Source: Saccharopolyspora montiporae
GTDB lineage: Bacteria; Actinomycetota; Actinomycetes; Mycobacteriales; Pseudonocardiaceae
Assembly (NCBI RefSeq): GCF_015209505.1
Contig: NZ_JADEYC010000004.1
Coordinates: 1 to 64,000, forward strand
Length of the DNA stretch: 64,000 bases
Reading direction: 5' to 3'
Position numbers and translations under genes: made by a program. How positions within the stretch are numbered: position 1 is the stretch's first letter; each line of letters begins with the position of its first letter. Of the stretch, positions 1 to 64,000 are shown one piece after another. A model generated the notes under the pieces. That model saw nothing but the letters and a program-made list of their open reading frames with translations. It was not told the origin of the DNA and ran no database searches.

Positions 1-74
1 TCGTCACCGACCGCCGAAGCGACCTCCGGATCCACAGCGGCCAGCTGGTCGTTGAACAGGTCCGGTGTCGACAT
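1..74 (-). CDS. glyA: Serine hydroxymethyltransferase, N-terminal fragment (cut by window edge)
   Basis: Only the first 24 codons are inside the window. They read MSTPDLFNDQLAAVDPEVAS and onward, which resembles the start of actinobacterial GlyA (a Pro-Glu-Val/Ala motif just before the first PLP-domain helix). GlyA interconverts serine and glycine with tetrahydrofolate in the cytoplasm. A strong ribosome binding site, AGGAGGC at 81-87, lies 6 nt before the ATG. The gene follows gcvT by 25 nt on the same strand, so it is probably cotranscribed and under the same glycine riboswitch. The family call rests on the short N-terminus plus context; the PLP lysine cannot be seen. Confidence 0.8.
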   Translation of the reverse strand, partial: MSTPDLFNDQLAAVDPEVASAVGD

Positions 75-99
75 GGTGTTGCCTCCTGGTTCGATCTTG

Positions 100-1200
100 T
101 CAGGCGTTGCGGCGGTAGAACGGCAGCTCGACGACCTCGACCGCGACGCCCTTGCCGCGGATGTCGACCTGCAGTGCCGTTCCCGGCTCGCTCACCGCCC
201 GGTCCACGTAGGCCATCCCGATCGGGTGGCCCAGGGTCGGGGACGGGGCTCCGCTGGTCACGACGCCGACCTCGGCGCCGGACTCGTCGAGCACCCGGTA
301 GTCGTGGCGGGGGGCGCGCCGCTGCTGGGTGGTCAGCCCGACGAGCGCGCGTTCGGTGGGCTTCTCCGCGGCCGCGGCCAGCGCCTGCTTGCCGACGAAG
401 TCGCCGGGCTTGTCCAGCTTGACCACTCGGCCGAGATTGGCGTCGTACGGGGTCAGCCGGTCGGAGAGCTCGTTGCCGTACAGCGGCATGCCCGCTTCCA
501 GCCGGAGCGTGTCGCGGCAGGCCAGCCCGGCCGGCTTGAGGTCGTGTTCGGCGCCGGATTCGGTCAGCGCGCGCCAGACGTCTTCGGCGTCCCCGGGCGC
601 GGTGAACAGCTCGAAACCGTCCTCGCCGGTGTAGCCGGTGCGGGCCAGCAGCACGTCCTTGCCCGCCACCTGGCTCGGATAGCCCGCGTAGTACTTGACC
701 TCGGTGAGGTCGGTGCTGGTCAGCGGGCTGAGGATCGCGGCCGCGCGGGGTCCCTGCACCGCGATCAGCGCGTACTCGTCCGAGGCGTCGTGGAAGGCGG
801 CGTCGAAACCGGTGACCCGTTCGGCGAGTTCGGTCGAGACCACCGCCGCGTTGGCCGCGTTGGCCACGATGAGGAACTCCTCGTCGGCCAGCCGGTAGAC
901 GATCAGGTCGTCGAGCACACCGCCCGCGGCGTTGCACAGCATCGTGTACCGCGCCCGGCCTGCGGTGATGGCCGAAGCGTTCGCCACCAGCGCGTAGTCC
1001 AGCGCTGCGGCCGCCTGCGGGCCGGTGATGCGGATCTCGCCCATGTGGGACAGGTCGAACAGCCCGGCGCTGGTGCGCACCGCGGTGTGCTCGGCGGTCT
1101 CCCCGGCATAGCGGACCGGCATGTTCCAGCCTGCGAACTCGGTGAACGTCGCCCCGAGGGCTTCGTGCACGCCGTGCAGGGGTGTCGATCGGGGCGGCAT
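100..1200 (-). CDS. gcvT: Glycine cleavage system T protein (aminomethyltransferase)
   Basis: 366 aa, the usual length for GcvT. The enzyme takes the aminomethyl group from the H protein and makes 5,10-methylene-THF and ammonia. The N-terminus (TPLHGVHEALGA, then FAGWNMPVRY) and the GLFDLSHMGEI segment are typical; LACRDTLRLEAGMPLYG with the acidic folate-contacting residues lies near residue 230, and the C-terminal barrel includes GAPSPTLGHPIGMAYVD. The ATG at 1200 is chosen because AGAAGGAG lies just upstream and the next in-frame sequence belongs to the riboswitch leader. It is the first gene of a gcvT-glyA unit. No gcvH or gcvP lies nearby in the window. Confidence 0.95.
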   Translation of the reverse strand: MPPRSTPLHGVHEALGATFTEFAGWNMPVRYAGETAEHTAVRTSAGLFDLSHMGEIRITGPQAAAALDYALVANASAITAGRARYTMLCNAAGGVLDDLIVYRLADEEFLIVANAANAAVVSTELAERVTGFDAAFHDASDEYALIAVQGPRAAAILSPLTSTDLTEVKYYAGYPSQVAGKDVLLARTGYTGEDGFELFTAPGDAEDVWRALTESGAEHDLKPAGLACRDTLRLEAGMPLYGNELSDRLTPYDANLGRVVKLDKPGDFVGKQALAAAAEKPTERALVGLTTQQRRAPRHDYRVLDESGAEVGVVTSGAPSPTLGHPIGMAYVDRAVSEPGTALQVDIRGKGVAVEVVELPFYRRNA

Positions 1201-1324
1201 GTGGTGCGACTCCTTCTGGTGGGCGCGGGCCGGCGGTCGAGGCCGCCGCGGCGCGCTGAATCCACCATATCCCGGGCTGCCCCGCCCGCGGCCTGCGCGG
1301 CTGTGCGCTGGCCGGGCGGTCTCC

Positions 1325-1505
1325 CCGGAGTCATCTGGCCTGAGAGTTTCGCCACCGGTCGGGTGGCTTGCACCGTGGGCGAGGAGCGTGCTGCTCCTGC
1401 TTTTCTCCAGTGTCGCCTGCTGTCGCGCGGTAGCGGTGCCTGAGAGTTTTCTGGGGAGTTGTTGCTCCTTCGGCGCTCCGGGGCGGAGTCTCTCCCGCAC
1501 GACGT
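1325..1505 (-). promoter_or_regulatory. Tandem glycine riboswitch upstream of gcvT
   Basis: On the minus strand the leader holds two aptamer-like modules. The first (about 1505-1435) has GCGGGAGAGACUC, then GCGCCGAAGGAGCAA (CCGAAGG core at 1467-1473) and ends in CUCUCAGG (1437-1446). The second (about 1420-1325) starts with CUGGAGAAAAGCAGG and ends in a second CUCUCAGG (1338-1347); its core reads CCCACGGUGCAA in place of the canonical CCGAAGG. These are the hallmark blocks of the gcvT-type glycine riboswitch. It sits 125 nt before the gcvT start and should turn expression on when glycine is abundant. Exact ends are approximate. Confidence 0.92.
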
Positions 1506-1584
1506 CGTCGGCGCGTGTTTTCGATTGTGCGTACAGAACGTTACGAAGCGGCCGGGGCCGGGTCAACCGAACGCGATGGTGATC

Positions 1585-2241
1585 TCACCGGGGTTGTGCT
1601 CCGACCTGTCCGTCCGGAGCCCAGGTCAGCTGCCCGTGCAGCGTGCGGAGCCCGGCGATCAGCGCTTCCAGCGCGAGCTCGAAGCTGTCCGCGTCGATCT
1701 CCGCCGCGTGTTCGCGCAGCAGGTGCGCGCGGTTGAGGTGCGGGAGCTCGTCGTAGAGGCCGGGTTCGTCCGGGAAGCCGCCGGAGAACGATGCCAGCGC
1801 CGATCCGACGACCAGGTACTTCGCCGAGGCGCCGATCATCGTCGCATACCGCTGCGGCCAGCCGGCCCGGGTGAGCCCGCCGTGCACGGCATCGGCGCGC
1901 TGCAGGGCGTTCTCCCGCCGGTCGGGTCCGGTCGCCAGCAGCGGGACCAGGTTGGGGTGCGCGGCCAGCGCGGCCCGGTAGGAGCGGGTCCAGATGCGCA
2001 GGCCGGTGGCCCAGTCCGCGTCGAACCCGGACACGTCCACCGCGGCCATCACCCCGTTGGCGATCTCCTGCAGCAGCTCGTCCTTGGTCGCGACGTGGTT
2101 GTACAGCGACGCCGCGCGCACCCCGAGGCGTTCGGCGAGCCTGCGCATGGACAGCGCTTCCAGGCCGTCCGCATCGATGATCTCCAGGCCGGTCTGCCTG
2201 ATCCGTTCCGGGGACAGGCGGGGAGTGGTGGGTCTGGGCAC
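1585..2241 (-). CDS. TetR/AcrR family transcriptional regulator
   Basis: 218 aa. An N-terminal TetR helix-turn-helix is seen at residues 10-55, with RRLAERLGVRAASLYNHV as the recognition region; the C-terminal part matches the ligand-binding fold loosely, in the style of the TetR_C domain of tetracycline-repressor-like proteins. The start is a GTG at 2241 preceded by AGGAAAGG. The gene is divergent from an acyl-CoA dehydrogenase at 2380, and a perfect inverted repeat (2337-2351) lies between them. It therefore probably represses that dehydrogenase and itself in response to an acyl or aromatic ligand. The ligand is unknown. Confidence 0.88.
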   Translation of the reverse strand: MPRPTTPRLSPERIRQTGLEIIDADGLEALSMRRLAERLGVRAASLYNHVATKDELLQEIANGVMAAVDVSGFDADWATGLRIWTRSYRAALAAHPNLVPLLATGPDRRENALQRADAVHGGLTRAGWPQRYATMIGASAKYLVVGSALASFSGGFPDEPGLYDELPHLNRAHLLREHAAEIDADSFELALEALIAGLRTLHGQLTWAPDGQVGAQPR

Positions 2242-2336
2242 GGTCGGCCTTTCCTCGTCGCGGTGCTCCTCGGCGGGGCTGTCGGTGCAGCCGGGGGTCT
2301 TGCCGGTCGGGGTGCGCGCTCTTAGGCTGCCACAAA

Positions 2337-2351
2337 ACTAACGCTGTTAGT
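2337..2351. promoter_or_regulatory. Probable TetR operator
   Basis: ACTAAC-GCT-GTTAGT is a perfect inverted repeat with 6-bp arms in an AT-richer island. It lies between the TetR start (2241) and the dehydrogenase start (2380), about 29 bp before the latter. Position and symmetry fit a TetR dimer site. Assignment to the adjacent regulator is inference. Confidence 0.65.
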
Positions 2352-2379
2352 AACAGGCTCCTCGCCGAAAGGACCGACG

Positions 2380-3558
2380 ATGGTCGACTTCTCGCTGTCG
2401 GACACCGAACGCGACATCCGCGACTGGGTGCGCAACTTCGTGCAGCGCGAGCTGGTCCCGCTCGAACCGGAGGTGCTGCGCCGGGAGCGCGCCGGCGAGC
2501 GCGGGCTCACCAAGCAGGAGCAGCAGGACCTGCAGGACAAGGCCAAGCAGGCGGGTTTCTGGGGCGTGCAGACCCCGGAGGAGTACGGCGGCATGGACCT
2601 GTCCGCCGTGATGACCGCGCTGATCGAGATCGAGCTCGGGCGGACCTTCGTGCCGTTCCGGTTCGGCGGCAGCGCGGACAACATCCTGTTCCACGCCAAC
2701 GAGGAGCAGAAGCAGCGCTACCTGCTCCCGACGATCGAGGGCACCCGCAAATCCTGCTTCGCGATCACCGAACCCGGTGCGGGATCGGACGCCAAGAACA
2801 TCCGCGCCACCGCGCACCGCGACGGCGACGAGTGGGTGATCAACGGGGAGAAGACCTTCATCACCGGCGGGATCGACGCCGACTTCACCATGGTCTTCGC
2901 CGTCACCGACAAGGCCAAGGGCGCCGACGGCGGGGTGACCTGCTTCCTCGCTGACCGCGACATGGGCTGGACCTCCGAACCGATCGAGATCATGGGCGAG
3001 TGGGACCGCCAGCCCGCCTCGATGGTGTTCGACAACGTCCGCGTCCCGCACGAGAACGTGCTCGGCGAGGTCGGCGGCGGTTTCAAGCTGGCGATGCAGT
3101 GGATCGGCCGCGGTCGCTACATGCTGCCCGCCCGCGCGCTGGGCGGCTGCGAGCGGCTGGTCGAGATGGGCATGGACTACGCCCGCAACCGCGAGACGTT
3201 CGGCGCGCCGATCGCCGACCGGCAGGCGATCCAGTGGATGATCGCCGACTCCGCGGTGGAGATCGAGGCGCTGCGCTGGCTGGTGCTGCAGGCCGCGTGG
3301 CAGATCGACAACGGGATGGACTCCCGGCACGCGCAGTCCATCGCCAAGCTCTACGGCGGCACCCGGGCCAACGAGATCGTCGACCGGGTCATGCAGATGC
3401 ACGGCGGGATGGGCTACACCCGCGAACTGCCGGTGGAGCGCTGGTACCGGGACATGCGGCTGCTGCGCATCTTCGAGGGCACCGACGAGATCCAGCGGCG
3501 GACCGTGGCGCGCAACCTGCTCAAGGGGCACGCCTCGGTCAGCGGTGTGCTGGGCTGA
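2380..3558 (+). CDS. Acyl-CoA dehydrogenase family protein
   Basis: 392 aa, standard length for a single-domain flavin acyl-CoA dehydrogenase. The signature AITEPGAGSDAKNI lies near residue 130 and the C-terminal HGGMGYTRELPVER is present. The motif IFEGTDEIQRR carries the Glu (residue ~371) that acts as catalytic base in medium-chain type enzymes. Reaction: alpha,beta-dehydrogenation of an acyl-CoA with FAD, passing electrons to ETF. GAAAGGA at 2367-2373 is the ribosome binding site. Divergent from the TetR gene, it is the likely target of that regulator. The substrate cannot be read from sequence. Confidence 0.92.
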   Translation: MVDFSLSDTERDIRDWVRNFVQRELVPLEPEVLRRERAGERGLTKQEQQDLQDKAKQAGFWGVQTPEEYGGMDLSAVMTALIEIELGRTFVPFRFGGSADNILFHANEEQKQRYLLPTIEGTRKSCFAITEPGAGSDAKNIRATAHRDGDEWVINGEKTFITGGIDADFTMVFAVTDKAKGADGGVTCFLADRDMGWTSEPIEIMGEWDRQPASMVFDNVRVPHENVLGEVGGGFKLAMQWIGRGRYMLPARALGGCERLVEMGMDYARNRETFGAPIADRQAIQWMIADSAVEIEALRWLVLQAAWQIDNGMDSRHAQSIAKLYGGTRANEIVDRVMQMHGGMGYTRELPVERWYRDMRLLRIFEGTDEIQRRTVARNLLKGHASVSGVLG

Positions 3559-3566
3559 GCCGCGCG

Positions 3567-3597
3567 GGTTCCGGGCGGGCGCGTTCCGCCCGGGACC
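3567..3597 (+). terminator. Hairpin after the acyl-CoA dehydrogenase
   Basis: GGTTCCGGGCGG (3567-3578) can pair with CCGCCCGGGACC (3586-3597) around a 7-nt loop with one G-T pair. It begins 9 nt after the stop codon. There is no U tract, which is common for actinobacterial terminators. Confidence 0.6.
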
Positions 3598-3682
3598 GGT
3601 GTTCACCCGCTCGCGATCTCGGCGGGCCTCGGCGCCCCGGTAAGCTCGGTCCGGTCGTCGAACACCGAGTCCGGGAGCTCGC

Positions 3683-3835
3683 ATGTCGTTGTTCAAGAAG
3701 GTCGCCGCGTTCGCCAAGAGCCCGCAGGGGCGGCGGGCGATCAAGCAGGCCAAGCGGTACGCGCAGGACCCGAAGAACAAGCAGAAGATCGACCAGGTCA
3801 AGAACCGGGTCCTGGGCAAGGGCGGCAAGGGCTGA
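3683..3835 (+). CDS. Small basic conserved-type protein, 50 aa
   Basis: A 50-codon frame starts MSLFKKVAAFAKSPQGRRAI and ends VLGKGGKG. It has 14 Lys and 5 Arg and only two acidic residues, and it is predicted to be one or two amphipathic helices. GGGAG at 3672-3676 sits 6 nt before the ATG, and a strong hairpin (3843-3871) follows the stop. The SPQGR...QAKRYAQDP layout resembles short uncharacterised proteins found across actinomycetes. Function unknown; nucleic-acid or membrane binding are guesses from charge only. Confidence 0.75.
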   Translation: MSLFKKVAAFAKSPQGRRAIKQAKRYAQDPKNKQKIDQVKNRVLGKGGKG

Positions 3836-4212
3836 CCCTGCTGCGCGCGGAATGCCCGGCATGCCGCGCGCCCGCTGCGCCGGTGGTCGTACCGCTCGGC
3901 GCCTTCCCGCTTCCCGGCGCCGCCGCGATCCTGCCGGCGCCGGGGGCGGAAGCACGAATTCCGCGCATTCCGCCCGGCCCGTCCGGCTCGGCGAATGGTG
4001 TGCCGCGAATCCGGATCGCCCGGAATCCGCGGCTGCGCGAAGAATCCCACCTGCCGCCCGTTCGGGGCCCGGAAAAGCCCACCGGTGCGCGCGGATCCTT
4101 CCCACGGGAACGGATTCTGCGCCCATCCGGGAAGAATCAACGCAATTCCGGTGAAATCGGGCACAACATTTTCACTCGAATGGGTGTAATCCGAATGGGT
4201 GGAAAAGAACGC
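3836..4212. other. Gene-free stretch between the small basic protein and the epimerase
   Basis: It opens with a hairpin, GCGCGCGG-A-ATGCC-C-GGCAT-G-CCGCGCGC (3843-3871), which probably terminates the preceding gene. The remainder becomes steadily more AT-rich toward 4200. No reading frame with convincing codon bias was seen on either strand. Confidence 0.6.
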
Positions 4213-4225
4213 TAGGGTCGGCCCC
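4177..4225 (+). promoter_or_regulatory. Leaderless promoter with a 10-bp direct repeat
   Basis: The -10 hexamer TAGGGT (4213-4218) ends 7 nt before the GTG at 4226, so transcription probably starts at or near that codon. CGAATGGGTG occurs twice, at 4177-4186 and 4192-4201, spaced 15 bp apart, and the second copy covers the -35 position. The repeat could be an operator or an activator site. Neither role is proven. Confidence 0.5.
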
Positions 4226-5188
4226 GTGCCAACCAGCTCCGCCGCCTCCGCCGAGAACTCCCCCCGCGTCGTCGTCACCGGTGGATCCGGATTCGTCGGC
4301 CGCGCCGTCGTCCGCGCGCTCACCGCACGCGGGACCCCCGTCACCGTCGTCGACCTGCAGCCGCTGCCGGACGAGCTGCGCAGTGGGCTCGTGGAGCATG
4401 TCCAGGGCGATCTGCGCGAACCCGCCGTGCGGTCGGCCGCCGTGCCCGACGGCTGCGCCGGGATCGTGCACCTGGCCGCGATCACCTCGGTGCTGCGCTC
4501 GATCGAGCACCCCGCGCAGACGCACGAGGCGAACGTGGCGGTGACCCAGGAACTGCTCGAACTGTGCCGGGCGCGCGGCTGCGGTCGGATCGTGCTGGCC
4601 TCCACCAACGCCGTGGTCGGCGACATCGGGCACGCGCGCATCACCGAAGACCTGCCGCTGCGGCCGCTGACGCCCTACGGCGCCACCAAGGCCGCCTGCG
4701 AGATGCTGCTGTCCGGCTACGCCGGGTCCTACGGGATCGCCGCCGCCGCGCTGCGGTTCACCAACATCTACGGCCCGGGCATGGCGCACAAGGACAGCTT
4801 CGTGCCCCGCCTGATGCGCGCGGCCGCGGCCGGGACCGGCGTGCAGGTGTACGGGGACGGGCGGCAGCGGCGCGATTTCGTGCACGTCGACGACGTGGTC
4901 CGGGGTATCCTCGCCGCCTTCGATGGCGACTACAGCGGCACCGCGATCATCGGTGCCGGTGAATCGTTCTCCGTGCTGGAGCTCGTCGACGCGGTGCGCG
5001 CGGCGACCGGCCGCGAGATCCCGCTGGACCACGTGCCCGCCAAGAACGGCGAGATGCCCGCGGTGATCGTGGAGATCGAGCGGGCGCGGCACGACCTCGG
5101 CTACCGGCCCTCCACCGGGCTGACCGACGGGCTGCGCACGGTGTGGGAGGACTTCCGGCGGACCGACGAGCTGTCCGAAGTGTCATGA
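4226..5188 (+). CDS. NAD-dependent sugar-nucleotide epimerase/dehydratase
   Basis: 320 aa, extended short-chain dehydrogenase fold. The NAD-binding motif TGGSGFVG is at residues ~19-26 and the catalytic YGATK pair near residue 152. The sequence resembles UDP-glucose 4-epimerase-type enzymes (GalE/WbpP). The GTG at 4226 is preferred over an upstream in-frame codon because a TAGGGT -10 element ends 7 nt before it. Its stop overlaps the start of the next gene by 4 nt (ATGA), so epimerase and membrane glycosyltransferase are translationally coupled. It likely makes the activated sugar used by the following glycosyltransferases. The exact sugar is unknown. Confidence 0.87.
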   Translation: MPTSSAASAENSPRVVVTGGSGFVGRAVVRALTARGTPVTVVDLQPLPDELRSGLVEHVQGDLREPAVRSAAVPDGCAGIVHLAAITSVLRSIEHPAQTHEANVAVTQELLELCRARGCGRIVLASTNAVVGDIGHARITEDLPLRPLTPYGATKAACEMLLSGYAGSYGIAAAALRFTNIYGPGMAHKDSFVPRLMRAAAAGTGVQVYGDGRQRRDFVHVDDVVRGILAAFDGDYSGTAIIGAGESFSVLELVDAVRAATGREIPLDHVPAKNGEMPAVIVEIERARHDLGYRPSTGLTDGLRTVWEDFRRTDELSEVS

Positions 5189-6615
5189 TCCGGGGCGTCC
5201 GGACCGGCTCGGTGCCCGGTTTCCTGCGGCGGCACTGGCTGCTGGTGCTGCTGCTGGTGGCGGGACTGGCGCTGCGCGTGGTGGTACAGCTGGCATACCG
5301 CCCGGCGCTGCTCTACATCGATTCGTTCCGCTACCTGGCGGACCTGGGGGTCTTCTACCCTGGCGGGATCAACCCGATCGGCTACGGGGCCTTCCTGCTG
5401 CCGTTGCTGACCATCGGCGACCTGGCGTTCGTCGCCGCCGTGCAGCACCTGCTGGGCCTCGGCCTGGGCGTGTGGATCTACGCGCTGCTGCGCAGGCACG
5501 GCGCGCCGAACTGGCTGGCGGCGCTGGCCGCTGCCCCGGTGTTGCTGGACGCCTACCAGCTGCAGATCGAGCACAACATCATGTCCGATCTGCTCTTCCA
5601 GGCCGTGCTGCTGGGCGCGGTGCACCTGCTGACCCGCGCTCGCCCGGGCCCGCGCACCGCCGCGCTCGCGGGTGTGCTGCTGGGCTGCGCCGTGCTGGTG
5701 CGGCTGGTCGGGGTCACCCTCGTGCTGCCCGCCGCGGTGTTCGTGCTGCTGGCCGCCGGATGCCGGCCCGCGGACGGCTGGCGCCGCCGGATCCGCTCGG
5801 CGGGAGCGCTGGTGGCCGGATTCGCCGTGCTGCTGGGCGGTTACGCGGTCTACAACCTCGCCTGGACCGGGGTGCCCGCGCTGAGCGGCTCCACCGGCAG
5901 CGTCGTGTACGGGCGCACCGCGGTGGTGGCCGACTGCCCGGCGCTGGACCTCACGCCCGCCGAAGAACTGGTGTGCCCGGACGAACCGGTCGCGCAGCGC
6001 GAGCTGACCGGGATCGACCACTACATCCACTTCTACGCCGTGCAGCACCGCGTCGCCGAGGAGCTGCCGGAGGGCACCGATCTCGGCTCGGTGCAGGGAT
6101 CGTTCGCGCGGAAAGTCCTGCTGCACCAGCCCGACGACGTGCTCGCCGGTGTGCTCACCGACTTCCTGAAGGGCTTCGCGCCCACCCGGACGCAGGCCCC
6201 GGGCGACGTTCCGCTGCACCGCTGGCAGTTCCAGACCGAGTATCCGCTGCACGCCGAGCAGTGGTACGTGGCCGAGTGGGCCGAGCTGCACGACGGCGGA
6301 ACCGTGCACGCCGATCCCGAGCTGGCCGGATTCCTGCGCGCCTACCAGCTCGGCGGCGGCTACACCCCCGGCACGCTGCTGGGGCTCGCGTTCGTCCCCG
6401 CCGCGCTGGCCGTGCTCGGGGTGGGGCGGGCCCGGCGTTCCGGACTGCGCGCGATCTGCCTGCTGCCCGCCGGTCTCGCGGTCGCCGTGCTGGGAACCGC
6501 TGCCGCCATGGAGTTCTCCTGGCGCTACCAATTGCCCGGCCTCGTGCTGCTGCCCGTGGCAGCGGCGCTGGGCTTGACCGCACTGTTCGGCCCGCGCACC
6601 GGGAACGAGCGATGA
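5185..6615 (+). CDS. Polytopic membrane glycosyltransferase-like protein
   Basis: 476 aa. About 9-11 hydrophobic segments run through the protein, starting at WLLVLLLVAGLALRVVV (~residues 16-32). The early loop IDSFRYL carries an acidic residue in the place where GT-C enzymes (ArnT/PMT-like) hold their catalytic Asp, and the large extracytoplasmic loop is at about residues 240-390. The family transfers sugars from polyprenyl-phosphate donors outside the membrane. It overlaps the epimerase stop and the following GT2 start by 4 nt each, so the three form one translationally coupled operon. Acceptor unknown. Confidence 0.72.
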   Translation: MIRGVRTGSVPGFLRRHWLLVLLLVAGLALRVVVQLAYRPALLYIDSFRYLADLGVFYPGGINPIGYGAFLLPLLTIGDLAFVAAVQHLLGLGLGVWIYALLRRHGAPNWLAALAAAPVLLDAYQLQIEHNIMSDLLFQAVLLGAVHLLTRARPGPRTAALAGVLLGCAVLVRLVGVTLVLPAAVFVLLAAGCRPADGWRRRIRSAGALVAGFAVLLGGYAVYNLAWTGVPALSGSTGSVVYGRTAVVADCPALDLTPAEELVCPDEPVAQRELTGIDHYIHFYAVQHRVAEELPEGTDLGSVQGSFARKVLLHQPDDVLAGVLTDFLKGFAPTRTQAPGDVPLHRWQFQTEYPLHAEQWYVAEWAELHDGGTVHADPELAGFLRAYQLGGGYTPGTLLGLAFVPAALAVLGVGRARRSGLRAICLLPAGLAVAVLGTAAAMEFSWRYQLPGLVLLPVAAALGLTALFGPRTGNER

Positions 6616-7484
6616 CCGCGACACGGCCGGGCGCCTCGGCCCGGAACACGACCGAGACCCCAGGAGCTCCGATGCTGCAGCCCTTCCCGGACACCGTCGA
6701 CGCCGCCGCGTTGGCCGAGTTCGCCCGGTGCCACGCCCCGGACCGGTTCGCGCCGGTCGTCGTGCTCATCGCGGCCTACGACGAGCAGGACGCGATCGGC
6801 GGGGTGCTCGCCGCGATCCCGGACCGCTGCTGCGGGCTGCCGGTCGAAGTGCTGGTGGTGGTGGACGGCGCCACCGACGCGACCGCGCGCGTGGCCCGCG
6901 AGCACGGGGCCCGCACCTGCGAGGTGCCGGTCAACCGAGGGCAGGGTGCGGCGCTGCGGCTGGGCTACCATCTCGCCGAGCAGCGCGGTGCGCAGTACGT
7001 GGTGACCACCGATGCCGACGGGCAGTACGACCCGGCCGAGCTCGACCTGCTGCTGCGCCCGCTGCTGGACGATCGGGCCGATTTCACGACGGGTTCGCGC
7101 ACGTTGGGCAGCAGCGAGCGGCCCGCCCTGCTGCGCAGGATCGGTACCCGGGTGTTCGCCACCGCCGTCAGCGCGCTGACCGGTAGGCGCGTCACCGACA
7201 CCTCGTTCGGCTTCCGCGCGATGCGCGCACAGGTCCCGGTTTCGGTGGCGCTGCGCCAGCAGCAGTACCAGTCGGCCGAACTGCTCGTGGGTGTGCTCAG
7301 CCGCGGCTATCGGGTCCACGAGGTGCCGATGCGGATGCTGGCCCGCACGGCCGGCAGCAGCAAGAAGGGCAACGACCTGGTCTACGGCTACCGCTACGCG
7401 AAGGTCGTGCTCGGCACCTGGTGGCGGGAGCGCCGGTCGGGCCCACCGGAGGTCAGCAAGGGGGTGGTGGGCGATCGCGGGTGA
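6612..7484 (+). CDS. Glycosyltransferase family 2, polyprenyl-phosphate mannosyl/glucosyltransferase type
   Basis: 290 aa. The GT-A fold is clear: VVVLIAAYDEQDAIGGVL (~residues 45-62), VLVVVDGATDAT, the donor-metal motif TDADGQYDP, and the acceptor region TDTSFGFRAM. It resembles DPM1/ArnC-type synthases that load a sugar onto a polyprenyl phosphate. It lacks C-terminal membrane helices, so a GtrA-type partner fits: one lies convergent just downstream. The ATG at 6612 overlaps the previous stop; a second ATG at 6672 (MLQPF) is possible. Together with the preceding membrane transferase it suggests lipid-linked sugar made inside and transferred outside the cell. Confidence 0.88.
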   Translation: MTATRPGASARNTTETPGAPMLQPFPDTVDAAALAEFARCHAPDRFAPVVVLIAAYDEQDAIGGVLAAIPDRCCGLPVEVLVVVDGATDATARVAREHGARTCEVPVNRGQGAALRLGYHLAEQRGAQYVVTTDADGQYDPAELDLLLRPLLDDRADFTTGSRTLGSSERPALLRRIGTRVFATAVSALTGRRVTDTSFGFRAMRAQVPVSVALRQQQYQSAELLVGVLSRGYRVHEVPMRMLARTAGSSKKGNDLVYGYRYAKVVLGTWWRERRSGPPEVSKGVVGDRG

Positions 7485-7950
7485 ACACCAGCCGGTCGAT
7501 GAGGAAGAACTTCAGCACGAACATCGCGGCGTAGGTACCGGCGAACGCCGCCCACACCACGGCCACCTGAGCCGACCGCTCGTCCGGGAACGCGCTGTGC
7601 GCCAGGCCTTCGGCCAGGTGCGTCGCCGCCGCGGCCAGCAGGGCGGTGAGCACCGAGATCGTGCCGTAGCGCAGCAGTTGTCCGCGCAGCCCGACCCTGC
7701 CGCGGTTCCCCCAGGTGCGCCGGTTGAGCGCGAAGTTGGGCACGGCGCCGGCCAGCCACGCGGCGACGGTGGCGACCACCGGCGCGGCACCGAGCGAGTA
7801 GCTGAGCAGGAACACGACCTGGCTGATGGCGGTGGCCACGACGGAGGCCGCGGCGAACCGGGACAGCAGGTGCCAGTACGGGCGCGGTCGGCCCGCGTGC
7901 TCGGCGCCGGTGTCTCGGGTGGCGTGCTGCACGGTCTCCTCCAGGTTCAT
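7453..7950 (-). CDS. GtrA-like membrane protein
   Basis: 165 aa from the ATG at 7950. Four hydrophobic helices lie at about residues 28-50, 52-72, 90-110 and 125-145, with the NFALNRRTWGNRG loop typical of GtrA proteins. GtrA proteins are thought to flip or assist polyprenyl-phosphate sugars across the membrane. Its 3' end overlaps the 3' end of the convergent GT2 gene by 32 bp. A longer form starting at a TTG (8031) is possible, but its extra N-terminus is Arg/Gly-rich and unlike the family. Confidence 0.82.
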   Translation of the reverse strand: MNLEETVQHATRDTGAEHAGRPRPYWHLLSRFAAASVVATAISQVVFLLSYSLGAAPVVATVAAWLAGAVPNFALNRRTWGNRGRVGLRGQLLRYGTISVLTALLAAAATHLAEGLAHSAFPDERSAQVAVVWAAFAGTYAAMFVLKFFLIDRLVFTRDRPPPPC

Positions 7951-8136
7951 CGTCCGCGGTCCGGTACCGGAAGGCTGCCGTCCGCGGCGGCCGCGGTCAT
8001 GTCGTCCCGTGGCAAAGGGGACACTTCGCAACCAGCGGAAGGAATGAGAACATGCCGAATGTTATATCCATCGGGTGAAGCCGTTCCTACTGGCTTGACT
8101 TAGCGGATTCTGGGTTTCGGCGTCCGGCACTCCTGA

Positions 8137-9351
<1,215 letters not shown>

Positions 9352-9379
9352 ACCTGCCGCGCGGCGGCGAAGGCTCGCG

Positions 9380-9410
9380 GCCCGGCGGGTGCACCTGCGC
9401 CCCGCCGGGC
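9380..9410. terminator. Bidirectional hairpin between convergent genes
   Basis: GCCCGGCGGG (9380-9389) pairs perfectly with CCCGCCGGGC (9401-9410) across an 11-nt loop. It lies between the stops of the SQD1-like gene (+) and the membrane protein (-), so it may serve both. Confidence 0.65.
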
Positions 9411-9417
9411 GGCGCGG

Positions 9418-9888
9418 CTACCAGCGGCGCAGAGCGCTGGCGGCGACGCCGCTGATCAGCGTCCCGATCGCGAGCCCGATCAGGACGATGAGCAGGCTGG
9501 ACGCGATCTGCGTCTCCAGATCGGCGGTGGTCGTGGTGAACGGCTGCAGCGCGCACACCACGGTGACCAGGCCGACGATCCAGCCGAAGAACGCCTGCGG
9601 GCGCGGCGTGGTGACCAGCAGCGCGTGCATGAGCGCCGTGGCCACGATCGCGGCCGCGGCCGCGCCCACGCACAGGTACGCGGTGTTCACGTCGCCGAAG
9701 GTGCCGTGCCGGGAGGGGCCGAGCACCGGGATGTGCAGGATGCCGCGGATGACGACGACCCCGGCGAGCCCGACCAGGGCCGCCACCAGCGCCGTGGCCA
9801 CGCCGCCGGTCCACAGCAGCCTCGGGTTGGGGCCGGGGTCGGAGCTCCGGTCAACGTCGTACATCGGTCGCGTGTAGTCGTCGACCAC
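9418..9888 (-). CDS. Four-helix membrane protein of DUF6069 type
   Basis: 156 aa from a GTG at 9888 that follows GAGGAGGC at the right spacing. Four hydrophobic segments are visible: a first helix around LLWTGGVATALVAALVG, then AYLCVGAAAAAIVATAL, a third at FFGWIVGLVTVVCAL and a C-terminal SSLLIVLIGLAIGTLIS. The pattern matches short actinobacterial DUF6069 proteins of unknown function. No catalytic motif is seen. It is isolated: convergent with the SQD1-like gene and followed upstream by a long gene-free region. Confidence 0.7.
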   Translation of the reverse strand: MVDDYTRPMYDVDRSSDPGPNPRLLWTGGVATALVAALVGLAGVVVIRGILHIPVLGPSRHGTFGDVNTAYLCVGAAAAAIVATALMHALLVTTPRPQAFFGWIVGLVTVVCALQPFTTTTADLETQIASSLLIVLIGLAIGTLISGVAASALRRW

Positions 9889-11039
9889 GGCCTGCCTCCT
9901 CGGGCTCCCGGAAGGGCGGTGCGGGGGCGAGAACCCGATGCTGGCTGGGCCCGGCGGGTCCCGCAACGGCAGGCGCAGGATGGTGCGGTCCGTTGGATGC
10001 GGGGCGCGGTGACGTCCGGTTGCGGCGCCGGACCCGGTTCACCGGCACGGAACGGAGCCGTTTCGGTGCACACTGTCCTGCATTCGACCATCCGGGTGAA
10101 TGCCGGTGCGCCGCTGGGTCTGGAATATGCCACGCGCAGCAGGCACACTAGGTCTCGAACGTGGCGGTCGCGTTAAAGGCCGCGGTACGGGGAGCGGTGC
10201 CCCGGGCACGGAGCGTGAGCTGCGAACCCGGGGCGCCTACCGTGCGTCGGGGGGCTTCCACACGGACTACCGAACAGTAACTCGGTTGGTTGAGGCCCGG
10301 CGATACGGCACGTGGGTAGATATGGCCGGGCAGTGATCGCTCGGATCCCGCGATCGCCTGCCCGGGATGTCGCGGCCGGTGGCGGCCGCCGCCGCGACAC
10401 CGTTCGACGCGGCCGCTGCGCCTCGGGCGCCTTCCGCGTCTCCGATCTCCGCCTGCCGGACGTCCCGCGTGCCGGATGGGATCGACGTCCTCCGCGCCGG
10501 GTACTCCCCGCCGTCCTCGTCCTCTCGCTGCCCGGTGTTGCCGCGCGTCCGAAAAGTCCCGTCATGGCGTGGTCTTCGGGGTCGGTTCCGGTCCGGTGCG
10601 GCGGTTCCCGAGGTCGGCCGCCGCGGGTGTGCGCAAGGCCACTCGCGTTCGCGATCCGGGATGCTGCGGCCCGATCCGATCGGCGTCCGCGGATCCCCGC
10701 GCGGACCCGGGGCGACCGCCCGCACGCCGGTCGCGGGGAGATCGACATCTGCTGTGCCAGTGGAAACCGGTCCGTTCCGGAATGGGTCGGCCGACCCGGT
10801 GGTGGTGGCGTCGTTCCCCGGAGCTCCCGCCCGCGCTGCGTTACACATTGTGACAGGGATAGCGATTCGGAGTCGGAGAAATAGCTCCGTTCGAAGGTCG
10901 TCTTGCGCGTGGTCGTCACCCTCGGCTACGTTCTTCGCTCGTGCATCACGGTTCGGTCACGGATGCATCTCTCCGCAGAGATCTTCCGCGCTCCCCCCGG
11001 GCGGATGTGGCCGGACTCCCCGAAATGCGAAAGGTGAAG
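9889..11039. other. 1.15-kb gene-free region upstream of the M23 peptidase
   Basis: Several overlapping frames exist here but none shows convincing codon-position bias, a family motif or a good ribosome binding site. The right part is AT-richer and holds regulatory-looking repeats: GTTAC-N5-GTGAC at 10840-10854 and TCACGG-N5-TCACGG at 10945-10961. A ydaO-type c-di-AMP riboswitch, frequent before actinobacterial wall hydrolases, was looked for and its conserved blocks were not found. Confidence 0.5.
10840..10854. promoter_or_regulatory. Possible MtrA-type direct repeat before the M23 peptidase
   Basis: GTTAC-ACATT-GTGAC is a direct repeat with a 10-bp period. Actinobacterial response regulator MtrA binds GTNAC direct repeats near cell-wall hydrolase genes. 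A second, weaker element, GTGAC-N6-GTGAT, reads on the minus strand at 10944-10959. Assignment is by pattern only. Confidence 0.35.
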
Positions 11040-11789
11040 ATGGGCAAGCACCGCGCTCAGGGCGGCCGTCCCCCGAAGGCCGCCCTGTCCGGTCCGAACA
11101 AGCTGTTGGCCACCGCCGCGGCCACCGGAGCGCTCGTCGCCGTCGGACAACCCCTGGCCGGCGCCGGCGGCGATGCCACGCCGAACGTGGACCTCGCCGT
11201 CGGCGGCACGCAGGAGGGCCCCACCTCCGTGCAGCTCGTCTCCGCGGAGACCGAGGGCGCGCCGGACGTGCTGGAGCGGTTGCAGACCGCCCGGTCCGTG
11301 GAGGCCGACCGGATCGCCCGCGCGCAGGCCGAACAGCAGGCGCGCGCGGAAGCCGAGGCCGAGCAGCGGCGCGAGGCGGAGGAGCGGGCCGCGTGGCAGG
11401 CCGGGTTCACCAAGCCGGCCGAAGGCGGGTACAGCTCCGAGTACGGCGAGCGCGGCGGCAGCCAGCACCTCGGGCTGGACATCGCCAACGACACCGGTAC
11501 GCCGATCCGTGCCGTGACCGGTGGCGAGGTGATCAGCGCCGGGCCCGCGGACGGGTTCGGGCAGTGGGTCCGGCTGCAGCACGACGACGGCACCATCACC
11601 GTCTACGGCCACATCGCGACGATCGACGTGAGCGAAGGTCAGACGGTCGACAACGGCGAGCAGATCGCGACGATGGGCAGCGAGGGCCAGTCGACGGGCC
11701 CGCACCTGCACTTCGAGGTGATCGAGGACGGCAGCACCAAGATCGATCCGCAGCCCTGGCTCCAGGAGCGCGGCATCGAGCTGGAGTGA
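11040..11789 (+). CDS. Secreted M23 metallopeptidase (LytM-type endopeptidase)
   Basis: 249 aa. A basic N-terminus is followed by a hydrophobic segment, LLATAAATGALVAVGQPLAG (~residues 20-39), that fits a signal peptide. An Ala/Glu/Gln/Arg coiled coil occupies ~residues 80-120. The C-terminal LytM domain has HLGLDIANDTGTPI (H and D zinc ligands) and the HLHFEV motif near residue 222. These enzymes cut peptidoglycan cross-bridges. AAAGGTGAAG precedes the ATG. It stands alone and ends at a strong bidirectional hairpin. Growth or division remodelling is the probable role. Confidence 0.9.
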   Translation: MGKHRAQGGRPPKAALSGPNKLLATAAATGALVAVGQPLAGAGGDATPNVDLAVGGTQEGPTSVQLVSAETEGAPDVLERLQTARSVEADRIARAQAEQQARAEAEAEQRREAEERAAWQAGFTKPAEGGYSSEYGERGGSQHLGLDIANDTGTPIRAVTGGEVISAGPADGFGQWVRLQHDDGTITVYGHIATIDVSEGQTVDNGEQIATMGSEGQSTGPHLHFEVIEDGSTKIDPQPWLQERGIELE

Positions 11790-11835
11790 GCGACCGCTCG
11801 CACGACCGCGGGGCCGGAAGAGCCCCGCCCCAGGC

Positions 11836-11876
11836 GACCGCCCGGGCCCGACTACCCCCGACGGGCCCGGGCGGTC
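11836..11876. terminator. Strong bidirectional terminator
   Basis: GACCGCCCGGGCCCG (11836-11850) and CGGGCCCGGGCGGTC (11862-11876) form a perfect 15-bp stem with an 11-nt loop. It sits between the convergent ends of the M23 gene and sigF. Confidence 0.85.
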
Positions 11877-11886
11877 CTCTATCGCC

Positions 11887-12711
11887 CTACTGCTCCGGGG
11901 CGCCGCCGTCCGGTTCGGCCGGAGTCTCCTGGAGCCGCTGGCGCAGCCAGGTCAACGTCCGGGACAGCAGCCGCGAGACGTGCATCTGGGAGATCCCGAC
12001 CTGCTCGGCGATCTGCGTTTGGGTCATGCCCCGGAAGAAGCGCAGCAGCAGGATCCGGCGCTCCCGCTCCGGCAGCTCGCCGAGCAGCGGGCGGACCATC
12101 TCCCGGTTCTCCACCTCGGCCAGCTCGGTGTCGTCGTCGCCGATCGCGTCGCCGAGCGGGATCTCGTCGGTGTCGGTGAGCAGCTCGTCCAGCGAGGCGC
12201 TGCGGTACGCGTTGCCCGCTTCCAGTCCCCGGTACACCTCGTCGGTGCTGATCTCCAGGTGCTCGGCCAGCTCGCTGGGCGTCGGCGCCCGGCCCAGTTC
12301 CTGGGACAACCGGGCGATCGCCGAGGAGACCGACAGATGCAGTTCCTGCAGCCGCCGCGGCATCCGCACCGCCCAACCGGTGTCGCGGAAGTGCCTGCGC
12401 ACCTCGCCCATGATCGTGGGTACCGCGTAGGACAGGAAGTCCACGCCGCGCTCCGGGTCGAAGCGGTCCACCGCGTTGATCAACCCGAGCGTGGCGACCT
12501 GGGTGAGGTCCTCCTGCGATTCACCGCGGTGGCTGAACCGCCGCGCGATGTGCTCGGCAACCGGCAGGTGCTCGGTCACCAGCCGGTCGCGGAGCTCGGT
12601 GTATTCCGGGCGTTGTTTGTCGAGCTTGGCGAGTTCCGCGAACAGTGGCGCGAGCTCGTCGTAGTGCTGGTTGCGCGATTGGGCCGTCGAGTCCGGAATC
12701 GCTCGCTTCAC
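11887..12711 (-). CDS. sigF: SigB/SigF-family RNA polymerase sigma factor
   Basis: 274 aa. Region 2 is seen as PVAEHIARRFSHRGESQEDL (~residues 50-69), GLINAVDRFDPERGVDF and YAVPTIMGEVRRHFRD. Region 3 follows, and the region 4 helix-turn-helix is MTQTQIAEQVGISQMHVSRL near the C-terminus. This is the group-3 stress/sporulation sigma type. It starts at a GTG that overlaps the anti-sigma stop by 4 nt, the usual coupling for a sigma and its inhibitor. Transcription probably begins at a SigF-type promoter before the anti-sigma gene, giving positive autoregulation. The orthology call is confident at family level; the precise regulon is unknown. Confidence 0.92.
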   Translation of the reverse strand: MKRAIPDSTAQSRNQHYDELAPLFAELAKLDKQRPEYTELRDRLVTEHLPVAEHIARRFSHRGESQEDLTQVATLGLINAVDRFDPERGVDFLSYAVPTIMGEVRRHFRDTGWAVRMPRRLQELHLSVSSAIARLSQELGRAPTPSELAEHLEISTDEVYRGLEAGNAYRSASLDELLTDTDEIPLGDAIGDDDTELAEVENREMVRPLLGELPERERRILLLRFFRGMTQTQIAEQVGISQMHVSRLLSRTLTWLRQRLQETPAEPDGGAPEQ

Positions 12712-13148
12712 ACCTGAGCCGCCCGTCCCTTGGTCAATTCGATCCGGACCAGGTGGCTGCCGTCGGCAGCCTCGTCCGACGCGACCGAGGTTGACACACT
12801 GTCGGCCAGGGCGCTGAGCACGCGCCAGCTGAAGGTGTCCTTGCGTGGCCCCAGGCCGTCGGTGCTGTGCACCTCGGCGGCGACCGCGATCCCGTCGCCT
12901 CCGGTGCGGAAGCGGCAGACCAGCTTGCTGGACGGAGCGGCCAGCCGGATCAGCGACGAGCACACCTCGTCGACGGCCAACCGCATGTCCGCGATCGAGT
13001 CCACGTCGAAATCCGCGCGCATCGCCAGGTCGCCGACCACTGCCCGCAGTACCGCGAGCTGGGTCGGATCGGCGGCGACGCGGACCTCGACCAGGTCCGC
13101 GTCGGCCGCTTCCGGCTCGACCTGCGCGACTTCGCGCTCCACACTCAT
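12708..13148 (-). CDS. rsbW: Anti-sigma factor, RsbW/UsfX-type serine kinase-like ATPase
   Basis: 146 aa with a HATPase_c_2 fold. The helix MRLAVDEVCSSLIRLAAP aligns with the N-box helix, but the usual metal-binding Asn is replaced by Ser. The same change occurs in the mycobacterial SigF inhibitor UsfX (AVDEVCTRLIRSA), and FSWRVLSALAD also matches that protein. It should bind SigF and block it until an anti-anti-sigma factor intervenes. The ATG at 13148 is preceded by GAGGTGG. Coupled by GTGA overlap to sigF. No anti-anti-sigma gene is in the window. Confidence 0.9.
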   Translation of the reverse strand: MSVEREVAQVEPEAADADLVEVRVAADPTQLAVLRAVVGDLAMRADFDVDSIADMRLAVDEVCSSLIRLAAPSSKLVCRFRTGGDGIAVAAEVHSTDGLGPRKDTFSWRVLSALADSVSTSVASDEAADGSHLVRIELTKGRAAQV

Positions 13149-13208
13149 CCAGGGCCACCTCGTCTCGATCGTGCGGGTGCAGGCGCATGCTGGGCTGTCC
13201 GCCACCTG

Positions 13209-13234
13209 GTACCCGACGCCCGCACCGAACAAAC
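13209..13234 (-). promoter_or_regulatory. SigF-type promoter before rsbW-sigF
   Basis: On the minus strand GTTT (13234-13231) is followed after 16 nt by GGGTAC (13214-13209). This matches the actinobacterial SigF/SigB consensus GTTT-N14-17-GGGTAT with one change at the last base. It lies in the 96-bp gap between vkor and rsbW, about 60 nt before the rsbW start, so the pair is probably autoregulated. Confidence 0.72.
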
Positions 13235-13244
13235 GGGCGGCACG

Positions 13245-13874
13245 TCACAGCATGGTGGTCCAGTAACCCCAGAACGCCTGCAGGATCAGCACCACGATCA
13301 CCAGATACCACACCACGAGGACGAGGCTGTGGAACCGGCCCAGTGCCGCGCCGACCGACCGGCCGAACCCGAGGTGCCCGGCGGTCAGGTTGTGCAGCGT
13401 GGTGTACCAGAACAGCGGGATCGTCACGACCCACACGACCATGCAGTACGGGCACAGCGCGCCGATGTCGTACAGGCTCGCCACCACCAGCCAGTGGATG
13501 AACACCAGGGCCAGCGTGGTGCCGATCTGCATGCCCACCCAGAACCAGCGCGGCGGCCGGAAACCGGTCAGCAGCGCGACCCCGGCGGTCACCACGACGG
13601 GGAAGGCCGCCACGCCGAGGATCGGGTTGGGGAAGCCGAACAGCGCTCCCTGCGGGCTGTCCATCACCGAACCGCAGGAGATGATCGGGTTCAGGCTGCA
13701 GGTCGGGACGTAGCCCGGATCCGTCAGCTTCTCCAGCTTCTCCAGCAGCAGCGCGAACGAGGCGCCCAGGCCGATCAACCCGCCGAGGACGTAGAGCCAG
13801 GCGAGTCCGCGGGAGACGGGAGCGGGACCCCGGCCGGTGGCCGGGGTCGCGCCCGCGAAGTCGGTCGCCGTCAT
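13245..13874 (-). CDS. Vitamin K epoxide reductase family protein (DsbB analogue)
   Basis: 209 aa, four to five membrane helices. The active-site pair CPYC is at residues 141-144, and the loop cysteines C59 and C67 (in CSLNPIISC) are present, as in bacterial VKOR. The protein reoxidises a DsbA-like partner and passes electrons to quinone. The ATG overlaps the stop of the upstream thioredoxin-like gene by 4 nt, so the two form a disulfide-making pair. Mycobacterial VKOR works this way. The overall call is robust. Confidence 0.93.
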   Translation of the reverse strand: MTATDFAGATPATGRGPAPVSRGLAWLYVLGGLIGLGASFALLLEKLEKLTDPGYVPTCSLNPIISCGSVMDSPQGALFGFPNPILGVAAFPVVVTAGVALLTGFRPPRWFWVGMQIGTTLALVFIHWLVVASLYDIGALCPYCMVVWVVTIPLFWYTTLHNLTAGHLGFGRSVGAALGRFHSLVLVVWYLVIVVLILQAFWGYWTTML

Positions 13875-14602
13875 TTCTGCAGTTCCTCGTCGATCTTGCC
13901 GCGCAGTTCCTGGTTGACCTGGTTGAGGTCCTGACCGGTGGAGTTGAACTGCTCACCGTTGACGAAGATGGTCGGTGTCCCGGACACGCCGGCCTGCTGG
14001 CCGTCCTGCATGTCCCGGTCGATCCTGGACTGCACCTGCTCGGAGTCCACGTCCTGCGCGTAGCGCTGCATGTCCAGGCCGATCCCCTCGGCATAGCCGG
14101 CGAACTGCTGGGTGGCCTTCGCCGGGTCCCGCGCGTAGTCCTGGCCGCCGGGCGCTACCGCCCACTCCTGCCAGTTGTCGTAGATCGCGTGGTACATCTC
14201 CTTGTACTTGCCCTGCAGCGCGGCGGCTTCCGCCGCCTTGGCGGCCGGCTGGGCCAGCGGGTGCATCTCCAGCGGGAAGTTGCGGGTGACGAAGTTGATC
14301 CGGCCCTCGTAGTCGGCTTCGATCTGCTTGGTCACGCCCTCATAGTACTGCTGGCAGCTCGGGCACTGGTAGTCGAGGAACTCGACCACGGTGACCTTGT
14401 CGTCCGGCGCCTCGACGAGCACGTTGCTGTCCGGGTTGCGCAGCAGCTCCGGCGAGACTCCGCCTTCTCCTCCGCCACCGCCCCGGTTGAACAGCAGCAC
14501 TCCGCCGATCACGACCACCGCGACCACCACGACGATCGCGGTCAGCAGCAGGTTGATCGACGTACCGCTTTTCTGGGTGACTGGATTCGTATTCTTCGGC
14601 AT
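13871..14602 (-). CDS. Membrane-anchored DsbA-type thiol oxidase
   Basis: 243 aa. One N-terminal membrane anchor (~residues 17-38) is followed by a Gly/Glu linker and a thioredoxin/DsbA domain. The catalytic motif is CPSC at residues 80-83, and the cis-Pro loop reads GVSGTPTIFVNG. It inserts disulfides into exported proteins. Its stop overlaps the VKOR start (ATGA). It is divergent from the DNA ligase gene, with 139 bp between the two start codons. It is the first gene of a run dsbA-vkor-rsbW-sigF, although the last two also have their own promoter. Confidence 0.93.
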   Translation of the reverse strand: MPKNTNPVTQKSGTSINLLLTAIVVVVAVVVIGGVLLFNRGGGGGEGGVSPELLRNPDSNVLVEAPDDKVTVVEFLDYQCPSCQQYYEGVTKQIEADYEGRINFVTRNFPLEMHPLAQPAAKAAEAAALQGKYKEMYHAIYDNWQEWAVAPGGQDYARDPAKATQQFAGYAEGIGLDMQRYAQDVDSEQVQSRIDRDMQDGQQAGVSGTPTIFVNGEQFNSTGQDLNQVNQELRGKIDEELQK

Positions 14603-14706
14603 TGGCGCTTCCACTTCCGGCGGTAGGGCGGGCGTGCCTGAGCACTCTGCCGCCAGTTTCCCGCATTCACACGAAGGTGGAAGTGACCGGGGGGATATCG
14701 GTGCCC

Positions 14707-14733
14707 GTTTTTTCCGGCGGTGCGGTCGGGTAG
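14707..14733 (+). promoter_or_regulatory. SigF-type promoter for the DNA ligase
   Basis: GTTT (14707-14710), 17 nt, then GGGTAG (14728-14733). This fits the SigF-type consensus with one mismatch in the -10. The start codons GTG (14742) and ATG (14745) are only 8-11 nt downstream, so the ligase mRNA may be leaderless. Confidence 0.6.
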
Positions 14734-14741
14734 TCGGGTGA

Positions 14742-15740
14742 GTGATGAGCGGTCCGCTGCGGTTGCTGGATCCCGCCGAGGAAGGCTTGCTGCGCTCCTG
14801 GGGCGGGGGCACCTGGCACGCGCCCTGCCTGGCGACCCGCACCGACCAGCGGTTCTCCGACCCCAGCTGGGTTTTCGAGCGCAAGCTCGACGGGGTGCGC
14901 CTCATCGCGGGCAGCGACGGTGCCGGGCCGCAGCTGTGGACCCGCAACGGCAAGCGCGCCGACGCCGCCTACCCGGAGATCGTCGAGGCGCTGGCCGGGC
15001 AGGGTGCCGACCGGTTCGTCTGCGACGGCGAGGTCGTGGCCTTCGAGGGCAACCGCACCAGTTTCGCCAAGCTCCAGCGGCGCATCCACCTGACCGATCC
15101 GCGCGCGGCGCGGCGCACCGGGGTCGCGGTGCGCTACTACGTGTTCGACCTGCTGGCCTTCGGCGGCGTGGACCTCACCCGCCTGCCGCTGACCACCCGC
15201 AAGCGCCTGCTGCACGAGTGCTTCGCCTTCGCCGACCCGCTGCGGTCGAGCAGGCACCGCGTCGGCGACGGCGAGCGGTTCTTCCGGCTCGCCTGCTCCC
15301 GCGGATGGGAGGGCCTGATCGCCAAGCGCGCCGACCGCCCCTACCGCGCCGGGCGCAGCCGGGACTGGCTCAAGCTCAAGTGCGTGGCCGACCAGGAGTT
15401 CGTGGTCGGCGGCTACACCGAGCCCCGCGGCAGCAGGACCGGTTTCGGCGCGCTGCTCGTGGGCTACTACCGCGACGGCAGGCTGCACTACGCGGGCAAG
15501 GTCGGCACCGGGTACGACGACCGCACCCTGCGGGACCTGCGCGGCAGGCTGGACCGGATGCCGCGGGCGAGCTCACCGTTCACCGAGGACACGGGAGAGC
15601 GCGACGCGCACTGGGTCGACCCGGAACTGGTCGCCGAGGTCGGGTTCACCGAGTGGACCGCGGACGGGAAGCTGCGCCACCCGCGGTTCTCCGGACTGCG
15701 CACCGACAAGCCCGCGTCCGAGGTGGTCCGCGAGTCGTGA
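14742..15740 (+). CDS. ATP-dependent DNA ligase (LigD ligase-domain type)
   Basis: 332 aa. The nucleotidyltransferase motif KLDGVR puts the adenylated lysine at residue 48. Motif III/IIIa residues (YYVFDLLAF), motif IV (EGLIAKR) and motif V (WLKLKC) follow. An OB-fold C-terminal domain is at about residues 215-320. The size and motifs match the stand-alone ligases related to the LigD ligase domain, used in end joining or stress repair; no polymerase or nuclease domain is attached. GTG 14742 and ATG 14745 are both possible starts. A SigF-type promoter just upstream suggests induction under stress or in stationary phase. Confidence 0.9.
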   Translation: MMSGPLRLLDPAEEGLLRSWGGGTWHAPCLATRTDQRFSDPSWVFERKLDGVRLIAGSDGAGPQLWTRNGKRADAAYPEIVEALAGQGADRFVCDGEVVAFEGNRTSFAKLQRRIHLTDPRAARRTGVAVRYYVFDLLAFGGVDLTRLPLTTRKRLLHECFAFADPLRSSRHRVGDGERFFRLACSRGWEGLIAKRADRPYRAGRSRDWLKLKCVADQEFVVGGYTEPRGSRTGFGALLVGYYRDGRLHYAGKVGTGYDDRTLRDLRGRLDRMPRASSPFTEDTGERDAHWVDPELVAEVGFTEWTADGKLRHPRFSGLRTDKPASEVVRES

Positions 15741-15753
15741 CGCCGCGGCGGTC

Positions 15754-15903
15754 TCAGCGGTGCTGGACGCTGATCGACGCCTCGTCGGCGGTGCGCGGAC
15801 CAGCGGAATCCGGCGGGGCCCAAGCAGCGAGCGTCACGGTCATCACGACCATGGCCACCGTTCCGACAACCGACACGAGTGTGCGGCTGCTGCTGCTCTG
15901 CAT
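15754..15903 (-). CDS. Possible small single-span membrane protein, 49 aa
   Basis: A frame of 49 codons begins MQSSSSRTLVSVVGTVAM. One hydrophobic stretch covers residues 8-28, followed by a short polar tail. GGGGGCAGG lies upstream of the ATG. It is convergent with the DNA ligase gene, ending 14 nt after it. Codon bias is weakly supportive. No family is recognised; it may be a secreted or membrane micropeptide, or not expressed. Confidence 0.4.
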   Translation of the reverse strand: MQSSSSRTLVSVVGTVAMVVMTVTLAAWAPPDSAGPRTADEASISVQHR

Positions 15904-16117
15904 GATGCCTGCCCCCGGCTTCTGACGTGCGTTCGTTCTGCGTTCGGGATGCCGCGCTGCGGTGTTTCCCGGACGGGGTGTCGTGGTGCGAGCGCGAAAC
16001 GTTAGCCGTTTCCGGGAGGTTTCCCGGATGTGACGCACGACTCGCCCGGGCGGCGGTGTGGTGTGGTGCCGGTCACCGCAGCTTGATCGCGGGTGGCGGG
16101 CGTAGTTGATTCCTGGC

Positions 16118-16978
16118 ATGGACGCTCCCCGGCTCGCCGACCTGCTCGATCTCGACGGCCCGCCCGCACCGGGTGCGGACCGGTTCCGCGGCGCTACCCA
16201 GGCGATCCCCGTGCAGCGGCTGTTCGGCGGGCTGCTGCTCGGCCAGTCGCTGGTCGCCGCGGGCCGCACAGTCGCGGACGGCCGCCCGGTGCACTCGCTG
16301 CACGCGCTGTTCCTGCGGCCCGCCGACCCGCAGCTGCCGGTGGACTACGCGGTGGAGCGGATCCGGGACGGCGGGGCCACGTCGGCGCGCCGGGTCAGCG
16401 CTTTCCAGGACGGTGCGGAGGTCAGCACCGCGCTGGTGTCCTTCCAGCGCACCCGGGACGGCGTGCGGCACGCCCCGGCCCCGCCACCGGTGCCTCCCCC
16501 GGAGGACCTGCTGCCGCTGCACGAGCGCGCGGCAGCGGCCCGGCTGCCCGAGTGGTGGAGCCTGCCGCGCCCGGTGGAGCTGCGGCACGCCGACGATCCG
16601 CCCTACCCGCCGCCGGTCCCGGCGCGCGAGGGCGACCGGCACCGGGTGTGGCTGCGCTCGGCCGCGAAGCTGCCGGACGAGCCGCTGGTGCACGCCGCGG
16701 CGCTGGCCTACGCCTCGGACATGACCCTGCTGGAGCCGGTGTTCCTGCGGCACGGGCTGGACCGGCACGAACCCGATCTGCGGCTGGCCAGCCTGGACCA
16801 CGCGATGTGGTTCCACCGGCCGCTGGGCGCCGACGAGTGGCTGCTCTACGACCAGGACTGCCCGCTGGCCGAGGGCGGCCGGGTGCTCGCCCGCGGAGGC
16901 GTGTTCGACCGGGCGGGCGAGCAGGTGGCGACGGTGGCGCAGGAGGGGTTGTTGCGCCTGCCCCCCGGGTCCGGCTGA
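16118..16978 (+). CDS. tesB: Acyl-CoA thioesterase II (TesB family, double hotdog)
   Basis: 286 aa, the usual TesB size. The three catalytic positions are visible: Asp in AYASDMTLLEP, the Ser/Thr-type site in ASLDHAMWFHRP, and Gln in VATVAQEGLLR. The first hotdog carries RLFGGLLLGQSLVAAGRTV. It hydrolyses medium and long acyl-CoA. The ATG at 16118 follows a TAGTTG -10-like element by 9 nt, consistent with a leaderless transcript; an in-frame TTG lies 12 nt upstream. No obvious operon partner: the PucR regulator follows after 62 nt with its own likely promoter. Confidence 0.92.
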   Translation: MDAPRLADLLDLDGPPAPGADRFRGATQAIPVQRLFGGLLLGQSLVAAGRTVADGRPVHSLHALFLRPADPQLPVDYAVERIRDGGATSARRVSAFQDGAEVSTALVSFQRTRDGVRHAPAPPPVPPPEDLLPLHERAAAARLPEWWSLPRPVELRHADDPPYPPPVPAREGDRHRVWLRSAAKLPDEPLVHAAALAYASDMTLLEPVFLRHGLDRHEPDLRLASLDHAMWFHRPLGADEWLLYDQDCPLAEGGRVLARGGVFDRAGEQVATVAQEGLLRLPPGSG

Positions 16979-17040
16979 GCCGTACCGGCGCCGGATTCGC
17001 GGCACCGGCGCCCAGGTGCGCGGTCGGTATCGTCGCGGGC

Positions 17041-18267
17041 GTGGTAGCCGATCCTGCCGAGTCCCGTACCCGCACCGAGCCGCCCGCCCGCGTCACCCAC
17101 GAACTGGCCAGGGCGCGGTTGGACGACGTCGAAGAGCTCACCGAGCGTCTGCTGGCGGCGATCTTCACCGACAACCCGGAGTGGACCGACTACAGCCCGG
17201 TGCCCCGCGAGGACCTGTGGGAGGGGTGCCGCCAGTACCTGGAGCGGGTGCTGCAGATCCTGTCCGGGCGCGTGCCCGGGCCGGACGGGGACGACGTCGC
17301 CGAGGAGATCGGCAGGCGGCGCGCCGAGCAGGGCGTCCCGCTGGAGGTCATGCTGCGCACCTTCCGCCTCGGCGGGCGCGTGGTCTGGGAGGCGCTGCTC
17401 GACCAGGCGCAGCGCGACGGAGCGGATCCGGACGCCGTGCTGGGTGTGGCGACCTCGATCTGGACGGTCATCGACGGCTTGTCCTCCACGCTGTCCACCT
17501 CGTACCGCAACACCGAACTGGAGCGGTTGCGCCGCGACGACCAGCGCCAGCACGCGCTCATCGAGGACCTGCTGTCCGGTCGGGCCCGGGACACGGCTTT
17601 CGCCCAGCGCACCGCCAAGGAACTGGACCTGCCGACCACCGGCCGCTACCTCGTGGTGGTCGCCGAGATGTCCGCGGACGGCAGCTTCGCGCTGCGCGGG
17701 CAGCAGGATGCGCTGGCCGGGCTGCACCTGCGTTCGGTGTGGCAGGTGCGGGCCGACTCGTTGGTGGGACTCGTGGCCGTGGAGCAGCAGGACCCCCGGC
17801 TGGCGCTGGACGTGCTGCGCCCGCTGGCCCGGGGCCGGGTGGCGGTTTCGCCCGCCGTCCGCGGGCTCGCCGAGATCGGGCTCGCGCACCAACTCGCGCT
17901 GACCACGCTGGGCACGTCGGCGCACGGGGCGGCGGAACTGGTCACGCTGGACGAGCGCTTCCCGGAAGCGCTGCTGGTGCAGTCGCCCGACCTGGCCCAG
18001 CGGCTGCTGCATTCCCGGCTGGGCCCGGTGCTGGAGCTGCCGGTCAAGGAGCGGGACATGCTGCTGGAGACGCTGACCGCGTGGCTGGAGGAGAACTGCT
18101 CCACGGCCAACGCGGCGGTGCGGTTGCACTGCCACCGCAACACCGTGCTCAACCGGCTGCACCGGATCACCGCGCTGATCGAACAGCCCCTGTACGGCCG
18201 CAGCGCCTACGTGTCGTTGTCGCTGGCGCTGTCCGCGCTGCGGCTGCGCGACGGCCTGCGCGAGTGA
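17041..18267 (+). CDS. PucR/CdaR-type transcriptional regulator
   Basis: 408 aa. The C-terminal PucR helix-turn-helix is typical: LLETLTAWLEENCSTANAAV then LHCHRNTVLNRLHRI. The middle holds a degenerate GGDEF-like sensor region, and the N-terminal ~150 residues match the RsbRD-type helical domain seen in actinobacterial PucR proteins. The GTG at 17041 is chosen because a GGTATC -10-like element lies 9-14 nt upstream. It sits directly before the pyruvate dehydrogenase operon on the same strand, with a perfect palindrome at 18409-18426 in the gap, so it could control that operon. Effector unknown. Confidence 0.87.
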   Translation: MVADPAESRTRTEPPARVTHELARARLDDVEELTERLLAAIFTDNPEWTDYSPVPREDLWEGCRQYLERVLQILSGRVPGPDGDDVAEEIGRRRAEQGVPLEVMLRTFRLGGRVVWEALLDQAQRDGADPDAVLGVATSIWTVIDGLSSTLSTSYRNTELERLRRDDQRQHALIEDLLSGRARDTAFAQRTAKELDLPTTGRYLVVVAEMSADGSFALRGQQDALAGLHLRSVWQVRADSLVGLVAVEQQDPRLALDVLRPLARGRVAVSPAVRGLAEIGLAHQLALTTLGTSAHGAAELVTLDERFPEALLVQSPDLAQRLLHSRLGPVLELPVKERDMLLETLTAWLEENCSTANAAVRLHCHRNTVLNRLHRITALIEQPLYGRSAYVSLSLALSALRLRDGLRE

Positions 18268-18408
18268 CCGCAGCTCCTGGCCGTGCGCACGGCCCGTGTC
18301 CGCTCGGATGCAGGACGTGTCCGCCCCCGGGCGAAATGTGCGACCTGCACAGTCGCGCTCCGGCAAGTCTGGGCGAGCGGGCATAGCGCGCGAGTGGGCC
18401 CTCTCACG

Positions 18409-18426
18409 AAACTCTCCGGAGAGTTT
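18409..18426. promoter_or_regulatory. 18-bp perfect palindrome before the PDH operon
   Basis: AAACTCTCCGGAGAGTTT is self-complementary over its full length, 58 bp before the E3 start codon. The symmetry fits a dimeric regulator site, perhaps for the upstream PucR protein. Alternatively it is a hairpin that pairs with the next stem in the mRNA. Confidence 0.55.
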
Positions 18427-18429
18427 TCG

Positions 18430-18449
18430 CCCGCGCTGGCGCGGGTTTT
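18430..18449 (+). terminator. Hairpin plus T-run in the PDH leader
   Basis: CCCGCGC-TG-GCGCGGG (18430-18445) is followed by TTTT. This is terminator-like. It could end the pucR transcript or act as an attenuator in the leader of the PDH operon, 35 nt before the E3 start codon. Confidence 0.55.
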
Positions 18450-18484
18450 CTGGCGATCGTGGGCAGGCAAAGGAGCACAGCGAA

Positions 18485-19945
18485 GTGCAGGAGTTCGACC
18501 TTCTCGTCGTCGGCGGTGGCCCCGGCGGGTACGTGGCGGCCATCCGGGCCGCGCAGCGCGGTCTCTCGGTCGGCGTCGTGGAGAAGGAGAAGGCGGGCGG
18601 CGTCTGCCTGAACTGGGGCTGCATCCCCACCAAGGCGATGCTGCGTTCGGCAGAGGTCTACGAAACCGTCCTGCACGCCGCCGATTTCGGCATCAACGTC
18701 GAGGGCGTCAGCGTCGACTACGACGCCATCACCCGGCGCAAGGACGGCGTGGTCAAGGGCCTCACCGACGGCGTCGCCGGTCTGCTCAAGACCAACGGCG
18801 TCACGCTCATCGACGGGCACGCCCGGTTCACCGGGGCGACCACCGCCGACGTCTACGCCACGGGTGAATCCCCGATCGGCGCCGGCGGCCCCCGCTACGC
18901 CGCCGAACCGGAAGGCGCGCAGCCGATCGAGCAGGTCAGCGCGCGCGACGTCATCATCGCCACCGGTTCGGTGCCGGTCCAGCTGCCGCTGCCCGGCGCG
19001 GACCTGCCGGGCGTGATCACCTCCGACGGCGCGTTCGGGCTCACCGAGATCCCGAAGCGCATCGCCGTCATCGGCGGCAGCGCGGTGGGCGCCGAGTGGG
19101 CGAGCCTGTTCAACACGCTCGGCAGCGAGGTCTCCATCATCGAGATGCAGTCGAGCCTGGTACCGGCCGAGGACGCCGAAATCGGCAAGGCGCTGGGCCG
19201 CTCGTTCGGCAAGGCCGGCATCAACGTCGTCACCGGCGCCTCGGTCACCGGCATCGAGCAGACCTCGACCGGGCTGCAGGTCGGCTTGGACGGCGCCGGG
19301 TCCGGGCCGATCGAGGCCGATGTGGTGCTGGTCGGCGTGGGGCGCAAGCCGAACACCGCGCAGCTGGACCTGGACGAGGCAGGCGTGCGCACCGACGAGC
19401 GCGGGTTCGTCCAGGTCGATGCCCAGCTGCGCACGAATGTCGAGCACGTGCACGCCATCGGCGATGTCACCGGCAAGGCGCTGCTCGCGCACGTGGCTTC
19501 GCACCAGGGCGTCGTCGCGGCCGAGACGATCGCCGGCCACTCCGCGCACATCGACTACGGCGTGATCCCCGCGGCCACCTTCACCCACCCCGAGGTCGCC
19601 AGCGTCGGGCTCACCGAGGCGCAGGCGAAGGAAGCCGGGCACGAGATCGTGGTCGGCAAGATGCCGTTCGCCGCGCTGGGCCGCGCGAAGTCCTACGGCG
19701 ACACCGACGGCTTCATGAAGATCGTGGCCGGTGCCCAGCACGGCGAGGTGCTCGGCGTGCACGTCATCGGTCCGTCGGCCAGCGACCTGATCACCGAAGG
19801 TGCGCTGGCCATGACGCTGGAGGCCACGCTCGACGAGCTGGCCGACACCATCCACGCGCACCCCACCCTCGGGGAGATCGGCATGGAGGGCGCCATGGTC
19901 GCGCTCGGCCTGCCGATCCACGTGGCCCCGCCGAAGAAGCGCTGA
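18485..19945 (+). CDS. lpdA: Dihydrolipoyl dehydrogenase (E3)
   Basis: 486 aa. FAD motif GGGPGGYVAA at ~residues 10-19; redox pair C41/C46 in GGVCLNWGCIPTK; NAD motif VIGGSAVGAEWASL; C-terminal dimerisation domain with the HAHPTLGE His-Glu pair. It reoxidises dihydrolipoamide of E2 with NAD. AAGGAG at 18470-18475 precedes the GTG. It leads the order E3-E1alpha-E1beta-E2. Between residues 125 and 140 there is a short insertion rich in Gly/Pro (TGESPIGAGGPRYAAEPEG) not typical of all LpdA proteins. Confidence 0.95.
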   Translation: MQEFDLLVVGGGPGGYVAAIRAAQRGLSVGVVEKEKAGGVCLNWGCIPTKAMLRSAEVYETVLHAADFGINVEGVSVDYDAITRRKDGVVKGLTDGVAGLLKTNGVTLIDGHARFTGATTADVYATGESPIGAGGPRYAAEPEGAQPIEQVSARDVIIATGSVPVQLPLPGADLPGVITSDGAFGLTEIPKRIAVIGGSAVGAEWASLFNTLGSEVSIIEMQSSLVPAEDAEIGKALGRSFGKAGINVVTGASVTGIEQTSTGLQVGLDGAGSGPIEADVVLVGVGRKPNTAQLDLDEAGVRTDERGFVQVDAQLRTNVEHVHAIGDVTGKALLAHVASHQGVVAAETIAGHSAHIDYGVIPAATFTHPEVASVGLTEAQAKEAGHEIVVGKMPFAALGRAKSYGDTDGFMKIVAGAQHGEVLGVHVIGPSASDLITEGALAMTLEATLDELADTIHAHPTLGEIGMEGAMVALGLPIHVAPPKKR

Positions 19946-19978
19946 CACCCGAGTTCCGTCGTTCGAAAGGGGATCGTG

Positions 19979-21103
19979 ATGGCGCCGCAGACTGCCACCC
20001 GCAGCAAAGCGTCTTCCCGCAGCACCAGCACCAAGGCGCGCCGCTCCACGAGCGCGGCGCGCAGCGCGGGCCACGGCCGGTTCTCCGGGGAATCCCCGGA
20101 GAAGCTCCGCGACCACTTCCGCGAGATGACCCTGATCCGCCGCTTCGAGGAGCGCGCCGCGCAGGGCTACACGCAGGCCAAGATCGGCGGGTACTGCCAC
20201 CTCAACCTCGGTGAGGAGGCCACGGTCGTCGGGCTGATGCACGCGTTGCGCACGAGCGACCTGCTGTTCACCAACTACCGCGAGCACGGCTACGCCATCG
20301 CCAAGGGCATCGAGCCGGGCCGCGTGATGGCCGAGCTGTACGGGCGCACCACCGGCACCTCCAAGGGCTGGGGCGGCTCGATGCACATGTTCGACGTCGA
20401 GAACGGGCTGCTCGGCGGGTACGGCATCGTCGGCGGGCAGATCCCGCTGGCCACCGGTGCGGCGATGGCCATCGACTACCGCGGTGGCGACGAGGTCGTC
20501 ATGTGCCAGATGGGCGATGGCACCACCAACATCGGCGCGTTCCACGAGGCGCTCAACATCGCGGCGCTGTGGAACCTGCCGGTCGTGTTCGTCGTGGTGA
20601 ACAACCAGCTCGGCATGGGCACCACCGTCGAGCGCTCCTCGGCCGAATCCGAGCTGCACAAGCGCGCTTCCGCGTACCGGATGCACGGTGAGCGGGTGGA
20701 CGGCAACGATGTGCTCGCCGTGCGCGAGGCGGCCGACCGGCTGGTCGAGCGGGCCCGCAGCGGCGGGGGGCCGGCGCTGCTGGAGACGGTCAGCGACCGG
20801 CTCAAGGGCCACTCCGTGGTCGACCCGGGCAAGTACCGCAGCGACGAGTCCGCGCAGGCGGCGCGGCAGAACGACCCGGTCGTGGCACTGCGCGCGGAGC
20901 TGATCGAGGCCGGGATCCTGGACGAGGACGCGGCGGCCGACATCGAGACGAAGGCCCAGGCCGACGCCGACGCCGCGGTCGCCTTCGCCGATGACAGCCC
21001 GCACCCCGACCCGGCGACGCTGTTCGACCACACCTACGCCACTCCCGTGGCCAACGATTCCCGGCGCCTGCCCGCCGATCCGGTTTTCCCATCATCGTTC
21101 TGA
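19979..21103 (+). CDS. pdhA: Pyruvate dehydrogenase E1 component, alpha subunit
   Basis: 374 aa. The thiamine pyrophosphate motif GDGTTNIGAFHEALNIAAL is intact near residue 180. HLNLGEEATVVGL and FTNYREHGYAIAKG are typical of E1alpha. The first ~30 residues form an Ser/Thr/Arg/Lys-rich tail. It decarboxylates pyruvate or a related 2-oxoacid together with E1beta. AAAGGGGA (19967-19974) favours the ATG at 19979 over the GTG just before it. It follows lpdA by 33 nt. The heterotetrameric E1 (alpha plus beta) differs from the AceE-type homodimer of many actinobacteria, so a second PDH may exist elsewhere. Confidence 0.93.
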   Translation: MAPQTATRSKASSRSTSTKARRSTSAARSAGHGRFSGESPEKLRDHFREMTLIRRFEERAAQGYTQAKIGGYCHLNLGEEATVVGLMHALRTSDLLFTNYREHGYAIAKGIEPGRVMAELYGRTTGTSKGWGGSMHMFDVENGLLGGYGIVGGQIPLATGAAMAIDYRGGDEVVMCQMGDGTTNIGAFHEALNIAALWNLPVVFVVVNNQLGMGTTVERSSAESELHKRASAYRMHGERVDGNDVLAVREAADRLVERARSGGGPALLETVSDRLKGHSVVDPGKYRSDESAQAARQNDPVVALRAELIEAGILDEDAAADIETKAQADADAAVAFADDSPHPDPATLFDHTYATPVANDSRRLPADPVFPSSF

Positions 21104-21158
21104 CGAACGGCGCCAGCCGCGTTCGAAACAGCCGCTGAGCGACACCCCGCCACAAGTG

Positions 21159-21196
21159 CCGCGCCCCCTCCCGGTCCGTTCGGGAGGGGCGCGCGG
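21159..21196 (+). promoter_or_regulatory. Strong hairpin between E1alpha and E1beta genes
   Basis: The left arm CGCGCCCCCTCCCG (21160-21173) can pair with CGGGAGGGGCGCG (21181-21193), one C being bulged, around the loop GTCCGTT. There is no T-run. It ends 9 nt before the ribosome binding site of pdhB. It may adjust mRNA stability or subunit ratio, or be a weak internal terminator. Confidence 0.55.
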
Positions 21197-21217
21197 TCCC
21201 GTCCAGGAGAAACCCCC

Positions 21218-22210
21218 TTGGCCGTCATCACCTACCGCCAAGCGCTGCACGACACGCTGCGCGAGGAAATGCACCGCGATGAGGACGTCTTCCTCATCGG
21301 CGAGGAAATCGGAGTCTTCGAAGGCTCCTACAAGATCACCGCCGGGATGCTGGAGGAGTTCGGCGAGAAGCGCGTGCGTGACACGCCGATCGCCGAGGAA
21401 GGCTTCGTCGGTGCCGCGGTCGGCGCGGCCATGCTGGGCCTGCGCCCGGTCGTGGAACTGATGACGATCAACTTCTCGCTGATCGCCCTGGACCAGATCG
21501 TCAACCACGCGGCCAAGATCTACGGCATGTTCGGCGGCCAGACCAGCGTGCCGATGGTGCTGCGCACCCCGGGCGGCGGCGGGCAGCAGCTCGGCGCCAC
21601 GCATTCGCAGAACATCGAGCTCTACTACGCCTTCGTGCCGGGCCTCAAGGTCGTCGCGCCGAGCACGCCCGCCGACGCCCGGGCGCTGCTGAAGGCGTCC
21701 ATCGCCGACGACGACCCGGTGCTGTTCCTGGAGAACCTCGCGCTGTACAACACCAAGGGCGAGGTGCCCGACGAGCCGGAGCCCGCCGAGATCGGCAAGG
21801 CCAAGGTGACCCGCGAGGGCTCGGACATCACGATCATCGGCTATTCGCGGATGGCGATGGTGGCCGGGCAGGTCGCCGAGCAGCTGGAGTCCGAAGGCAT
21901 CAGTGCCGAGGTCGTCGACCTGCGCAGCCTGCGCCCGCTGGACCGGGAGACCGTGGTCGAGTCGGTGCGCAAGACCGGCTGCGCGGTGGTGGCCGAGGAC
22001 GACTGGCTCACCTACGGCATCGGCGCGGAGATCGCCGCGTCGATCTCGGACGGCGCTTTCGACCACCTGGACGCACCGGTGCGCCGGGTCGCGTCCGCGG
22101 AGGTCCCGCTGCCGTACGCCAAGCCGCTGGAGCGGGCCGCCCTGCCGTCCGCGGAGTCGCTGACCACCGCGGTGCACGAGACTCTCGACGCCGTCGGCCA
22201 CCGCCGCTGA
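21218..22210 (+). CDS. pdhB: Pyruvate dehydrogenase E1 component, beta subunit
   Basis: 330 aa, usual for E1beta. Clear blocks: VFLIGEEIGVFEGSYKIT, DTPIAEEGFVGAAVGAAM, FGGQTSVPMVLRTPGG and the C-terminal SLRPLDRETVVESV. It begins with TTG at 21218, supported by AGGAGA at 21205-21210. With E1alpha it forms the TPP-dependent heterotetramer. A GC-rich hairpin lies in the 114-nt gap after E1alpha, so the ratio of the two subunits may be tuned post-transcriptionally. Confidence 0.93.
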   Translation: MAVITYRQALHDTLREEMHRDEDVFLIGEEIGVFEGSYKITAGMLEEFGEKRVRDTPIAEEGFVGAAVGAAMLGLRPVVELMTINFSLIALDQIVNHAAKIYGMFGGQTSVPMVLRTPGGGGQQLGATHSQNIELYYAFVPGLKVVAPSTPADARALLKASIADDDPVLFLENLALYNTKGEVPDEPEPAEIGKAKVTREGSDITIIGYSRMAMVAGQVAEQLESEGISAEVVDLRSLRPLDRETVVESVRKTGCAVVAEDDWLTYGIGAEIAASISDGAFDHLDAPVRRVASAEVPLPYAKPLERAALPSAESLTTAVHETLDAVGHRR

Positions 22211-22238
22211 GTTCGACCGCGTTCAAGCGAGGAAGACG

Positions 22239-23540
22239 ATGACTGAGATTCAGATGCCGAGGCTCTCCGACACGATGGAGGAGGGCGTCATCGCGACCTG
22301 GCACAAGCAGGTCGGCGACACGGTCGAGCGCGGCGACGTCGTGGCCGAGATCGAGACCGACAAGGCCATCATGGAACTGGAGGCCTTCGACGCGGGCGTG
22401 CTGGAGAAGATCCTGCTCGCCGAGGGTGCGACGGTGCCGATCGGAACGCCGATCGCGGTGCTGGGCGACGGGTCGGGTGCCGCGGCCGAATCCGCCGAAG
22501 CCCCCGCGGCGGCGCCCGCCGAAGCCCCCGCGGCCGAGCCGGTCGCGGAGGGTCCCGCCGCGGAGAGCGCGGCCGAACCGGTGGCCGCATCCGCGGAGCC
22601 CGCCGCTGGGCGCGGTGTCAAGCCGAAGGCGTCGCCGCTGGCCAAGCGGGTCGCCAAGGAGCAGGGCGTGGATCTGGCCCAGGTGCGCGGCACCGGACCC
22701 GGCGGGCGCATCATCCGGGTGGACATCGAGGCCGCGGCGCAGCAGGCCGGTTCCGCATCCTCGGCCCCCGCCCCGCAGGACGCGGGAGCACCGGCTCCCG
22801 CACAGCCCGCCCCGTCCCAGGCTGCGGGGTCCCAGAGCGCAGCCGATCCGGACGTCGAGGAGATCCCGCTCGGCACCATCCGGAAGGTGACCGCCAAGCG
22901 GCTCACCGAGAGCAAGCAGCAGGCCCCGCACTTCTACCTCACCAGCGCGATCGACGTGACCGACCTGGTGGCGTTCCGGGCCGAGCTCAACCAGCGGCTG
23001 CAGGCCGCCGACGGGCCGAAGGTCAGCCTCAACGACCTCGTGGTCAAGGCCGTGGCCACGGCGCTGCGCGCGAACCCGTCGGTCAACGTCTCCTTCGGCG
23101 GGGACACGTTGCTGCAGCACAAGCGGATCCACCTCGGAGTGGCGGTGGCGATCGAGGGCGGTCTGGTGGTGCCGGTCATCACCGACACCGACCGCAAGAG
23201 CGTCTCGGAGATCGCTGCGGAAGGCCGTGAGCTGGCGGGACGCGCGCGGGACGGCAAGCTCAAGGCCGACGAGATGAGCGGTGGCACCTTCACCATCTCC
23301 AACCTCGGCATGTTCGGCGTGGAGCAGTTCTCCGCGGTGATCAACCCGCCGGAAGCCGGCATCCTGGCCGTCGGTGCGGTCGACGACGAGGTGAAGGTGC
23401 GCGAGGGTGAGTTCGTCGCGCGCAAGATCATGCGGGTGACGCTGTCCGCCGACCACCGCGCGGTGGACGGCGCGGTCGGCGCGGCCTTCCTGCAGCAGTT
23501 GACCGGTCTGCTGGAGGACCCGCTGCGCATCATCGCCTGA
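22239..23540 (+). CDS. pdhC: Dihydrolipoamide acetyltransferase (E2), single lipoyl domain
   Basis: 433 aa. One lipoyl domain with the modified lysine K42 in IETDKAIMELEAF. Ala/Pro/Glu-rich linkers flank a peripheral subunit-binding domain, SPLAKRVAKEQGVDLAQVRG, at ~residues 130-160. The C-terminal acyltransferase has DHRAVDG with its catalytic His at 406. It transfers the acyl group from lipoamide to CoA and forms the core of the complex. It begins 28 nt after pdhB and is followed by a terminator. Acyl substrate could be pyruvate or branched 2-oxoacids; the sequence alone does not settle this. Confidence 0.93.
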   Translation: MTEIQMPRLSDTMEEGVIATWHKQVGDTVERGDVVAEIETDKAIMELEAFDAGVLEKILLAEGATVPIGTPIAVLGDGSGAAAESAEAPAAAPAEAPAAEPVAEGPAAESAAEPVAASAEPAAGRGVKPKASPLAKRVAKEQGVDLAQVRGTGPGGRIIRVDIEAAAQQAGSASSAPAPQDAGAPAPAQPAPSQAAGSQSAADPDVEEIPLGTIRKVTAKRLTESKQQAPHFYLTSAIDVTDLVAFRAELNQRLQAADGPKVSLNDLVVKAVATALRANPSVNVSFGGDTLLQHKRIHLGVAVAIEGGLVVPVITDTDRKSVSEIAAEGRELAGRARDGKLKADEMSGGTFTISNLGMFGVEQFSAVINPPEAGILAVGAVDDEVKVREGEFVARKIMRVTLSADHRAVDGAVGAAFLQQLTGLLEDPLRIIA

Positions 23541-23557
23541 CGTTCCCGCCCCGGGCT

Positions 23558-23603
23558 CGGCCCCTTCCGCGACGACCTGCGTCTCGCGGGAGGGGCCGTT
23601 CTC
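23558..23603 (+). terminator. Terminator of the PDH operon
   Basis: CGGCCCCTTCCGCG (23558-23571) pairs with CGCGGGAGGGGCCG (23585-23598), followed by TTCTC. It begins 18 nt after the E2 stop codon. Confidence 0.75.
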
Positions 23604-23805
23604 ACGTCTCGACCAGCGTCCCGCGCAGCCGCGTCCGAGCAGGTCAGCGCACTCGGGGACGTCCCGGCGTCCCGGGAACGGTCCCGTGCGTTGCGGACGC
23701 GGTCCGTCCGCCGGATTCTCCTGCTGCGGCCGGTCATCCGGTCGTCGACCGCCGGTGCGGGGGGATACGCGCCGCGCGGTCGCGTGAGCGTGAAGGGGGA
23801 ACGAG

Positions 23806-25053
23806 ATGGACGAGAGGACCGGACCCGACGGGTACTTCCTGACACTGGCGCACCACCGGTTGCGGGAGCAGGTGCGGCACTTCGCCGAATCGCGCATCGG
23901 CCCGCACGTGGCCGAGATGGAGTGCTCGCGCCAGGTCGAGCAGGACCTGGCGCGGTTGATCGCCCGGCAGGGCTGGATCGGGGTGACCGTGGGCCGCCGC
24001 TACGGCGGCCTCGGCCTGGGGCACTTGGCGAAGACGCTGATCGTGGAGGAGTTGTCCCGGGTCAGCGGGGCGATGGGTGCGATGGCCCAGGCGTCCCAGC
24101 TCGGTGTCGCCAAGATCCTGCACTTCGGCAGCGGCGAGCAGAAGCGCCGGTGGCTGCCCGGGATCGCGGAGGGCGCGTGCCTGCCCACGATCGCGGTCAC
24201 CGAACCCGACAGCGGTGGGCACGTCGCCGGGATGGCGGCGACCGCGGTGCGCGACGGCGATTCCTACCTGCTCAACGGGCGCAAGGTGTTCGTCGGCAAC
24301 AGCCACGTCGGCGATGTGCACGGGGTGGTGGTGCGCACCGGCCCCGGTTCCCGCGGCATGTCGGCGTTCCTGGTGGAGGCCGACCGCCCCGGTTGCGTGC
24401 TCGGCGAGCACCGGCCGGCGATGGGGCTGCACGGGTTCAGCTTCGGCGAGCTCGTGTTCCGGGATTGCCGGGTGCCCGCGGCGAACCTGCTGGGCGGGGA
24501 GGGCAGTGGGCTGCAGGTGGCCTATTCGTCCAGCGTGCTGTACGGGCGGCCGAACCTGACCGCGGTCGCGTTGGGCATCCACCGGGCGCTGGTGGAGGAG
24601 ACCATGGCGTTCGCCGCGCGGCAGACCCGGTACGGCGCCGCGCTGTCCGAGGTCGGCGCTGTCCGGCAGAAGCTCGGTGAGATGCAGTCCCGGTTGATGA
24701 CCGCCAAGCTCGCCGCCTACCACGCGGTGCACCTGCTGGACCGCGGTCTGGCCTGCGATGCCGAGCTGATGAACGCAAAGCTGATCAACGTCGAGCTCGC
24801 GCTGGATTCGGCGCGCTCGGCGATGGAGGTGCACGCGGCGTGCGGGTTGAGCGCGGACCGGCCCGTGGAGCGGTACCTGCGCGATGCCTTCCACATCTTC
24901 GCGCCGGCCGGGACGTCCGAGGTGCAGCGGTTGCGGCTGGCCGAGGAAGGGCTCGGTGAGTCGCGGACTCCGTGGTCGGTGCGGTTGGGGGACCGGGTCC
25001 GCTGCGACGTGCGCAGCTCCGTCGGTGGTGAGCGCCTCGTGACGGCGTTCTGA
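23806..25053 (+). CDS. Acyl-CoA dehydrogenase-like flavoprotein lacking the usual catalytic Glu
   Basis: 415 aa, full acyl-CoA dehydrogenase fold: TIAVTEPDSGGHVAGMAATA (FAD/substrate loop), ARQTRYGAALSEVGAVRQKL and a C-terminal HAACGLSADRPVERYLRDAF. At the place where typical enzymes carry Glu (FEGT) it reads FAPAGTSEVQ, so the standard base is Ala. Some families place the base elsewhere, and some are not dehydrogenases. AAGGGGGAA precedes the ATG. It stands alone, after the PDH terminator, with no ETF or CoA ligase neighbour. Carrier-bound or biosynthetic substrates are possible. Function is therefore uncertain. Confidence 0.82.
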   Translation: MDERTGPDGYFLTLAHHRLREQVRHFAESRIGPHVAEMECSRQVEQDLARLIARQGWIGVTVGRRYGGLGLGHLAKTLIVEELSRVSGAMGAMAQASQLGVAKILHFGSGEQKRRWLPGIAEGACLPTIAVTEPDSGGHVAGMAATAVRDGDSYLLNGRKVFVGNSHVGDVHGVVVRTGPGSRGMSAFLVEADRPGCVLGEHRPAMGLHGFSFGELVFRDCRVPAANLLGGEGSGLQVAYSSSVLYGRPNLTAVALGIHRALVEETMAFAARQTRYGAALSEVGAVRQKLGEMQSRLMTAKLAAYHAVHLLDRGLACDAELMNAKLINVELALDSARSAMEVHAACGLSADRPVERYLRDAFHIFAPAGTSEVQRLRLAEEGLGESRTPWSVRLGDRVRCDVRSSVGGERLVTAF

Positions 25054-25451
25054 GCGCGGCGCGAAGGGGACCGGTTGATGTGCGCGTGCACATGATTCCG
25101 GGGCGGGCGCATCCCGCCGGGTCTCCTGCGCGTCCCACGGGAGCCGGATCGCGGCAACGCGGTCCGCGCCGGGGCGCCGGTGCTGCGGCCGACCTACTGG
25201 GGGTGGTCGGCCGCAGCACCGCGCGGGCGCGCGATTCTGAATCGATCTTTCCGTGCAGAATCGGTTCCGCCTGCAGCGCAGGAATTTTCGCTATTCGGCC
25301 AATGCCTTCCCCTGTGCGCGGATAATCATATTGAACGCATTTCAGAAGCTTGTCGGGTTTCCGGGGAATGGAAACGCGATTCTTGTGCAGTTTTCCTGAC
25401 AGTTCGCTTCCGGCTTTGCCAGACTCCTGCGCGTCCGAGTGATCACGAACT
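25054..25451. other. Gene-free 0.4-kb region with two inverted repeats
   Basis: ATGTGC-GCGT-GCACAT (25078-25093) is a perfect short inverted repeat. A perfect 16-bp stem, GGTGCTGCGGCCGACC (25179-25194) with GGTCGGCCGCAGCACC (25205-25220), lies further on and probably ends the dehydrogenase transcript. The sequence from 25240 to 25440 is notably AT-richer than the surroundings and probably carries the promoter of the following lipoprotein gene. Confidence 0.6.
25179..25220 (+). terminator. Perfect 16-bp stem terminator
   Basis: GGTGCTGCGGCCGACC pairs fully with GGTCGGCCGCAGCACC around a 10-nt loop. No T-run. It lies 126 bp after the acyl-CoA dehydrogenase-like gene. Confidence 0.65.
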
Positions 25452-26153
25452 GTGCCCGGGTTCTTCCGGGTTGGGGGTGTCCGGTTGTCTTTTCGCGCGC
25501 GCAGCGGCGCGATCGCGGTCGTGGGTGCGGTCGCGTTCGTCGGGATCGCAGGCTGTTCCGGGTGGCCGCCACCACCGGCGTCGGAGCAGGAGAAGGAGAC
25601 GGTGACCGTCCAGCAGCCGCCGCCCCAGCCGCAGGGGGCGGAGGAGGGCGGCGGCGAGTCCGCCGAGCCCGGAGCCGGTTCGGGGGAGGAGTCGGGATCC
25701 GCGGAGGACTCCGGTGCCTCCGAATCGCGGGAGCCGGAAGCGGAGGACGCGATGGCGTGCGCCGCGGACGAGCTGCAGGCGAGCTTGGAGCCGGACAACA
25801 ACCGCGAGGCGTCCGGGTCGCGCACCATGCTCCGGGTGACCAACGTGGGCGGGCGGATGTGCCAGCTGCGCGGCTACGGCGGCATCCAGTTCCTGGACTA
25901 CGAGGGGAATCCGGTGGATACCGCGCTCAACCGCACGGAGTTCAACCCGCCGACGATCACTTTGCAGCAGAGCCAGAGCGCGGGCATGGACCTGACCTGG
26001 GACATCTACCAGGAGCCGTGCGTCGAACCGGAGACGCTGCAGTACACGCCGCCCGGCGATGACGAATCGGCGCAGGCCGTGTGGGGTCTGGGCGCCGTGT
26101 GCCGCGGCGGTCTGGTCGACGCGACCGCCCTCCGCAACATCTGGGGAGGCTGA
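25452..26153 (+). CDS. DUF4232 lipoprotein
   Basis: 233 aa. A signal peptide ends in the lipobox VGIAGC (Cys ~35). A low-complexity Pro/Glu/Gly/Ser linker runs to ~residue 95. The C-terminal DUF4232 domain contains MLRVTNVGGRMCQLRGYGGI and the Cys residues expected for disulfides. DUF4232 proteins are exported, with unknown role. GTG 25452 gives the longest form; TTG 25485, preceded by GGGGG, is an alternative that still leaves a full signal peptide. It lies 29 nt before the amidase-lectin gene on the same strand, so the two may be cotranscribed. Confidence 0.82.
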   Translation: MPGFFRVGGVRLSFRARSGAIAVVGAVAFVGIAGCSGWPPPPASEQEKETVTVQQPPPQPQGAEEGGGESAEPGAGSGEESGSAEDSGASESREPEAEDAMACAADELQASLEPDNNREASGSRTMLRVTNVGGRMCQLRGYGGIQFLDYEGNPVDTALNRTEFNPPTITLQQSQSAGMDLTWDIYQEPCVEPETLQYTPPGDDESAQAVWGLGAVCRGGLVDATALRNIWGG

Positions 26154-26182
26154 AACGACGTGCGAATTCGGGGAGGTCGAGA

Positions 26183-28801
26183 ATGACGCAGCCGCTCGTC
26201 TGGCTGGTCGACGTTCTGCGCGGGGCCGGGCTGAACGTGCACGAAACCGAGGGTTGGCGGGAGCGCGCGGCTGACGGTCAGCCTCCGGAACCGATCGGTG
26301 TCCTCCAGCACCACACGGCGTCATCCAGCACACCGGACGATCCGGTACCCGCCATCGGGACGTGCGTGGACGGTCGTTCGGGTTTGCCCGGGCCGCTGTG
26401 CCAGGCGCTCATCGGCCTCGACGGTTCGATCCACTTGATCGCGGCGGGGCGGGCGAACCACGCGGGTGAGGTCAAGGAATCCGGGCCGCTTCCGGCTGCC
26501 GGGAGCGGGAACGGGATGTACATCGGCTTCGAGTGGGACTACCAGGGCGTAGACCAGCACCCGTCGCCGCACCAGTACGACGCCGCCGTGCGCGCCACGG
26601 CCGCGGTGCTCAGGCACCTCGGGAAGCCGCCGGAGCACACCCGGGGGCACAAGGAGACGTCCACGACGGGGAAGGTCGATCCCGGGCACGTGGACTTGGA
26701 CCGCTTCCGCGCGGATGTCGGTTCGGCGATGGCCCCGCCTCCGCCGAAACCACCCCAGGAGCCGCCGGGTCCGCCACCGCAGCAGCCCGGCCCGCCCCCG
26801 GGGCCGCCACCGGTGCCCGATTCGCCGCCACCGCGGGGCGGCGATCCCGGACCGCCCGACCCGGCTGTCATGCGGGTGGTCTTCCTGGTCGGCAAGCATA
26901 TGAACGTGTCCGACTACCTGATGCTCGCCGCGTTCGAGGCCGGGTTGGTCGAATCCCAGATGTCGAACCTGAACTGGGGTCACAGCTCGTCGCTCGGAGT
27001 TTTCCAGCAGCGGCCGGAGTGGTGGGGCACACCGGAGCAGCTGGTGGACGTGCGCTATGCGGCGACCAAGTTCTTCGAAGCGGCGTTGGAGAAGGAACGG
27101 GAGAACAACCGCCGCAGTGCCGGTGAACTCGCCCAGGACGTGCAGGATTCCGCGCACCCGGGGCGTTACGACCAGCGGGAGCAGGAAGCTCGGCGGTTGA
27201 TCGACGAGACGGCGAAGGCGGTGCACCCACCGGCGCCGCCGCCCGGGCAAGGACAGCCGCCGGGTCCACCGCCGGGGCAAGGTCAGCCACCTGGGCCGCC
27301 ACCGGGAGGGCAGCAACCACCGCCGGGTCCACCGCCGGCGCAAGGTCAGCCACCTGGGCCGCCACCGGGAGGGCCGCAACCACCGCCGGGTCCACCGCCG
27401 GGGCAAGGGCAGCCACCTGGGCCGCCACCGGGAGGGCAGCCACCACCGCCGGGTCCACCGCCGGGGCAAGGTCCGCCACCTGGGCCGCCACCGGGAGGGC
27501 AGCCACCACCGCCGGGTCCACCGCCGGGGCAAGGTCAGCCACCTGGGCCGCCACCGGGAGGGCAGCAACCACCGCCGGGTCCACCACCGGGGCAAGGTCA
27601 GCCACCGAATCACGGTCGGCCTCCGAGCCCGCCGCCAGGGCAAGGTCAACCGCCGGGCCCACCGCCCGGCCAGGGGCAACGACCCGCTCCCGGTCGCCCG
27701 CCCGGCCAGGCCCCGACACCCGGTCCGCCTCCGGGCCAGGGCCAGCAGCCGCCCGGACAGGGCCGGCCGCCCGCGCCGGAGCCGCCGCCTCCGCCGGAGC
27801 CGGTGCGGCCCACCGTGTTCGGCTCACCGGTCATTCCCGGCGCCGACGGCGCGCTCTCGGCGTTCGGCAGCAGCACCATCGGCGAGGTCGTCACCGCGTG
27901 GCAGGTCGCACCGGATGCCGACTGGGTCGGTTGGCTGGGTCTCGGCGGAGAACCCGCGGGCAAGCCGGTCGTGGTCCGCGAGCCCGATGGTGCGTTGTCG
28001 TTGTTCGTGCGGGACACCGAGGACCGGATCGCCACCGCCTCCCGCCCGCGGGACGGCGCCAAGTGGGGAGAGTGGAAACCGTTGGGCGGCACCGTCGCCG
28101 AGGATCCGGTCGTGGTGGTCCGGCCGGACGGTGCGCTGGCCCTGTTCGCGGTGAGCCGGGACGGGAAGCTGGTCACCACGGCGCAGGCCGGCCGGGACGG
28201 GGACTGGACCGAGTGGGACGACCTCGGTGGTGACCTCGCGGGGCGGCCCGCGGTCGCGCTGCGCCCGGACGGCACCGCGTCGGTATTCGCCCGGAACGCG
28301 GACGGCGAGATCGCCGTCACCGAGCAGGGCACCGCCGGTGCCGGGTGGTCCCCGTGGCAGGGACTGGGCGGCAGCATGTCCGCCGACCCGGCGGTGACCA
28401 CGCTGCCGGACGGCACGATCGCGCTGTTCGCGGTCGGCAACGACGAGCAGCTCTACGTGATGTCCCACCCGGGACAGGGCGGGCAGTGGACCGGGCTCGG
28501 CGGTGATGTCGCCGGGACGCCCGCGCTCGCGCTCGGTCGGGAGGGGCGGATCACGGCGCTCGTCCGCACGGAGGGCGGTGCGCTGCGCGCCACTGAGCAG
28601 CAGGTCGCGCACGCCGGGTGGTCGGCGTGGTCGGACCTCGGCGGTGAACTGGCCGGGGATCCGATCGTGGTGAGCCGCGCGAACGGGGCTTGCACGGTGT
28701 TCGGCGTCGCGGAGGACGGCGACATGGTCGTGCTGGAGCAGGACGAACCCGACGGCCAGTGGGGATCGTGGCGCGAGCTGGTCGATTCACTCAAGGCATG
28801 A
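26183..28801 (+). CDS. Modular amidase / lysozyme-like / beta-propeller lectin protein
   Basis: 872 aa. Residues ~1-175: amidase of the PGRP/Amidase_2 type, with the zinc-ligand region LQHHTASSS, GFEWDYQG, and RGHKETSTTGKVDPGHVDL. A Pro-rich linker follows. Residues ~235-320: a lysozyme-like domain common in actinobacterial wall hydrolases, LMLAAFEAGLVESQMSNLNW then SSSLGVFQQRPEWWGTPEQL. Residues ~350-545: Pro/Gly/Gln repeats. Residues ~550-872: seven ~48-residue repeats of the tectonin/PLL-lectin kind (pattern PDGALALFAVSRDGKL...W). No signal peptide is visible, as in phage endolysins. ATG 26183 is preceded by GGGGAGGT. It probably cuts peptidoglycan after binding wall sugars. Target and export route unknown. 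Confidence 0.8.
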   Translation: MTQPLVWLVDVLRGAGLNVHETEGWRERAADGQPPEPIGVLQHHTASSSTPDDPVPAIGTCVDGRSGLPGPLCQALIGLDGSIHLIAAGRANHAGEVKESGPLPAAGSGNGMYIGFEWDYQGVDQHPSPHQYDAAVRATAAVLRHLGKPPEHTRGHKETSTTGKVDPGHVDLDRFRADVGSAMAPPPPKPPQEPPGPPPQQPGPPPGPPPVPDSPPPRGGDPGPPDPAVMRVVFLVGKHMNVSDYLMLAAFEAGLVESQMSNLNWGHSSSLGVFQQRPEWWGTPEQLVDVRYAATKFFEAALEKERENNRRSAGELAQDVQDSAHPGRYDQREQEARRLIDETAKAVHPPAPPPGQGQPPGPPPGQGQPPGPPPGGQQPPPGPPPAQGQPPGPPPGGPQPPPGPPPGQGQPPGPPPGGQPPPPGPPPGQGPPPGPPPGGQPPPPGPPPGQGQPPGPPPGGQQPPPGPPPGQGQPPNHGRPPSPPPGQGQPPGPPPGQGQRPAPGRPPGQAPTPGPPPGQGQQPPGQGRPPAPEPPPPPEPVRPTVFGSPVIPGADGALSAFGSSTIGEVVTAWQVAPDADWVGWLGLGGEPAGKPVVVREPDGALSLFVRDTEDRIATASRPRDGAKWGEWKPLGGTVAEDPVVVVRPDGALALFAVSRDGKLVTTAQAGRDGDWTEWDDLGGDLAGRPAVALRPDGTASVFARNADGEIAVTEQGTAGAGWSPWQGLGGSMSADPAVTTLPDGTIALFAVGNDEQLYVMSHPGQGGQWTGLGGDVAGTPALALGREGRITALVRTEGGALRATEQQVAHAGWSAWSDLGGELAGDPIVVSRANGACTVFGVAEDGDMVVLEQDEPDGQWGSWRELVDSLKA
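27242..27660 (+). repeat. In-frame 63-bp tandem repeat encoding a Pro/Gly linker
   Basis: About six imperfect copies of a 63-bp unit coding for 21 residues of the pattern GPPPGQGQPPGPPPGGQQPP. Units differ by silent changes and by Q/P swaps. All lengths are multiples of three, so copy-number change would only lengthen or shorten the linker between the wall-lytic domains and the propeller. Confidence 0.85.
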
Positions 28802-28919
28802 CGACCCGGTGGGTGCCCGATGTGTCCGGGCATCCACCGGTTCCCACGCAACTGGCTGTCCGATGTGGACGAACGATGCGGGCCGCCGCGGCGCGACTCC
28901 CGACTCCCGGGGCGGATCC

Positions 28920-29237
28920 TCACGTCTCGGCGGGCGTGGCTGCGTCGGCGTTGAACCACACCAGGCGCGCGCGGATGTGCTCGCCCCGGGCGAAGCCGCG
29001 CAGGGCTCTTTCCGGCGTTGACAGGCTCATGCGCAGTCCGCTGTCTACGCCGACGACCTCCGCGCGATCGTCGAACGCGAGGCCCCACGCCGCGATCCTG
29101 CCGTCGATGCGTTCGCCGTACTCCTGCACCACGGCGAACACGAGAGGCGCGAAGTCGGCGACCATCCCCTCCAACAACGCGGCGAACTCCTCCTCGCACA
29201 GCGGCGCAGTTCCGGAAGGGGTGTGCGCTGTGGCCAT
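28920..29237 (-). CDS. Small conserved protein beside the XRE/DUF397 module
   Basis: 105 aa, ATG at 29237 with AGAGGGA upstream. The C-terminal half (SLSTPERALRGFARGEHIRARLVWFN) resembles short proteins of unknown function often next to DUF397 and XRE genes in actinomycetes. Acidic N-terminal half, no signal peptide. It diverges from the XRE regulator, with an inverted repeat (29324-29347) between. Possible role as part of the same regulatory module. No catalytic motif was seen. Confidence 0.7.
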   Translation of the reverse strand: MATAHTPSGTAPLCEEEFAALLEGMVADFAPLVFAVVQEYGERIDGRIAAWGLAFDDRAEVVGVDSGLRMSLSTPERALRGFARGEHIRARLVWFNADAATPAET

Positions 29238-29323
29238 GTTCGTCCCTCTTTCTGAGTGTGGGGCTTACCGGCGATGGGTGCCGTTGGTCATTGGGGCGGT
29301 CGACCAGCTGATGTGCGGTGTTC

Positions 29324-29347
29324 GGTAAGTCTAAATTTTGAGTTACC
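29324..29347. promoter_or_regulatory. Inverted repeat between the small protein and the XRE regulator
   Basis: GGTAAGTC-TAAATTTT-GAGTTACC: 8-bp arms with one mismatch around an AT-rich centre. It lies in the intergenic strip serving both divergent genes, 127 bp before the XRE start. Candidate XRE operator. Confidence 0.5.
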
Positions 29348-29473
29348 AAGAGCGTGATAGCTTGATCGAATGATCTTGGGGTCGGCTTCTTGCGTCCCGC
29401 GGGGCTACTGCGGCAAGACCGCGCTGCTGGCGTATGACGCGGCAGGATGCGGGGATGACGGGAGGCGATGGGC

Positions 29474-30343
29474 ATGACGGACACTCCGATGAGTCCCACG
29501 GTGTGGCGCCGTTGGTTGGCATTCGAGCTGACCAGGCTTCGCCGCGTTGCGGGTCTGGAGCAGAAGGACGTGGCCAAAGCGCTGCGGTGCACCGTGACGA
29601 AGGTGTCCTACATCGAGAACGCGGAACGCCCGGTCGTGCTGCGAGATCTCGATGAAGTGCTGCTGGGGCTGTATGGGGTGCCGGAGGATCGCTGGTCGTC
29701 CTACCTGCAAGCCGCGAAAAAATCCCGACAGAAGGGCTGGTGGGAGCGTTATAGCGCTGACGCGCTGCCCGAGTGGCTGTCGCTGTACATCGGTTTGGAG
29801 CAGGGCGCGGAACAGTTGCGGGTTTACGACGCCCAGCTCATCACCGGGGTCTTGCAGACCGAGGACTACGCCCAGGCGATCGTCCGGCGTGGGACGGCTG
29901 AGCTGACCGAGGAGCAGATTTCCCGCCGCGTCGAGTTCCGCAGCTCACGCCGCGCAGTGCTGACGCGGGAACTCGATCCGCTTCGACTGTGGGTTGTCCT
30001 GGACGAGGCAGTGCTGCGGCGAGTGGTCGGCAACCGGGCCGTCATGCGCGATCAGCTTCAGCACCTCGCCGACGTCGCTGATCAGGCCAAGGTCACGTTG
30101 CAGGTTTTCCCGTTCGAGCACGGGGCGCATCCCGGCATGCAGGGGCCGTTCACAATCTTGGACTTCCCGTGGCCGACTGATCCCGGTGTGGTTTACATCG
30201 AGCACCGCTCCGGCGCCGTCTACTTGGAGACTCCTGCCGAGATTAAGGATCACACCGTTGCTTTTGAGCATCTGTGCGCCCATGCTCTTCCCCCGGACGA
30301 ATCGGTCGCACTGATCCGTGACATCGCAAGGGAGTATCAGTGA
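29474..30343 (+). CDS. XRE-family regulator with DUF5753 domain
   Basis: 289 aa. Helix-turn-helix at ~residues 12-65 (LTRLRRVAGLEQKDVAKALR, then VTKVSYIENAERP). The C-terminal DUF5753 domain includes YDAQLITGVLQTEDYAQAI and the acidic VLDEAVLRRVVG. This type is paired with DUF397 proteins across filamentous actinomycetes, where such pairs affect development and antibiotic output. ATG 29474 is chosen since GGGAGG ends 8 nt before it; an upstream ATG at 29468 is too close. Its stop overlaps the DUF397 start by 4 nt (GTGA). Confidence 0.92.
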   Translation: MTDTPMSPTVWRRWLAFELTRLRRVAGLEQKDVAKALRCTVTKVSYIENAERPVVLRDLDEVLLGLYGVPEDRWSSYLQAAKKSRQKGWWERYSADALPEWLSLYIGLEQGAEQLRVYDAQLITGVLQTEDYAQAIVRRGTAELTEEQISRRVEFRSSRRAVLTRELDPLRLWVVLDEAVLRRVVGNRAVMRDQLQHLADVADQAKVTLQVFPFEHGAHPGMQGPFTILDFPWPTDPGVVYIEHRSGAVYLETPAEIKDHTVAFEHLCAHALPPDESVALIRDIAREYQ

Positions 30344-30582
30344 CCAACTTTCCGCAGTCGCACGTCACCGCGGGTGAGCTGGACAACGCCACGTGGCGGA
30401 AGTCCAGCTTCAGCAACGATCAGGGTCAATGCGTCGAGGTCGCTCCGTTGGCGGATGGTTCGATCGCGGTGCGCAACAGCAACCGCCCCGACGCCGGGGT
30501 CGTGCTGTTCACCGGTGCTGAGATGGCGGCGTGGATCGAGGGCTGTCGGGCCGGCGAGTTCGACGACCTCGCCGGAGCGTGA
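30340..30582 (+). CDS. DUF397 protein
   Basis: 80 aa. Diagnostic motifs: WRKSSFSNDQGQCVEVAPL and VRNSNRPDAGVVLFTGAEMA. DUF397 proteins are small partners, or targets, of adjacent XRE-DUF5753 regulators; some act as toxin-like or antagonist components. The GTG start overlaps the XRE stop, so translation is coupled. The following gene is convergent. Confidence 0.93.
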   Translation: MTNFPQSHVTAGELDNATWRKSSFSNDQGQCVEVAPLADGSIAVRNSNRPDAGVVLFTGAEMAAWIEGCRAGEFDDLAGA

Positions 30583-30655
30583 CGCCTGCGCGCGCCCGGA
30601 GGCTCTCCGCGGCCGGGGGAGCCGGAACCGATATCTAGTCCGGTGTGGACGGACA

Positions 30656-31105
30656 TCACCGGTGCGGTGCTGGTGCCCGGCGGTGGGCGCGGATCGACTC
30701 GGTGATCAGCGGGATCTGCCAGAACAGCTGCGCGATACCGATCGTCGCGGCGACCCGGCCTTTCGGCCACCAGTCGACGGCCAGCTGGACCTTGGCGGGC
30801 AGGACGGCGACGAAGAACCCGCAGGCCAGCGCCGCCGAGGTCCGCCGGGTGCGCGAGACGCTCAGCCCGGCGCCGATGCCCAGCGCCGCGATGCCGGACA
30901 CCCGGGTGTAGGTGCGTGCCGGTCCGGGCAGCTGCGCCGGGATGATGCCGTCGAAGAACCGGGGCACGGCGAAGTGCAGGGTCCCGCCGGTGAGCAGGAC
31001 CGCGGCCAGCCGCAGTGCCGGGGTCTGGTCCGCGGCACCGGGATCCACCTCGCGCTCGTCCACCGCTGCAGTGTCCCGCCGCGTGCCCGCGCCGACCAGC
31101 CCCAC
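30656..31105 (-). CDS. DoxX-like membrane protein
   Basis: 149 aa. Four hydrophobic segments and the motif LHFAVPRFFDGIIPAQLPG followed by LPAKVQLAVDWW are typical of the DoxX-like membrane family. Its role in actinobacteria is unclear; relatives associate with redox or exported-protein complexes. GTG 31105 gives the longest form and leaves only 14 nt after the upstream siderophore-binding gene, so the two are probably cotranscribed. A shorter GTG start at VDEREVD is possible. Confidence 0.78.
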   Translation of the reverse strand: MGLVGAGTRRDTAAVDEREVDPGAADQTPALRLAAVLLTGGTLHFAVPRFFDGIIPAQLPGPARTYTRVSGIAALGIGAGLSVSRTRRTSAALACGFFVAVLPAKVQLAVDWWPKGRVAATIGIAQLFWQIPLITESIRAHRRAPAPHR

Positions 31106-31119
31106 CTGCAGCGCTGCGG

Positions 31120-32133
31120 TCAGCGGGCGGCTTCGACGAGCTTCGGGGTCAGCCGGTCGAGCACGAACGGGATGCTGGAGACGGTCGCCGAGCCCAGCGC
31201 CATGGTCAGGTCGTAGTCGTCCAGCAGCACCAGCGAGCCGCGGCGGGCGGCGGGCAGGTTCATCAGCAGCTCGTCGTTGCGGACGGCTTCCACGTCGGTC
31301 GGCTGCGCGGTGGTCACCACGACCACGTCGGCGTCCAGCAGCCCGACCTGCTCCTTGCTGATCTTGACGTTGAACTTGCCCTCGTCATCGAGGTCGGCGA
31401 TCGAGGGGGACAGCCGCATGCCCAGCTGCTCCAGCAGCACGGTCCGCGCGTCCTTCTTGCTGTACGCGGCGTAGGTGCCTGCCGAGTCGGTGCGCACCAC
31501 GACGTGCGTCTTGCCGTCCAGCTGCGGGCTCTCCCGGCGGGTGCGGTCGATCTTGCCCTGGGTGTCGGCGATGAGTCGCTCGGCCTCGGCCCGCTTGCCC
31601 ACGGCGCGGCCGATCGTCTCGGCCTGCACCCGCCAGTCCACGCCGTAGTCGATGGATTCCGGCGGCTGCGCGACGACGGGGCCGAAGCTCTCCAGCCGGT
31701 TGTACTGCTCCTGGGTCAGTGCGCTCTGCACCGCGGTGACCACGTCCGGAGCCAGCGCGATGATGCTCTCCACGTTGACTTCGGTGCCGAGCACCTCCGG
31801 GCGCTGCCCGTCGAGCCGCCGCTGCGCCCACGGGCCGACACCGCTGCTCCACGGGCCCCACTTGGTCAGCCCGGCCGGGATGATGCCCAGGGCCAGCAGC
31901 ACGTCGTGGTCGGTGATGCCGAGGCTGACGACGCGCTCGGGAGCGCGGTCGATCTCCGCGGTGCCGAACCGGTTCGGGACGCTGACCGGGAATCCGGGAC
32001 CGGAGGGCCCGTCCGGGCCCGCGCCCTGCCCGCCGCCGGAGCACGCCGCCAGGCCTGCCGCGATCAGTCCGGTGGCACCGGCCAGGAAGCTCCGGCGGCC
32101 GAGCCGGGAGCCAGCTGCTGGAAGAAGATCCAT
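31120..32133 (-). CDS. Iron-siderophore ABC transporter substrate-binding lipoprotein
   Basis: 337 aa. The signal is of Tat lipoprotein type: GRRSFLAGATGLIAAGLAAC with lipobox Cys at 31. The mature protein is a periplasmic-binding-protein domain of the FepB/FecB kind: RVVSLGITDHDVLLALGIIP, then LAPDVVTAV. It captures ferric siderophore for an ABC importer. A ribosome binding site, AAGGA, precedes the ATG at 32133. An IdeR/DmdR-type box at 32176-32194 indicates repression when iron is sufficient. The permease and ATPase genes are not in the window, so the importer is encoded elsewhere. Confidence 0.92.
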   Translation of the reverse strand: MDLLPAAGSRLGRRSFLAGATGLIAAGLAACSGGGQGAGPDGPSGPGFPVSVPNRFGTAEIDRAPERVVSLGITDHDVLLALGIIPAGLTKWGPWSSGVGPWAQRRLDGQRPEVLGTEVNVESIIALAPDVVTAVQSALTQEQYNRLESFGPVVAQPPESIDYGVDWRVQAETIGRAVGKRAEAERLIADTQGKIDRTRRESPQLDGKTHVVVRTDSAGTYAAYSKKDARTVLLEQLGMRLSPSIADLDDEGKFNVKISKEQVGLLDADVVVVTTAQPTDVEAVRNDELLMNLPAARRGSLVLLDDYDLTMALGSATVSSIPFVLDRLTPKLVEAAR

Positions 32134-32175
32134 CACCGCATCCTTCTGTTCCGGGTCGGGCGAGGCCCCGAGTGC

Positions 32176-32194
32176 GCAAGCAAGGCTAACCTAA
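32176..32194. promoter_or_regulatory. IdeR/DmdR iron box
   Basis: GCAAGCAAGGCTAACCTAA matches the palindromic consensus TTAGGTTAGGCTAACCTAA at 14 of 19 positions; the half AGGCTAACCTAA is perfect. It lies 43 bp before the siderophore-binding lipoprotein start, where an iron-dependent repressor would block transcription. Confidence 0.8.
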
Positions 32195-32330
32195 CTCACC
32201 CGTTCAGGGGAGGGGGATCGCGCTGCCGGGCCCCGCTCGTGCTGCGGATCACGTCCACCGCTCGTGCGGCGTATCCTGGGCGGAAGCGCAGGCGCACGAC
32301 GCGGGTCGGCCCGCGGGATCGGGAGTCGCC

Positions 32331-32546
32331 ATGAACGATGATGACGTTTTCGCCCGGCGCTGGGTGCTCTCCGAGGACGAGCTGCTGCGGATGCTGTGGC
32401 GCAGCCACGCAGGGGAGAACCCCGATGTGCTGCTGCTGGAACTCTACGCGGAGCGGTCGCAGGGCAGGCGCAACCCGGGGCCGTTCGCCGCCCGCTCGAC
32501 CCGGCCGCGCCAGCCGCGCCACCTCCGGCACCGGACCGCCCGCTGA
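32331..32546 (+). CDS. Small hypothetical protein, 71 aa
   Basis: The first 45 residues (MNDDDVFARRWVLSEDELLR, then MLWRSHAGENPDVLLLELYA) look like a folded acidic helical domain, and the tail is Arg/Pro-rich. GGGAG lies ~8 nt before the ATG. Similar short proteins with an LWR...GE.PD pattern occur in actinomycetes. Divergent from the iron lipoprotein and thus possibly sharing its control region. Function unknown. Confidence 0.6.
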   Translation: MNDDDVFARRWVLSEDELLRMLWRSHAGENPDVLLLELYAERSQGRRNPGPFAARSTRPRQPRHLRHRTAR

Positions 32547-32622
32547 CCGCACACTGCCGGAGGCCGGGCACTCCGCGCCGCGCTGTGCCACCGGACCTCT
32601 AGGCAGACCGTAGGGTTCCGGT

Positions 32623-33939
32623 GTGATGCGTGAGCCAGTTCAGCCGGATGATTCTTACCTGCGGTCGGTCGAGGCGGCCACCGCGCGCGCCGTGGCCGAG
32701 GCCGAGCCGCTCAGCTCGGAGCACGCCGGAGCCGGGAGCGACCTGCTGGCCCGTGCCGAGCGGGCGGTGCAGCGCAACGCGGAACCGCTCGTGGCGCTGA
32801 GCCGGGACCTGCACGCGCACCCGGAGGAGGCGTTCGTCGAGCACCGCTCCGCCGCGGCCGCCGCAGACCTGCTGCGCGGGGGCGGATTCGAGGTGCAGCA
32901 GGGCGTCGGTGGGCTGGACACCGCCCTGCTGGCCCGGGCCGGTTCCGGGCACCCGCACGTGGCGGTGCTGGCCGAGTACGACGCGCTGCCGGGCGTCGGG
33001 CACGCCTGCGGGCACAACATCATCTGCACCGCCGGGCTCGGCGGGTTCCTGGGGGCCGCCGAGGTGGTGGGCGACACCGGGGGCGCGGTCAGCCTCATCG
33101 GCACGCCCGCCGAAGAGGGCGGCGGCGGCAAGGAACTGCTCGCCCGGGCAGGCGTGTTCGACGACGTGGACGCCGTGGTGATGCTGCACCCGTTTTCGCA
33201 CGACATCGCCGCGCACCCGTTCATGGGCCGGCGCCAGGTGGAGGTGGTCTTCCACGGCGTCGCCGCGCACGCCGCCGCCCAGCCGTTCATGGGGCGCAAC
33301 GCGTTGGACGCGGTGGTGGCCACGTATCAGGGCGTGGCCGCGTTGCGCCAGCACATGCCGTCCACGGACCGGGTGCACGGGATCATCACCGACGGCGGCA
33401 AGCGCGCCAACGTCGTCCCGGACCGCGCCGCGGCGGTGTTCTACGTGCGCTCGCACGAGCCGGACTCGCTGCGCGACCTCGCCGGACGCGTCGAGGCCAT
33501 CGCCGAGGGGGCCGCCACGATGACCGGCTGCGGGCTGGAGCTGGTGTGGGACAGCAGCCCCGCCTACCTGCCGATCCGGCACAACCGCGCCCTCGCCGCC
33601 CGGTGGGCGGAGCATCAGGCCGGGCGCGGGCGCACCTCGCTGCCGCACGGCGTCGTGCCCGACTACCTCACCGGCTCCACCGACCTCGGCAACCTCAGCT
33701 ACCGGATGCCCGCCGTGCACGCCATGATCGGGCTCGGTGACGAACGGCTCTCGCTGCACACCGCGGATTTCGCCACCGCGGCCGGCGGCGGTGCGGGCGA
33801 TCGCGCGGTGTTGGACGGTGCGGTCGGGCTCGCCGGGACCGCGGTCGACTACCTCGCCGATCCGCAGCTGCGCGAGGCGGTGCACGCCGAGTTCGCGCAG
33901 GCAGGCGGCGCGCTGGACGTGGCGGATTTCTTCGGCTGA
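32623..33939 (+). CDS. M20-family amidohydrolase (AbgB/hippurate hydrolase type)
   Basis: 438 aa. Metal-ligand motifs: LAEYDALPGVGHACGHN (His/Asp), the Glu pair in GTPAEEGGGGK, and LHPF with a downstream His. A dimerisation domain at ~residues 200-310 contains HGVAAHAAAQPFMGRNALDA. It splits amide bonds such as N-acyl or aminobenzoyl-amino acids. A TAGGGT -10 (32611-32616) ends 6 nt before the GTG at 32623, which suggests a leaderless transcript; ATG at 32626 is equally possible. Substrate unknown. Confidence 0.9.
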   Translation: MMREPVQPDDSYLRSVEAATARAVAEAEPLSSEHAGAGSDLLARAERAVQRNAEPLVALSRDLHAHPEEAFVEHRSAAAAADLLRGGGFEVQQGVGGLDTALLARAGSGHPHVAVLAEYDALPGVGHACGHNIICTAGLGGFLGAAEVVGDTGGAVSLIGTPAEEGGGGKELLARAGVFDDVDAVVMLHPFSHDIAAHPFMGRRQVEVVFHGVAAHAAAQPFMGRNALDAVVATYQGVAALRQHMPSTDRVHGIITDGGKRANVVPDRAAAVFYVRSHEPDSLRDLAGRVEAIAEGAATMTGCGLELVWDSSPAYLPIRHNRALAARWAEHQAGRGRTSLPHGVVPDYLTGSTDLGNLSYRMPAVHAMIGLGDERLSLHTADFATAAGGGAGDRAVLDGAVGLAGTAVDYLADPQLREAVHAEFAQAGGALDVADFFG

Positions 33940-34013
33940 ATCCGGTCGGCGGGGGCGGGGACACGCGCCCGTAGGCTGGACGCGTCCCCGCCCCCGACCC
34001 GCGAGAACCTGCC

Positions 34014-34721
34014 TTGGACGAGATCGCACGGGACTACACCGCCGACCTGCTGGGTTCGTCGAGCCTGGCCGCGCTGCTGACCGCACTGGTGTCGCTGGTG
34101 CTGGTGGCCAACCGCGGGACGTGGCCGCTGCTGCGCAACGTGATCACCATCGCGCACGAAGGCGGGCACGCGGTGATCGCGTTGCTCAGCGGGCGCAAGC
34201 TCAACGGGATCCGGCTGCACTCGGACACCTCGGGACTGACCGTGTCCACCGGCAAGCCCACCGGCCCCGGCATGGTGTTCACCCTGATCGCCGGATACCC
34301 GGCGGTCCCGCTGCTCGGGCTGGGCGGGGCGTGGCTGGTCGCCGCCGACCGGGCGCAGCTGATGCTGTGGATCAGCATCGGTCTGCTGGTGCTGATGCTG
34401 CTGGCGATCCGCAACGCCTACGGCGCGCTGTCCGTGCTGATCACCGGCGGCGCGCTGTTCGCGGTGTCCTGGTACGCGCCCCCGGCCTGGCAGGCCGTGT
34501 GCTGTGCGCTGGTGAGCTGGTTCCTGCTCATCGGCGGGCTGCGGCCGCTGGGCGAACTGCGCTCGAAGCGGGCCCGCGGCCGGGCACCGGACTCCGACGC
34601 CGACCAGCTGGCGCGGCTGACCGGGCTGCCCGGCACGGCGTGGCTGTTGCTGTGGCTGCTGGTCGGTCTGGCTTCGCTGCTGGTGGGCGGTGCGCTGCTG
34701 CTGCAGATGCCGCAGCTGTGA
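34014..34721 (+). CDS. M50B-type membrane metallopeptidase-like protein
   Basis: 235 aa. The zinc motif HEGGH is at residues 48-52 inside a hydrophobic segment, and six or more membrane spans follow. Actinobacterial M50B proteins of this size have unknown substrates. The start is a TTG at 34014, which gives the acidic N-terminus MDEIARDY. It lies 74 nt after the M20 gene. A classical site-2-protease NPDG-like motif is not evident, so proteolytic activity is not certain. Confidence 0.82.
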   Translation: MDEIARDYTADLLGSSSLAALLTALVSLVLVANRGTWPLLRNVITIAHEGGHAVIALLSGRKLNGIRLHSDTSGLTVSTGKPTGPGMVFTLIAGYPAVPLLGLGGAWLVAADRAQLMLWISIGLLVLMLLAIRNAYGALSVLITGGALFAVSWYAPPAWQAVCCALVSWFLLIGGLRPLGELRSKRARGRAPDSDADQLARLTGLPGTAWLLLWLLVGLASLLVGGALLLQMPQL

Positions 34722-34770
34722 GCCGACCCCGGTGATTGCCCCCGGCCACCGGGTGGAGCAGCATCGCGGC

Positions 34771-35667
34771 GTGAGCACGAACAGCGAAGCATTCCCGATC
34801 CTGCCCGACAAGACCGTCCGCCGCGTCGGCTTCGGTGCCATGCAGCTCGCCGGCCCCGGGGTGTTCGGCCCCCCGCAGGACCGCGAACGCGCGCTCGGTG
34901 TGCTGCGCCGCGCCGTGGAGCTGGGCATCGACCACATCGACACCAGCGACTTCTACGGGCCGTGGGTGGTCAACGAACTCATCGCCGAGGCCCTGCACCC
35001 CTATCCGGAGGGGCTGCTGCTGGCGACCAAGATCGGCGCCTACCGCGACCAGCACGGCGGCTGGCCGCCGCTGGGACACCCGGACGCGCTCAAGGCGCAG
35101 GTGCAGGACAACCTGCGCAGGCTGCGCCGCGAGCAGTTGGACCTGGTCTACCTGCGGCACACCGTCGACCAGCCCGGCTACACCTTCGCCGACCAGGTCG
35201 GTGCGCTGGTCGAACTGCGCGAACAGGGTCTGGTGCGCGGGATCGGGCTGTCCAACGTCTCGGTCGAGCAGTTCGAGCAGGCGCGCGCGATCACCGCGAT
35301 CGCCGCGGTGCAGAACAGCTACAACGTGGTCGACCGCAGGTCCGCTCGGTTGCTGGACCGCACCGCCGAACTGGGTACCGCCTTCGTCCCGTTCTTCCCG
35401 CTCGGCTCCGGTTTCGCCGGCAGCAGCCGGGCGCGCGAGGACGCCGTGCTGCAGCGCGTCGCCGAGCAGCGCGGCGTCACCCAGGCGCAGGTCTCCCTGG
35501 CGTGGCTGCTGCAGCGCTCGCCGAACATCCTGCTCATCCCCGGCACCGGCAGTCCGGAGCACCTGGCGGACAACACCGCGGCCGAGCAGGTGCGGCTGGA
35601 TCCGGGTGAGGTCGCCGAACTGGACGCGGTGGTGGCCGAGGGCAGTGGGCTCGAAGCGCCGTTGTGA
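34771..35667 (+). CDS. Aldo/keto reductase
   Basis: 298 aa. The catalytic tetrad is visible: Asp and Tyr in HIDTSDFYG, Lys in LATKIG, and His in YLRHTVD. NADPH-binding C-terminus IPGTGSPEHLADNTAA is typical. It reduces carbonyls with NADPH. The GTG at 34771 begins after a 49-nt gap from the M50B gene. No pathway neighbour identifies the substrate. Confidence 0.92.
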   Translation: MSTNSEAFPILPDKTVRRVGFGAMQLAGPGVFGPPQDRERALGVLRRAVELGIDHIDTSDFYGPWVVNELIAEALHPYPEGLLLATKIGAYRDQHGGWPPLGHPDALKAQVQDNLRRLRREQLDLVYLRHTVDQPGYTFADQVGALVELREQGLVRGIGLSNVSVEQFEQARAITAIAAVQNSYNVVDRRSARLLDRTAELGTAFVPFFPLGSGFAGSSRAREDAVLQRVAEQRGVTQAQVSLAWLLQRSPNILLIPGTGSPEHLADNTAAEQVRLDPGEVAELDAVVAEGSGLEAPL

Positions 35668-35913
35668 GCGGCACGCCGTGCGGGGTGCCGAGCGGGTTGG
35701 TGGCACCCAGTAAGCTCGTCGCCACGCGGAGGCGTGAACGTGCCGGCCGGGACTTGACCGAACGAGCGACAGGCGTTCCGATCAGTGGCCGGGCCGTGGC
35801 CTGCGCGGGACCGGGGCGACACGACGGCGGCGCTGCGCGGCGCCGCCACGCGGGAGTGAAGCGCGCGTGACGATGCGGGCGGACGGCGAACGAGACCGGC
35901 CGGACAGGCGGGC

Positions 35914-38079
35914 GTGATGGAGGACCTTCGGGCAGTCGGGGAGCGCAGCTCGGCCGGTCCGCCCTGGGGTGCGGCGGACTGGCGGCAGCGGCTCGCCCGG
36001 GACTGGGCCGCCGCGCTCGGCCGCGCCTCCTACATCCCGCTGGCCCGGGACGCCGTCGAGGACGGCCTCCTGGCGCTGGTCGACCGGACCGTCCACGCGC
36101 TGGAGCACGAACCCGAGGCGGTGCCGGAGGCGGGCCGGGTGATCGGTGCGCGCCTGGTGCGGATGCACGCCACCGGTGAGGACAGCCTGCAGGTGACCCT
36201 GGACGTGCTGCGCGAGGCGCTGGGCCCGGTGCCGCACGTCCCGGCGGATCTGGTGCTGCAGCTGGTGTCCGGGGTCGCCACCGGGTACGCGGCGGCCGAC
36301 CGGGAGAACACGTTCCTGCAGCAGGAATCCATGCAGAAGGCCCTGCTGCGCTCCAAGATCAACGCCGATCGCGAGCTGCGGGCCGTGGAGACCCGGTTCG
36401 CCGAGGTCTTCTCCACCACGCCGACCGGGGTGGCGATCTGCGCGCTGGACGGCACGTTCCTGCAGATCAACCCGTCGCTGGAGAACATGCTCGGTTACCG
36501 GGCCGAGCAGCTGCGCTCGATGACCATCCACGACGTGTTCGTGCCCGAGCAGGCCGCGGAGCTCACCGCGACCTACCGCGAACTGGCCGCCGAGGGCGGG
36601 CAGGCCGTCGGCGCACCGCCGCGCCGCACGCTGGAGAACGTCGGCCTGGTGCGCGAGGGCGGCGAGCCGATCACCACCGGGCTGGCCGTGTCCGTGCTGC
36701 ACGGGCAGGAGGGTTCTCCGCCGCAGCTGGTCACGATGGTCCAGGACGTCACCGAGCAGCACCTGCTGCAGGAGCGCTTCCGGCACCAGGCCCTGCACGA
36801 TCCGCTGACCGGGCTGCCGAACCGGACCTGCTTCCGCAGCAGGCTGCAGACATCGTTGGCGAACATGCCGGGCAGTGCCCGGCTCGCGCTGTACCACCTG
36901 TCCGTGGACGGGTTCGAGCTGATCAACGACGGGCTGGGCTACGAGGTCGGCGATCAGGTGATCAAGGCCGTCGCGCGGCGCCTCGACGAGCTCGCCGGCG
37001 GTGAGCAGGGGCTGGTCGCCCGCTTCGGCGGTACCGAGTTCGCGGTCCTGCTGGCCGAGCGGCCGGACACGCCGCCGGTGCCGGAGCTGATCACCGCGAT
37101 CAACGCGGCGCTGGACGAACCCGTCTACATCGGCGAGTACGGCATCGCCCCGTCGGCCTCGACGGGCGTGGTGCAGCGCGCGGTCGCCGACGGCGACGCC
37201 GAGGAGATGCTGTGGGCGGCCGAGACCGCGCTGCGCCGCGCGGAGGCCGAGGGCAAGCGGCAGTGGGCCCTGTTCGACCCGGATCGCGCCCCGGAGGAGC
37301 GCATCGGGTCCCGGCTCGCCGCGATCATGCCCGGCGGGCTGCACACGGGCGAGTTCGATGTGGTGCACCGGCCCAAGGTGCGGCTGGACGACGGCGGGCT
37401 GGACGCGCTGGAAACCGGGATCCGGTGGGACAGCGCGGAAGCGGGTGCCATCGGCAACGACGAGTGCTTGCGGCTGGCCGAGCGGTCCGGCGTGGTGCTG
37501 CCGCTGCGCGACTGGTTGATCGCGACCGCCTGGGACGGCCTGCGCGAGTGGTATGGGGACGGGTATCGCGTGCGGCTGGACCTGTCGTTGAGCCCGCACC
37601 AGGCCGCCGATCCCGATCTGCTCGCCGCGGTGCGCCGGGTGCTGGAGGGCGGTGGCGCACCGGTGGAGGCGCTGCGGCTGTGCGTCCCGGTCGCGGCGCT
37701 GGAGCACGGCCAGGAGGCGCGGGACAACATCCGCCACCTGGCGGCAGGCGGAACTCCGCTCGCGCTGGGCGGTTTCCGCGGGTCGCCGCCGGAGATCGCA
37801 CTGCTGCGCGATGTCCCGGTCGAGGCGGTGCGGCTGCATGCGGAACTGGTGGATCTGGTGCACACCGCGGAGTTCGGCGAGTCGGCCGAGGTCCGGGCGG
37901 TGCGCAACCTGATCGGCCTGGTGCGCGAGTGCGGGGTGCAGGTCTGGGTGGACGGGCTCGGCGAGGTGCAGCAGGAACGCCGCTGGCACGAGATGGGCTG
38001 TTCGGCGGCGACCGGTCCGCGGTGGGGTGATCCGGTCCTGTCCTTCGACGTCCCGGCCCTGGTGGACCGCTGGACGTGA
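35914..38079 (+). CDS. PAS-GGDEF-EAL protein with degenerate catalytic sites
   Basis: 721 aa. An N-terminal helical region (~1-150) is followed by PAS (~155-285; FAEVFSTTPTGVAICALDGT), a GGDEF domain (~290-450; LHDPLTGLPNRTCFRSRL) and an EAL-like domain (~460-715). The GGDEF loop reads RFGGTEF (residues 372-376 GGTEF), so the metal-binding Asp/Glu is Thr, and no RxxD inhibitory site is seen. In the EAL domain the motif reads ALETGIRW, and the later Asp-Asp and Lys positions are missing. It should neither make nor degrade c-di-GMP; it could be a c-di-GMP or other ligand effector. Isolated, ending at a strong terminator. Confidence 0.87.
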   Translation: MMEDLRAVGERSSAGPPWGAADWRQRLARDWAAALGRASYIPLARDAVEDGLLALVDRTVHALEHEPEAVPEAGRVIGARLVRMHATGEDSLQVTLDVLREALGPVPHVPADLVLQLVSGVATGYAAADRENTFLQQESMQKALLRSKINADRELRAVETRFAEVFSTTPTGVAICALDGTFLQINPSLENMLGYRAEQLRSMTIHDVFVPEQAAELTATYRELAAEGGQAVGAPPRRTLENVGLVREGGEPITTGLAVSVLHGQEGSPPQLVTMVQDVTEQHLLQERFRHQALHDPLTGLPNRTCFRSRLQTSLANMPGSARLALYHLSVDGFELINDGLGYEVGDQVIKAVARRLDELAGGEQGLVARFGGTEFAVLLAERPDTPPVPELITAINAALDEPVYIGEYGIAPSASTGVVQRAVADGDAEEMLWAAETALRRAEAEGKRQWALFDPDRAPEERIGSRLAAIMPGGLHTGEFDVVHRPKVRLDDGGLDALETGIRWDSAEAGAIGNDECLRLAERSGVVLPLRDWLIATAWDGLREWYGDGYRVRLDLSLSPHQAADPDLLAAVRRVLEGGGAPVEALRLCVPVAALEHGQEARDNIRHLAAGGTPLALGGFRGSPPEIALLRDVPVEAVRLHAELVDLVHTAEFGESAEVRAVRNLIGLVRECGVQVWVDGLGEVQQERRWHEMGCSAATGPRWGDPVLSFDVPALVDRWT

Positions 38080-38104
38080 CCCGCGGGCGGGTCAGCACCC
38101 GAGT

Positions 38105-38138
38105 GCGCCCCGGCTCCCGAACTCGGGAACCGGGGCGC
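38105..38138. terminator. Bidirectional terminator
   Basis: GCGCCCCGGCTCCCG (38105-38119) pairs with CGGGAACCGGGGCGC (38124-38138), a 15-bp stem with a single C/A mismatch and a 4-nt loop, between the convergent GGDEF/EAL and LVIVD genes. Confidence 0.8.
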
Positions 38139-38152
38139 GTGCGCTGCTCGGG

Positions 38153-39616
38153 TCAGCTGCCGTAGACCGGTTGGGTCTGCGGGTTGAACTCCTCGAACCG
38201 CACGTCCTTGGCCGGATCGGTGCGCTCGTCGCGGATGTCGATGACGTCCAGGCCTTCCTGGATCCCGCTGGAGTAGATGTGGCCGTTGTAGTAGTACGCC
38301 GACCAGGATCCCGCCGTTTCCAACGCGTTCTCGTCGAACGGGGTGCGGTCCAGGTAGCCGATCTCGTGCGGGTTCTGCGAGTCGCTGAAGTCCCAGACCG
38401 AGATCCCGCCCTGGTACCAGGCTTGCACCATGATGTCCGAGCCGGCCACCGGGATCAGCGACCCGTTGTGCGCCACGCAGTTCTCCGTGTCGGCCTGGTG
38501 CCGCGGGAGCTTGTAGTAGCTCTGGAAGTCCAGCTGCGGACCGTCCCCGCCGCTGGTGATGTCGTAGATCCCGTTGGCGCCGCGGGTCGGGCCGGTGGCC
38601 TCGTTGCAGGTGGCCGCCGAACCGCCGCCGAGCTCGTCGGTGAACACGACCTTCGTGCCGTCGTTGTTGAACGTCGCCGAGTGCCAGAACGCGAAGTTCT
38701 CGTCATCGGTGACCTGTTCGATCACCCGGGGCTTGGCCCGGTCCGAGATGTCCAGCAGCACCCCGTCGCCCATGCAGGCGCCCGCCGCGAGGTCCTTCTC
38801 CGGGAACGCGGTGATGTCATGGCAGCCGGTCGTCTCGCTGACCTCGGGCGATCCCGGGTTGCCACCGTCCGGGAACAGCACCGGCGCATCCACCAGCACC
38901 GGTTCGGCCGGGTTGTCCCGCGGGACCTCGACGATGGAGATCTGGTCGTGCGGCGGCTGGCAGTTCGGGAACTCCGGTGCCGGCCCGTACGAGGACACGT
39001 ACAGGAACACCGACTCGCCTGCCCGGTCCGGGACCAGCGTGTGCGTGTGCGAACCGCACGCGGTGGGAATCGCCGAGACGTAGCGCGGTTCGGCCGGATC
39101 GCTGACGTCGAAGACCTTCATGCCTTCCCAGCCGCCCGGATCGGCCGCGTCGGTCTCCTCGCTGGTGCAGCTGTCGTCCGAGCGCGGGTAGTCCGTGGAC
39201 ACGAACAGCAGGTTCCCGGAGATCGACACGTCGCCCTGCCCGCCCGGGCACACCACCTGCGAGGTGATCTCCGGCTTGGCCGGATCGGAGATGTCGTAGA
39301 CGGTGAACCCGTCGTAGTTGCCGACGAACGCGTGATCGCCCTGGAACGCGATGTCGGTGCCGTAGGCGTCGACCGTGTCGAACGGCGGCTGCTTGGGCAC
39401 GTTCGCCACGTGTTCGACGTTGTCGCTGGAGACGACTTCGCGCTCGGCCTGCGTTGCGCTGACCGGGCGTTCCGGCGCGGGTTCCGGGCCGTCGTGCGGT
39501 GGTGTGGCCGCGGAGGGCGCGGCGAGGACCAGGGCCGATGCGGCCACCGCTGTGGCCGTTGCGATGGCGCGGCGTCTGCGCCGCCTCGACCGGATGTTCG
39601 CGAACAACAGATCCAC
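38153..39616 (-). CDS. Secreted LVIVD-repeat beta-propeller-like protein
   Basis: 487 aa. An Arg-rich N-terminus and hydrophobic core (~residues 18-36, ending at an Ala-Ala-Thr cleavage-like site) form a signal peptide. Repeated beta blades follow, each with a DISDPAKP / DVSDPAEP / DISDRAKP motif: VYDISDPAKPEITSQ, KVFDVSDPAEPRYVS, LLDISDRAKPRVIE, VWDFSDSQNPHEIG. This is the LVIVD family, found in exported proteins of unknown role. The start is a GTG at 39616. It is divergent from the DUF305 lipoprotein gene, so the two may be coregulated. Confidence 0.88.
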   Translation of the reverse strand: MDLLFANIRSRRRRRRAIATATAVAASALVLAAPSAATPPHDGPEPAPERPVSATQAEREVVSSDNVEHVANVPKQPPFDTVDAYGTDIAFQGDHAFVGNYDGFTVYDISDPAKPEITSQVVCPGGQGDVSISGNLLFVSTDYPRSDDSCTSEETDAADPGGWEGMKVFDVSDPAEPRYVSAIPTACGSHTHTLVPDRAGESVFLYVSSYGPAPEFPNCQPPHDQISIVEVPRDNPAEPVLVDAPVLFPDGGNPGSPEVSETTGCHDITAFPEKDLAAGACMGDGVLLDISDRAKPRVIEQVTDDENFAFWHSATFNNDGTKVVFTDELGGGSAATCNEATGPTRGANGIYDITSGGDGPQLDFQSYYKLPRHQADTENCVAHNGSLIPVAGSDIMVQAWYQGGISVWDFSDSQNPHEIGYLDRTPFDENALETAGSWSAYYYNGHIYSSGIQEGLDVIDIRDERTDPAKDVRFEEFNPQTQPVYGS

Positions 39617-39850
39617 CCCTCAGTTCGTTCGACCCGCACCGGTACTGCTGGGCCCGGCTCGTGCCGGGTCCGCGGGCCGCCGCGGGCGGGTTCCCCGCAC
39701 CGGTGCGGCAGCCGCCGTGCTCGGACGTTCGCGCGAACCGGCGGTCGGCGAAAAGCGGTACCCGTGCACGACTCCGGATCAGTATGCTCGTGCCCGATTG
39801 GTGCCCCAATCCACCGAGTGGGCGCTTCGACTGGTCCGAGGAGGATCCGC

Positions 39851-40606
39851 ATGGCCGCCGGCAGCACGTCCACCCGGTACCGGTTGCGCGCGGGCACGTC
39901 CGCGGTGCTGGCGGCCGCGGTGTTGAGCGGCTGCTCGGCCGCCGAGTCCGAGCGGGAACCGGATCCCGGGCCACCGGTGGTGCTGCCGGGTTCACCCGGG
40001 GAAGAACCGCAGGTCGTCGACCCGGAAAGCGCCACCGCTGACCGTCCACAACGGACACCCGAGGTGGAGGCGGAGTACCTGCGCGGGATGATCCGGCACC
40101 ACGAGCAGGCGCTGCAGATGACCGACCTGGCCGAGGACCGCGCGCAGCACCCGCAGGTGCGCGCGCTGTCCGAGCGGATCGCCGCGGCGCAGGGCCCGGA
40201 GATCGGCGCCATGCGCGGCTGGCTGGGCGCGCGGGACCTGCCGCAGCCGGAAGCCGCGCAGCACGGCGAGCACGGCGACCATGGTGATCCCGGGGCTCAC
40301 GGCGAGCACGGGGGTCATGGCGAGCATGGGGGTCATGGCGAGCATGGGGGTCATGGCGAGCACGGCGATATGCCGGGCATGGCCACCGACCAGCAGCTCG
40401 CCGAGCTGGCCGACTTCGCCGGCACCGACTTCGACGGCCGGTTCCTGCAGCTGATGACCGCGCACCACGAGGGCGCCATCCGGATGGCCACCGACCTGCT
40501 GAGCACGGGTCGCGACGAGCAGGTGCACGCCATGGCGCAGGACGTCCTGGTCACCCAGCGCAGCGAAATCGGTGCCATGCAGGAGCTCGCCGCGGAACTG
40601 CGCTAG
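39851..40606 (+). CDS. DUF305 lipoprotein with His-rich repeat
   Basis: 251 aa. Lipobox LSGC (Cys ~28). Two DUF305 half-domains are visible: EYLRGMIRHHEQALQMTDLA and FLQLMTAHHEGAIRMATDLL, each with paired His and Met. Between them lies a run of HGEHGG repeats with about 16 His. DUF305 proteins are exported and linked to copper. The His/Met content fits metal binding. GAGGAGGA precedes the ATG at 5 nt. Divergent from the LVIVD gene. Metal identity is not established. Confidence 0.88.
   Translation: MAAGSTSTRYRLRAGTSAVLAAAVLSGCSAAESEREPDPGPPVVLPGSPGEEPQVVDPESATADRPQRTPEVEAEYLRGMIRHHEQALQMTDLAEDRAQHPQVRALSERIAAAQGPEIGAMRGWLGARDLPQPEAAQHGEHGDHGDPGAHGEHGGHGEHGGHGEHGGHGEHGDMPGMATDQQLAELADFAGTDFDGRFLQLMTAHHEGAIRMATDLLSTGRDEQVHAMAQDVLVTQRSEIGAMQELAAELR
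40298..40369 (+). repeat. 18-bp in-frame tandem repeat coding for HGEHGG
   Basis: Four adjacent 18-bp units (40298, 40316, 40334, 40352); units 2 and 3 are identical and the last is imperfect. Copy-number change keeps the frame and alters the number of histidines. Confidence 0.85.
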
Positions 40607-40667
40607 CGGAACCCAGCGGCGAGACGGGTCTGCCCGCACCCGGCGCCGGGCGGAGCCGAGCTCGCGG

Positions 40668-41027
40668 TCAGTCCGCGTCGAGGGCGGCGCGAACCACCGC
40701 CAGCGCCTGATCGCGACCCAGGCCCAGCGCGTGCACCGCGCGGGCGTACTCGGCCGCCGCCTCCGCCGCGCGCTGCGCGCTCACATCGCCGGCTGAGGCG
40801 ACGAACGTTCCTGCGCGCCCGCGGGTTTCGATCAGGCCGGCCTGCTCCAGCTCGCGGTACGACTTGGCGACCGTGTTCGGCGCGATGCCCAGCTCGGCGG
40901 ACAGGGCGCGCACCGTCGGCAACTTGCTGCCGACCGGGAGCTCCCCGCTGTTGATCCGCTCGGCGATGCCCCCGCGCACCTGTTCGAACGGGGGAACCTC
41001 GGAGTCGGCATCGACCGTGAGCTGCAT
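40668..41027 (-). CDS. GntR-family regulator, YtrA type
   Basis: 119 aa. Winged helix of the GntR family: PPFEQVRGGIAERINSGEL then LPTVRALSAELGIAPNTVAK. A short C-terminal helical tail without a ligand-binding domain marks the YtrA subgroup. ATG 41027 is preceded by GGCAGGAG and lies 2 nt after the meaB stop, so it is the last gene of the mutA-mutB-meaB operon. It may control that operon or membrane-transport genes elsewhere; the pairing with methylmalonyl-CoA mutase genes is notable. Confidence 0.88.
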   Translation of the reverse strand: MQLTVDADSEVPPFEQVRGGIAERINSGELPVGSKLPTVRALSAELGIAPNTVAKSYRELEQAGLIETRGRAGTFVASAGDVSAQRAAEAAAEYARAVHALGLGRDQALAVVRAALDAD

Positions 41028-41029
41028 CG

Positions 41030-42016
41030 TCACTCCTGCCGGAACGCGGACAGCAGTCGCTGGGCGGCCAGCGTCGCGGTCAGCCGCCCGTCGCGCACGC
41101 CGGACTCGACCTCGCCCAGCACCGCCTGCACCTGCGGATGGTGGGTCAGCTCGGACATCAGCTGGTCGCGCACCAGCGACCAGGTCCACTCCACCTGCTG
41201 GTCGCTGCGCTTGGCGGCCAGCTCACCGGTCGCGGACAGCGCGGCGCGGTGCTGGCCGACCTGCTCCCACACGGTGTCCAGCCCCTGCTTCTCCTGGCCG
41301 CTGCAGGTCAGCACCGGCGGCGTCCAGGTGGCGGTGGCCGGGGTCAGCAGCCGCAGTGCGCTGCGCAGTTCCTGCGCCGCCTTGCGCGCCTCGCCCGCGT
41401 GCTCGCCGTCGGCCTTGTTCACCGCCACGATGTCGGCCAGCTCCAGCACGCCCTTCTTGATGCCCTGCAGCTGGTCGCCGGTGCGGGCGAGGGTCAGCGC
41501 CAGGAAGCAGTCCACCATCCCGGCGACCGTGATCTCCGACTGCCCGACGCCGACGGTCTCCACCAGGACGACGTCGAACCCGGCGGCCTCCATCAGCACG
41601 ATGGTCTCCCGCGTCGCGCGCGCGACCCCGCCGAGCGTGCCCGCGGACGGGGAGGGGCGTACGAACGCGTTCGGATCCGCGGCCAGCGCGGACATCCGCG
41701 TCTTGTCACCGAGGATGCTGCCGCCGCTGCGCGAGGACGAGGGGTCCACGGCCAGCACCGCCACCCGGTGCCCGGTGGAGGTCAGCTCGGTGCCCAGCGA
41801 CTCGATGAACGTCGACTTGCCCACGCCCGGGACACCGGTGATGCCCACCCGGTGCGCCCCGCCGCTGTGCGGGAGCAGCTCCACCAGCAGCTGCTGGGCG
41901 AGTTCCCGGTGGTCGGCGCGGGTCGATTCGACCAGCGTGATCGCCTGCGCGAGCTTGGTGCGCGATCCGTCGAGCACGCCCTTGGCGTAGTCGTGGACGT
42001 CGATCGTGCGCGCCAT
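41030..42016 (-). CDS. meaB: MeaB/ArgK-type GTPase chaperone of methylmalonyl-CoA mutase
   Basis: 328 aa. P-loop GVPGVGKST at residues 61-69; VLAVDPSSSRSGGSILGDKT and the VETVGVGQSE switch region; NKAD specificity motif. It loads and protects adenosylcobalamin in the mutase using GTP. It starts at an ATG preceded by AGGAGGAAG and follows mutB by 30 nt. All canonical motifs are intact. Confidence 0.95.
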   Translation of the reverse strand: MARTIDVHDYAKGVLDGSRTKLAQAITLVESTRADHRELAQQLLVELLPHSGGAHRVGITGVPGVGKSTFIESLGTELTSTGHRVAVLAVDPSSSRSGGSILGDKTRMSALAADPNAFVRPSPSAGTLGGVARATRETIVLMEAAGFDVVLVETVGVGQSEITVAGMVDCFLALTLARTGDQLQGIKKGVLELADIVAVNKADGEHAGEARKAAQELRSALRLLTPATATWTPPVLTCSGQEKQGLDTVWEQVGQHRAALSATGELAAKRSDQQVEWTWSLVRDQLMSELTHHPQVQAVLGEVESGVRDGRLTATLAAQRLLSAFRQE

Positions 42017-42046
42017 GGTCAGGTCTTCCTCCTCGCGCTCGGCGGA

Positions 42047-44245
42047 TCAGCCGCGCAGCTTCTCCAGCAGGTCCGCGGCCGCCTCGGCGATGACCGTGCC
42101 GGGCGGGAAGATCGCGCTGGCACCGGATTCGCGCAGCGCGTCGAAGTCCGCGGGCGGGATCACGCCGCCGACGACGATCATGATGTCCTCGCGCTCCTGC
42201 TCGGCCAGCGCATCGCGCAGCGCGGGCACCAGGGTCAGGTGTCCCGCGGCGAGGCTGGACACGCCGACCAGGTGCACATCGGATTCCGCGGCCTGCCGGG
42301 CCACCTCGGCGGGCGTCTGGAACAGCGGCCCCACGTCGACGTCGAAACCCAGGTCGGCGAAGGCGGTCGCGATGACCTTCTGCCCCCGGTCGTGCCCGTC
42401 CTGGCCCATCTTGGCGACCAGGATGCGCGGCCGCCGCCCCTCTTCCTCGGCGAACGCGGCGACCTGCTGCCGCGCGTTCTCCATGGCGTCCGACGGCCCG
42501 GCCTCTTCCCGGTACACGCCGCTGATCGTACGGATCTGCCCGGAATGCCTGCCGAACACCTTCTCCAGCGCGTCGGAGATCTCGCCGACGGTGGCCTTCT
42601 CCCGCGCCGCGTCCACGGCCAGGGTGAGCAGGTTGTGCTCCAGGTCGTTCGGCCGCTGCCCGGACATCGCCGCCTCGGCCGCGCCGGTGAGCCTGCGCAG
42701 CGCGTCCGAGCAGGCCGCGTCGTCCCGCTCCTCGCGCAGCCTGCGCAGCTTGTCCAGCTGCTGGGCGCGCACCCCGGCGTTGTCCACCTTGAGCACGTCG
42801 ATCTGCTCATCGCCGTCGAACCGGTACTTGTTCACGCCGATCAGCGGCTGGCGTCCGGAGTCGATGCGCGCCTGGGTGCGCGCGGCCGCCTCCTCGATGC
42901 GCAGCTTCGGGATCCCGGCGTCGATGGCCTGCGCCATCCCGCCCGCGTCCTCGACCTCGGTGATGTGCGACCAGGCCCGCTCGGCGAGGTCCTGGGTGAG
43001 CCGCTCGATGTAGTAGCTGCCGCCCCACGGGTCGACGACCCGGGTCGTGCCGGACTCGCGCTGCAGCACCAGCTGCGTGTTGCGGGCGATGCGCGCGGAG
43101 AAGTCGGTGGGCAGCGCCAGCGCCTCGTCCAGCGCGTTGGTGTGCAGCGACTGGGTGTGGCCCTGGGTGGCGGCCATGGCCTCCACGCAGGTGCGGATCA
43201 CGTTGTTGTAGACGTCCTGCGCGGTCAGCGACCAACCGGACGTCTGCGAATGCGTGCGCAGCGACAGCGATTTCGAGTCCTTCGGATCGAAACCGCCCAC
43301 CAGCTTCGCCCACAGCAGCCGGGCGGCGCGCAGCTTGGCGACCTCCATCGCGAAGTTCATCCCGATGCCCCAGAAGAACGACAGCCGGGGCGCGAACGCG
43401 TCCACGTCCAGTCCGGCTTCCCGCCCGGCACGCAGGTATTCGACGCCGTCGGCCAGCGTGTAGGCCAGTTCCAGATCGGCGGTCGCCCCCGCCTCCTGGA
43501 TGTGATAGCCGGAGATGGAGATGGAGTTGAACTTCGGCATCTTCTGCGAGGTGTAGGCGAAGATGTCCGAGATGATCTGCATCGACGGCTGCGGCGGGTA
43601 GATGTAGGTGTTGCGGACCATGAACTCCTTGAGGATGTCGTTCTGGATGGTCCCGGCGAGCTTCTCCGGAGCAGCACCCTGCTCCTCGGCCGCCACGATG
43701 TACATCGCCATGACCGGCAGCACCGCGCCGTTCATCGTCATGGACACGCTCATCCGGTCCAGCGGGATGCCGTCGAAGAGCTGCCGCATGTCGTAGATGG
43801 AGTCGATGGCCACCCCGGCCATGCCCACGTCACCGCCGACGCGCGGGTGGTCGGAGTCGTAGCCGCGGTGCGTGGCCAGGTCGAAGGCCACCGACAGGCC
43901 CTTCTGCCCGGCCGCGAGGTTGCGCCGGTAGAAGGCGTTCGACTCGTCGGCGGTGGAGAACCCGGCGTACTGGCGCACCGTCCAGGGCTGGTTCACGTAC
44001 ATCGTCGGGTACGGCCCGCGCAGGTAGGGCGCGATGCCCGGGTAGGTGCTCAGGAAGTCCAGCCCGGCGGTGTCCTCGGCGGTGTAGAGCGGCCGGATGC
44101 CGACGCCCTCGGGGGCCTCCCAGGTCAGCGCGTCGGACTCCTTGCCGGTGCTGGCCAGCAGTTCCTGCTGCCAGCGGTCCGGGTCGCCGCCGGGCTGCGG
44201 GGTTTCCAGCGGGATATCGGCGAAGTTCGGGATCTGCTGGGTCAT
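42047..44245 (-). CDS. mutB: Methylmalonyl-CoA mutase, large (cobalamin-binding) subunit
   Basis: 732 aa. The substrate barrel includes [20 protein letters not shown] and [16 protein letters not shown]; the cobalamin-binding motif is [13 protein letters not shown] (DxHxxG) near residue 610 in the C-terminal Rossmann domain. It interconverts methylmalonyl-CoA and succinyl-CoA. The ATG overlaps the mutA stop by 4 nt. The gene supports propionate or odd-chain/branched-chain catabolism and methylmalonyl-CoA supply. Confidence 0.97.
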
Positions 44246-46110
44246 CGGGCTACTCCCAACCTGCGCTGGACGTCGGTGAGCACCGCCAGCGCATCGCATC
44301 CGGTGAAGACGTAGTCGTCGACGCCGGCCGGTGGTTCGTCGCCGGGCTTGCCGGCCAGCAGCACTCGCTGGGCGCCTGCGTCGCGCAGCGCCTCGGCGGT
44401 CTCCGCGGCCCGCTCGGCGTAGAGCTTGTCGGTGGAGCACAAGCACACCACGGGGTTTCCGTCCCACCCGGCCACGACGTCCGAAGTGGACTCCGACGGC
44501 CCGCCTTCGGTGGCGTCGATCCCGCCCGCGGCGAACAGGTTGCGCGCGAACGAGGCCCGCGCGTTGTAGGCGGCCAGCGGTCCGATCGTGGCCAGGTGCA
44601 CCGTCGGGCGTGCGCCGGTCGCGGCCTCGTGCTCCGCGGCGGAGGTCCGCAGCGCCTCGAACCGCTCGCCGTGGCGGTGCCGGGGCAGCCCGCCGCCCGG
44701 CCGCTGCGGAGCGGGATCGCGCTGCAGCGGCTGCTCGTCCAGGTTCGGGAACTCGCTGACGCCGATCACCGCGTCGGTGCGGTGGTCCAGCGCCTCGGTG
44801 CGCGCCTGCCAGGTGGTCGCCAACCGCTCGGCGACGGCGCCGCTGTCCAGCGCGGCGGGCATGCCGCCCAGGCCCTCGATGCGCTGGAACCACTCCCAGG
44901 CCGCCGCGGCGATCTCGCCGGTGAGCGTCTCCACGTACCAGGAGCCGCCCGCCGGATCGATGACCTGGGCCAGGTGCGATTCGTCCAGCAGCAGCGCCTG
45001 GGTGTTGCGCGCGATGCGGCGGGAGAACGCGTCGGGCATGCCCACCGCCGCGTCGAACGGCAGCGTGCTGATCGCCTGCGCACCGCCGACCCCGGCGGCG
45101 AAGGCGGCGATGGTGCCGCGCAGCATGTTCACCCACGGGTCGTGCCGGGTGAGCATGACCGGCGAAGTGACCGCGTGCTGCTGCTGCGGGAGTGCCCCGG
45201 CCCCGCTGCTGCGGGTGATCTGCGCCCACAGCTGCCGCGCGGCGCGCAGTTTGGCGATGGTGAGGAACTGGTCGGCGGTGGCGGCGAACCGGAACTCGAT
45301 CAGTCCCGCCGCCGCGGCCACGTCCACCCCGGCGTCCACCAGCCAGCGCAGGTAGGTGGTCGCGGTGGCCAGTGCGCAGCCCAGTTCTTCGGCGTCCGAA
45401 CCGCCGGCTTCGTGGTAGGGCAGCGCATCGGCGACCAGCGCGTGCAGCTGCGGGTACTGCTCGGGGCAGTGCCGGGCGAGCTGCACCGCGCCTTCCCGGT
45501 CGGCGGGCTGACCGGTCCGGGCCTGCTCACCGAGCGGATCGGCGCCGAGGTTGCCGCGCAGCGCCCCGGCCGGGACCCCGCGTTCGGCGGCCAGCGCCAG
45601 GTACTCCTCGGCGGCGCGGGTAGCTTCGGCCCCGCCGTCGAGCACGACGCTGATCATCTCCAGGTGGACGTCGCCGAGCAGCTCGGGCAGCGCCGCGACC
45701 GGCGTGCCGCCCGGCCCGAGGCGCAGCCACAGCGAGTCGGACCCGTTGTACAGGTCGGCGAGGATGTCCTTGTTGCCGCGCTGCGGATCCGGGCAGGCGT
45801 GCAGTTGGCGGACCTGCCAGCCCTCGGTGACGCAGCCCTGCGGTCGCGCGCCGCGCAGGTACGGCGCGAGACCGGGCAGTCCCGGATCGGCGGGGCGCCC
45901 CGTGTAGAGCGGGTGCACCTCGATGCCCTCGTAGGTCGTCGAGGCGAGCACGTCCTCCACCGGGCCGGGCGGTGGCTGCTCACCGATCGAACCTGTCTTG
46001 CGCAAGGCCTTCTCGACCTGCGACTGCCACTGCTCGTGGGTCGGCGCGGGGAAGTCCGCGGCCAAGGGCAGAGCGGGTCCATCGCCGCTCGACGTCGAGT
46101 GCGCCACCAT
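44242..46110 (-). CDS. mutA: Methylmalonyl-CoA mutase, small subunit
   Basis: 622 aa from the ATG at 46110. It shares the mutase barrel layout with mutB (for example [20 protein letters not shown] and [13 protein letters not shown]), but the C-terminal domain lacks the DxHxxG cobalamin motif, as usual for this subunit. A TACCAT -10 (46124-46119) ends 8 nt before the ATG, suggesting a leaderless transcript; in-frame sequence farther upstream has no family match. First gene of mutA-mutB-meaB-gntR. Confidence 0.93.
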
Positions 46111-46360
46111 GAGGACCGATGGTAAGCGGGCGCTGATTCCTGCGAACCCGGCGGCGCTGTGACGCGCGTCCCAACCGGAGGCTGCCGGCATCCGAATCGG
46201 TTCCGTGCGCTGCGGCTGCCGCGCGGCCGTTCCGAGCACCCTGTTCAGCCGCACGGCGGATTGCGCGCTCCAGTGGTCGATCTCATGCGCCGCGGCACCG
46301 TTACCGGGCCCCGGCACCGCGTGCCGGGCCGGCGTGCTAACGAGTCGCTTCCCCGGGGGC

Positions 46361-46564
46361 TCAGCTCGCCTGGTCGCGGCCGCGCAGGTGGTACTCCCAG
46401 CCGGCTTCGGCGGTGTAGTGCAACTGGTAGTGCGTCTCGATCTTCGGGCCGTCGTGCAGGTGGATGTGCCGCACCAGTCTGCCCAGCACGGCCTCCGAGT
46501 CGCGGAGGTCCTGGATCCGCCCGTCCAGCGGACCGCCCACGAAACGCACCCAATGACCTGTCAC
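46361..46564 (-). CDS. Small hypothetical protein, 67 aa
   Basis: Reads VTGHWVRFVGGPLDGRIQDL and ends in YHLRGRDQAS. The GTG start has a strong GGAGGAG just upstream (46568-46574). The FVGGPLDG motif occurs in short uncharacterised actinobacterial and phage-related proteins. It is a two-strand/one-helix size, slightly basic, with no membrane segment. It lies between mutA and the helicase, divergent from the helicase. Function unknown. Confidence 0.68.
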   Translation of the reverse strand: MTGHWVRFVGGPLDGRIQDLRDSEAVLGRLVRHIHLHDGPKIETHYQLHYTAEAGWEYHLRGRDQAS

Positions 46565-46786
46565 GATCTCCTCCCGCAGCGGCAGCGCCCGGTTCCATCG
46601 TCCACGTTCCCCGCCCGTGCGCGCGTTCGACAGCGCGGGCCGGATCAGGATCGCACCGGTGCGCCCGGCCGAGGAAGTCGCGCCTTCGGGGTAGCCACCT
46701 GCGCCGGAACGCCCGCGCAGCCGGCCCGTGGGCTTGCGCACCCCCGCTCGCCCGGGCGGATGCTGTGCAGGGACGATGGGCAGGCG

Positions 46787-49312
46787 ATGCGCCTCACCGA
46801 CCTCTTCCCGCCGTCCGGTCCGGACGCCCCCGATCCGGACGAGCTGCTGGACGCCTTCACCACCTGGACCGCCGACCAGGGCATCGGGCTCTACCCGGCG
46901 CAGGAGGAGGCGTTGATGGAGGTGGTGACCGGCGGGCACCTGATCCTGAGCACGCCGACGGGCTCGGGAAAGAGCCTGGTCGCGCAGGGGGCGCACTTCG
47001 CCGCGCTGGCGGCGGGCAAGCGCACCTTCTACACGGCGCCGATCAAGGCGCTGGTGTCCGAGAAGTTCTTCGCGCTGGTCGACGTGTTCGGCGCGGAGAA
47101 CGTCGGCATGATGACCGGGGACAGCAGCGTGAACGCGGACGCGCCGATCATCTGCTGCACCGCCGAGATCCTGGCCAACATCGCGCTGCGCGACGGTGAT
47201 CGCGCCGATGTGGACCAGGTGGTGATGGACGAGTTCCACTTCTACGCCGAGCCGGAGCGCGGGTGGGCCTGGCAGGTGCCGCTGCTGGAGCTGACCAGCA
47301 CCCAGTTCGTGCTCATGTCGGCCACGCTCGGCGACGTCCGGTTCTTCCGGGACGACCTCACCCGGCGCACCGGGCGGGAGACGGCCGTGGTGAGCTCGGC
47401 GGAGCGGCCGATCCCGCTGAGCTTCCGCTACGCGCGCACCCCGCTGCACGAGACGATCGAGGAACTGCTGGCCGGGCAGCAGGCGCCGGTGTACGTGGTG
47501 CACTTCAACCAGGCCGCCGCACTGGAGCAGGCGCAGGCGCTGATGAGCGTCAAGGTCGCCTCCCGCGAGCAGCGCGACCGCATCGCCGAGGTGATCGGGG
47601 ATTTCCGGTTCACCGCGGGCTTCGGCAAGACGTTGTCCCGCCTGGTCCGGCACGGGATCGGCGTGCACCACGCCGGCATGCTGCCCAAGTACCGGCGGCT
47701 GGTGGAGCAGTTGGCGCAGGCCGGGCTGCTCAAGGTCATCTGCGGTACCGACACGCTCGGCGTGGGCATCAACGTGCCGATCCGCACCGTGCTGCTGACC
47801 GGGCTGACCAAGTTCGACGGGGTGCGCACCCGGCACCTCAAGGCGCGCGAGTTCCACCAGATCGCCGGCCGCGCGGGCCGCGCGGGCTACGACACCTCCG
47901 GCTACGTGGTGGTGCAGGCCCCCGAGCACGAGATCGAGAACGAGCGGGCGCTGGCCAAGGCCGGTGACGATCCGAAGAAGAAGCGCAAGGTGGTGCGCAA
48001 GAAACCGCCGGAGGGCTTCGTCTCCTGGAGCGAGAAGACCTTCGACAAGGTCGTGGCCGCCGAACCGGAACCGTTGCGGTCGAGCTTCCGGGTCAACCAC
48101 GCGATGCTGCTCAACGTCATCAACCGGCCCGGTGACGCCTACGCGGCGATGAAGCACCTGCTCACCGACAACCACGAGGACCGCCCGGCTCAGCGCAAGC
48201 TGATGCTGCGCGCGATCGCCATCTTCCGGGCGCTGCTGGCCGCCGGGGTGGTGGAGCGGTTGGACGAGCCGGATGAGCAGGGCAGGCGGGTCCGGGTGAC
48301 CGTGGACCTGCAGTTCGACTTCGCGCTCAACCAGCCGCTGTCCCCGTTCGCGCTGGCCGCGATCGAACTGCTCGACGCCGACTCCGAAACCTACCCGGAG
48401 GACGTGCTCTCCGTCGTCGAGTCCACATTGGACAACCCGAGGCAGGTGCTGTCCGCGCAGCAGTTCAAGGCCCGCGGCGAGGCCGTCGCGCAGATGAAGG
48501 CCGACGGCATCGAGTACGACGAGCGCATGGAACTGCTCGAAGACATCACGCACCCCAAGCCGCTGCAGGAGATGCTCGAAGCGGCTTACGAGACCTACCG
48601 CAAGGGTCATCCGTGGGTCGGCGACCACGAGCTCGCGCCCAAGTCGGTGGCCCGGGACATGCACGAGCGGGCGATGAACTTCGTGGAGTTCGTCAACCAC
48701 TACGGGCTGGCCCGCTCCGAGGGGCTCGTGCTGCGCTACCTCGCCGATGTCTACAAGGCGCTGCGGCACACCGTGCCGGACGACGCCAAGACCGAGCGGC
48801 TCACCGACATCAGCGAGTGGCTCGGCGAACTCGTGCGCCAGGTCGACTCCAGCCTGCTCGACGAGTGGGAGAAGCTGCGCAACCCGGGGGAGGAGACCCC
48901 GGTCGCGGTGCCCGAGCAGGCCGAGCCGTCGCGGATCACCGCCAACACGCGGGCGTTCCGGGTGCAGGTGCGCAACGCGATGTTCCGCCGCGTGGAACTG
49001 GCCTCGCGCAGGCGCTTCGCCGAGCTCGGCGAGCTCGATGCCGAGTCCGGGTGGGGTGCGCAGGCGTGGCAGGACGCGCTGGAGGACTACTTCGAGCAGC
49101 ACGACCGGATCGGCACCGGCGCCGACGCGCGCGGCCCGGCCATGCTCATGATCACCGAGGAGTCCGACCGCTGGCTGGTGCGGCAGATCTTCGAGGACCC
49201 GGACGGCGACCACGACTGGGGCATTTCCGCGGAAGTGGATCTGCCGGCCTCGGACGAAGCCGGCATGGCCGCGGTCCGGGTGACCGCGGTCGACGACGCG
49301 CCGGCCGGCTGA
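46787..49312 (+). CDS. DEAD/DEAH-box helicase with DUF3516 C-terminus
   Basis: 841 aa. Motif I STPTGSGKS (55-63), motif Ia TAPIKALVSEKFF, motif II MDEFHFY, motif III SATLG, and motif VI QIAGRAGRAG. The C-terminal ~330 residues are the DUF3516 extension typical of actinobacterial Ski2/Mtr4-like helicases. It probably unwinds RNA or RNA-DNA structures. The start at ATG 46787 fits the family N-terminus; sequence further upstream in the same frame is not conserved. UspA follows 83 nt downstream. Confidence 0.92.
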   Translation: MRLTDLFPPSGPDAPDPDELLDAFTTWTADQGIGLYPAQEEALMEVVTGGHLILSTPTGSGKSLVAQGAHFAALAAGKRTFYTAPIKALVSEKFFALVDVFGAENVGMMTGDSSVNADAPIICCTAEILANIALRDGDRADVDQVVMDEFHFYAEPERGWAWQVPLLELTSTQFVLMSATLGDVRFFRDDLTRRTGRETAVVSSAERPIPLSFRYARTPLHETIEELLAGQQAPVYVVHFNQAAALEQAQALMSVKVASREQRDRIAEVIGDFRFTAGFGKTLSRLVRHGIGVHHAGMLPKYRRLVEQLAQAGLLKVICGTDTLGVGINVPIRTVLLTGLTKFDGVRTRHLKAREFHQIAGRAGRAGYDTSGYVVVQAPEHEIENERALAKAGDDPKKKRKVVRKKPPEGFVSWSEKTFDKVVAAEPEPLRSSFRVNHAMLLNVINRPGDAYAAMKHLLTDNHEDRPAQRKLMLRAIAIFRALLAAGVVERLDEPDEQGRRVRVTVDLQFDFALNQPLSPFALAAIELLDADSETYPEDVLSVVESTLDNPRQVLSAQQFKARGEAVAQMKADGIEYDERMELLEDITHPKPLQEMLEAAYETYRKGHPWVGDHELAPKSVARDMHERAMNFVEFVNHYGLARSEGLVLRYLADVYKALRHTVPDDAKTERLTDISEWLGELVRQVDSSLLDEWEKLRNPGEETPVAVPEQAEPSRITANTRAFRVQVRNAMFRRVELASRRRFAELGELDAESGWGAQAWQDALEDYFEQHDRIGTGADARGPAMLMITEESDRWLVRQIFEDPDGDHDWGISAEVDLPASDEAGMAAVRVTAVDDAPAG

Positions 49313-49395
49313 CCGGCCGCGCTCTGGCGGTGCGCGCGGCCCTCGCATACGATCCGGCCAGTTCGCCCCAGCGCCCCGCGGAGGGAGACCCGGAC

Positions 49396-49809
49396 ATGGC
49401 CAAGACCGTGGTGGTCGGCATCGACGGATCGAACGAGTCCAAGGACGCGCTGCGCTGGGCCGCGGACTACGTGTCCGTCCTCGGTGGTCTGCTGCACGCG
49501 GTCACCGTCTGGTCCCAGCCCGTCCAGCTCGGCTACCGGTTGCCCTACCCGGACGACGAGCTGAAGCGCCGCGCGCAGGAGTCGCTGGACGAGGCGATCA
49601 GTCCCATCCGAACCGAGTACCCGAAGCTCGACCTGCGCACCCACCTGCTGCGCGGCAACGTCGAGGACGAGTTCGTGCGGCTGTCCGAGCAGGCCGATCT
49701 GCTGGTCCTCGGCAACAAGGGGCACGGCACGCTGACCGGGGTGTTCGTCGGCTCGGTCGCGCTCAAGCTCGTGCACCACGCCCGCTGCCCGGTCACCGTG
49801 GTGCGCTGA
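49396..49809 (+). CDS. Universal stress protein, UspA family
   Basis: 137 aa, single Usp domain. VVVGIDGSNESKDALRWAADY opens the Rossmann-like fold, and GNKGHGTLTGVFVGSVALKL contains the ATP-binding glycine pattern. These proteins bind ATP and support survival in stress or hypoxia. GAGGGAGA lies 10 nt before the ATG. The stop is only 3 nt from the end of the convergent BenE-type gene, so no room exists for a separate terminator. Confidence 0.95.
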   Translation: MAKTVVVGIDGSNESKDALRWAADYVSVLGGLLHAVTVWSQPVQLGYRLPYPDDELKRRAQESLDEAISPIRTEYPKLDLRTHLLRGNVEDEFVRLSEQADLLVLGNKGHGTLTGVFVGSVALKLVHHARCPVTVVR

Positions 49810-49812
49810 CCG

Positions 49813-51069
49813 CTACGCCGCGCTGCGGGAGGCCGGGAAGTCGGCGCGCTCCAGCAACCAGGACACGCCCACGCCGACCACCAGCCCCCAGAACGCCGAA
49901 CCGAGGTTGAGCACCTGCACCCCGGAGACGGTGACCACGAAGGTGACCAGGGCGCCGAGCGCGCACCGCCCGCTGAACGCGGTGACGAACGAGTTCTGCA
50001 GCACGCGCAGCATCGCCAGCCCGCCCAGCGCCGCGATGAACGCCCCCGGCATGCCCAGCATGAACCGGGTCAGCGCCGGGGCGAACAGCCCCGCGACCAT
50101 GGCCAGTAGCCCGCAGGCGATGCCCGCGGTGTACTGCCTGCTGCGTTCGCCGGAGGCGGTCAGCAGCGCGTTCGTCGGTCCGGACAGGCAGGTCGAGATC
50201 CCGCCGAGAAGCGAGCTCAACACCGACCACGCGCCGCACGCGGTCGTGGCAGCGTTGGTCGGCGGCTCGTGCCCCGCCTCGCGCAGTACCGCGACGCCCT
50301 GCGCGTTCTGCACCACCAGCACGGTGATCGCCAACGGTACGACCAGCTCGGCCACCGCTTGCCAGGAGAACACCGGCGCCTGCGGAACCGGGGCGGCCAG
50401 CCAGCCGTCGCCCGGTGCGAGGGAGAGCCGGCCGGCCAGCGCCACCGCCGCCGCACCGGCCAGCAGCGCGCCGATGATCGGCGGAATCCGGCTGCCGAGC
50501 GCCGAGCGCCAGGTCAGCAGCAGGAACGCGAGCACCATCGGCACCGCGACGAACGCATCGGTGACCACCGACCGCGCCAGGTCCAGGCCGAAGTCGAGGA
50601 ACGCCCCGGCGACCATGGCCATCACGATCGGCATCGGCACGACCGCCAGCAGCCGCCCGGCCCAGCCGGTCGGGCCGAGCACCAGGATCAGCAGCCCGGT
50701 GATCAGGAAGGCGCCCACCACCTCCGGCCAGCTCAGGTGGGCCAGCGCCGGACCGACCAGCACCGTGCCCGGGATGGTCCAGAAGAACGAGAGCGGTTGC
50801 CGGTAGGTCCAACTCGCCAGCACGGTGAGCAGCCCGTTGAGGAACAGGATCGCGAACACCCAGGACGCCAGCTCCGCGGCGGAGAGCCCGCCCTGGCTGC
50901 CGACGGACAGCACCACCGCGATCGGGCCGGTGGCCGCGAAGGTCAGCCCGATGAACCCGTTCAGCGCGTAACGGGGGCCGAAATCCCGGCGGAATGCGCG
51001 CAGATCCGGGAGGGGACGCGGCGGATTCTCCAGCAGACCCCGATTCATATTCGGTGCAGCGCTTTTCAT
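49813..51069 (-). CDS. benE: BenE-type benzoate/proton symporter
   Basis: 418 aa with about 12 membrane spans. BenE family features include YALNGFIGLTFAATGPIAVV near residue 34, FFWTIPGTVLVGPALAHLSW, and VVQNAQGVAVLREAGHEPP with a following SSLLGGISTCLSGPTNAL. It likely imports benzoate or another aromatic acid with protons. GGGAGGG sits just before the ATG. No benzoate-degrading gene is nearby, so the substrate is not certain. Confidence 0.88.
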   Translation of the reverse strand: MKSAAPNMNRGLLENPPRPLPDLRAFRRDFGPRYALNGFIGLTFAATGPIAVVLSVGSQGGLSAAELASWVFAILFLNGLLTVLASWTYRQPLSFFWTIPGTVLVGPALAHLSWPEVVGAFLITGLLILVLGPTGWAGRLLAVVPMPIVMAMVAGAFLDFGLDLARSVVTDAFVAVPMVLAFLLLTWRSALGSRIPPIIGALLAGAAAVALAGRLSLAPGDGWLAAPVPQAPVFSWQAVAELVVPLAITVLVVQNAQGVAVLREAGHEPPTNAATTACGAWSVLSSLLGGISTCLSGPTNALLTASGERSRQYTAGIACGLLAMVAGLFAPALTRFMLGMPGAFIAALGGLAMLRVLQNSFVTAFSGRCALGALVTFVVTVSGVQVLNLGSAFWGLVVGVGVSWLLERADFPASRSAA

Positions 51070-51386
51070 AGCCCTCCCGTCTCAATTCCCGCGCATGCGC
51101 GAAACCGCCGCCGGAACGGGGAATTCCGGTCGGCGGTGGGCACATGTGCGGTCGGTTCGGTTCGCGCTGGTCGTGCGGCGGATTCCGGTTGATTCCGCGC
51201 TGGTGGCGAATTCCGGCGGTCGTTTCTACCCGGACGCGTGCGGATTCCGGCAGTCCGATGTCAGCACCGTCACATCGACCGCGCCGACTCCGGGTGAACG
51301 CGCAGCGTGCCGAATCCGGTACGGGCCGTCGGTGCGGGCCGGTAGGGTGCCCGCCGGATGATCTCGCTTCGGCGACGGAGGGCGGC

Positions 51387-53474
51387 ATGAGTGGCGGGCA
51401 GAACAGCGTCGACGGCGACGTGCACGGGACCGCGGTCCAGGTCGGCAGCGCGGACGAGGTGAACCTGATGCTGGGAGGGGGAGCCTTCGTGCCGGTGAAA
51501 CCGAAGACGCTGCCGAGCGATCCGCTGGAACTGAGTTTCGCCAACCGCACCGCGGAGCTCGCCGAACTGGACCGGTTGTGCGCGCGGGCGCGGCAGGAAG
51601 GGCGTTCGCAGGTAGCGCTGTTGCACGGCATGGGCGGTATCGGCAAGACGCTGACCATGCTGCGTTTCGCGCATCAGGAGCAGGACCGGTTCCCGGACGG
51701 GGTGTTCTACGACGATCTCGGCGGCAACGACCCCGACGGGCCGCGCACGCCCTCCGAGATCCTGAGCGGCTTCCTGTACAAGTTGGGTGTGGACGGGTCC
51801 GCGCAACCCTCGACCGAAAAGGAGCGCGGCGCCGCGTTCCGGCATCTCACCGCCGACCAGCAGGTGCTGCTCGTGCTCGACGATGCCGCGACCGCGGCGC
51901 AGGTGCTGGCGCTGTTGCCGTCCTCGTCGCGCAGCGTCGTGCTGGTCACCGCACGCCGCGAGCTGTCCTTCTTGTCCAGCCGGGTTGCCTCCATCCCGGT
52001 GGAACCGTTCGAACCGGTCGCGGCGCTGGACCTGCTGACGGAGCGGCTCGGCGAGGAGGCAGATGGTGCGGGTCCGGAGCTGCGCGCGCTGGTCGAGGCG
52101 TGCGGCAGGCATCCGTACGCGCTGCAGCTCGCGGGGCGCCGGTTGCGCGGGCGCAGCTCGTTGCCCACGCGGGCGAACAGGATCGCGCAGAACCCGCTGA
52201 CGCTGGACGAAGACGGAGAACCGCGTCTGAAGGGCCAGTTCGACAGCGCCTACGCCGAGCTCGGTGAGCAGGACCGGCGCACCTACCGGTTGCTGGCGGC
52301 GCACCCGCGCGGCGAGTTCTCGCTGGCCGCCGCGGCGGCGCTGCTCGGCGAGGACGTGGTGGACGCCGAGGACCGGGTGGACGTGCTCGCCGACCTGCAC
52401 CTGGTCACCCGGGTGGCCCCGGAGCGCTACCGGTTCCACTCGCTGTCCCGCGCGCACGCGCAGGGCAAGCTCACCGCGGACGAGGACGTCGAGGACCGGC
52501 ACCGCGCGACGGCCCGCATGGTGCGGCACTACCTGGATTTCACGATGCGCCGGGACGCGGTGCTGTCCGCGCGCAGGCGGCTGAACCCGGACTACGCGCA
52601 CGTCGAACCCGCGCACCGCGGACCGGACGCGCACCGCACCGCCGTGCACGAGCTGGAGGCCGAACGCGGCGCGCTGCCCGGCGTGGTGCGCGCGGCGCAC
52701 GAGCACGGCCTGCACGAGCAGACCTGGCAGCTGTGCGAGGCGCTGTTCACGTTCCTGGTGGATCGGGACTGCTACGAGGACCTGCTGGAAATCCTGCCGC
52801 TGGCAACGCCTTCCGCGCAGCAGTTGGCCGCCCCGGACGTCGAGGTCCGGATGCGCGCCCACCTGGGCTCGGCCTACTTCCTGGCGCAGGACTACGTGGC
52901 CGCTCGCGCGCAGTTCGAGCTCTCGCTGCAGCTGGCCGAACAGTGCGGGGACGTGCTGGGGCGGCAGAGCGCGCTGGAGTGGCTCGGGCAGATCCACGAG
53001 CGGCTCGGCGATCCGCAGGCCGCGCTGCAGTACTACGACGCGTCCCGCGAGGTGGTCCAGCAGGAGTTCGCCCCCGAGCGCCGCCCGCGGCCGCTCGCCC
53101 TGCACGGCATGCACTCCGGCCGGGTGCTGGTGGACAACGGTGAGCCGGAGCGGGCGCTGGACCGGTTGCACGCCGCGCACGAGTGCTTCGCCGAGCTCGG
53201 CGAGCAGGCCAACCCCGCGAAGACCGCGCTGTCCATCGCCCGCGCCCGGCTGCTCGGGCACGAACTCGACGACGCCGACCGCTGGGCCCGGTACGCGCTG
53301 GACATCTGCCGCGAGGTGCGGATGGTGCAGGACACCGCGGTCGCCTTGGAGCTGCTCGGCGAGATCAGCGCCCGCTCCGGGGACACCGCGGCCGCAGCCG
53401 AACACCGGCGCGAAGCGGGCCGATTGCTGTCGGCCCTCGGCGCCGAACGCGCCCGCGCCCTTCTCGACGAGCAG

Positions 53475-53480
<6 letters not shown>
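51387..53480 (+). CDS. STAND-type NTPase with TPR repeats (AfsR-like, no DNA-binding domain)
   Basis: 697 aa. The N-terminus NSVDGDVHGTAVQVGSADEV matches the short Gly/Val beta motif found before many STAND NTPases. The P-loop is GMGGIGKT at residues 81-88, and Walker B is VLLVLDDAA. An NB-ARC-like region runs to ~residue 360. TPR repeats occupy ~residues 440-690 (GSAYFLAQDYVAARAQFELS, LGQIHERLGDPQAALQYYD). AfsR proper has an N-terminal OmpR-type DNA-binding domain, absent here. It may be a signalling or phage-defence NTPase; no effector domain is visible. ATG 51387 follows GGAGGG. Confidence 0.85.
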
Positions 53481-55222
<1,742 letters not shown>

Positions 55223-55255
55223 CCCGGCACGATAACCGCCCGCGGACCGCCGCCG

Positions 55256-56953
55256 TCAGCTCAGCCCGACGATCTCGCCGTTCTCGTCGAGATCGATGCT
55301 CTCCGCGGCCGGGTGCGAGCCCAGGCCCGGCATGGTGCGCATGTCGCCGCAGATCGGGTACACGAACCCGGCACCGACCGAGGCACGCACCTCGCGCACC
55401 GGCAGCACCCACTCGCTCGGCGCGCCCAGCAGCGCCGGATCCGAGCTCAGCGACAGGTGGGTCTTGGCGATGCACACCGGGAGCTCGCCGAACCCGTTGG
55501 CCTCGTAGTCGTCCAGCGCCCGGGCCGCGGCCGGCTGGTAGGACACCCCGGACGCCCCGTAGACCTTCGTCGCGATCGTCTCGATCTTGGTGCGCAGGTC
55601 CGCGGAGTCCGGGTACAGCTGCTGGAACGTGTTCGGCTCCTCGGCGGCCTCCACGACGGCCTCGGCGAGCTCCAGCGCCCCCTTGCCGCCCTCGCCGAAG
55701 TGCTCGCTGACCGCCACCCGCACGCCTTCTTCCTCGGCGACCTGCCGGATCGCCGCGTGCTCGCTGGGGTGATCGGTGGGGAAGGCGTTGATCGCCACGA
55801 CCGGCGAGACCCCGTGCAACCGGATGTTGTCGATCTGCTTGCGCAGGTTCGCCGCGCCGGCCAGCACGTCCGCCGGGCTCTCGGCCAGCAGTTCCGGCGG
55901 CAGCGGTTTGCCCGCCACCACCCGGTGCCGCCCGGAGTGCGCCTTCAGCGCGCGAACCGTGGCCACCAGGACCGCCGCGTCCGGTCGCAGCCCGGAATTG
56001 CGGCACTTGATGTTGAAGAACCGCTCGGCGCCCATGTCCGCGCCGAAACCGGCCTCGGTGACCAGGTATTCGCTGCCGCGCACCGCGATCCGGTCGGCCA
56101 CCACCGAGGAGTTGCCGTGCGCGATGTTGCCGAACGGGCCCGCGTGCACCAGTACCGGCGTGTTCTCCGTGGTCTGCATCAGGTTCGGCTTGATCGCCTC
56201 GCGCATGATCACCGCCATCGCCCCGGCCGCGCGCAGCTGCTCGGCGGTGACCGGCGCGCCGGACCGGCCGTAGCCGATTACGATGCGCCCGAGCCGTTCG
56301 CGCAGGTCGCGCAGCGAGTTCGACAGCGCCAGCACCGCCATCACCTCGCTGGCCGCGGTGATGTCGAAGCCGGCTTGCCGCGGGCTGCCGTCCGCGTGAC
56401 CGCCGAGCCCGCTGACGATGTTGCGCAGCTCGCGGTCATTGGTGTCCAACACCCGGCGCCACGTGATCCGGTGCGGGTCGATGTCCAGCGCGTTGCCCTT
56501 GTGCAGGTGGTTGTCCACCATCGCCGAGAGCAGGTTGTGCGCAGCGGTGACCGCGTGCATGTCCCCGGTGAGGTGCAGGTTGAGCGCCTCCATCGGCACC
56601 ACCTGGCTGTACCCGCCGCCGGCGGCCCCGCCCTTGATCCCGAAGGTCGGCCCCATCGACGGTTGGCGCACCGCCACCGCCGACCGCTTGCCCAGCCGGG
56701 ACAGCGCCTGGCCGAGCCCGACCGTGGTCGTCGTCTTGCCCTCGCCGAGCGGCGTCGGGGTGATCGCCGAGACGAGCACGTAGCGGCCCGCGGGCCGGTC
56801 GGCCAGTTCGTCGACGGCCTCCAGCCGGATCTTGGCCACATCGGTGCCGTAGGGCTCCAGCAGGCCCGGGTCCAGCCCGAGCTGCTCGGCCACCTCCGGC
56901 AGCGGGCGCAGTGGTGTCGACCGCGAGATGTCCAGGTCGGACGGGATGCTCAT
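55256..56953 (-). CDS. fhs: Formate-tetrahydrofolate ligase
   Basis: 565 aa, standard length. ATP-binding motif TPLGEGKTTTT (67-77), FGIKGGAAGGGYSQVVPME, and EAGFGADMGAERFFNIKCR are all signature blocks. It joins formate and THF using ATP to make 10-formyl-THF; in a catabolic setting it runs backward, yielding formate and ATP. The ATG overlaps the MetF stop by 4 nt (ATGA), and GGGAGGT precedes it. It is the last clear gene of the one-carbon cassette; the split glycosyltransferase gene begins 33 nt after its stop. Confidence 0.96.
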   Translation of the reverse strand: MSIPSDLDISRSTPLRPLPEVAEQLGLDPGLLEPYGTDVAKIRLEAVDELADRPAGRYVLVSAITPTPLGEGKTTTTVGLGQALSRLGKRSAVAVRQPSMGPTFGIKGGAAGGGYSQVVPMEALNLHLTGDMHAVTAAHNLLSAMVDNHLHKGNALDIDPHRITWRRVLDTNDRELRNIVSGLGGHADGSPRQAGFDITAASEVMAVLALSNSLRDLRERLGRIVIGYGRSGAPVTAEQLRAAGAMAVIMREAIKPNLMQTTENTPVLVHAGPFGNIAHGNSSVVADRIAVRGSEYLVTEAGFGADMGAERFFNIKCRNSGLRPDAAVLVATVRALKAHSGRHRVVAGKPLPPELLAESPADVLAGAANLRKQIDNIRLHGVSPVVAINAFPTDHPSEHAAIRQVAEEEGVRVAVSEHFGEGGKGALELAEAVVEAAEEPNTFQQLYPDSADLRTKIETIATKVYGASGVSYQPAAARALDDYEANGFGELPVCIAKTHLSLSSDPALLGAPSEWVLPVREVRASVGAGFVYPICGDMRTMPGLGSHPAAESIDLDENGEIVGLS

Positions 56954-57792
56954 GCCGGTACCTCCCGGAGCCGTTGCGCCAGTTCCTGGCGCCATTGCAG
57001 GGTTTTCGCGACCTCGTTGAACGTGAACAGGTGCCATCCGGCGACTCCGGACACGGGGTCGGCGAGGTGGTGCGCGAGTTCGTCGAACAGCGCTTCCGGC
57101 GTGTAGCGGGTCAGCAGCTTGGACACCACGCCGGGCTGCTTGCGCAGGAAGCGCAGCGAGTCCCCGAGCCCGATCTTCAGTGAGATCCGCAGCAGCCGGT
57201 GCATGTCCACCACTCCGGGAGCGCCGATGTGGATCGGCAGCGTCATGCCCCGCTCGCGCACCGCACGGATCCACGCGCCGGTCGCGGCCGGATCGAAGCA
57301 GATCTGCGAGACGACGTAGTCGGCGTGCCGGGCTTTGACGTCCAGTGCGCGCGCGGTCTCGACGTCCGGGATGAACGCGTGCGATTCCGGGTAGCCGGCG
57401 ATGCCGATCCGGGCCGGTCGGCGGCCGAGCTCCTCGATGGCCGACAGCAGGCCCGGCGCGTCGGCGAATTCGCCCACCGGTTCCGGCCGGTCGCCCGCGA
57501 TCACGAACACCTCGTCGATGCCGGCCGCGGCCGTGCGGTCGAGCAGCTCGGCCAGTTGCACCTGCCCGGTGATGCTGCGCGCCGCCAGGTGCGGGACGAC
57601 GTGCAGACCGAGCTCGCGCAGCCGGATGGCGACCTCGACGGTCCGGTCCGGTCCCTTCGAGGCCGAAGCCGTCACGGTGACCGTGCTGCCCGCGGGCAGT
57701 TGCGCCGCCTGCTCCACGGCGCCGCGCAGCGGGAGCACCTCGAACCTGGCCTGCAGGAGGTGCTGCCGGAGCTGCTCGGGGTTGGTGATCAT
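56950..57792 (-). CDS. metF: Methylenetetrahydrofolate reductase-type protein
   Basis: 280 aa. The barrel shows VTVTASASKGPDRTVEVAIR, HLAARSITGQVQLAELLDR, DEVFVIAGDRPEPVGEF and QICFDPAATGAWIRAVRERG, in line with MetF-like proteins, although the N-terminal catalytic Glu (usually in FEFFPP) is replaced here by VLPLRG, so the enzyme is divergent. It probably oxidises 5-methyl-THF to 5,10-methylene-THF, the direction needed after a THF-dependent demethylase. Coupled by ATGA overlap to fhs; 161 nt separate it from the DmdA-like gene. Direction of reaction is inference from context. Confidence 0.85.
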   Translation of the reverse strand: MITNPEQLRQHLLQARFEVLPLRGAVEQAAQLPAGSTVTVTASASKGPDRTVEVAIRLRELGLHVVPHLAARSITGQVQLAELLDRTAAAGIDEVFVIAGDRPEPVGEFADAPGLLSAIEELGRRPARIGIAGYPESHAFIPDVETARALDVKARHADYVVSQICFDPAATGAWIRAVRERGMTLPIHIGAPGVVDMHRLLRISLKIGLGDSLRFLRKQPGVVSKLLTRYTPEALFDELAHHLADPVSGVAGWHLFTFNEVAKTLQWRQELAQRLREVPA

Positions 57793-57953
57793 GCGCCCAT
57801 CACCGCTCTTTCCGCTGTTGCCGCCGTCCGGCGGCGGTGTCGGTTCCGCGTATCGCGCCCGGTCCGGGCACTGCGGTCGGCGGGCACCCGCGGGTGCGTG
57901 GGGCGCGGGTGCCCGCGCCGCGGCGGTGCTGCCGCGGCCGTCCATCGGTCCCG

Positions 57954-59144
57954 TCACGCCCGCACGAGGCGCTTCGGGATGTCCTTGCTCGGGTCCAGGA
58001 ACGGCTTCTCCGCCACGACCGCTTCCTGCGGGCCGTGCTGGGTGTGCACCACCAGTTCGGTACCCAGCTCGTGGTAGGCGATCGGCACCATGGCGTAACC
58101 GATGTTGCGCTCCAGCCGCGGCGACCAGCACGCGGAGGTGATCTCGCCGATGCGCAGCCCGTGCGGGTCGTGCACGTCGAACGGGTCGATCATCCGGCCG
58201 TCGTTGAACGAGCCCACGCTCGGCCCGCCGATCTCCACCCCGACCAGCTTGCGGGTGATGCCCTCGGACTTGATCCGCTGCAGCGCCGCCTTGCCCAGGA
58301 AGTCCGATTCCTGCGCGAGGTCGACCATCCAGGTCTTCTCGAACCCGTACCCGGCTTCGAAAGGATTGGTGTCGTGGGTGATGTCGCAGCCCCAGGACAG
58401 GATCCCGGCTTCGATGCGCCGGATGTGGCACGGGCCGATCACCCGCATCCCGTGCGGTTCGCCGGCCTGCCAGATCCGGTCCCACAGCGCGACGCCGTCC
58501 CTGCTGGCGTTGTGCAGGTAGATCTCGTAGCCCAGCTCGGCGGTGTAACCGGTGCGCGAGACGACCACCTGCATGCCGTCCAGCTCGCGGTCGACCGCGT
58601 AGTAGTACGGGACGTCCAGGATGGACTCGCCGAACAGGTCGACCATCACGTCGCGGGATTTCGGGCCCTGCACCTGGACCGGACCCACATCGGGCTCGCG
58701 GATCTGCACATCCATGCCGAGGCCGTGCGCCAGGCCCTTCGCCCACAGCAGCACGTCGCTGTCGGCCAGCGAGAGCCAGAAGTGGTTCTCGCCCAGCCGC
58801 AGCAGGACCGGATCGTTGATGATCCCGCCGTCCTCGTTCGTGATGAACACGTACTTGCACTGCCCGACCTTGCACTTGGTGAGATCGCGGGGCACGAGCA
58901 TGTTGGTGAACTCGAACGCGTCGGGACCGGTGATCTCCACCTGCCGCTCCACGCCGACGTCCCACAGCGTCACGCCCTCCAGCAGGGCCCAGTACTCGCC
59001 GATCGGGTCGCCGTAGTGCCGGGGGTGGTAGGTGTGGTTGTATACGCTGTAGAGGCCGACTCCGTGCCTGCGCGACGCGTAGAAGAACGGCGACTTGCGC
59101 AGCCGGGAGTAGAGCAGGATTCCGGGGTTCGGGTTGATGCTCAT
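57954..59144 (-). CDS. GcvT-family, DmdA-like tetrahydrofolate-dependent demethylase
   Basis: 396 aa. The fold is that of aminomethyltransferase, but motifs follow DMSP demethylase DmdA more than GcvT: SRLRKSPFFYAS, YSVYNHTYHPRHYGDP, WDVGVERQVEITGPDA, FWLSLADSDVLLWAKGLAHG, VQVQGPKSRDVMVDLFG, and RIEAGILSWGCDITHDTNPF. DmdA moves a methyl group to THF, giving 5-methyl-THF. MetF right downstream suits that product. ATG 59144 follows GAGGAG. The gene lies 95 nt after dimethylglycine oxidase, so the methyl donor may be DMSP, glycine betaine or a related compound. Substrate not proven. Confidence 0.83.
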   Translation of the reverse strand: MSINPNPGILLYSRLRKSPFFYASRRHGVGLYSVYNHTYHPRHYGDPIGEYWALLEGVTLWDVGVERQVEITGPDAFEFTNMLVPRDLTKCKVGQCKYVFITNEDGGIINDPVLLRLGENHFWLSLADSDVLLWAKGLAHGLGMDVQIREPDVGPVQVQGPKSRDVMVDLFGESILDVPYYYAVDRELDGMQVVVSRTGYTAELGYEIYLHNASRDGVALWDRIWQAGEPHGMRVIGPCHIRRIEAGILSWGCDITHDTNPFEAGYGFEKTWMVDLAQESDFLGKAALQRIKSEGITRKLVGVEIGGPSVGSFNDGRMIDPFDVHDPHGLRIGEITSACWSPRLERNIGYAMVPIAYHELGTELVVHTQHGPQEAVVAEKPFLDPSKDIPKRLVRA

Positions 59145-59239
59145 CTGGACTCCTCGTCGGGTGCGAAGGGTGTGCTGGGTCGGCGGGCGAGGCCGGGTGC
59201 CTCGCCGCGGGGGCGGTCGGAGTGGTCGGTGGTGCTGGA

Positions 59240-61714
59240 TCAGCAGCGCATCCGGTGCATGTCCGGGTCGAAGACGGGGTCTGCGACCACGGTCGCCGGA
59301 TGTCGCCGGTCGAAGTAGGACACCTGCAGGGCGGTGCCCGGTCCGGACAGTTCCGCGGGCAGCCACGCGTACGCGAGGCTCGCTCCGACGCTGTGCCCGT
59401 AGCCGGTGCTCGTGGTGAAGCCGACCGCATCGGCCCGCTCCGCGGTGAACACCGGTTCGGACCCCATCAGCACTGCGCCGTCGTCGACGGTCAGACAGCA
59501 CAGCTTGCGCTGCGGTGGCCGCTCGCGGCGCCGCAGCAGCGCATCGCGCCCCAGGAAGTCGCCCTTGTCGGTCTTGACGGCGAAGGCCAGGCCGGCTTCG
59601 TCCGGATCGTGCCGGCTCCACATGTCGGTGCCCCAGGCCCGGTAGCCCTTCTCCAGCCGCAGGTTGTTGAACGCGGCCCGCCCGGCGGGCACGATCCCGT
59701 GCTCGGCGCCCGCCGCGGCCAGCAGGTCCCACAGCCGCAAGCCGAATTCCGCCGAGGCGTAGAGTTCCCAGCCCAATTCGCCCACATAGGACAGTCGCAG
59801 CGCGGTTACCGGGACCTCGCCCACGTGCAACCGCTTCGTGCGGAAGAACCGGAACCCGTCGTGCGAGATGTCGTCATCGGTGAGCTCGCCGAGCACGTCC
59901 CGGGCGCGCGGCCCCCACAGGCCCACGCAGCACGTCCCGCCGGTGATGTCCCGGACCGCGGTGCCGGGTTCGGCGTGCTCGCGCAGCCAGGCGATGTCCC
60001 GCGGTCCGTTGCAGCCGACCTGGAACAGGTCGCGCTCCAGCCGGGCGACGGTGATGTCCGCGCGCACGCCCGCGGTGTCGTCGAGCATGAGCGTGTACGT
60101 CACATAACCGGGCTTGCGGTCGAGGTTTCCGGTGGTCAGCCGCTGCAGAAGGTCCAGCGCGCCGGGTCCGGACACCTCCGCGCGGGGCAGCGAGGTCATG
60201 TCGTACATGGCGGCGCGCTCTCGGGTGGCGTGGTGCTCGGCGACGGCGATCGGTGACCAGTAGCGCGCCGCCCACGGCCCGGGTGCGGCGTGCTCGTGGT
60301 CGCCGAGCATCCCGCTGTTGGCGGTGTACCAGTGCGGGCGTTCCCACCCGGACGCCTCCAGGAAGAATGCGCCGAGTTCCTGCTCGCGCGGGTAGAACGG
60401 GCTGGTGCGCAGCGGGCGCGGGTGCTCGGGCGGTTGCTGCGGGTGCAGCACGTCGTAGACCTCGCGGAAGCTCTGCGAGCCGCGCTCGGTCACGTAGGCG
60501 GGGCTGTGCGCGAACGGGTCGAACCGGCGCACGTCCGCGGCGCGCAGATCGGTACCCGGGTGGCCGCGGACCAGCCACTCCGCCAGTGCGCGGCCCACCC
60601 CGGCCGAGTGGGTGATCCACACCGACTCGCCGAGCCAGAAGTTGTCGACCTCCGCGGAGGGGCCGAGCACCGGCATCCCGTCCGCGGTGAACAGGAACAG
60701 GCCGTTCATGCCCTCGGCGATCTCGGCGTCGGCCAGCACCGGGAGCAGTTCGCGGGCGTCCTTCCACGGCACGTCGAAGTCCGCCGGGGTGAACTCGTGC
60801 ACCGAGGCCATGCCCGCCCAGCCGCCGCCGGAGGACGGAGCTTCGGCCCCGTCGCCGGGTGCGGCGGTGGGCGCGAGGTCGGCGCTGCGCACCGGGATCG
60901 CGCGGTGCTGGTAGGACCCGATGCCGTACCGGTCGTGGGCCTGCCGGAAGTACATCGAGCTGTCCTGGTGGCGCAGGATCGGCTGGGAGACCTCGTCGGT
61001 CCCGGTCAGCCCGGGAACGTGGCCGGTGACCGCGTACTGGTGGGCCAGCGGCTGGACCGGTACGGACACCCCGGCCAGTCGGCCGATGCGCGGTCCCCAG
61101 ATCCCGGCGCAGCACAGTACGGTCTGCACCGCGATGTCCCCGCGGTCGGTGTGCACCGCGCGAATCCGCCCGTCCTGCACGTCGAATCCCGTCACGGCCG
61201 TGCGTTCCAGGAAACGCACGCCCCGACGACGCGCGTCGCGGGCCATGGCTTCCCCGGCGCGGACCGGTTTGGCGATGCCGTCGGTGGGCACGTGCAGTCC
61301 GCCGAAGATGCGGTCCGGATCGATCTGCGGGATCCGGTCGCGCACCTGGCCGGGGTCGAGCAGTTCGCCGTCCACGCCCCAGGCGGCGGTCAGGCCGAGC
61401 TTGCGGTGCAGGTCGTCCCAGCGCTGCTGGGTCGCGGCGACCTCGATCCCGCCGACCTGGTGGAAGCAGGGCTGCCCGTCGAGTTCGAGCTCGCCGAAGG
61501 TGCGCACCGTGTCCTGGGCGAGCTCGGTGAGCAGCTGGGACCCGTTGGTCTGGAAGACGAGTCCGGGGGCGTGCGCGGTGGAGCCGCCGGTGGCGAACAG
61601 CGGGCCCTGCTCGACGACGACCACGTCGGTCGTCCCGAGGCGCGCGAGGTGGTAGGCGGTGCTGCAGCCGACGATGCCGGCACCGATGACGAGGACCTGG
61701 GTGCTTGTTTCCAT
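59240..61714 (-). CDS. dmg: Dimethylglycine oxidase
   Basis: 824 aa, near the 830 aa of the Arthrobacter globiformis enzyme. N-terminal FAD domain: VIGAGIVGCSTAYHLARLG; GSTAHAPGLVFQTN includes His48, at the place used for covalent flavin in this family. Middle domain (~residues 400-450) HSPAYVTERGSQSF and YDVLHPQQPPEHPRPLRTSP; C-terminal GcvT-like folate domain with MYDMTSLPRAEVSGPGALDL and RLSYVGELGWELYASAEFG. It oxidises dimethylglycine to sarcosine, passing the methyl group to THF as 5,10-methylene-THF. ATG at 61714. It heads the dmg-demethylase-metF-fhs run. Confidence 0.94.
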   Translation of the reverse strand: METSTQVLVIGAGIVGCSTAYHLARLGTTDVVVVEQGPLFATGGSTAHAPGLVFQTNGSQLLTELAQDTVRTFGELELDGQPCFHQVGGIEVAATQQRWDDLHRKLGLTAAWGVDGELLDPGQVRDRIPQIDPDRIFGGLHVPTDGIAKPVRAGEAMARDARRRGVRFLERTAVTGFDVQDGRIRAVHTDRGDIAVQTVLCCAGIWGPRIGRLAGVSVPVQPLAHQYAVTGHVPGLTGTDEVSQPILRHQDSSMYFRQAHDRYGIGSYQHRAIPVRSADLAPTAAPGDGAEAPSSGGGWAGMASVHEFTPADFDVPWKDARELLPVLADAEIAEGMNGLFLFTADGMPVLGPSAEVDNFWLGESVWITHSAGVGRALAEWLVRGHPGTDLRAADVRRFDPFAHSPAYVTERGSQSFREVYDVLHPQQPPEHPRPLRTSPFYPREQELGAFFLEASGWERPHWYTANSGMLGDHEHAAPGPWAARYWSPIAVAEHHATRERAAMYDMTSLPRAEVSGPGALDLLQRLTTGNLDRKPGYVTYTLMLDDTAGVRADITVARLERDLFQVGCNGPRDIAWLREHAEPGTAVRDITGGTCCVGLWGPRARDVLGELTDDDISHDGFRFFRTKRLHVGEVPVTALRLSYVGELGWELYASAEFGLRLWDLLAAAGAEHGIVPAGRAAFNNLRLEKGYRAWGTDMWSRHDPDEAGLAFAVKTDKGDFLGRDALLRRRERPPQRKLCCLTVDDGAVLMGSEPVFTAERADAVGFTTSTGYGHSVGASLAYAWLPAELSGPGTALQVSYFDRRHPATVVADPVFDPDMHRMRC

Positions 61715-61724
61715 AGCCGCCGCC

Positions 61725-61762
61725 TGTTGCGTCTACGACAACTAGATTCGATATACGCAACA
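61725..61762. promoter_or_regulatory. Inverted repeat before dimethylglycine oxidase
   Basis: TGTTGCGT (61725-61732) and ACGCAACA (61755-61762) are perfect 8-bp arms, 30 bp centre to centre. The proximal arm lies ~11 bp before the ATG. A very similar layout occurs before the ferredoxin reductase gene (63932-63967). Probable binding site for a shared regulator. Confidence 0.6.
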
Positions 61763-61898
61763 GTGCGCTCCGGGCATCCGGTGCGTCAAGGACACGGCAG
61801 GGTCAATTTCGCCGCGGCTGATCGCGGGTTCGGGGACTCGGATCCGTTGCCGGGTACCGGGATTCGGCCCGGGAGGAGCGTCGGCCGGATATCGCCGG

Positions 61899-61960
61899 GC
61901 GCCGGCGGGATCCGCGGGCGGCCGGGGAGCGCCGGGTGCGCCGGCGGGATCCGCGGGCGG
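61899..61960. repeat. 23-bp direct repeat pair
   Basis: GCGCCGGCGGGATCCGCGGG plus CGG is repeated exactly at 61899-61921 and 61938-61960, 39 bp apart, next to the end of the GntR gene. It may form alternative hairpins at the 3' end of the regulator mRNA. Role unknown. Confidence 0.7.
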
Positions 61961-61961
61961 G

Positions 61962-62618
61962 TCAGATCACCCGGCGGATCGCCTGCTCGAAGTGGTCCAC
62001 GTGGCGCACCGCCACCTCGTCGGCCCGGTCGGCTTCGCCGTCGACGACGGCTCCGATCAGCGCGGCGTGCTCGGCGACGTGCTCGCTGAGGTCGGGCAGC
62101 TGGTCGGCGAACAGGTACCAGATGCGCAGCGCCAGGTTGTAGTAGTGGTTGAGCGTGGTCTCCAGGTACCGGTTGTGCGTGCCGCGGTAGATCGCGCGGT
62201 GCACCCGGGTGTCGAGGTCCATCACCGTCGGCGGGTCGTCGGACAGGCCCTCGGCCTCGGCGCGCAGCGCATCCAGGTCCGTGCGCTCCTCCGCGGTGGC
62301 GCGCTCGGCGGCGCGCCGGGCGGCATGGCCTTCCAGCCTGCGTCGGACGTCGGCGATCAGCGCGTGGTCGGTGATGTTGACCTCGGTGACGAAGGTGCCC
62401 CGCCGCGGGTAGATCGCCACCAGCGCCTCGGCCTCCAGCCGCTTCACGGCCTCGCGGAACGGGGTTCGGCCGATGCCGAGCTCGGTGGTCAGCGGTTCCT
62501 CCTGCACCGGCTGGCCGGGCGGGAGCTGCAGCGTCACCACGAGATCGCGCAGCGTCAGGTAGGCGATGTCCGCCTGGGACCGGTTCTCGCCCGGCCGTGA
62601 ATTCACTGCTGGTGACAC
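61962..62618 (-). CDS. GntR-family regulator with FCD domain
   Basis: 218 aa. N-terminal winged helix: LTLRDLVVTLQLPPGQPVQE and ELGIGRTPFREAVKRLEAE. C-terminal FCD domain with DVRRRLEGHAARRAAERA, then DLDTRVHRAIYRGTHNRYLE, including the Asp/His metal-site pattern. GTG 62618 is chosen since a TACGGT -10 (62630-62625) lies 6 nt upstream, giving a leaderless transcript; GTG 62606 is an alternative. A palindrome at 62640-62651 overlaps its promoter. It is in line to control the dmg cassette and the ferredoxin reductase. Confidence 0.9.
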   Translation of the reverse strand: MSPAVNSRPGENRSQADIAYLTLRDLVVTLQLPPGQPVQEEPLTTELGIGRTPFREAVKRLEAEALVAIYPRRGTFVTEVNITDHALIADVRRRLEGHAARRAAERATAEERTDLDALRAEAEGLSDDPPTVMDLDTRVHRAIYRGTHNRYLETTLNHYYNLALRIWYLFADQLPDLSEHVAEHAALIGAVVDGEADRADEVAVRHVDHFEQAIRRVI

Positions 62619-62639
62619 GAGCGCACCGTACCGCACGGA

Positions 62640-62651
62640 CTGGTATACCAG
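62640..62651. promoter_or_regulatory. Probable GntR/FCD operator
   Basis: CTGGTATACCAG is a perfect 12-bp palindrome with the TGGT-N2-ACCA core typical of FCD-type GntR sites. It lies 22-33 bp before the regulator start and covers the spacer and -35 area of its promoter, so autorepression is likely. Confidence 0.72.
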
Positions 62652-62695
62652 CACTGGCGGACGCCGATGCCCTTGCCGCGCGGCGGGTTTCGCGG

Positions 62696-63898
62696 TCAGC
62701 CGGTTGCGGCCGGCTCGGTGCTGAGCGCGGAGACCAGGCGCCTGCGGTGCGCGGCGAACTGCTTGGGGCTGTTCATCGCGAACACCGCCACCTGGCGCCC
62801 GGACCGCTCGTAGTACGCCACGAACCTGCGGGCCCGGGTGGAACCGTCCACGATCCGCACCCGGTCCTTCGGGCCCGCGTACCCGGCGAACTGCAGCGTG
62901 CAGCCGAACTGCCGGGACCAGAAGTGCGGCATGCCCGGGTAGTCGTGCGCGCGGTGGCCGGTCAGCAGGTTGCGCACCGCGACCGGGGGCTGGTTCATCG
63001 CCGTGCTCCAGTGGTCGCTGCGCACGGTGTGCCCGCGGGGCGGCTGCGCGCCGTGCACCGGGCGGTAGCGGGCGATGTCGCCCACCGCCACGACGTTCGG
63101 CAGCCCGGTGCGGCAGCCGGAATCGGTCAGCACGCCGTCGCGCAGCTTCAGCCCCGAGCCGCGCAACCAATCGGTGGCCGGGGTCGACCCCGCCGCGACC
63201 ACGACCGCATCGGCGGGAAGCACCCGGCCGTCGGCCAGCTCCACGCCGGTCACCCGGTCCCCGGACAGCACCCGGGTGGCGGGCGTTCCGCAGCGCACGC
63301 GGACGCCGAAGTCCTCGTGCATGGCCAGGCACAACCCGGCGAGCTCGACCCCGAGCGTGCGGGACAGCGGGACGTGCTGAGTGTCGACCAGCGTCACGCG
63401 CGCGCCGAGGAGCCGGCAGGTGGCGGCGATCTCGGTGCCGAGCACACCGCCGCCGACCACCACGACCCGCGCATCCGCCCCGACTTCGGCGCGCAGGGCG
63501 GCCGCGTCGTCCAGGGTGCGCAGCGAGTGCGCGCCGGGCGCGCCGGCCGCCCCGGGCAGCGCGACGTCCCGCGCTCCGGTGGCCAGCACGACGCCGTCCG
63601 CGCGCACCTCCCGGCCTCCGGTCAGGCCCACCGCGCCGCGGCGGGGGTCCAGCCGCACCGCGGTCTCGCCGAGGAGCCAGTCCGCCTGCAGGTCGGCCTC
63701 CTCCTGCTCGCTGGCCAGGAACAGGTCCTCGGGTGCCACGCGTCCGGCGAGGAATTCCTTGGACAGCGGAGGTCGGTCGTAGGGGCGGTGCCGCTCCTGG
63801 CCGATGATGACCAGCCTTCCGGCGAACCCCTGCTCGCGCAGCTCCTGCGCCGCTCGCCAGCCCGCAACCGAGGAGCCGACGACGGCGACGGTGTTCAC
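62696..63898 (-). CDS. Ferredoxin reductase-like FAD-dependent pyridine nucleotide oxidoreductase
   Basis: 400 aa. FAD motif VAVVGSSVAGWRAAQELR; NAD motif VVVVGGGVLGTEIAATCRLL; the conserved VVAVGDIARY segment; C-terminal reductase domain. This is the rubredoxin/ferredoxin reductase type that feeds Rieske oxygenases or P450s. No ferredoxin or oxygenase gene is visible in the remaining 100 bp, so the partner would lie beyond the right edge. GTG start with AAGGACG upstream. Its upstream inverted repeat resembles the one before dimethylglycine oxidase, which links it to methylamine/betaine metabolism. Confidence 0.9.
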   Translation of the reverse strand: MNTVAVVGSSVAGWRAAQELREQGFAGRLVIIGQERHRPYDRPPLSKEFLAGRVAPEDLFLASEQEEADLQADWLLGETAVRLDPRRGAVGLTGGREVRADGVVLATGARDVALPGAAGAPGAHSLRTLDDAAALRAEVGADARVVVVGGGVLGTEIAATCRLLGARVTLVDTQHVPLSRTLGVELAGLCLAMHEDFGVRVRCGTPATRVLSGDRVTGVELADGRVLPADAVVVAAGSTPATDWLRGSGLKLRDGVLTDSGCRTGLPNVVAVGDIARYRPVHGAQPPRGHTVRSDHWSTAMNQPPVAVRNLLTGHRAHDYPGMPHFWSRQFGCTLQFAGYAGPKDRVRIVDGSTRARRFVAYYERSGRQVAVFAMNSPKQFAAHRRRLVSALSTEPAATG

Positions 63899-63931
63899 GT
63901 GTCGTCCTTGGACGCGAACAATGCGACCTCC

Positions 63932-63967
63932 GTTGCACCATGAGGAACAGCGGGTATCATGTGCAAC
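63932..63967. promoter_or_regulatory. Inverted repeat before the ferredoxin reductase
   Basis: GTTGCAC (63932-63938) and GTGCAAC (63961-63967) are perfect 7-bp arms, 29 bp centre to centre; the pairing can be extended inward (CATGA / TCATG) if one base is looped out. The same GTTGC...GCAAC architecture occurs at 61725-61762. Confidence 0.6.
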
Positions 63968-64000
63968 AAATCTGGCCCGCGGGAACCGGCGACGTCAAGA

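Follow-up and report, generated by a model that had tools for sequence, protein, structure and literature searches.

A putative Saccharopolyspora lysin whose endolysin-type catalytic half appears to be exchanged together with the DUF4232 domain of a neighboring lipoprotein

We analyzed a 64,000-nucleotide stretch of the Saccharopolyspora montiporae genome (NZ_JADEYC010000004.1, positions 1 to 64,000; "the window") that encodes a three-part putative wall-cutting protein, in which phage-type enzymes are joined to a propeller of the sugar-binding type. Comparison with related loci indicates that the lectin and the flanks are conserved at a fixed chromosomal site while the catalytic half of the lysin is swapped. 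The DUF4232 domain of the adjacent lipoprotein appears to be swapped together with this catalytic half, independently of the lectin and of the species. Such co-exchange lends indirect support to the reading of an antibacterial effector whose DUF4232 partner is immunity-like; it could also be plain linkage of adjacent genes.

Results

Domain searches placed an Amidase_2 domain, a GH184-type muramidase domain, and a PLL-type propeller in a single protein (Table 1), as the original prediction had proposed; its gene begins at the proposed ATG, preceded by a good ribosome-binding site. The amidase domain scored 52.2 bits against Pfam PF01510 (cut-off, 26) and matched the PDB amidase 9hna at 1.8e-12. 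It also matched the endolysin family phrog_880 at 1.6e-38, in agreement with the predicted endolysin-like character of the N-terminus. The expected metal-site residues H43, H156, and D166 are present together with E117 and K164, all in register with 9hna. By comparison with AmpD and T7 lysozyme, we take the first three to be zinc ligands and the other two to be catalytic. Loss of the zinc ligands would have spoken against the prediction; in the sequence alignment all three are kept. This domain is therefore expected to be an Amidase_2 enzyme with its catalytic residues in place. Both linkers are proline rich (23/39 and 101/195 residues). The second, which is the long Pro/Gly-rich joining segment of the prediction, spans about 195 aa, versus 37 to 86 aa in seven relatives.

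Table 1. Features of the lysin locus in the window
Feature	Position	Strand	Basis or remark
Left landmark: lpd - E1alpha - E1beta - E2, pyruvate dehydrogenase (PDH) type	18485..23540	+	Named by eye
Type A lipoprotein with DUF4232 domain; candidate partner or immunity protein at the cell surface	25452..26153	+	Pfam DUF4232, 4.7e-16, residues 103-220
Shine-Dalgarno-like GGGGAGG, 6 nt ahead of lysin ATG	26170..26176	+	Sequence
Putative three-domain lysin, 872 aa	26183..28801	+	ORF; Pfam, PHROG, and PDB matches
Predicted Amidase_2 domain (N-acetylmuramoyl-L-alanine amidase), residues 1-183; H43, E117, H156, K164, D166	26183..26731	+	Pfam, PHROG, PDB
Pro-rich linker 1	26732..26848	+	Sequence composition
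Predicted GH184-type muramidase domain, residues 223-346; Glu257 = Glu41 of KsGH184 in alignment	26849..27220	+	Profile, model
Pro/Gly/Gln-rich linker 2	27221..27805	+	Sequence composition
PLL-type beta-propeller, lectin fold	27806..28798	+	PDB sequence matches
Right landmark: FecB-like lipoprotein gene	31120..32136	-	Named by eye; in 19/22 genus genomes

No Pfam family was found for the middle domain of the lysin. A profile built from the window sequence and seven relatives matched the core of solved GH184 muramidases (8b2h, 2.8e-34; 8b2e, 9.5e-24). An AlphaFold model of the domain (pLDDT, 83.7) aligned to these two structures with Z scores of 13.9 and 13.7, respectively (8b2h rmsd, 2.8 over 119), and the next structural group, at a Z of about 7, comprised lytic transglycosylases, goose-type lysozyme, and phage lysins. 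Foldseek alone also ranked 8b2h and 8b2e first, but at E values of 5e-3 to 6e-3, with no match at ≤0.001. Glu257 aligns with KsGH184 Glu41, reported to be essential in a mutational study (PMC10394673), and this Glu is kept in 8/8 lysins. The same study describes KsGH184 Asp66 as superposing on a potentially ligand-stabilizing Gln of phi29 gp13 (PMC10394673); at the Asp66 position the window sequence has a gap/Ser stretch. Sequence and modeled fold together indicate that the middle domain is of the GH184 muramidase type.

The C-terminus matched eight distinct PLL/PHL-lectin sequences in the PDB (E values of 2e-42 to 2e-49), and the match to 6rfz covered positions 17 to 337 of 339 residues. With Pfam it gave only a sub-threshold BNR_2 match. 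A seven-blade lectin had been predicted: the PLL-type propeller holds by sequence, and the number seven is carried over from the PLL/PHL family rather than counted. At a threshold of 1e-40, PLL relatives were found in 10/390 family genomes, and eight of these are lysins. The remaining two (G191 and G195) have signal-like N-termini by eye, and G195 combines a glucosaminidase-like domain (named by eye) with the PLL propeller. In the class sample searched at 1e-35, a PLL relative was present in 2/394 genomes, namely, the window's own genome and G631, where the gene has an internal stop. At a looser 1e-10, 16/22 genus genomes contained some PLL-like match. No PLL relatives were detected in viral contigs.

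The predicted absence of a signal peptide was supported by a hydropathy check, which is not a trained predictor: the highest 12-residue value in the first 60 aa of the window lysin is 1.34, versus 2.77 for the N-terminal hydrophobic segment of the lipoprotein. None of the eight lysins has a signal-like hydrophobic N-terminus (12-residue maxima of 0.47 to 1.51, against 2.49 for the signal-bearing relative L052). A signal missed through an upstream start was considered and rejected, as the only in-frame extension, from a GTG at 26081, is arginine rich and lacks a hydrophobic core. In other Pseudonocardiaceae, GH184-type domains stand behind signal-like N-termini and carry repeat or propeller C-termini (by eye). 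Against this background of signal-like N-termini, a lysin that lacks one and starts with an endolysin-type domain appears to be the exception.

The original prediction had also found no phage genes nearby, and the neighbors that we identified are instead the lpd/E1/E2 operon, an acyl-CoA dehydrogenase gene, an HTH/DUF397 pair, and the FecB-like gene. On the basis of these housekeeping-type neighbors and the conserved site, we rejected both a prophage remnant and a resident-prophage endolysin. A recent origin from a known phage was likewise rejected. When the amidase-GH184 region was searched by tblastn against 50,697 phage records, 1,019 matched, 163 of them covering at least 80%; the top-ranked matches were 35.7% identical and all 1,019 were below 60% identity.

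Relatives of the phage-type amidase occur in 22/22 genus genomes. The short-form amidase loci are flanked by one common gene in 18/18 loci read, which we take to be a regulator gene, and in 17/18 also by a small gene that is presumably DUF3263-like. The window's genome itself encodes a 290-aa amidase paralogue, 70% identical to the lysin amidase, with no DUF4232 gene beside it. This suggests that an amidase of this kind does not always need a DUF4232 partner. The phage outgroup branch in the amidase tree is very long, and its root is therefore unsafe.

A lysin gene was found between the PDH operon and the FecB-like gene in 7/22 Saccharopolyspora genomes. The PDH-type genes were seen at six of these seven loci, and the seventh, in G011, lies at a contig edge. 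In G034, which belongs to another genus, the lysin adjoins the same PDH-type operon. FecB itself was detected at E ≤1e-80 in 19/22 genus genomes (all except G007, G014, and G019). In all 12 genus regions that have FecB and no intact lysin, lpd-E1-E2 lies on the 3' side of FecB (12/12), and none of the 12 gave a match to lipoprotein A, B, or C (tblastn, E ≤1e-6). One of them, in G002, contains short pieces of lectin and of peptidase sequence, the peptidase part being in inverted orientation. The closest genome relatives of the window, judged by best segments, were S. ipomoeae (77%) and S. dendranthemae (79%).

The N-domains of the lysins are of two unrelated kinds, with 18 to 23% identity between kinds. 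An amidase precedes the GH184 domain at three loci (G000, G003, and G011), and a peptidase-like domain does so at five (G005, G006, G013, G016, and G034). For the peptidase-like domain, there was no Pfam or PDB match; it matched only phrog_32486, a family with no assigned function. It contains metallopeptidase-like H..D..HxH motifs (by eye), from which we take it to be M15/VanY-like. Its relatives were found in 63/390 family genomes and 6/50,697 phage records, and among the 25 such loci listed, many lie beside tail- or holin-like genes by eye. This N-domain thus appears to be of the prophage-endolysin type.

Closely related loci differ in which N-domain they carry. G011 and G006 share 96% identity in the lectin and 95% in FecB, whereas their N-domains share 19%; G003 and G005 share 91% and 92%, respectively, and their N-domain kinds differ. 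At least three warhead changes are implied by the lectin tree, on which grouping all amidase lysins in one clade is rejected (AU P = 7e-55). The FecB tree covers seven genomes and has no starred branch; it rejects such a clade as well (P = 0.003). In the G011/G006 pair, DNA homology ends inside the lipoprotein gene, after its N-terminal region and just ahead of the DUF4232 domain. No homology was reported across the DUF4232 domain and the N-domain in this comparison, the GH184 domain retains a 206-column patch at 70%, and homology resumes just ahead of the propeller, at 93% onward. From this map, the exchanged unit in the pair would consist of the DUF4232 domain, the N-domain, and the GH184 domain. 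Among the five peptidase loci, the N-domain tracks the lectin (r = 0.81), so that the data show exchange between the two classes and not inside either of them.

As predicted, a DUF4232 lipoprotein gene precedes the lysin gene, with a gap of 29 nt; its product has a lipobox-like IAGC with Cys35 (by eye). Type A, to which it belongs, is intact in 4/22 genus genomes, always at the lysin locus, and shares 23 to 33% identity with type B. The nearest lipoprotein is of type A at 3/3 amidase loci and of type B at 5/5 peptidase loci. Identity of the adjacent lipoproteins tracks that of the N-domains (r = 0.91; Mantel P = 0.0006) and of the GH184 domains (r = 0.76), in contrast to the lectins (r = 0.03; P = 0.40). 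When the five peptidase loci are taken alone, lipoprotein identity is better correlated with GH184 (r = 0.72) than with the peptidase domain (r = 0.46). Only three independent contrasts are available from the loci, a number that cannot reach significance (P = 0.25 in a sign test). Because warhead and lipoprotein types coincide in 8/8 loci, a single label served for both in this count, which gives the number of contrasts and says nothing further about agreement.

Further intact lipoprotein genes are present in G003 (two B copies), G005 (one A copy), and G034 (a third kind). Type A also occurs as a broken copy in G016. In G011, little contig sequence is available upstream, and further copies are possible there. 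Both types occur in each of G003 and G005, and the one nearest the lysin matches the warhead in each case. DUF4232-like matches were found in 22/22 genus genomes, including elsewhere in the genomes. A fold model of the lipoprotein, built on three sequences, was poor (pLDDT, 41.1).

All compared pairs of lysin parts, lipoproteins, and flanks are under purifying selection. The dN/dS values were 0.05 to 0.14 for the amidase, 0.06 for GH184, 0.10 to 0.17 for the peptidase, 0.11 to 0.28 for the lectin, and 0.14 to 0.15 for the flanks. Lipoprotein A gave 0.03 to 0.04 between close species and 0.20 for G000-G003, and lipoprotein B gave 0.14 to 0.15. In the G003/G005 pair, the extra lipoprotein copies are constrained as well (0.04 for A and 0.15 for B).

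Discussion

Our tentative preference is for an endolysin-derived antibacterial lysin that lysis would set free and against which the lipoprotein would act as a surface immunity protein; we give this reading slightly less than even odds. At the sequence level, the C-terminal propeller stays constant and is preceded by the GH184-type muramidase domain and, before it, by one of two N-terminal warheads. Lacking a signal, the lysin would stay in the cytoplasm after synthesis until lysis of part of the mycelium freed it. The propeller would then bind wall glycans of neighboring cells, and the enzyme would cut two bonds of their peptidoglycan. On the outer side of the membrane, the anchored lipoprotein would block the matching enzyme and so protect kin, and extra lipoproteins would protect from other cassette types. 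The mode of action would resemble that of colicin M-type bacteriocins, which pair a wall-acting toxin with immunity anchored in the membrane; the part that varies in the lysins is the N-terminal one. We favor this reading because lipoprotein and warhead types match in 8/8 loci, because extra intact lipoproteins occur in three genomes, and because the expected catalytic residues are intact. Three observations weaken the immunity part: the 12 lysin-less regions gave no match to lipoproteins A, B, or C where spared immunity genes might be expected, the related short amidase of the window's genome has no lipoprotein gene beside it, and type A is strongly conserved (dN/dS of 0.03 to 0.04 between close species) rather than diversifying.

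Phage endolysins depend on a holin or on lysis for release. No release route was found for the lysin, either as a signal-like segment in the eight lysins or as a sheath gene in the window's genome. We infer lysis of the producer cell since both catalytic parts resemble phage endolysins, and both warheads have phage or prophage-like relatives. Loading by a phage-tail-like or other secretion machine (a tailocin, a contractile injection system, or type VII) would provide a route, and two points agree with it: the GH184-type domain matches the phage tape-measure family phrog_10030 at 1.9e-22, and tape-measure-related effectors of actinobacterial contractile systems have been described (PMC13277306). 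Against this, sheath PF04984 had no match in the window's genome, which is 92.5% complete (the control was detected in 3/14 genomes), and no tail genes were seen around the lysin locus. The original prediction had offered a tailocin-type enzyme as one option; a contractile tailocin is unlikely, and we consider the whole class of machine-loaded readings highly improbable.

The lysin could instead be an autolysin that acts on the producer's own wall, in hyphal lysis, branching, or sporulation, with the lipoprotein as a surface regulator or anchor specific for the catalytic half. Phage-type amidases seem to be in use by the genus, given their presence in every genome and the regulator gene common to the short-form loci, and purifying selection on the lysin and type A lipoprotein fits such a role. 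However, a close-lectin lysin is present in only 7/22 genus genomes and is fragmentary in an eighth, which argues that it is dispensable; unrelated enzyme types swap at one locus, and the lysin has no signal-like N-terminus. We regard an own-wall function as rather unlikely. It is, in our judgment, a little less likely still that the lipoprotein is functionally unlinked and was carried along by homologous recombination between conserved flanking stretches. The breakpoints do lie at homologous stretches, the independent contrasts number just three, and DUF4232-like genes occur throughout the genus. Yet the left break in the mapped pair falls inside the lipoprotein gene, with the signal region kept and the DUF4232 domain swapped; the nearest lipoprotein fits the warhead in both genomes that own the two types; and no such lipoprotein was found in the 12/12 regions that lack the lysin.

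Several known systems share parts of this arrangement. Actinophage LysA proteins, such as Stubby lysin A of Bixzunavirus, can likewise contain GH184-like and Amidase_2-type domains in one protein, and modular exchange of catalytic domains is reported for mycobacteriophage LysA, in a 2012 study that labels most N-terminal regions as predicted peptidases (PMC3314691). Stubby lysin A, however, has the reverse domain order, has no propeller, and belongs to a phage lysis cassette beside lysin B, whereas the window lysin gene sits next to a lipoprotein gene in a bacterial chromosome. Fungal GH184 muramidases are alike in catalytic-domain sequence and fold, including the equivalence of Glu257 and Glu41, but are described with SH3-like wall-binding domains, and the Asp66 position falls in a gap/Ser stretch of the window protein (PMC10394673). 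The propeller resembles in sequence the seven-bladed Photorhabdus PLL/PHL lectins; those are reported as lectins of Gram-negative insect pathogens, whereas the window propeller is fused to predicted wall hydrolases.

Among toxins, colicin M-type bacteriocins and bacteriocin 41 are described as wall acting, with polymorphic architecture and membrane-associated immunity, as proposed here; ColM is reported to target lipid II in Gram-negative bacteria, and we liken it to the window lysin by description only (PMC5821083). The nearest actinomycete parallel that we found, as it is described, is the Streptomyces umbrella toxins, which combine beta-propeller lectins, polymorphic toxin domains, and adjacent immunity genes but are multiprotein particles with UmbC, unlike the single polypeptide with predicted wall hydrolases encoded in the window (PMC11062931). 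Of the LXG toxins, TelC, with TipC, is reported to act in the wall zone of Gram-positive bacteria, and strings of immunity paralogues are described; these toxins have a known delivery machine (type VII), whereas none was identified for the window lysin (PMC6193138, PMC9484751). Polymorphic toxin/immunity systems in general have a constant carrier and an exchangeable part, as the lysins do at the sequence level, and an adjacent gene swapped with the toxin part, as here in 8/8 loci with three contrasts. They differ in that the toxin domains described are C-terminal and the exchangeable part of the lysins is N-terminal (PMC3482391), and in having an export module, in place of which the lysins offer no signal-like segment (8/8) and the window's genome no sheath gene. 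Our literature search found nothing on DUF4232 and, by title and the start of the abstract, nothing on such a system among reports on Saccharopolyspora amidases or endolysins; subscription journals lay mostly outside its coverage.

It is possible, though less likely than not, that these loci represent an undescribed polymorphic lysin system of actinobacteria, in which endolysin warheads on a constant lectin are cassette-exchanged with DUF4232 surface immunity lipoproteins. If so, at least one DUF4232 subgroup would gain a function, and the extra lipoprotein genes would be orphan immunity genes. The natural chimeras of amidase or peptidase-like domain, GH184, and lectin are material for lysin-targeting studies. 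If the pairing is real, it would define a single-polypeptide, wall-digesting bacteriocin family of actinomycetes with warheads from phage endolysins and an inverted layout, in which the N-terminus varies, the C-terminus is constant, and the immunity gene lies upstream.

Linker 2 of the lysin

The 872-aa window lysin joins an Amidase_2 domain, a GH184-type domain and a PLL-type propeller through two linkers. Linker 2 is about 195 to 198 aa long in the window protein, whereas it measures 37 to 86 aa in the seven relatives, making the window form about 2 to 5 times longer. It is composed of near-repeats, such as PPGQGQPPGPPPGG.

Coordinates of linker 2 and of the amidase paralogue
Feature	Location	Remark
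Linker 2	window 27221-27805	between GH184-type domain and propeller
Paralogue of the lysin's amidase	L039 8624-9496	same genome as window

A short phage-type amidase in the genus

A match to a phage-type amidase, represented in the window's own genome by the paralogue at L039, was present in 22/22 Saccharopolyspora genomes; in G015 the open frame is only 193 aa. In the loci read, the protein usually has about 290 aa and starts without a signal. The short form adjoins the same PucR-like regulator in all 18 loci checked, and at 17 of these a small DUF3263-like gene lies next to it as well (both named by eye).

Surroundings of the lysin site

Between the lysin and the FecB-like lipoprotein gene (named by eye), the window carries an HTH_31/DUF5753 regulator and, after it, a DUF397 gene (29468-30582), a frequent pair in actinomycetes. 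The lysin-FecB distance in G013, a carrier with a peptidase-like N-domain, exceeds that of the other lysin loci in the genus. The intervening stretch of about 6 kb (L102, ~3000 to ~9250) holds, by eye, an Lrp-like regulator, a dehydrogenase, a permease and an aminotransferase. In lysin-less G002, lysin fragments, namely a lectin piece and an inverted peptidase piece, lie at the otherwise empty site (L168 1115-1542).

The GH184-type domain in Pseudonocardiaceae

Pseudonocardiaceae proteins (L052, L053, L054, L055, L057, L061 and L064) combine signal-like N termini (by eye) and a GH184-type domain with VCBS-, PLL- or other repeat-type C termini. Each of the 120/120 family genomes sampled has at least one match to this domain. 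A GH184-type domain with a repeat-type C terminus, behind an N terminus that looks signal-like by eye, is apparently a common secreted architecture in Pseudonocardiaceae.
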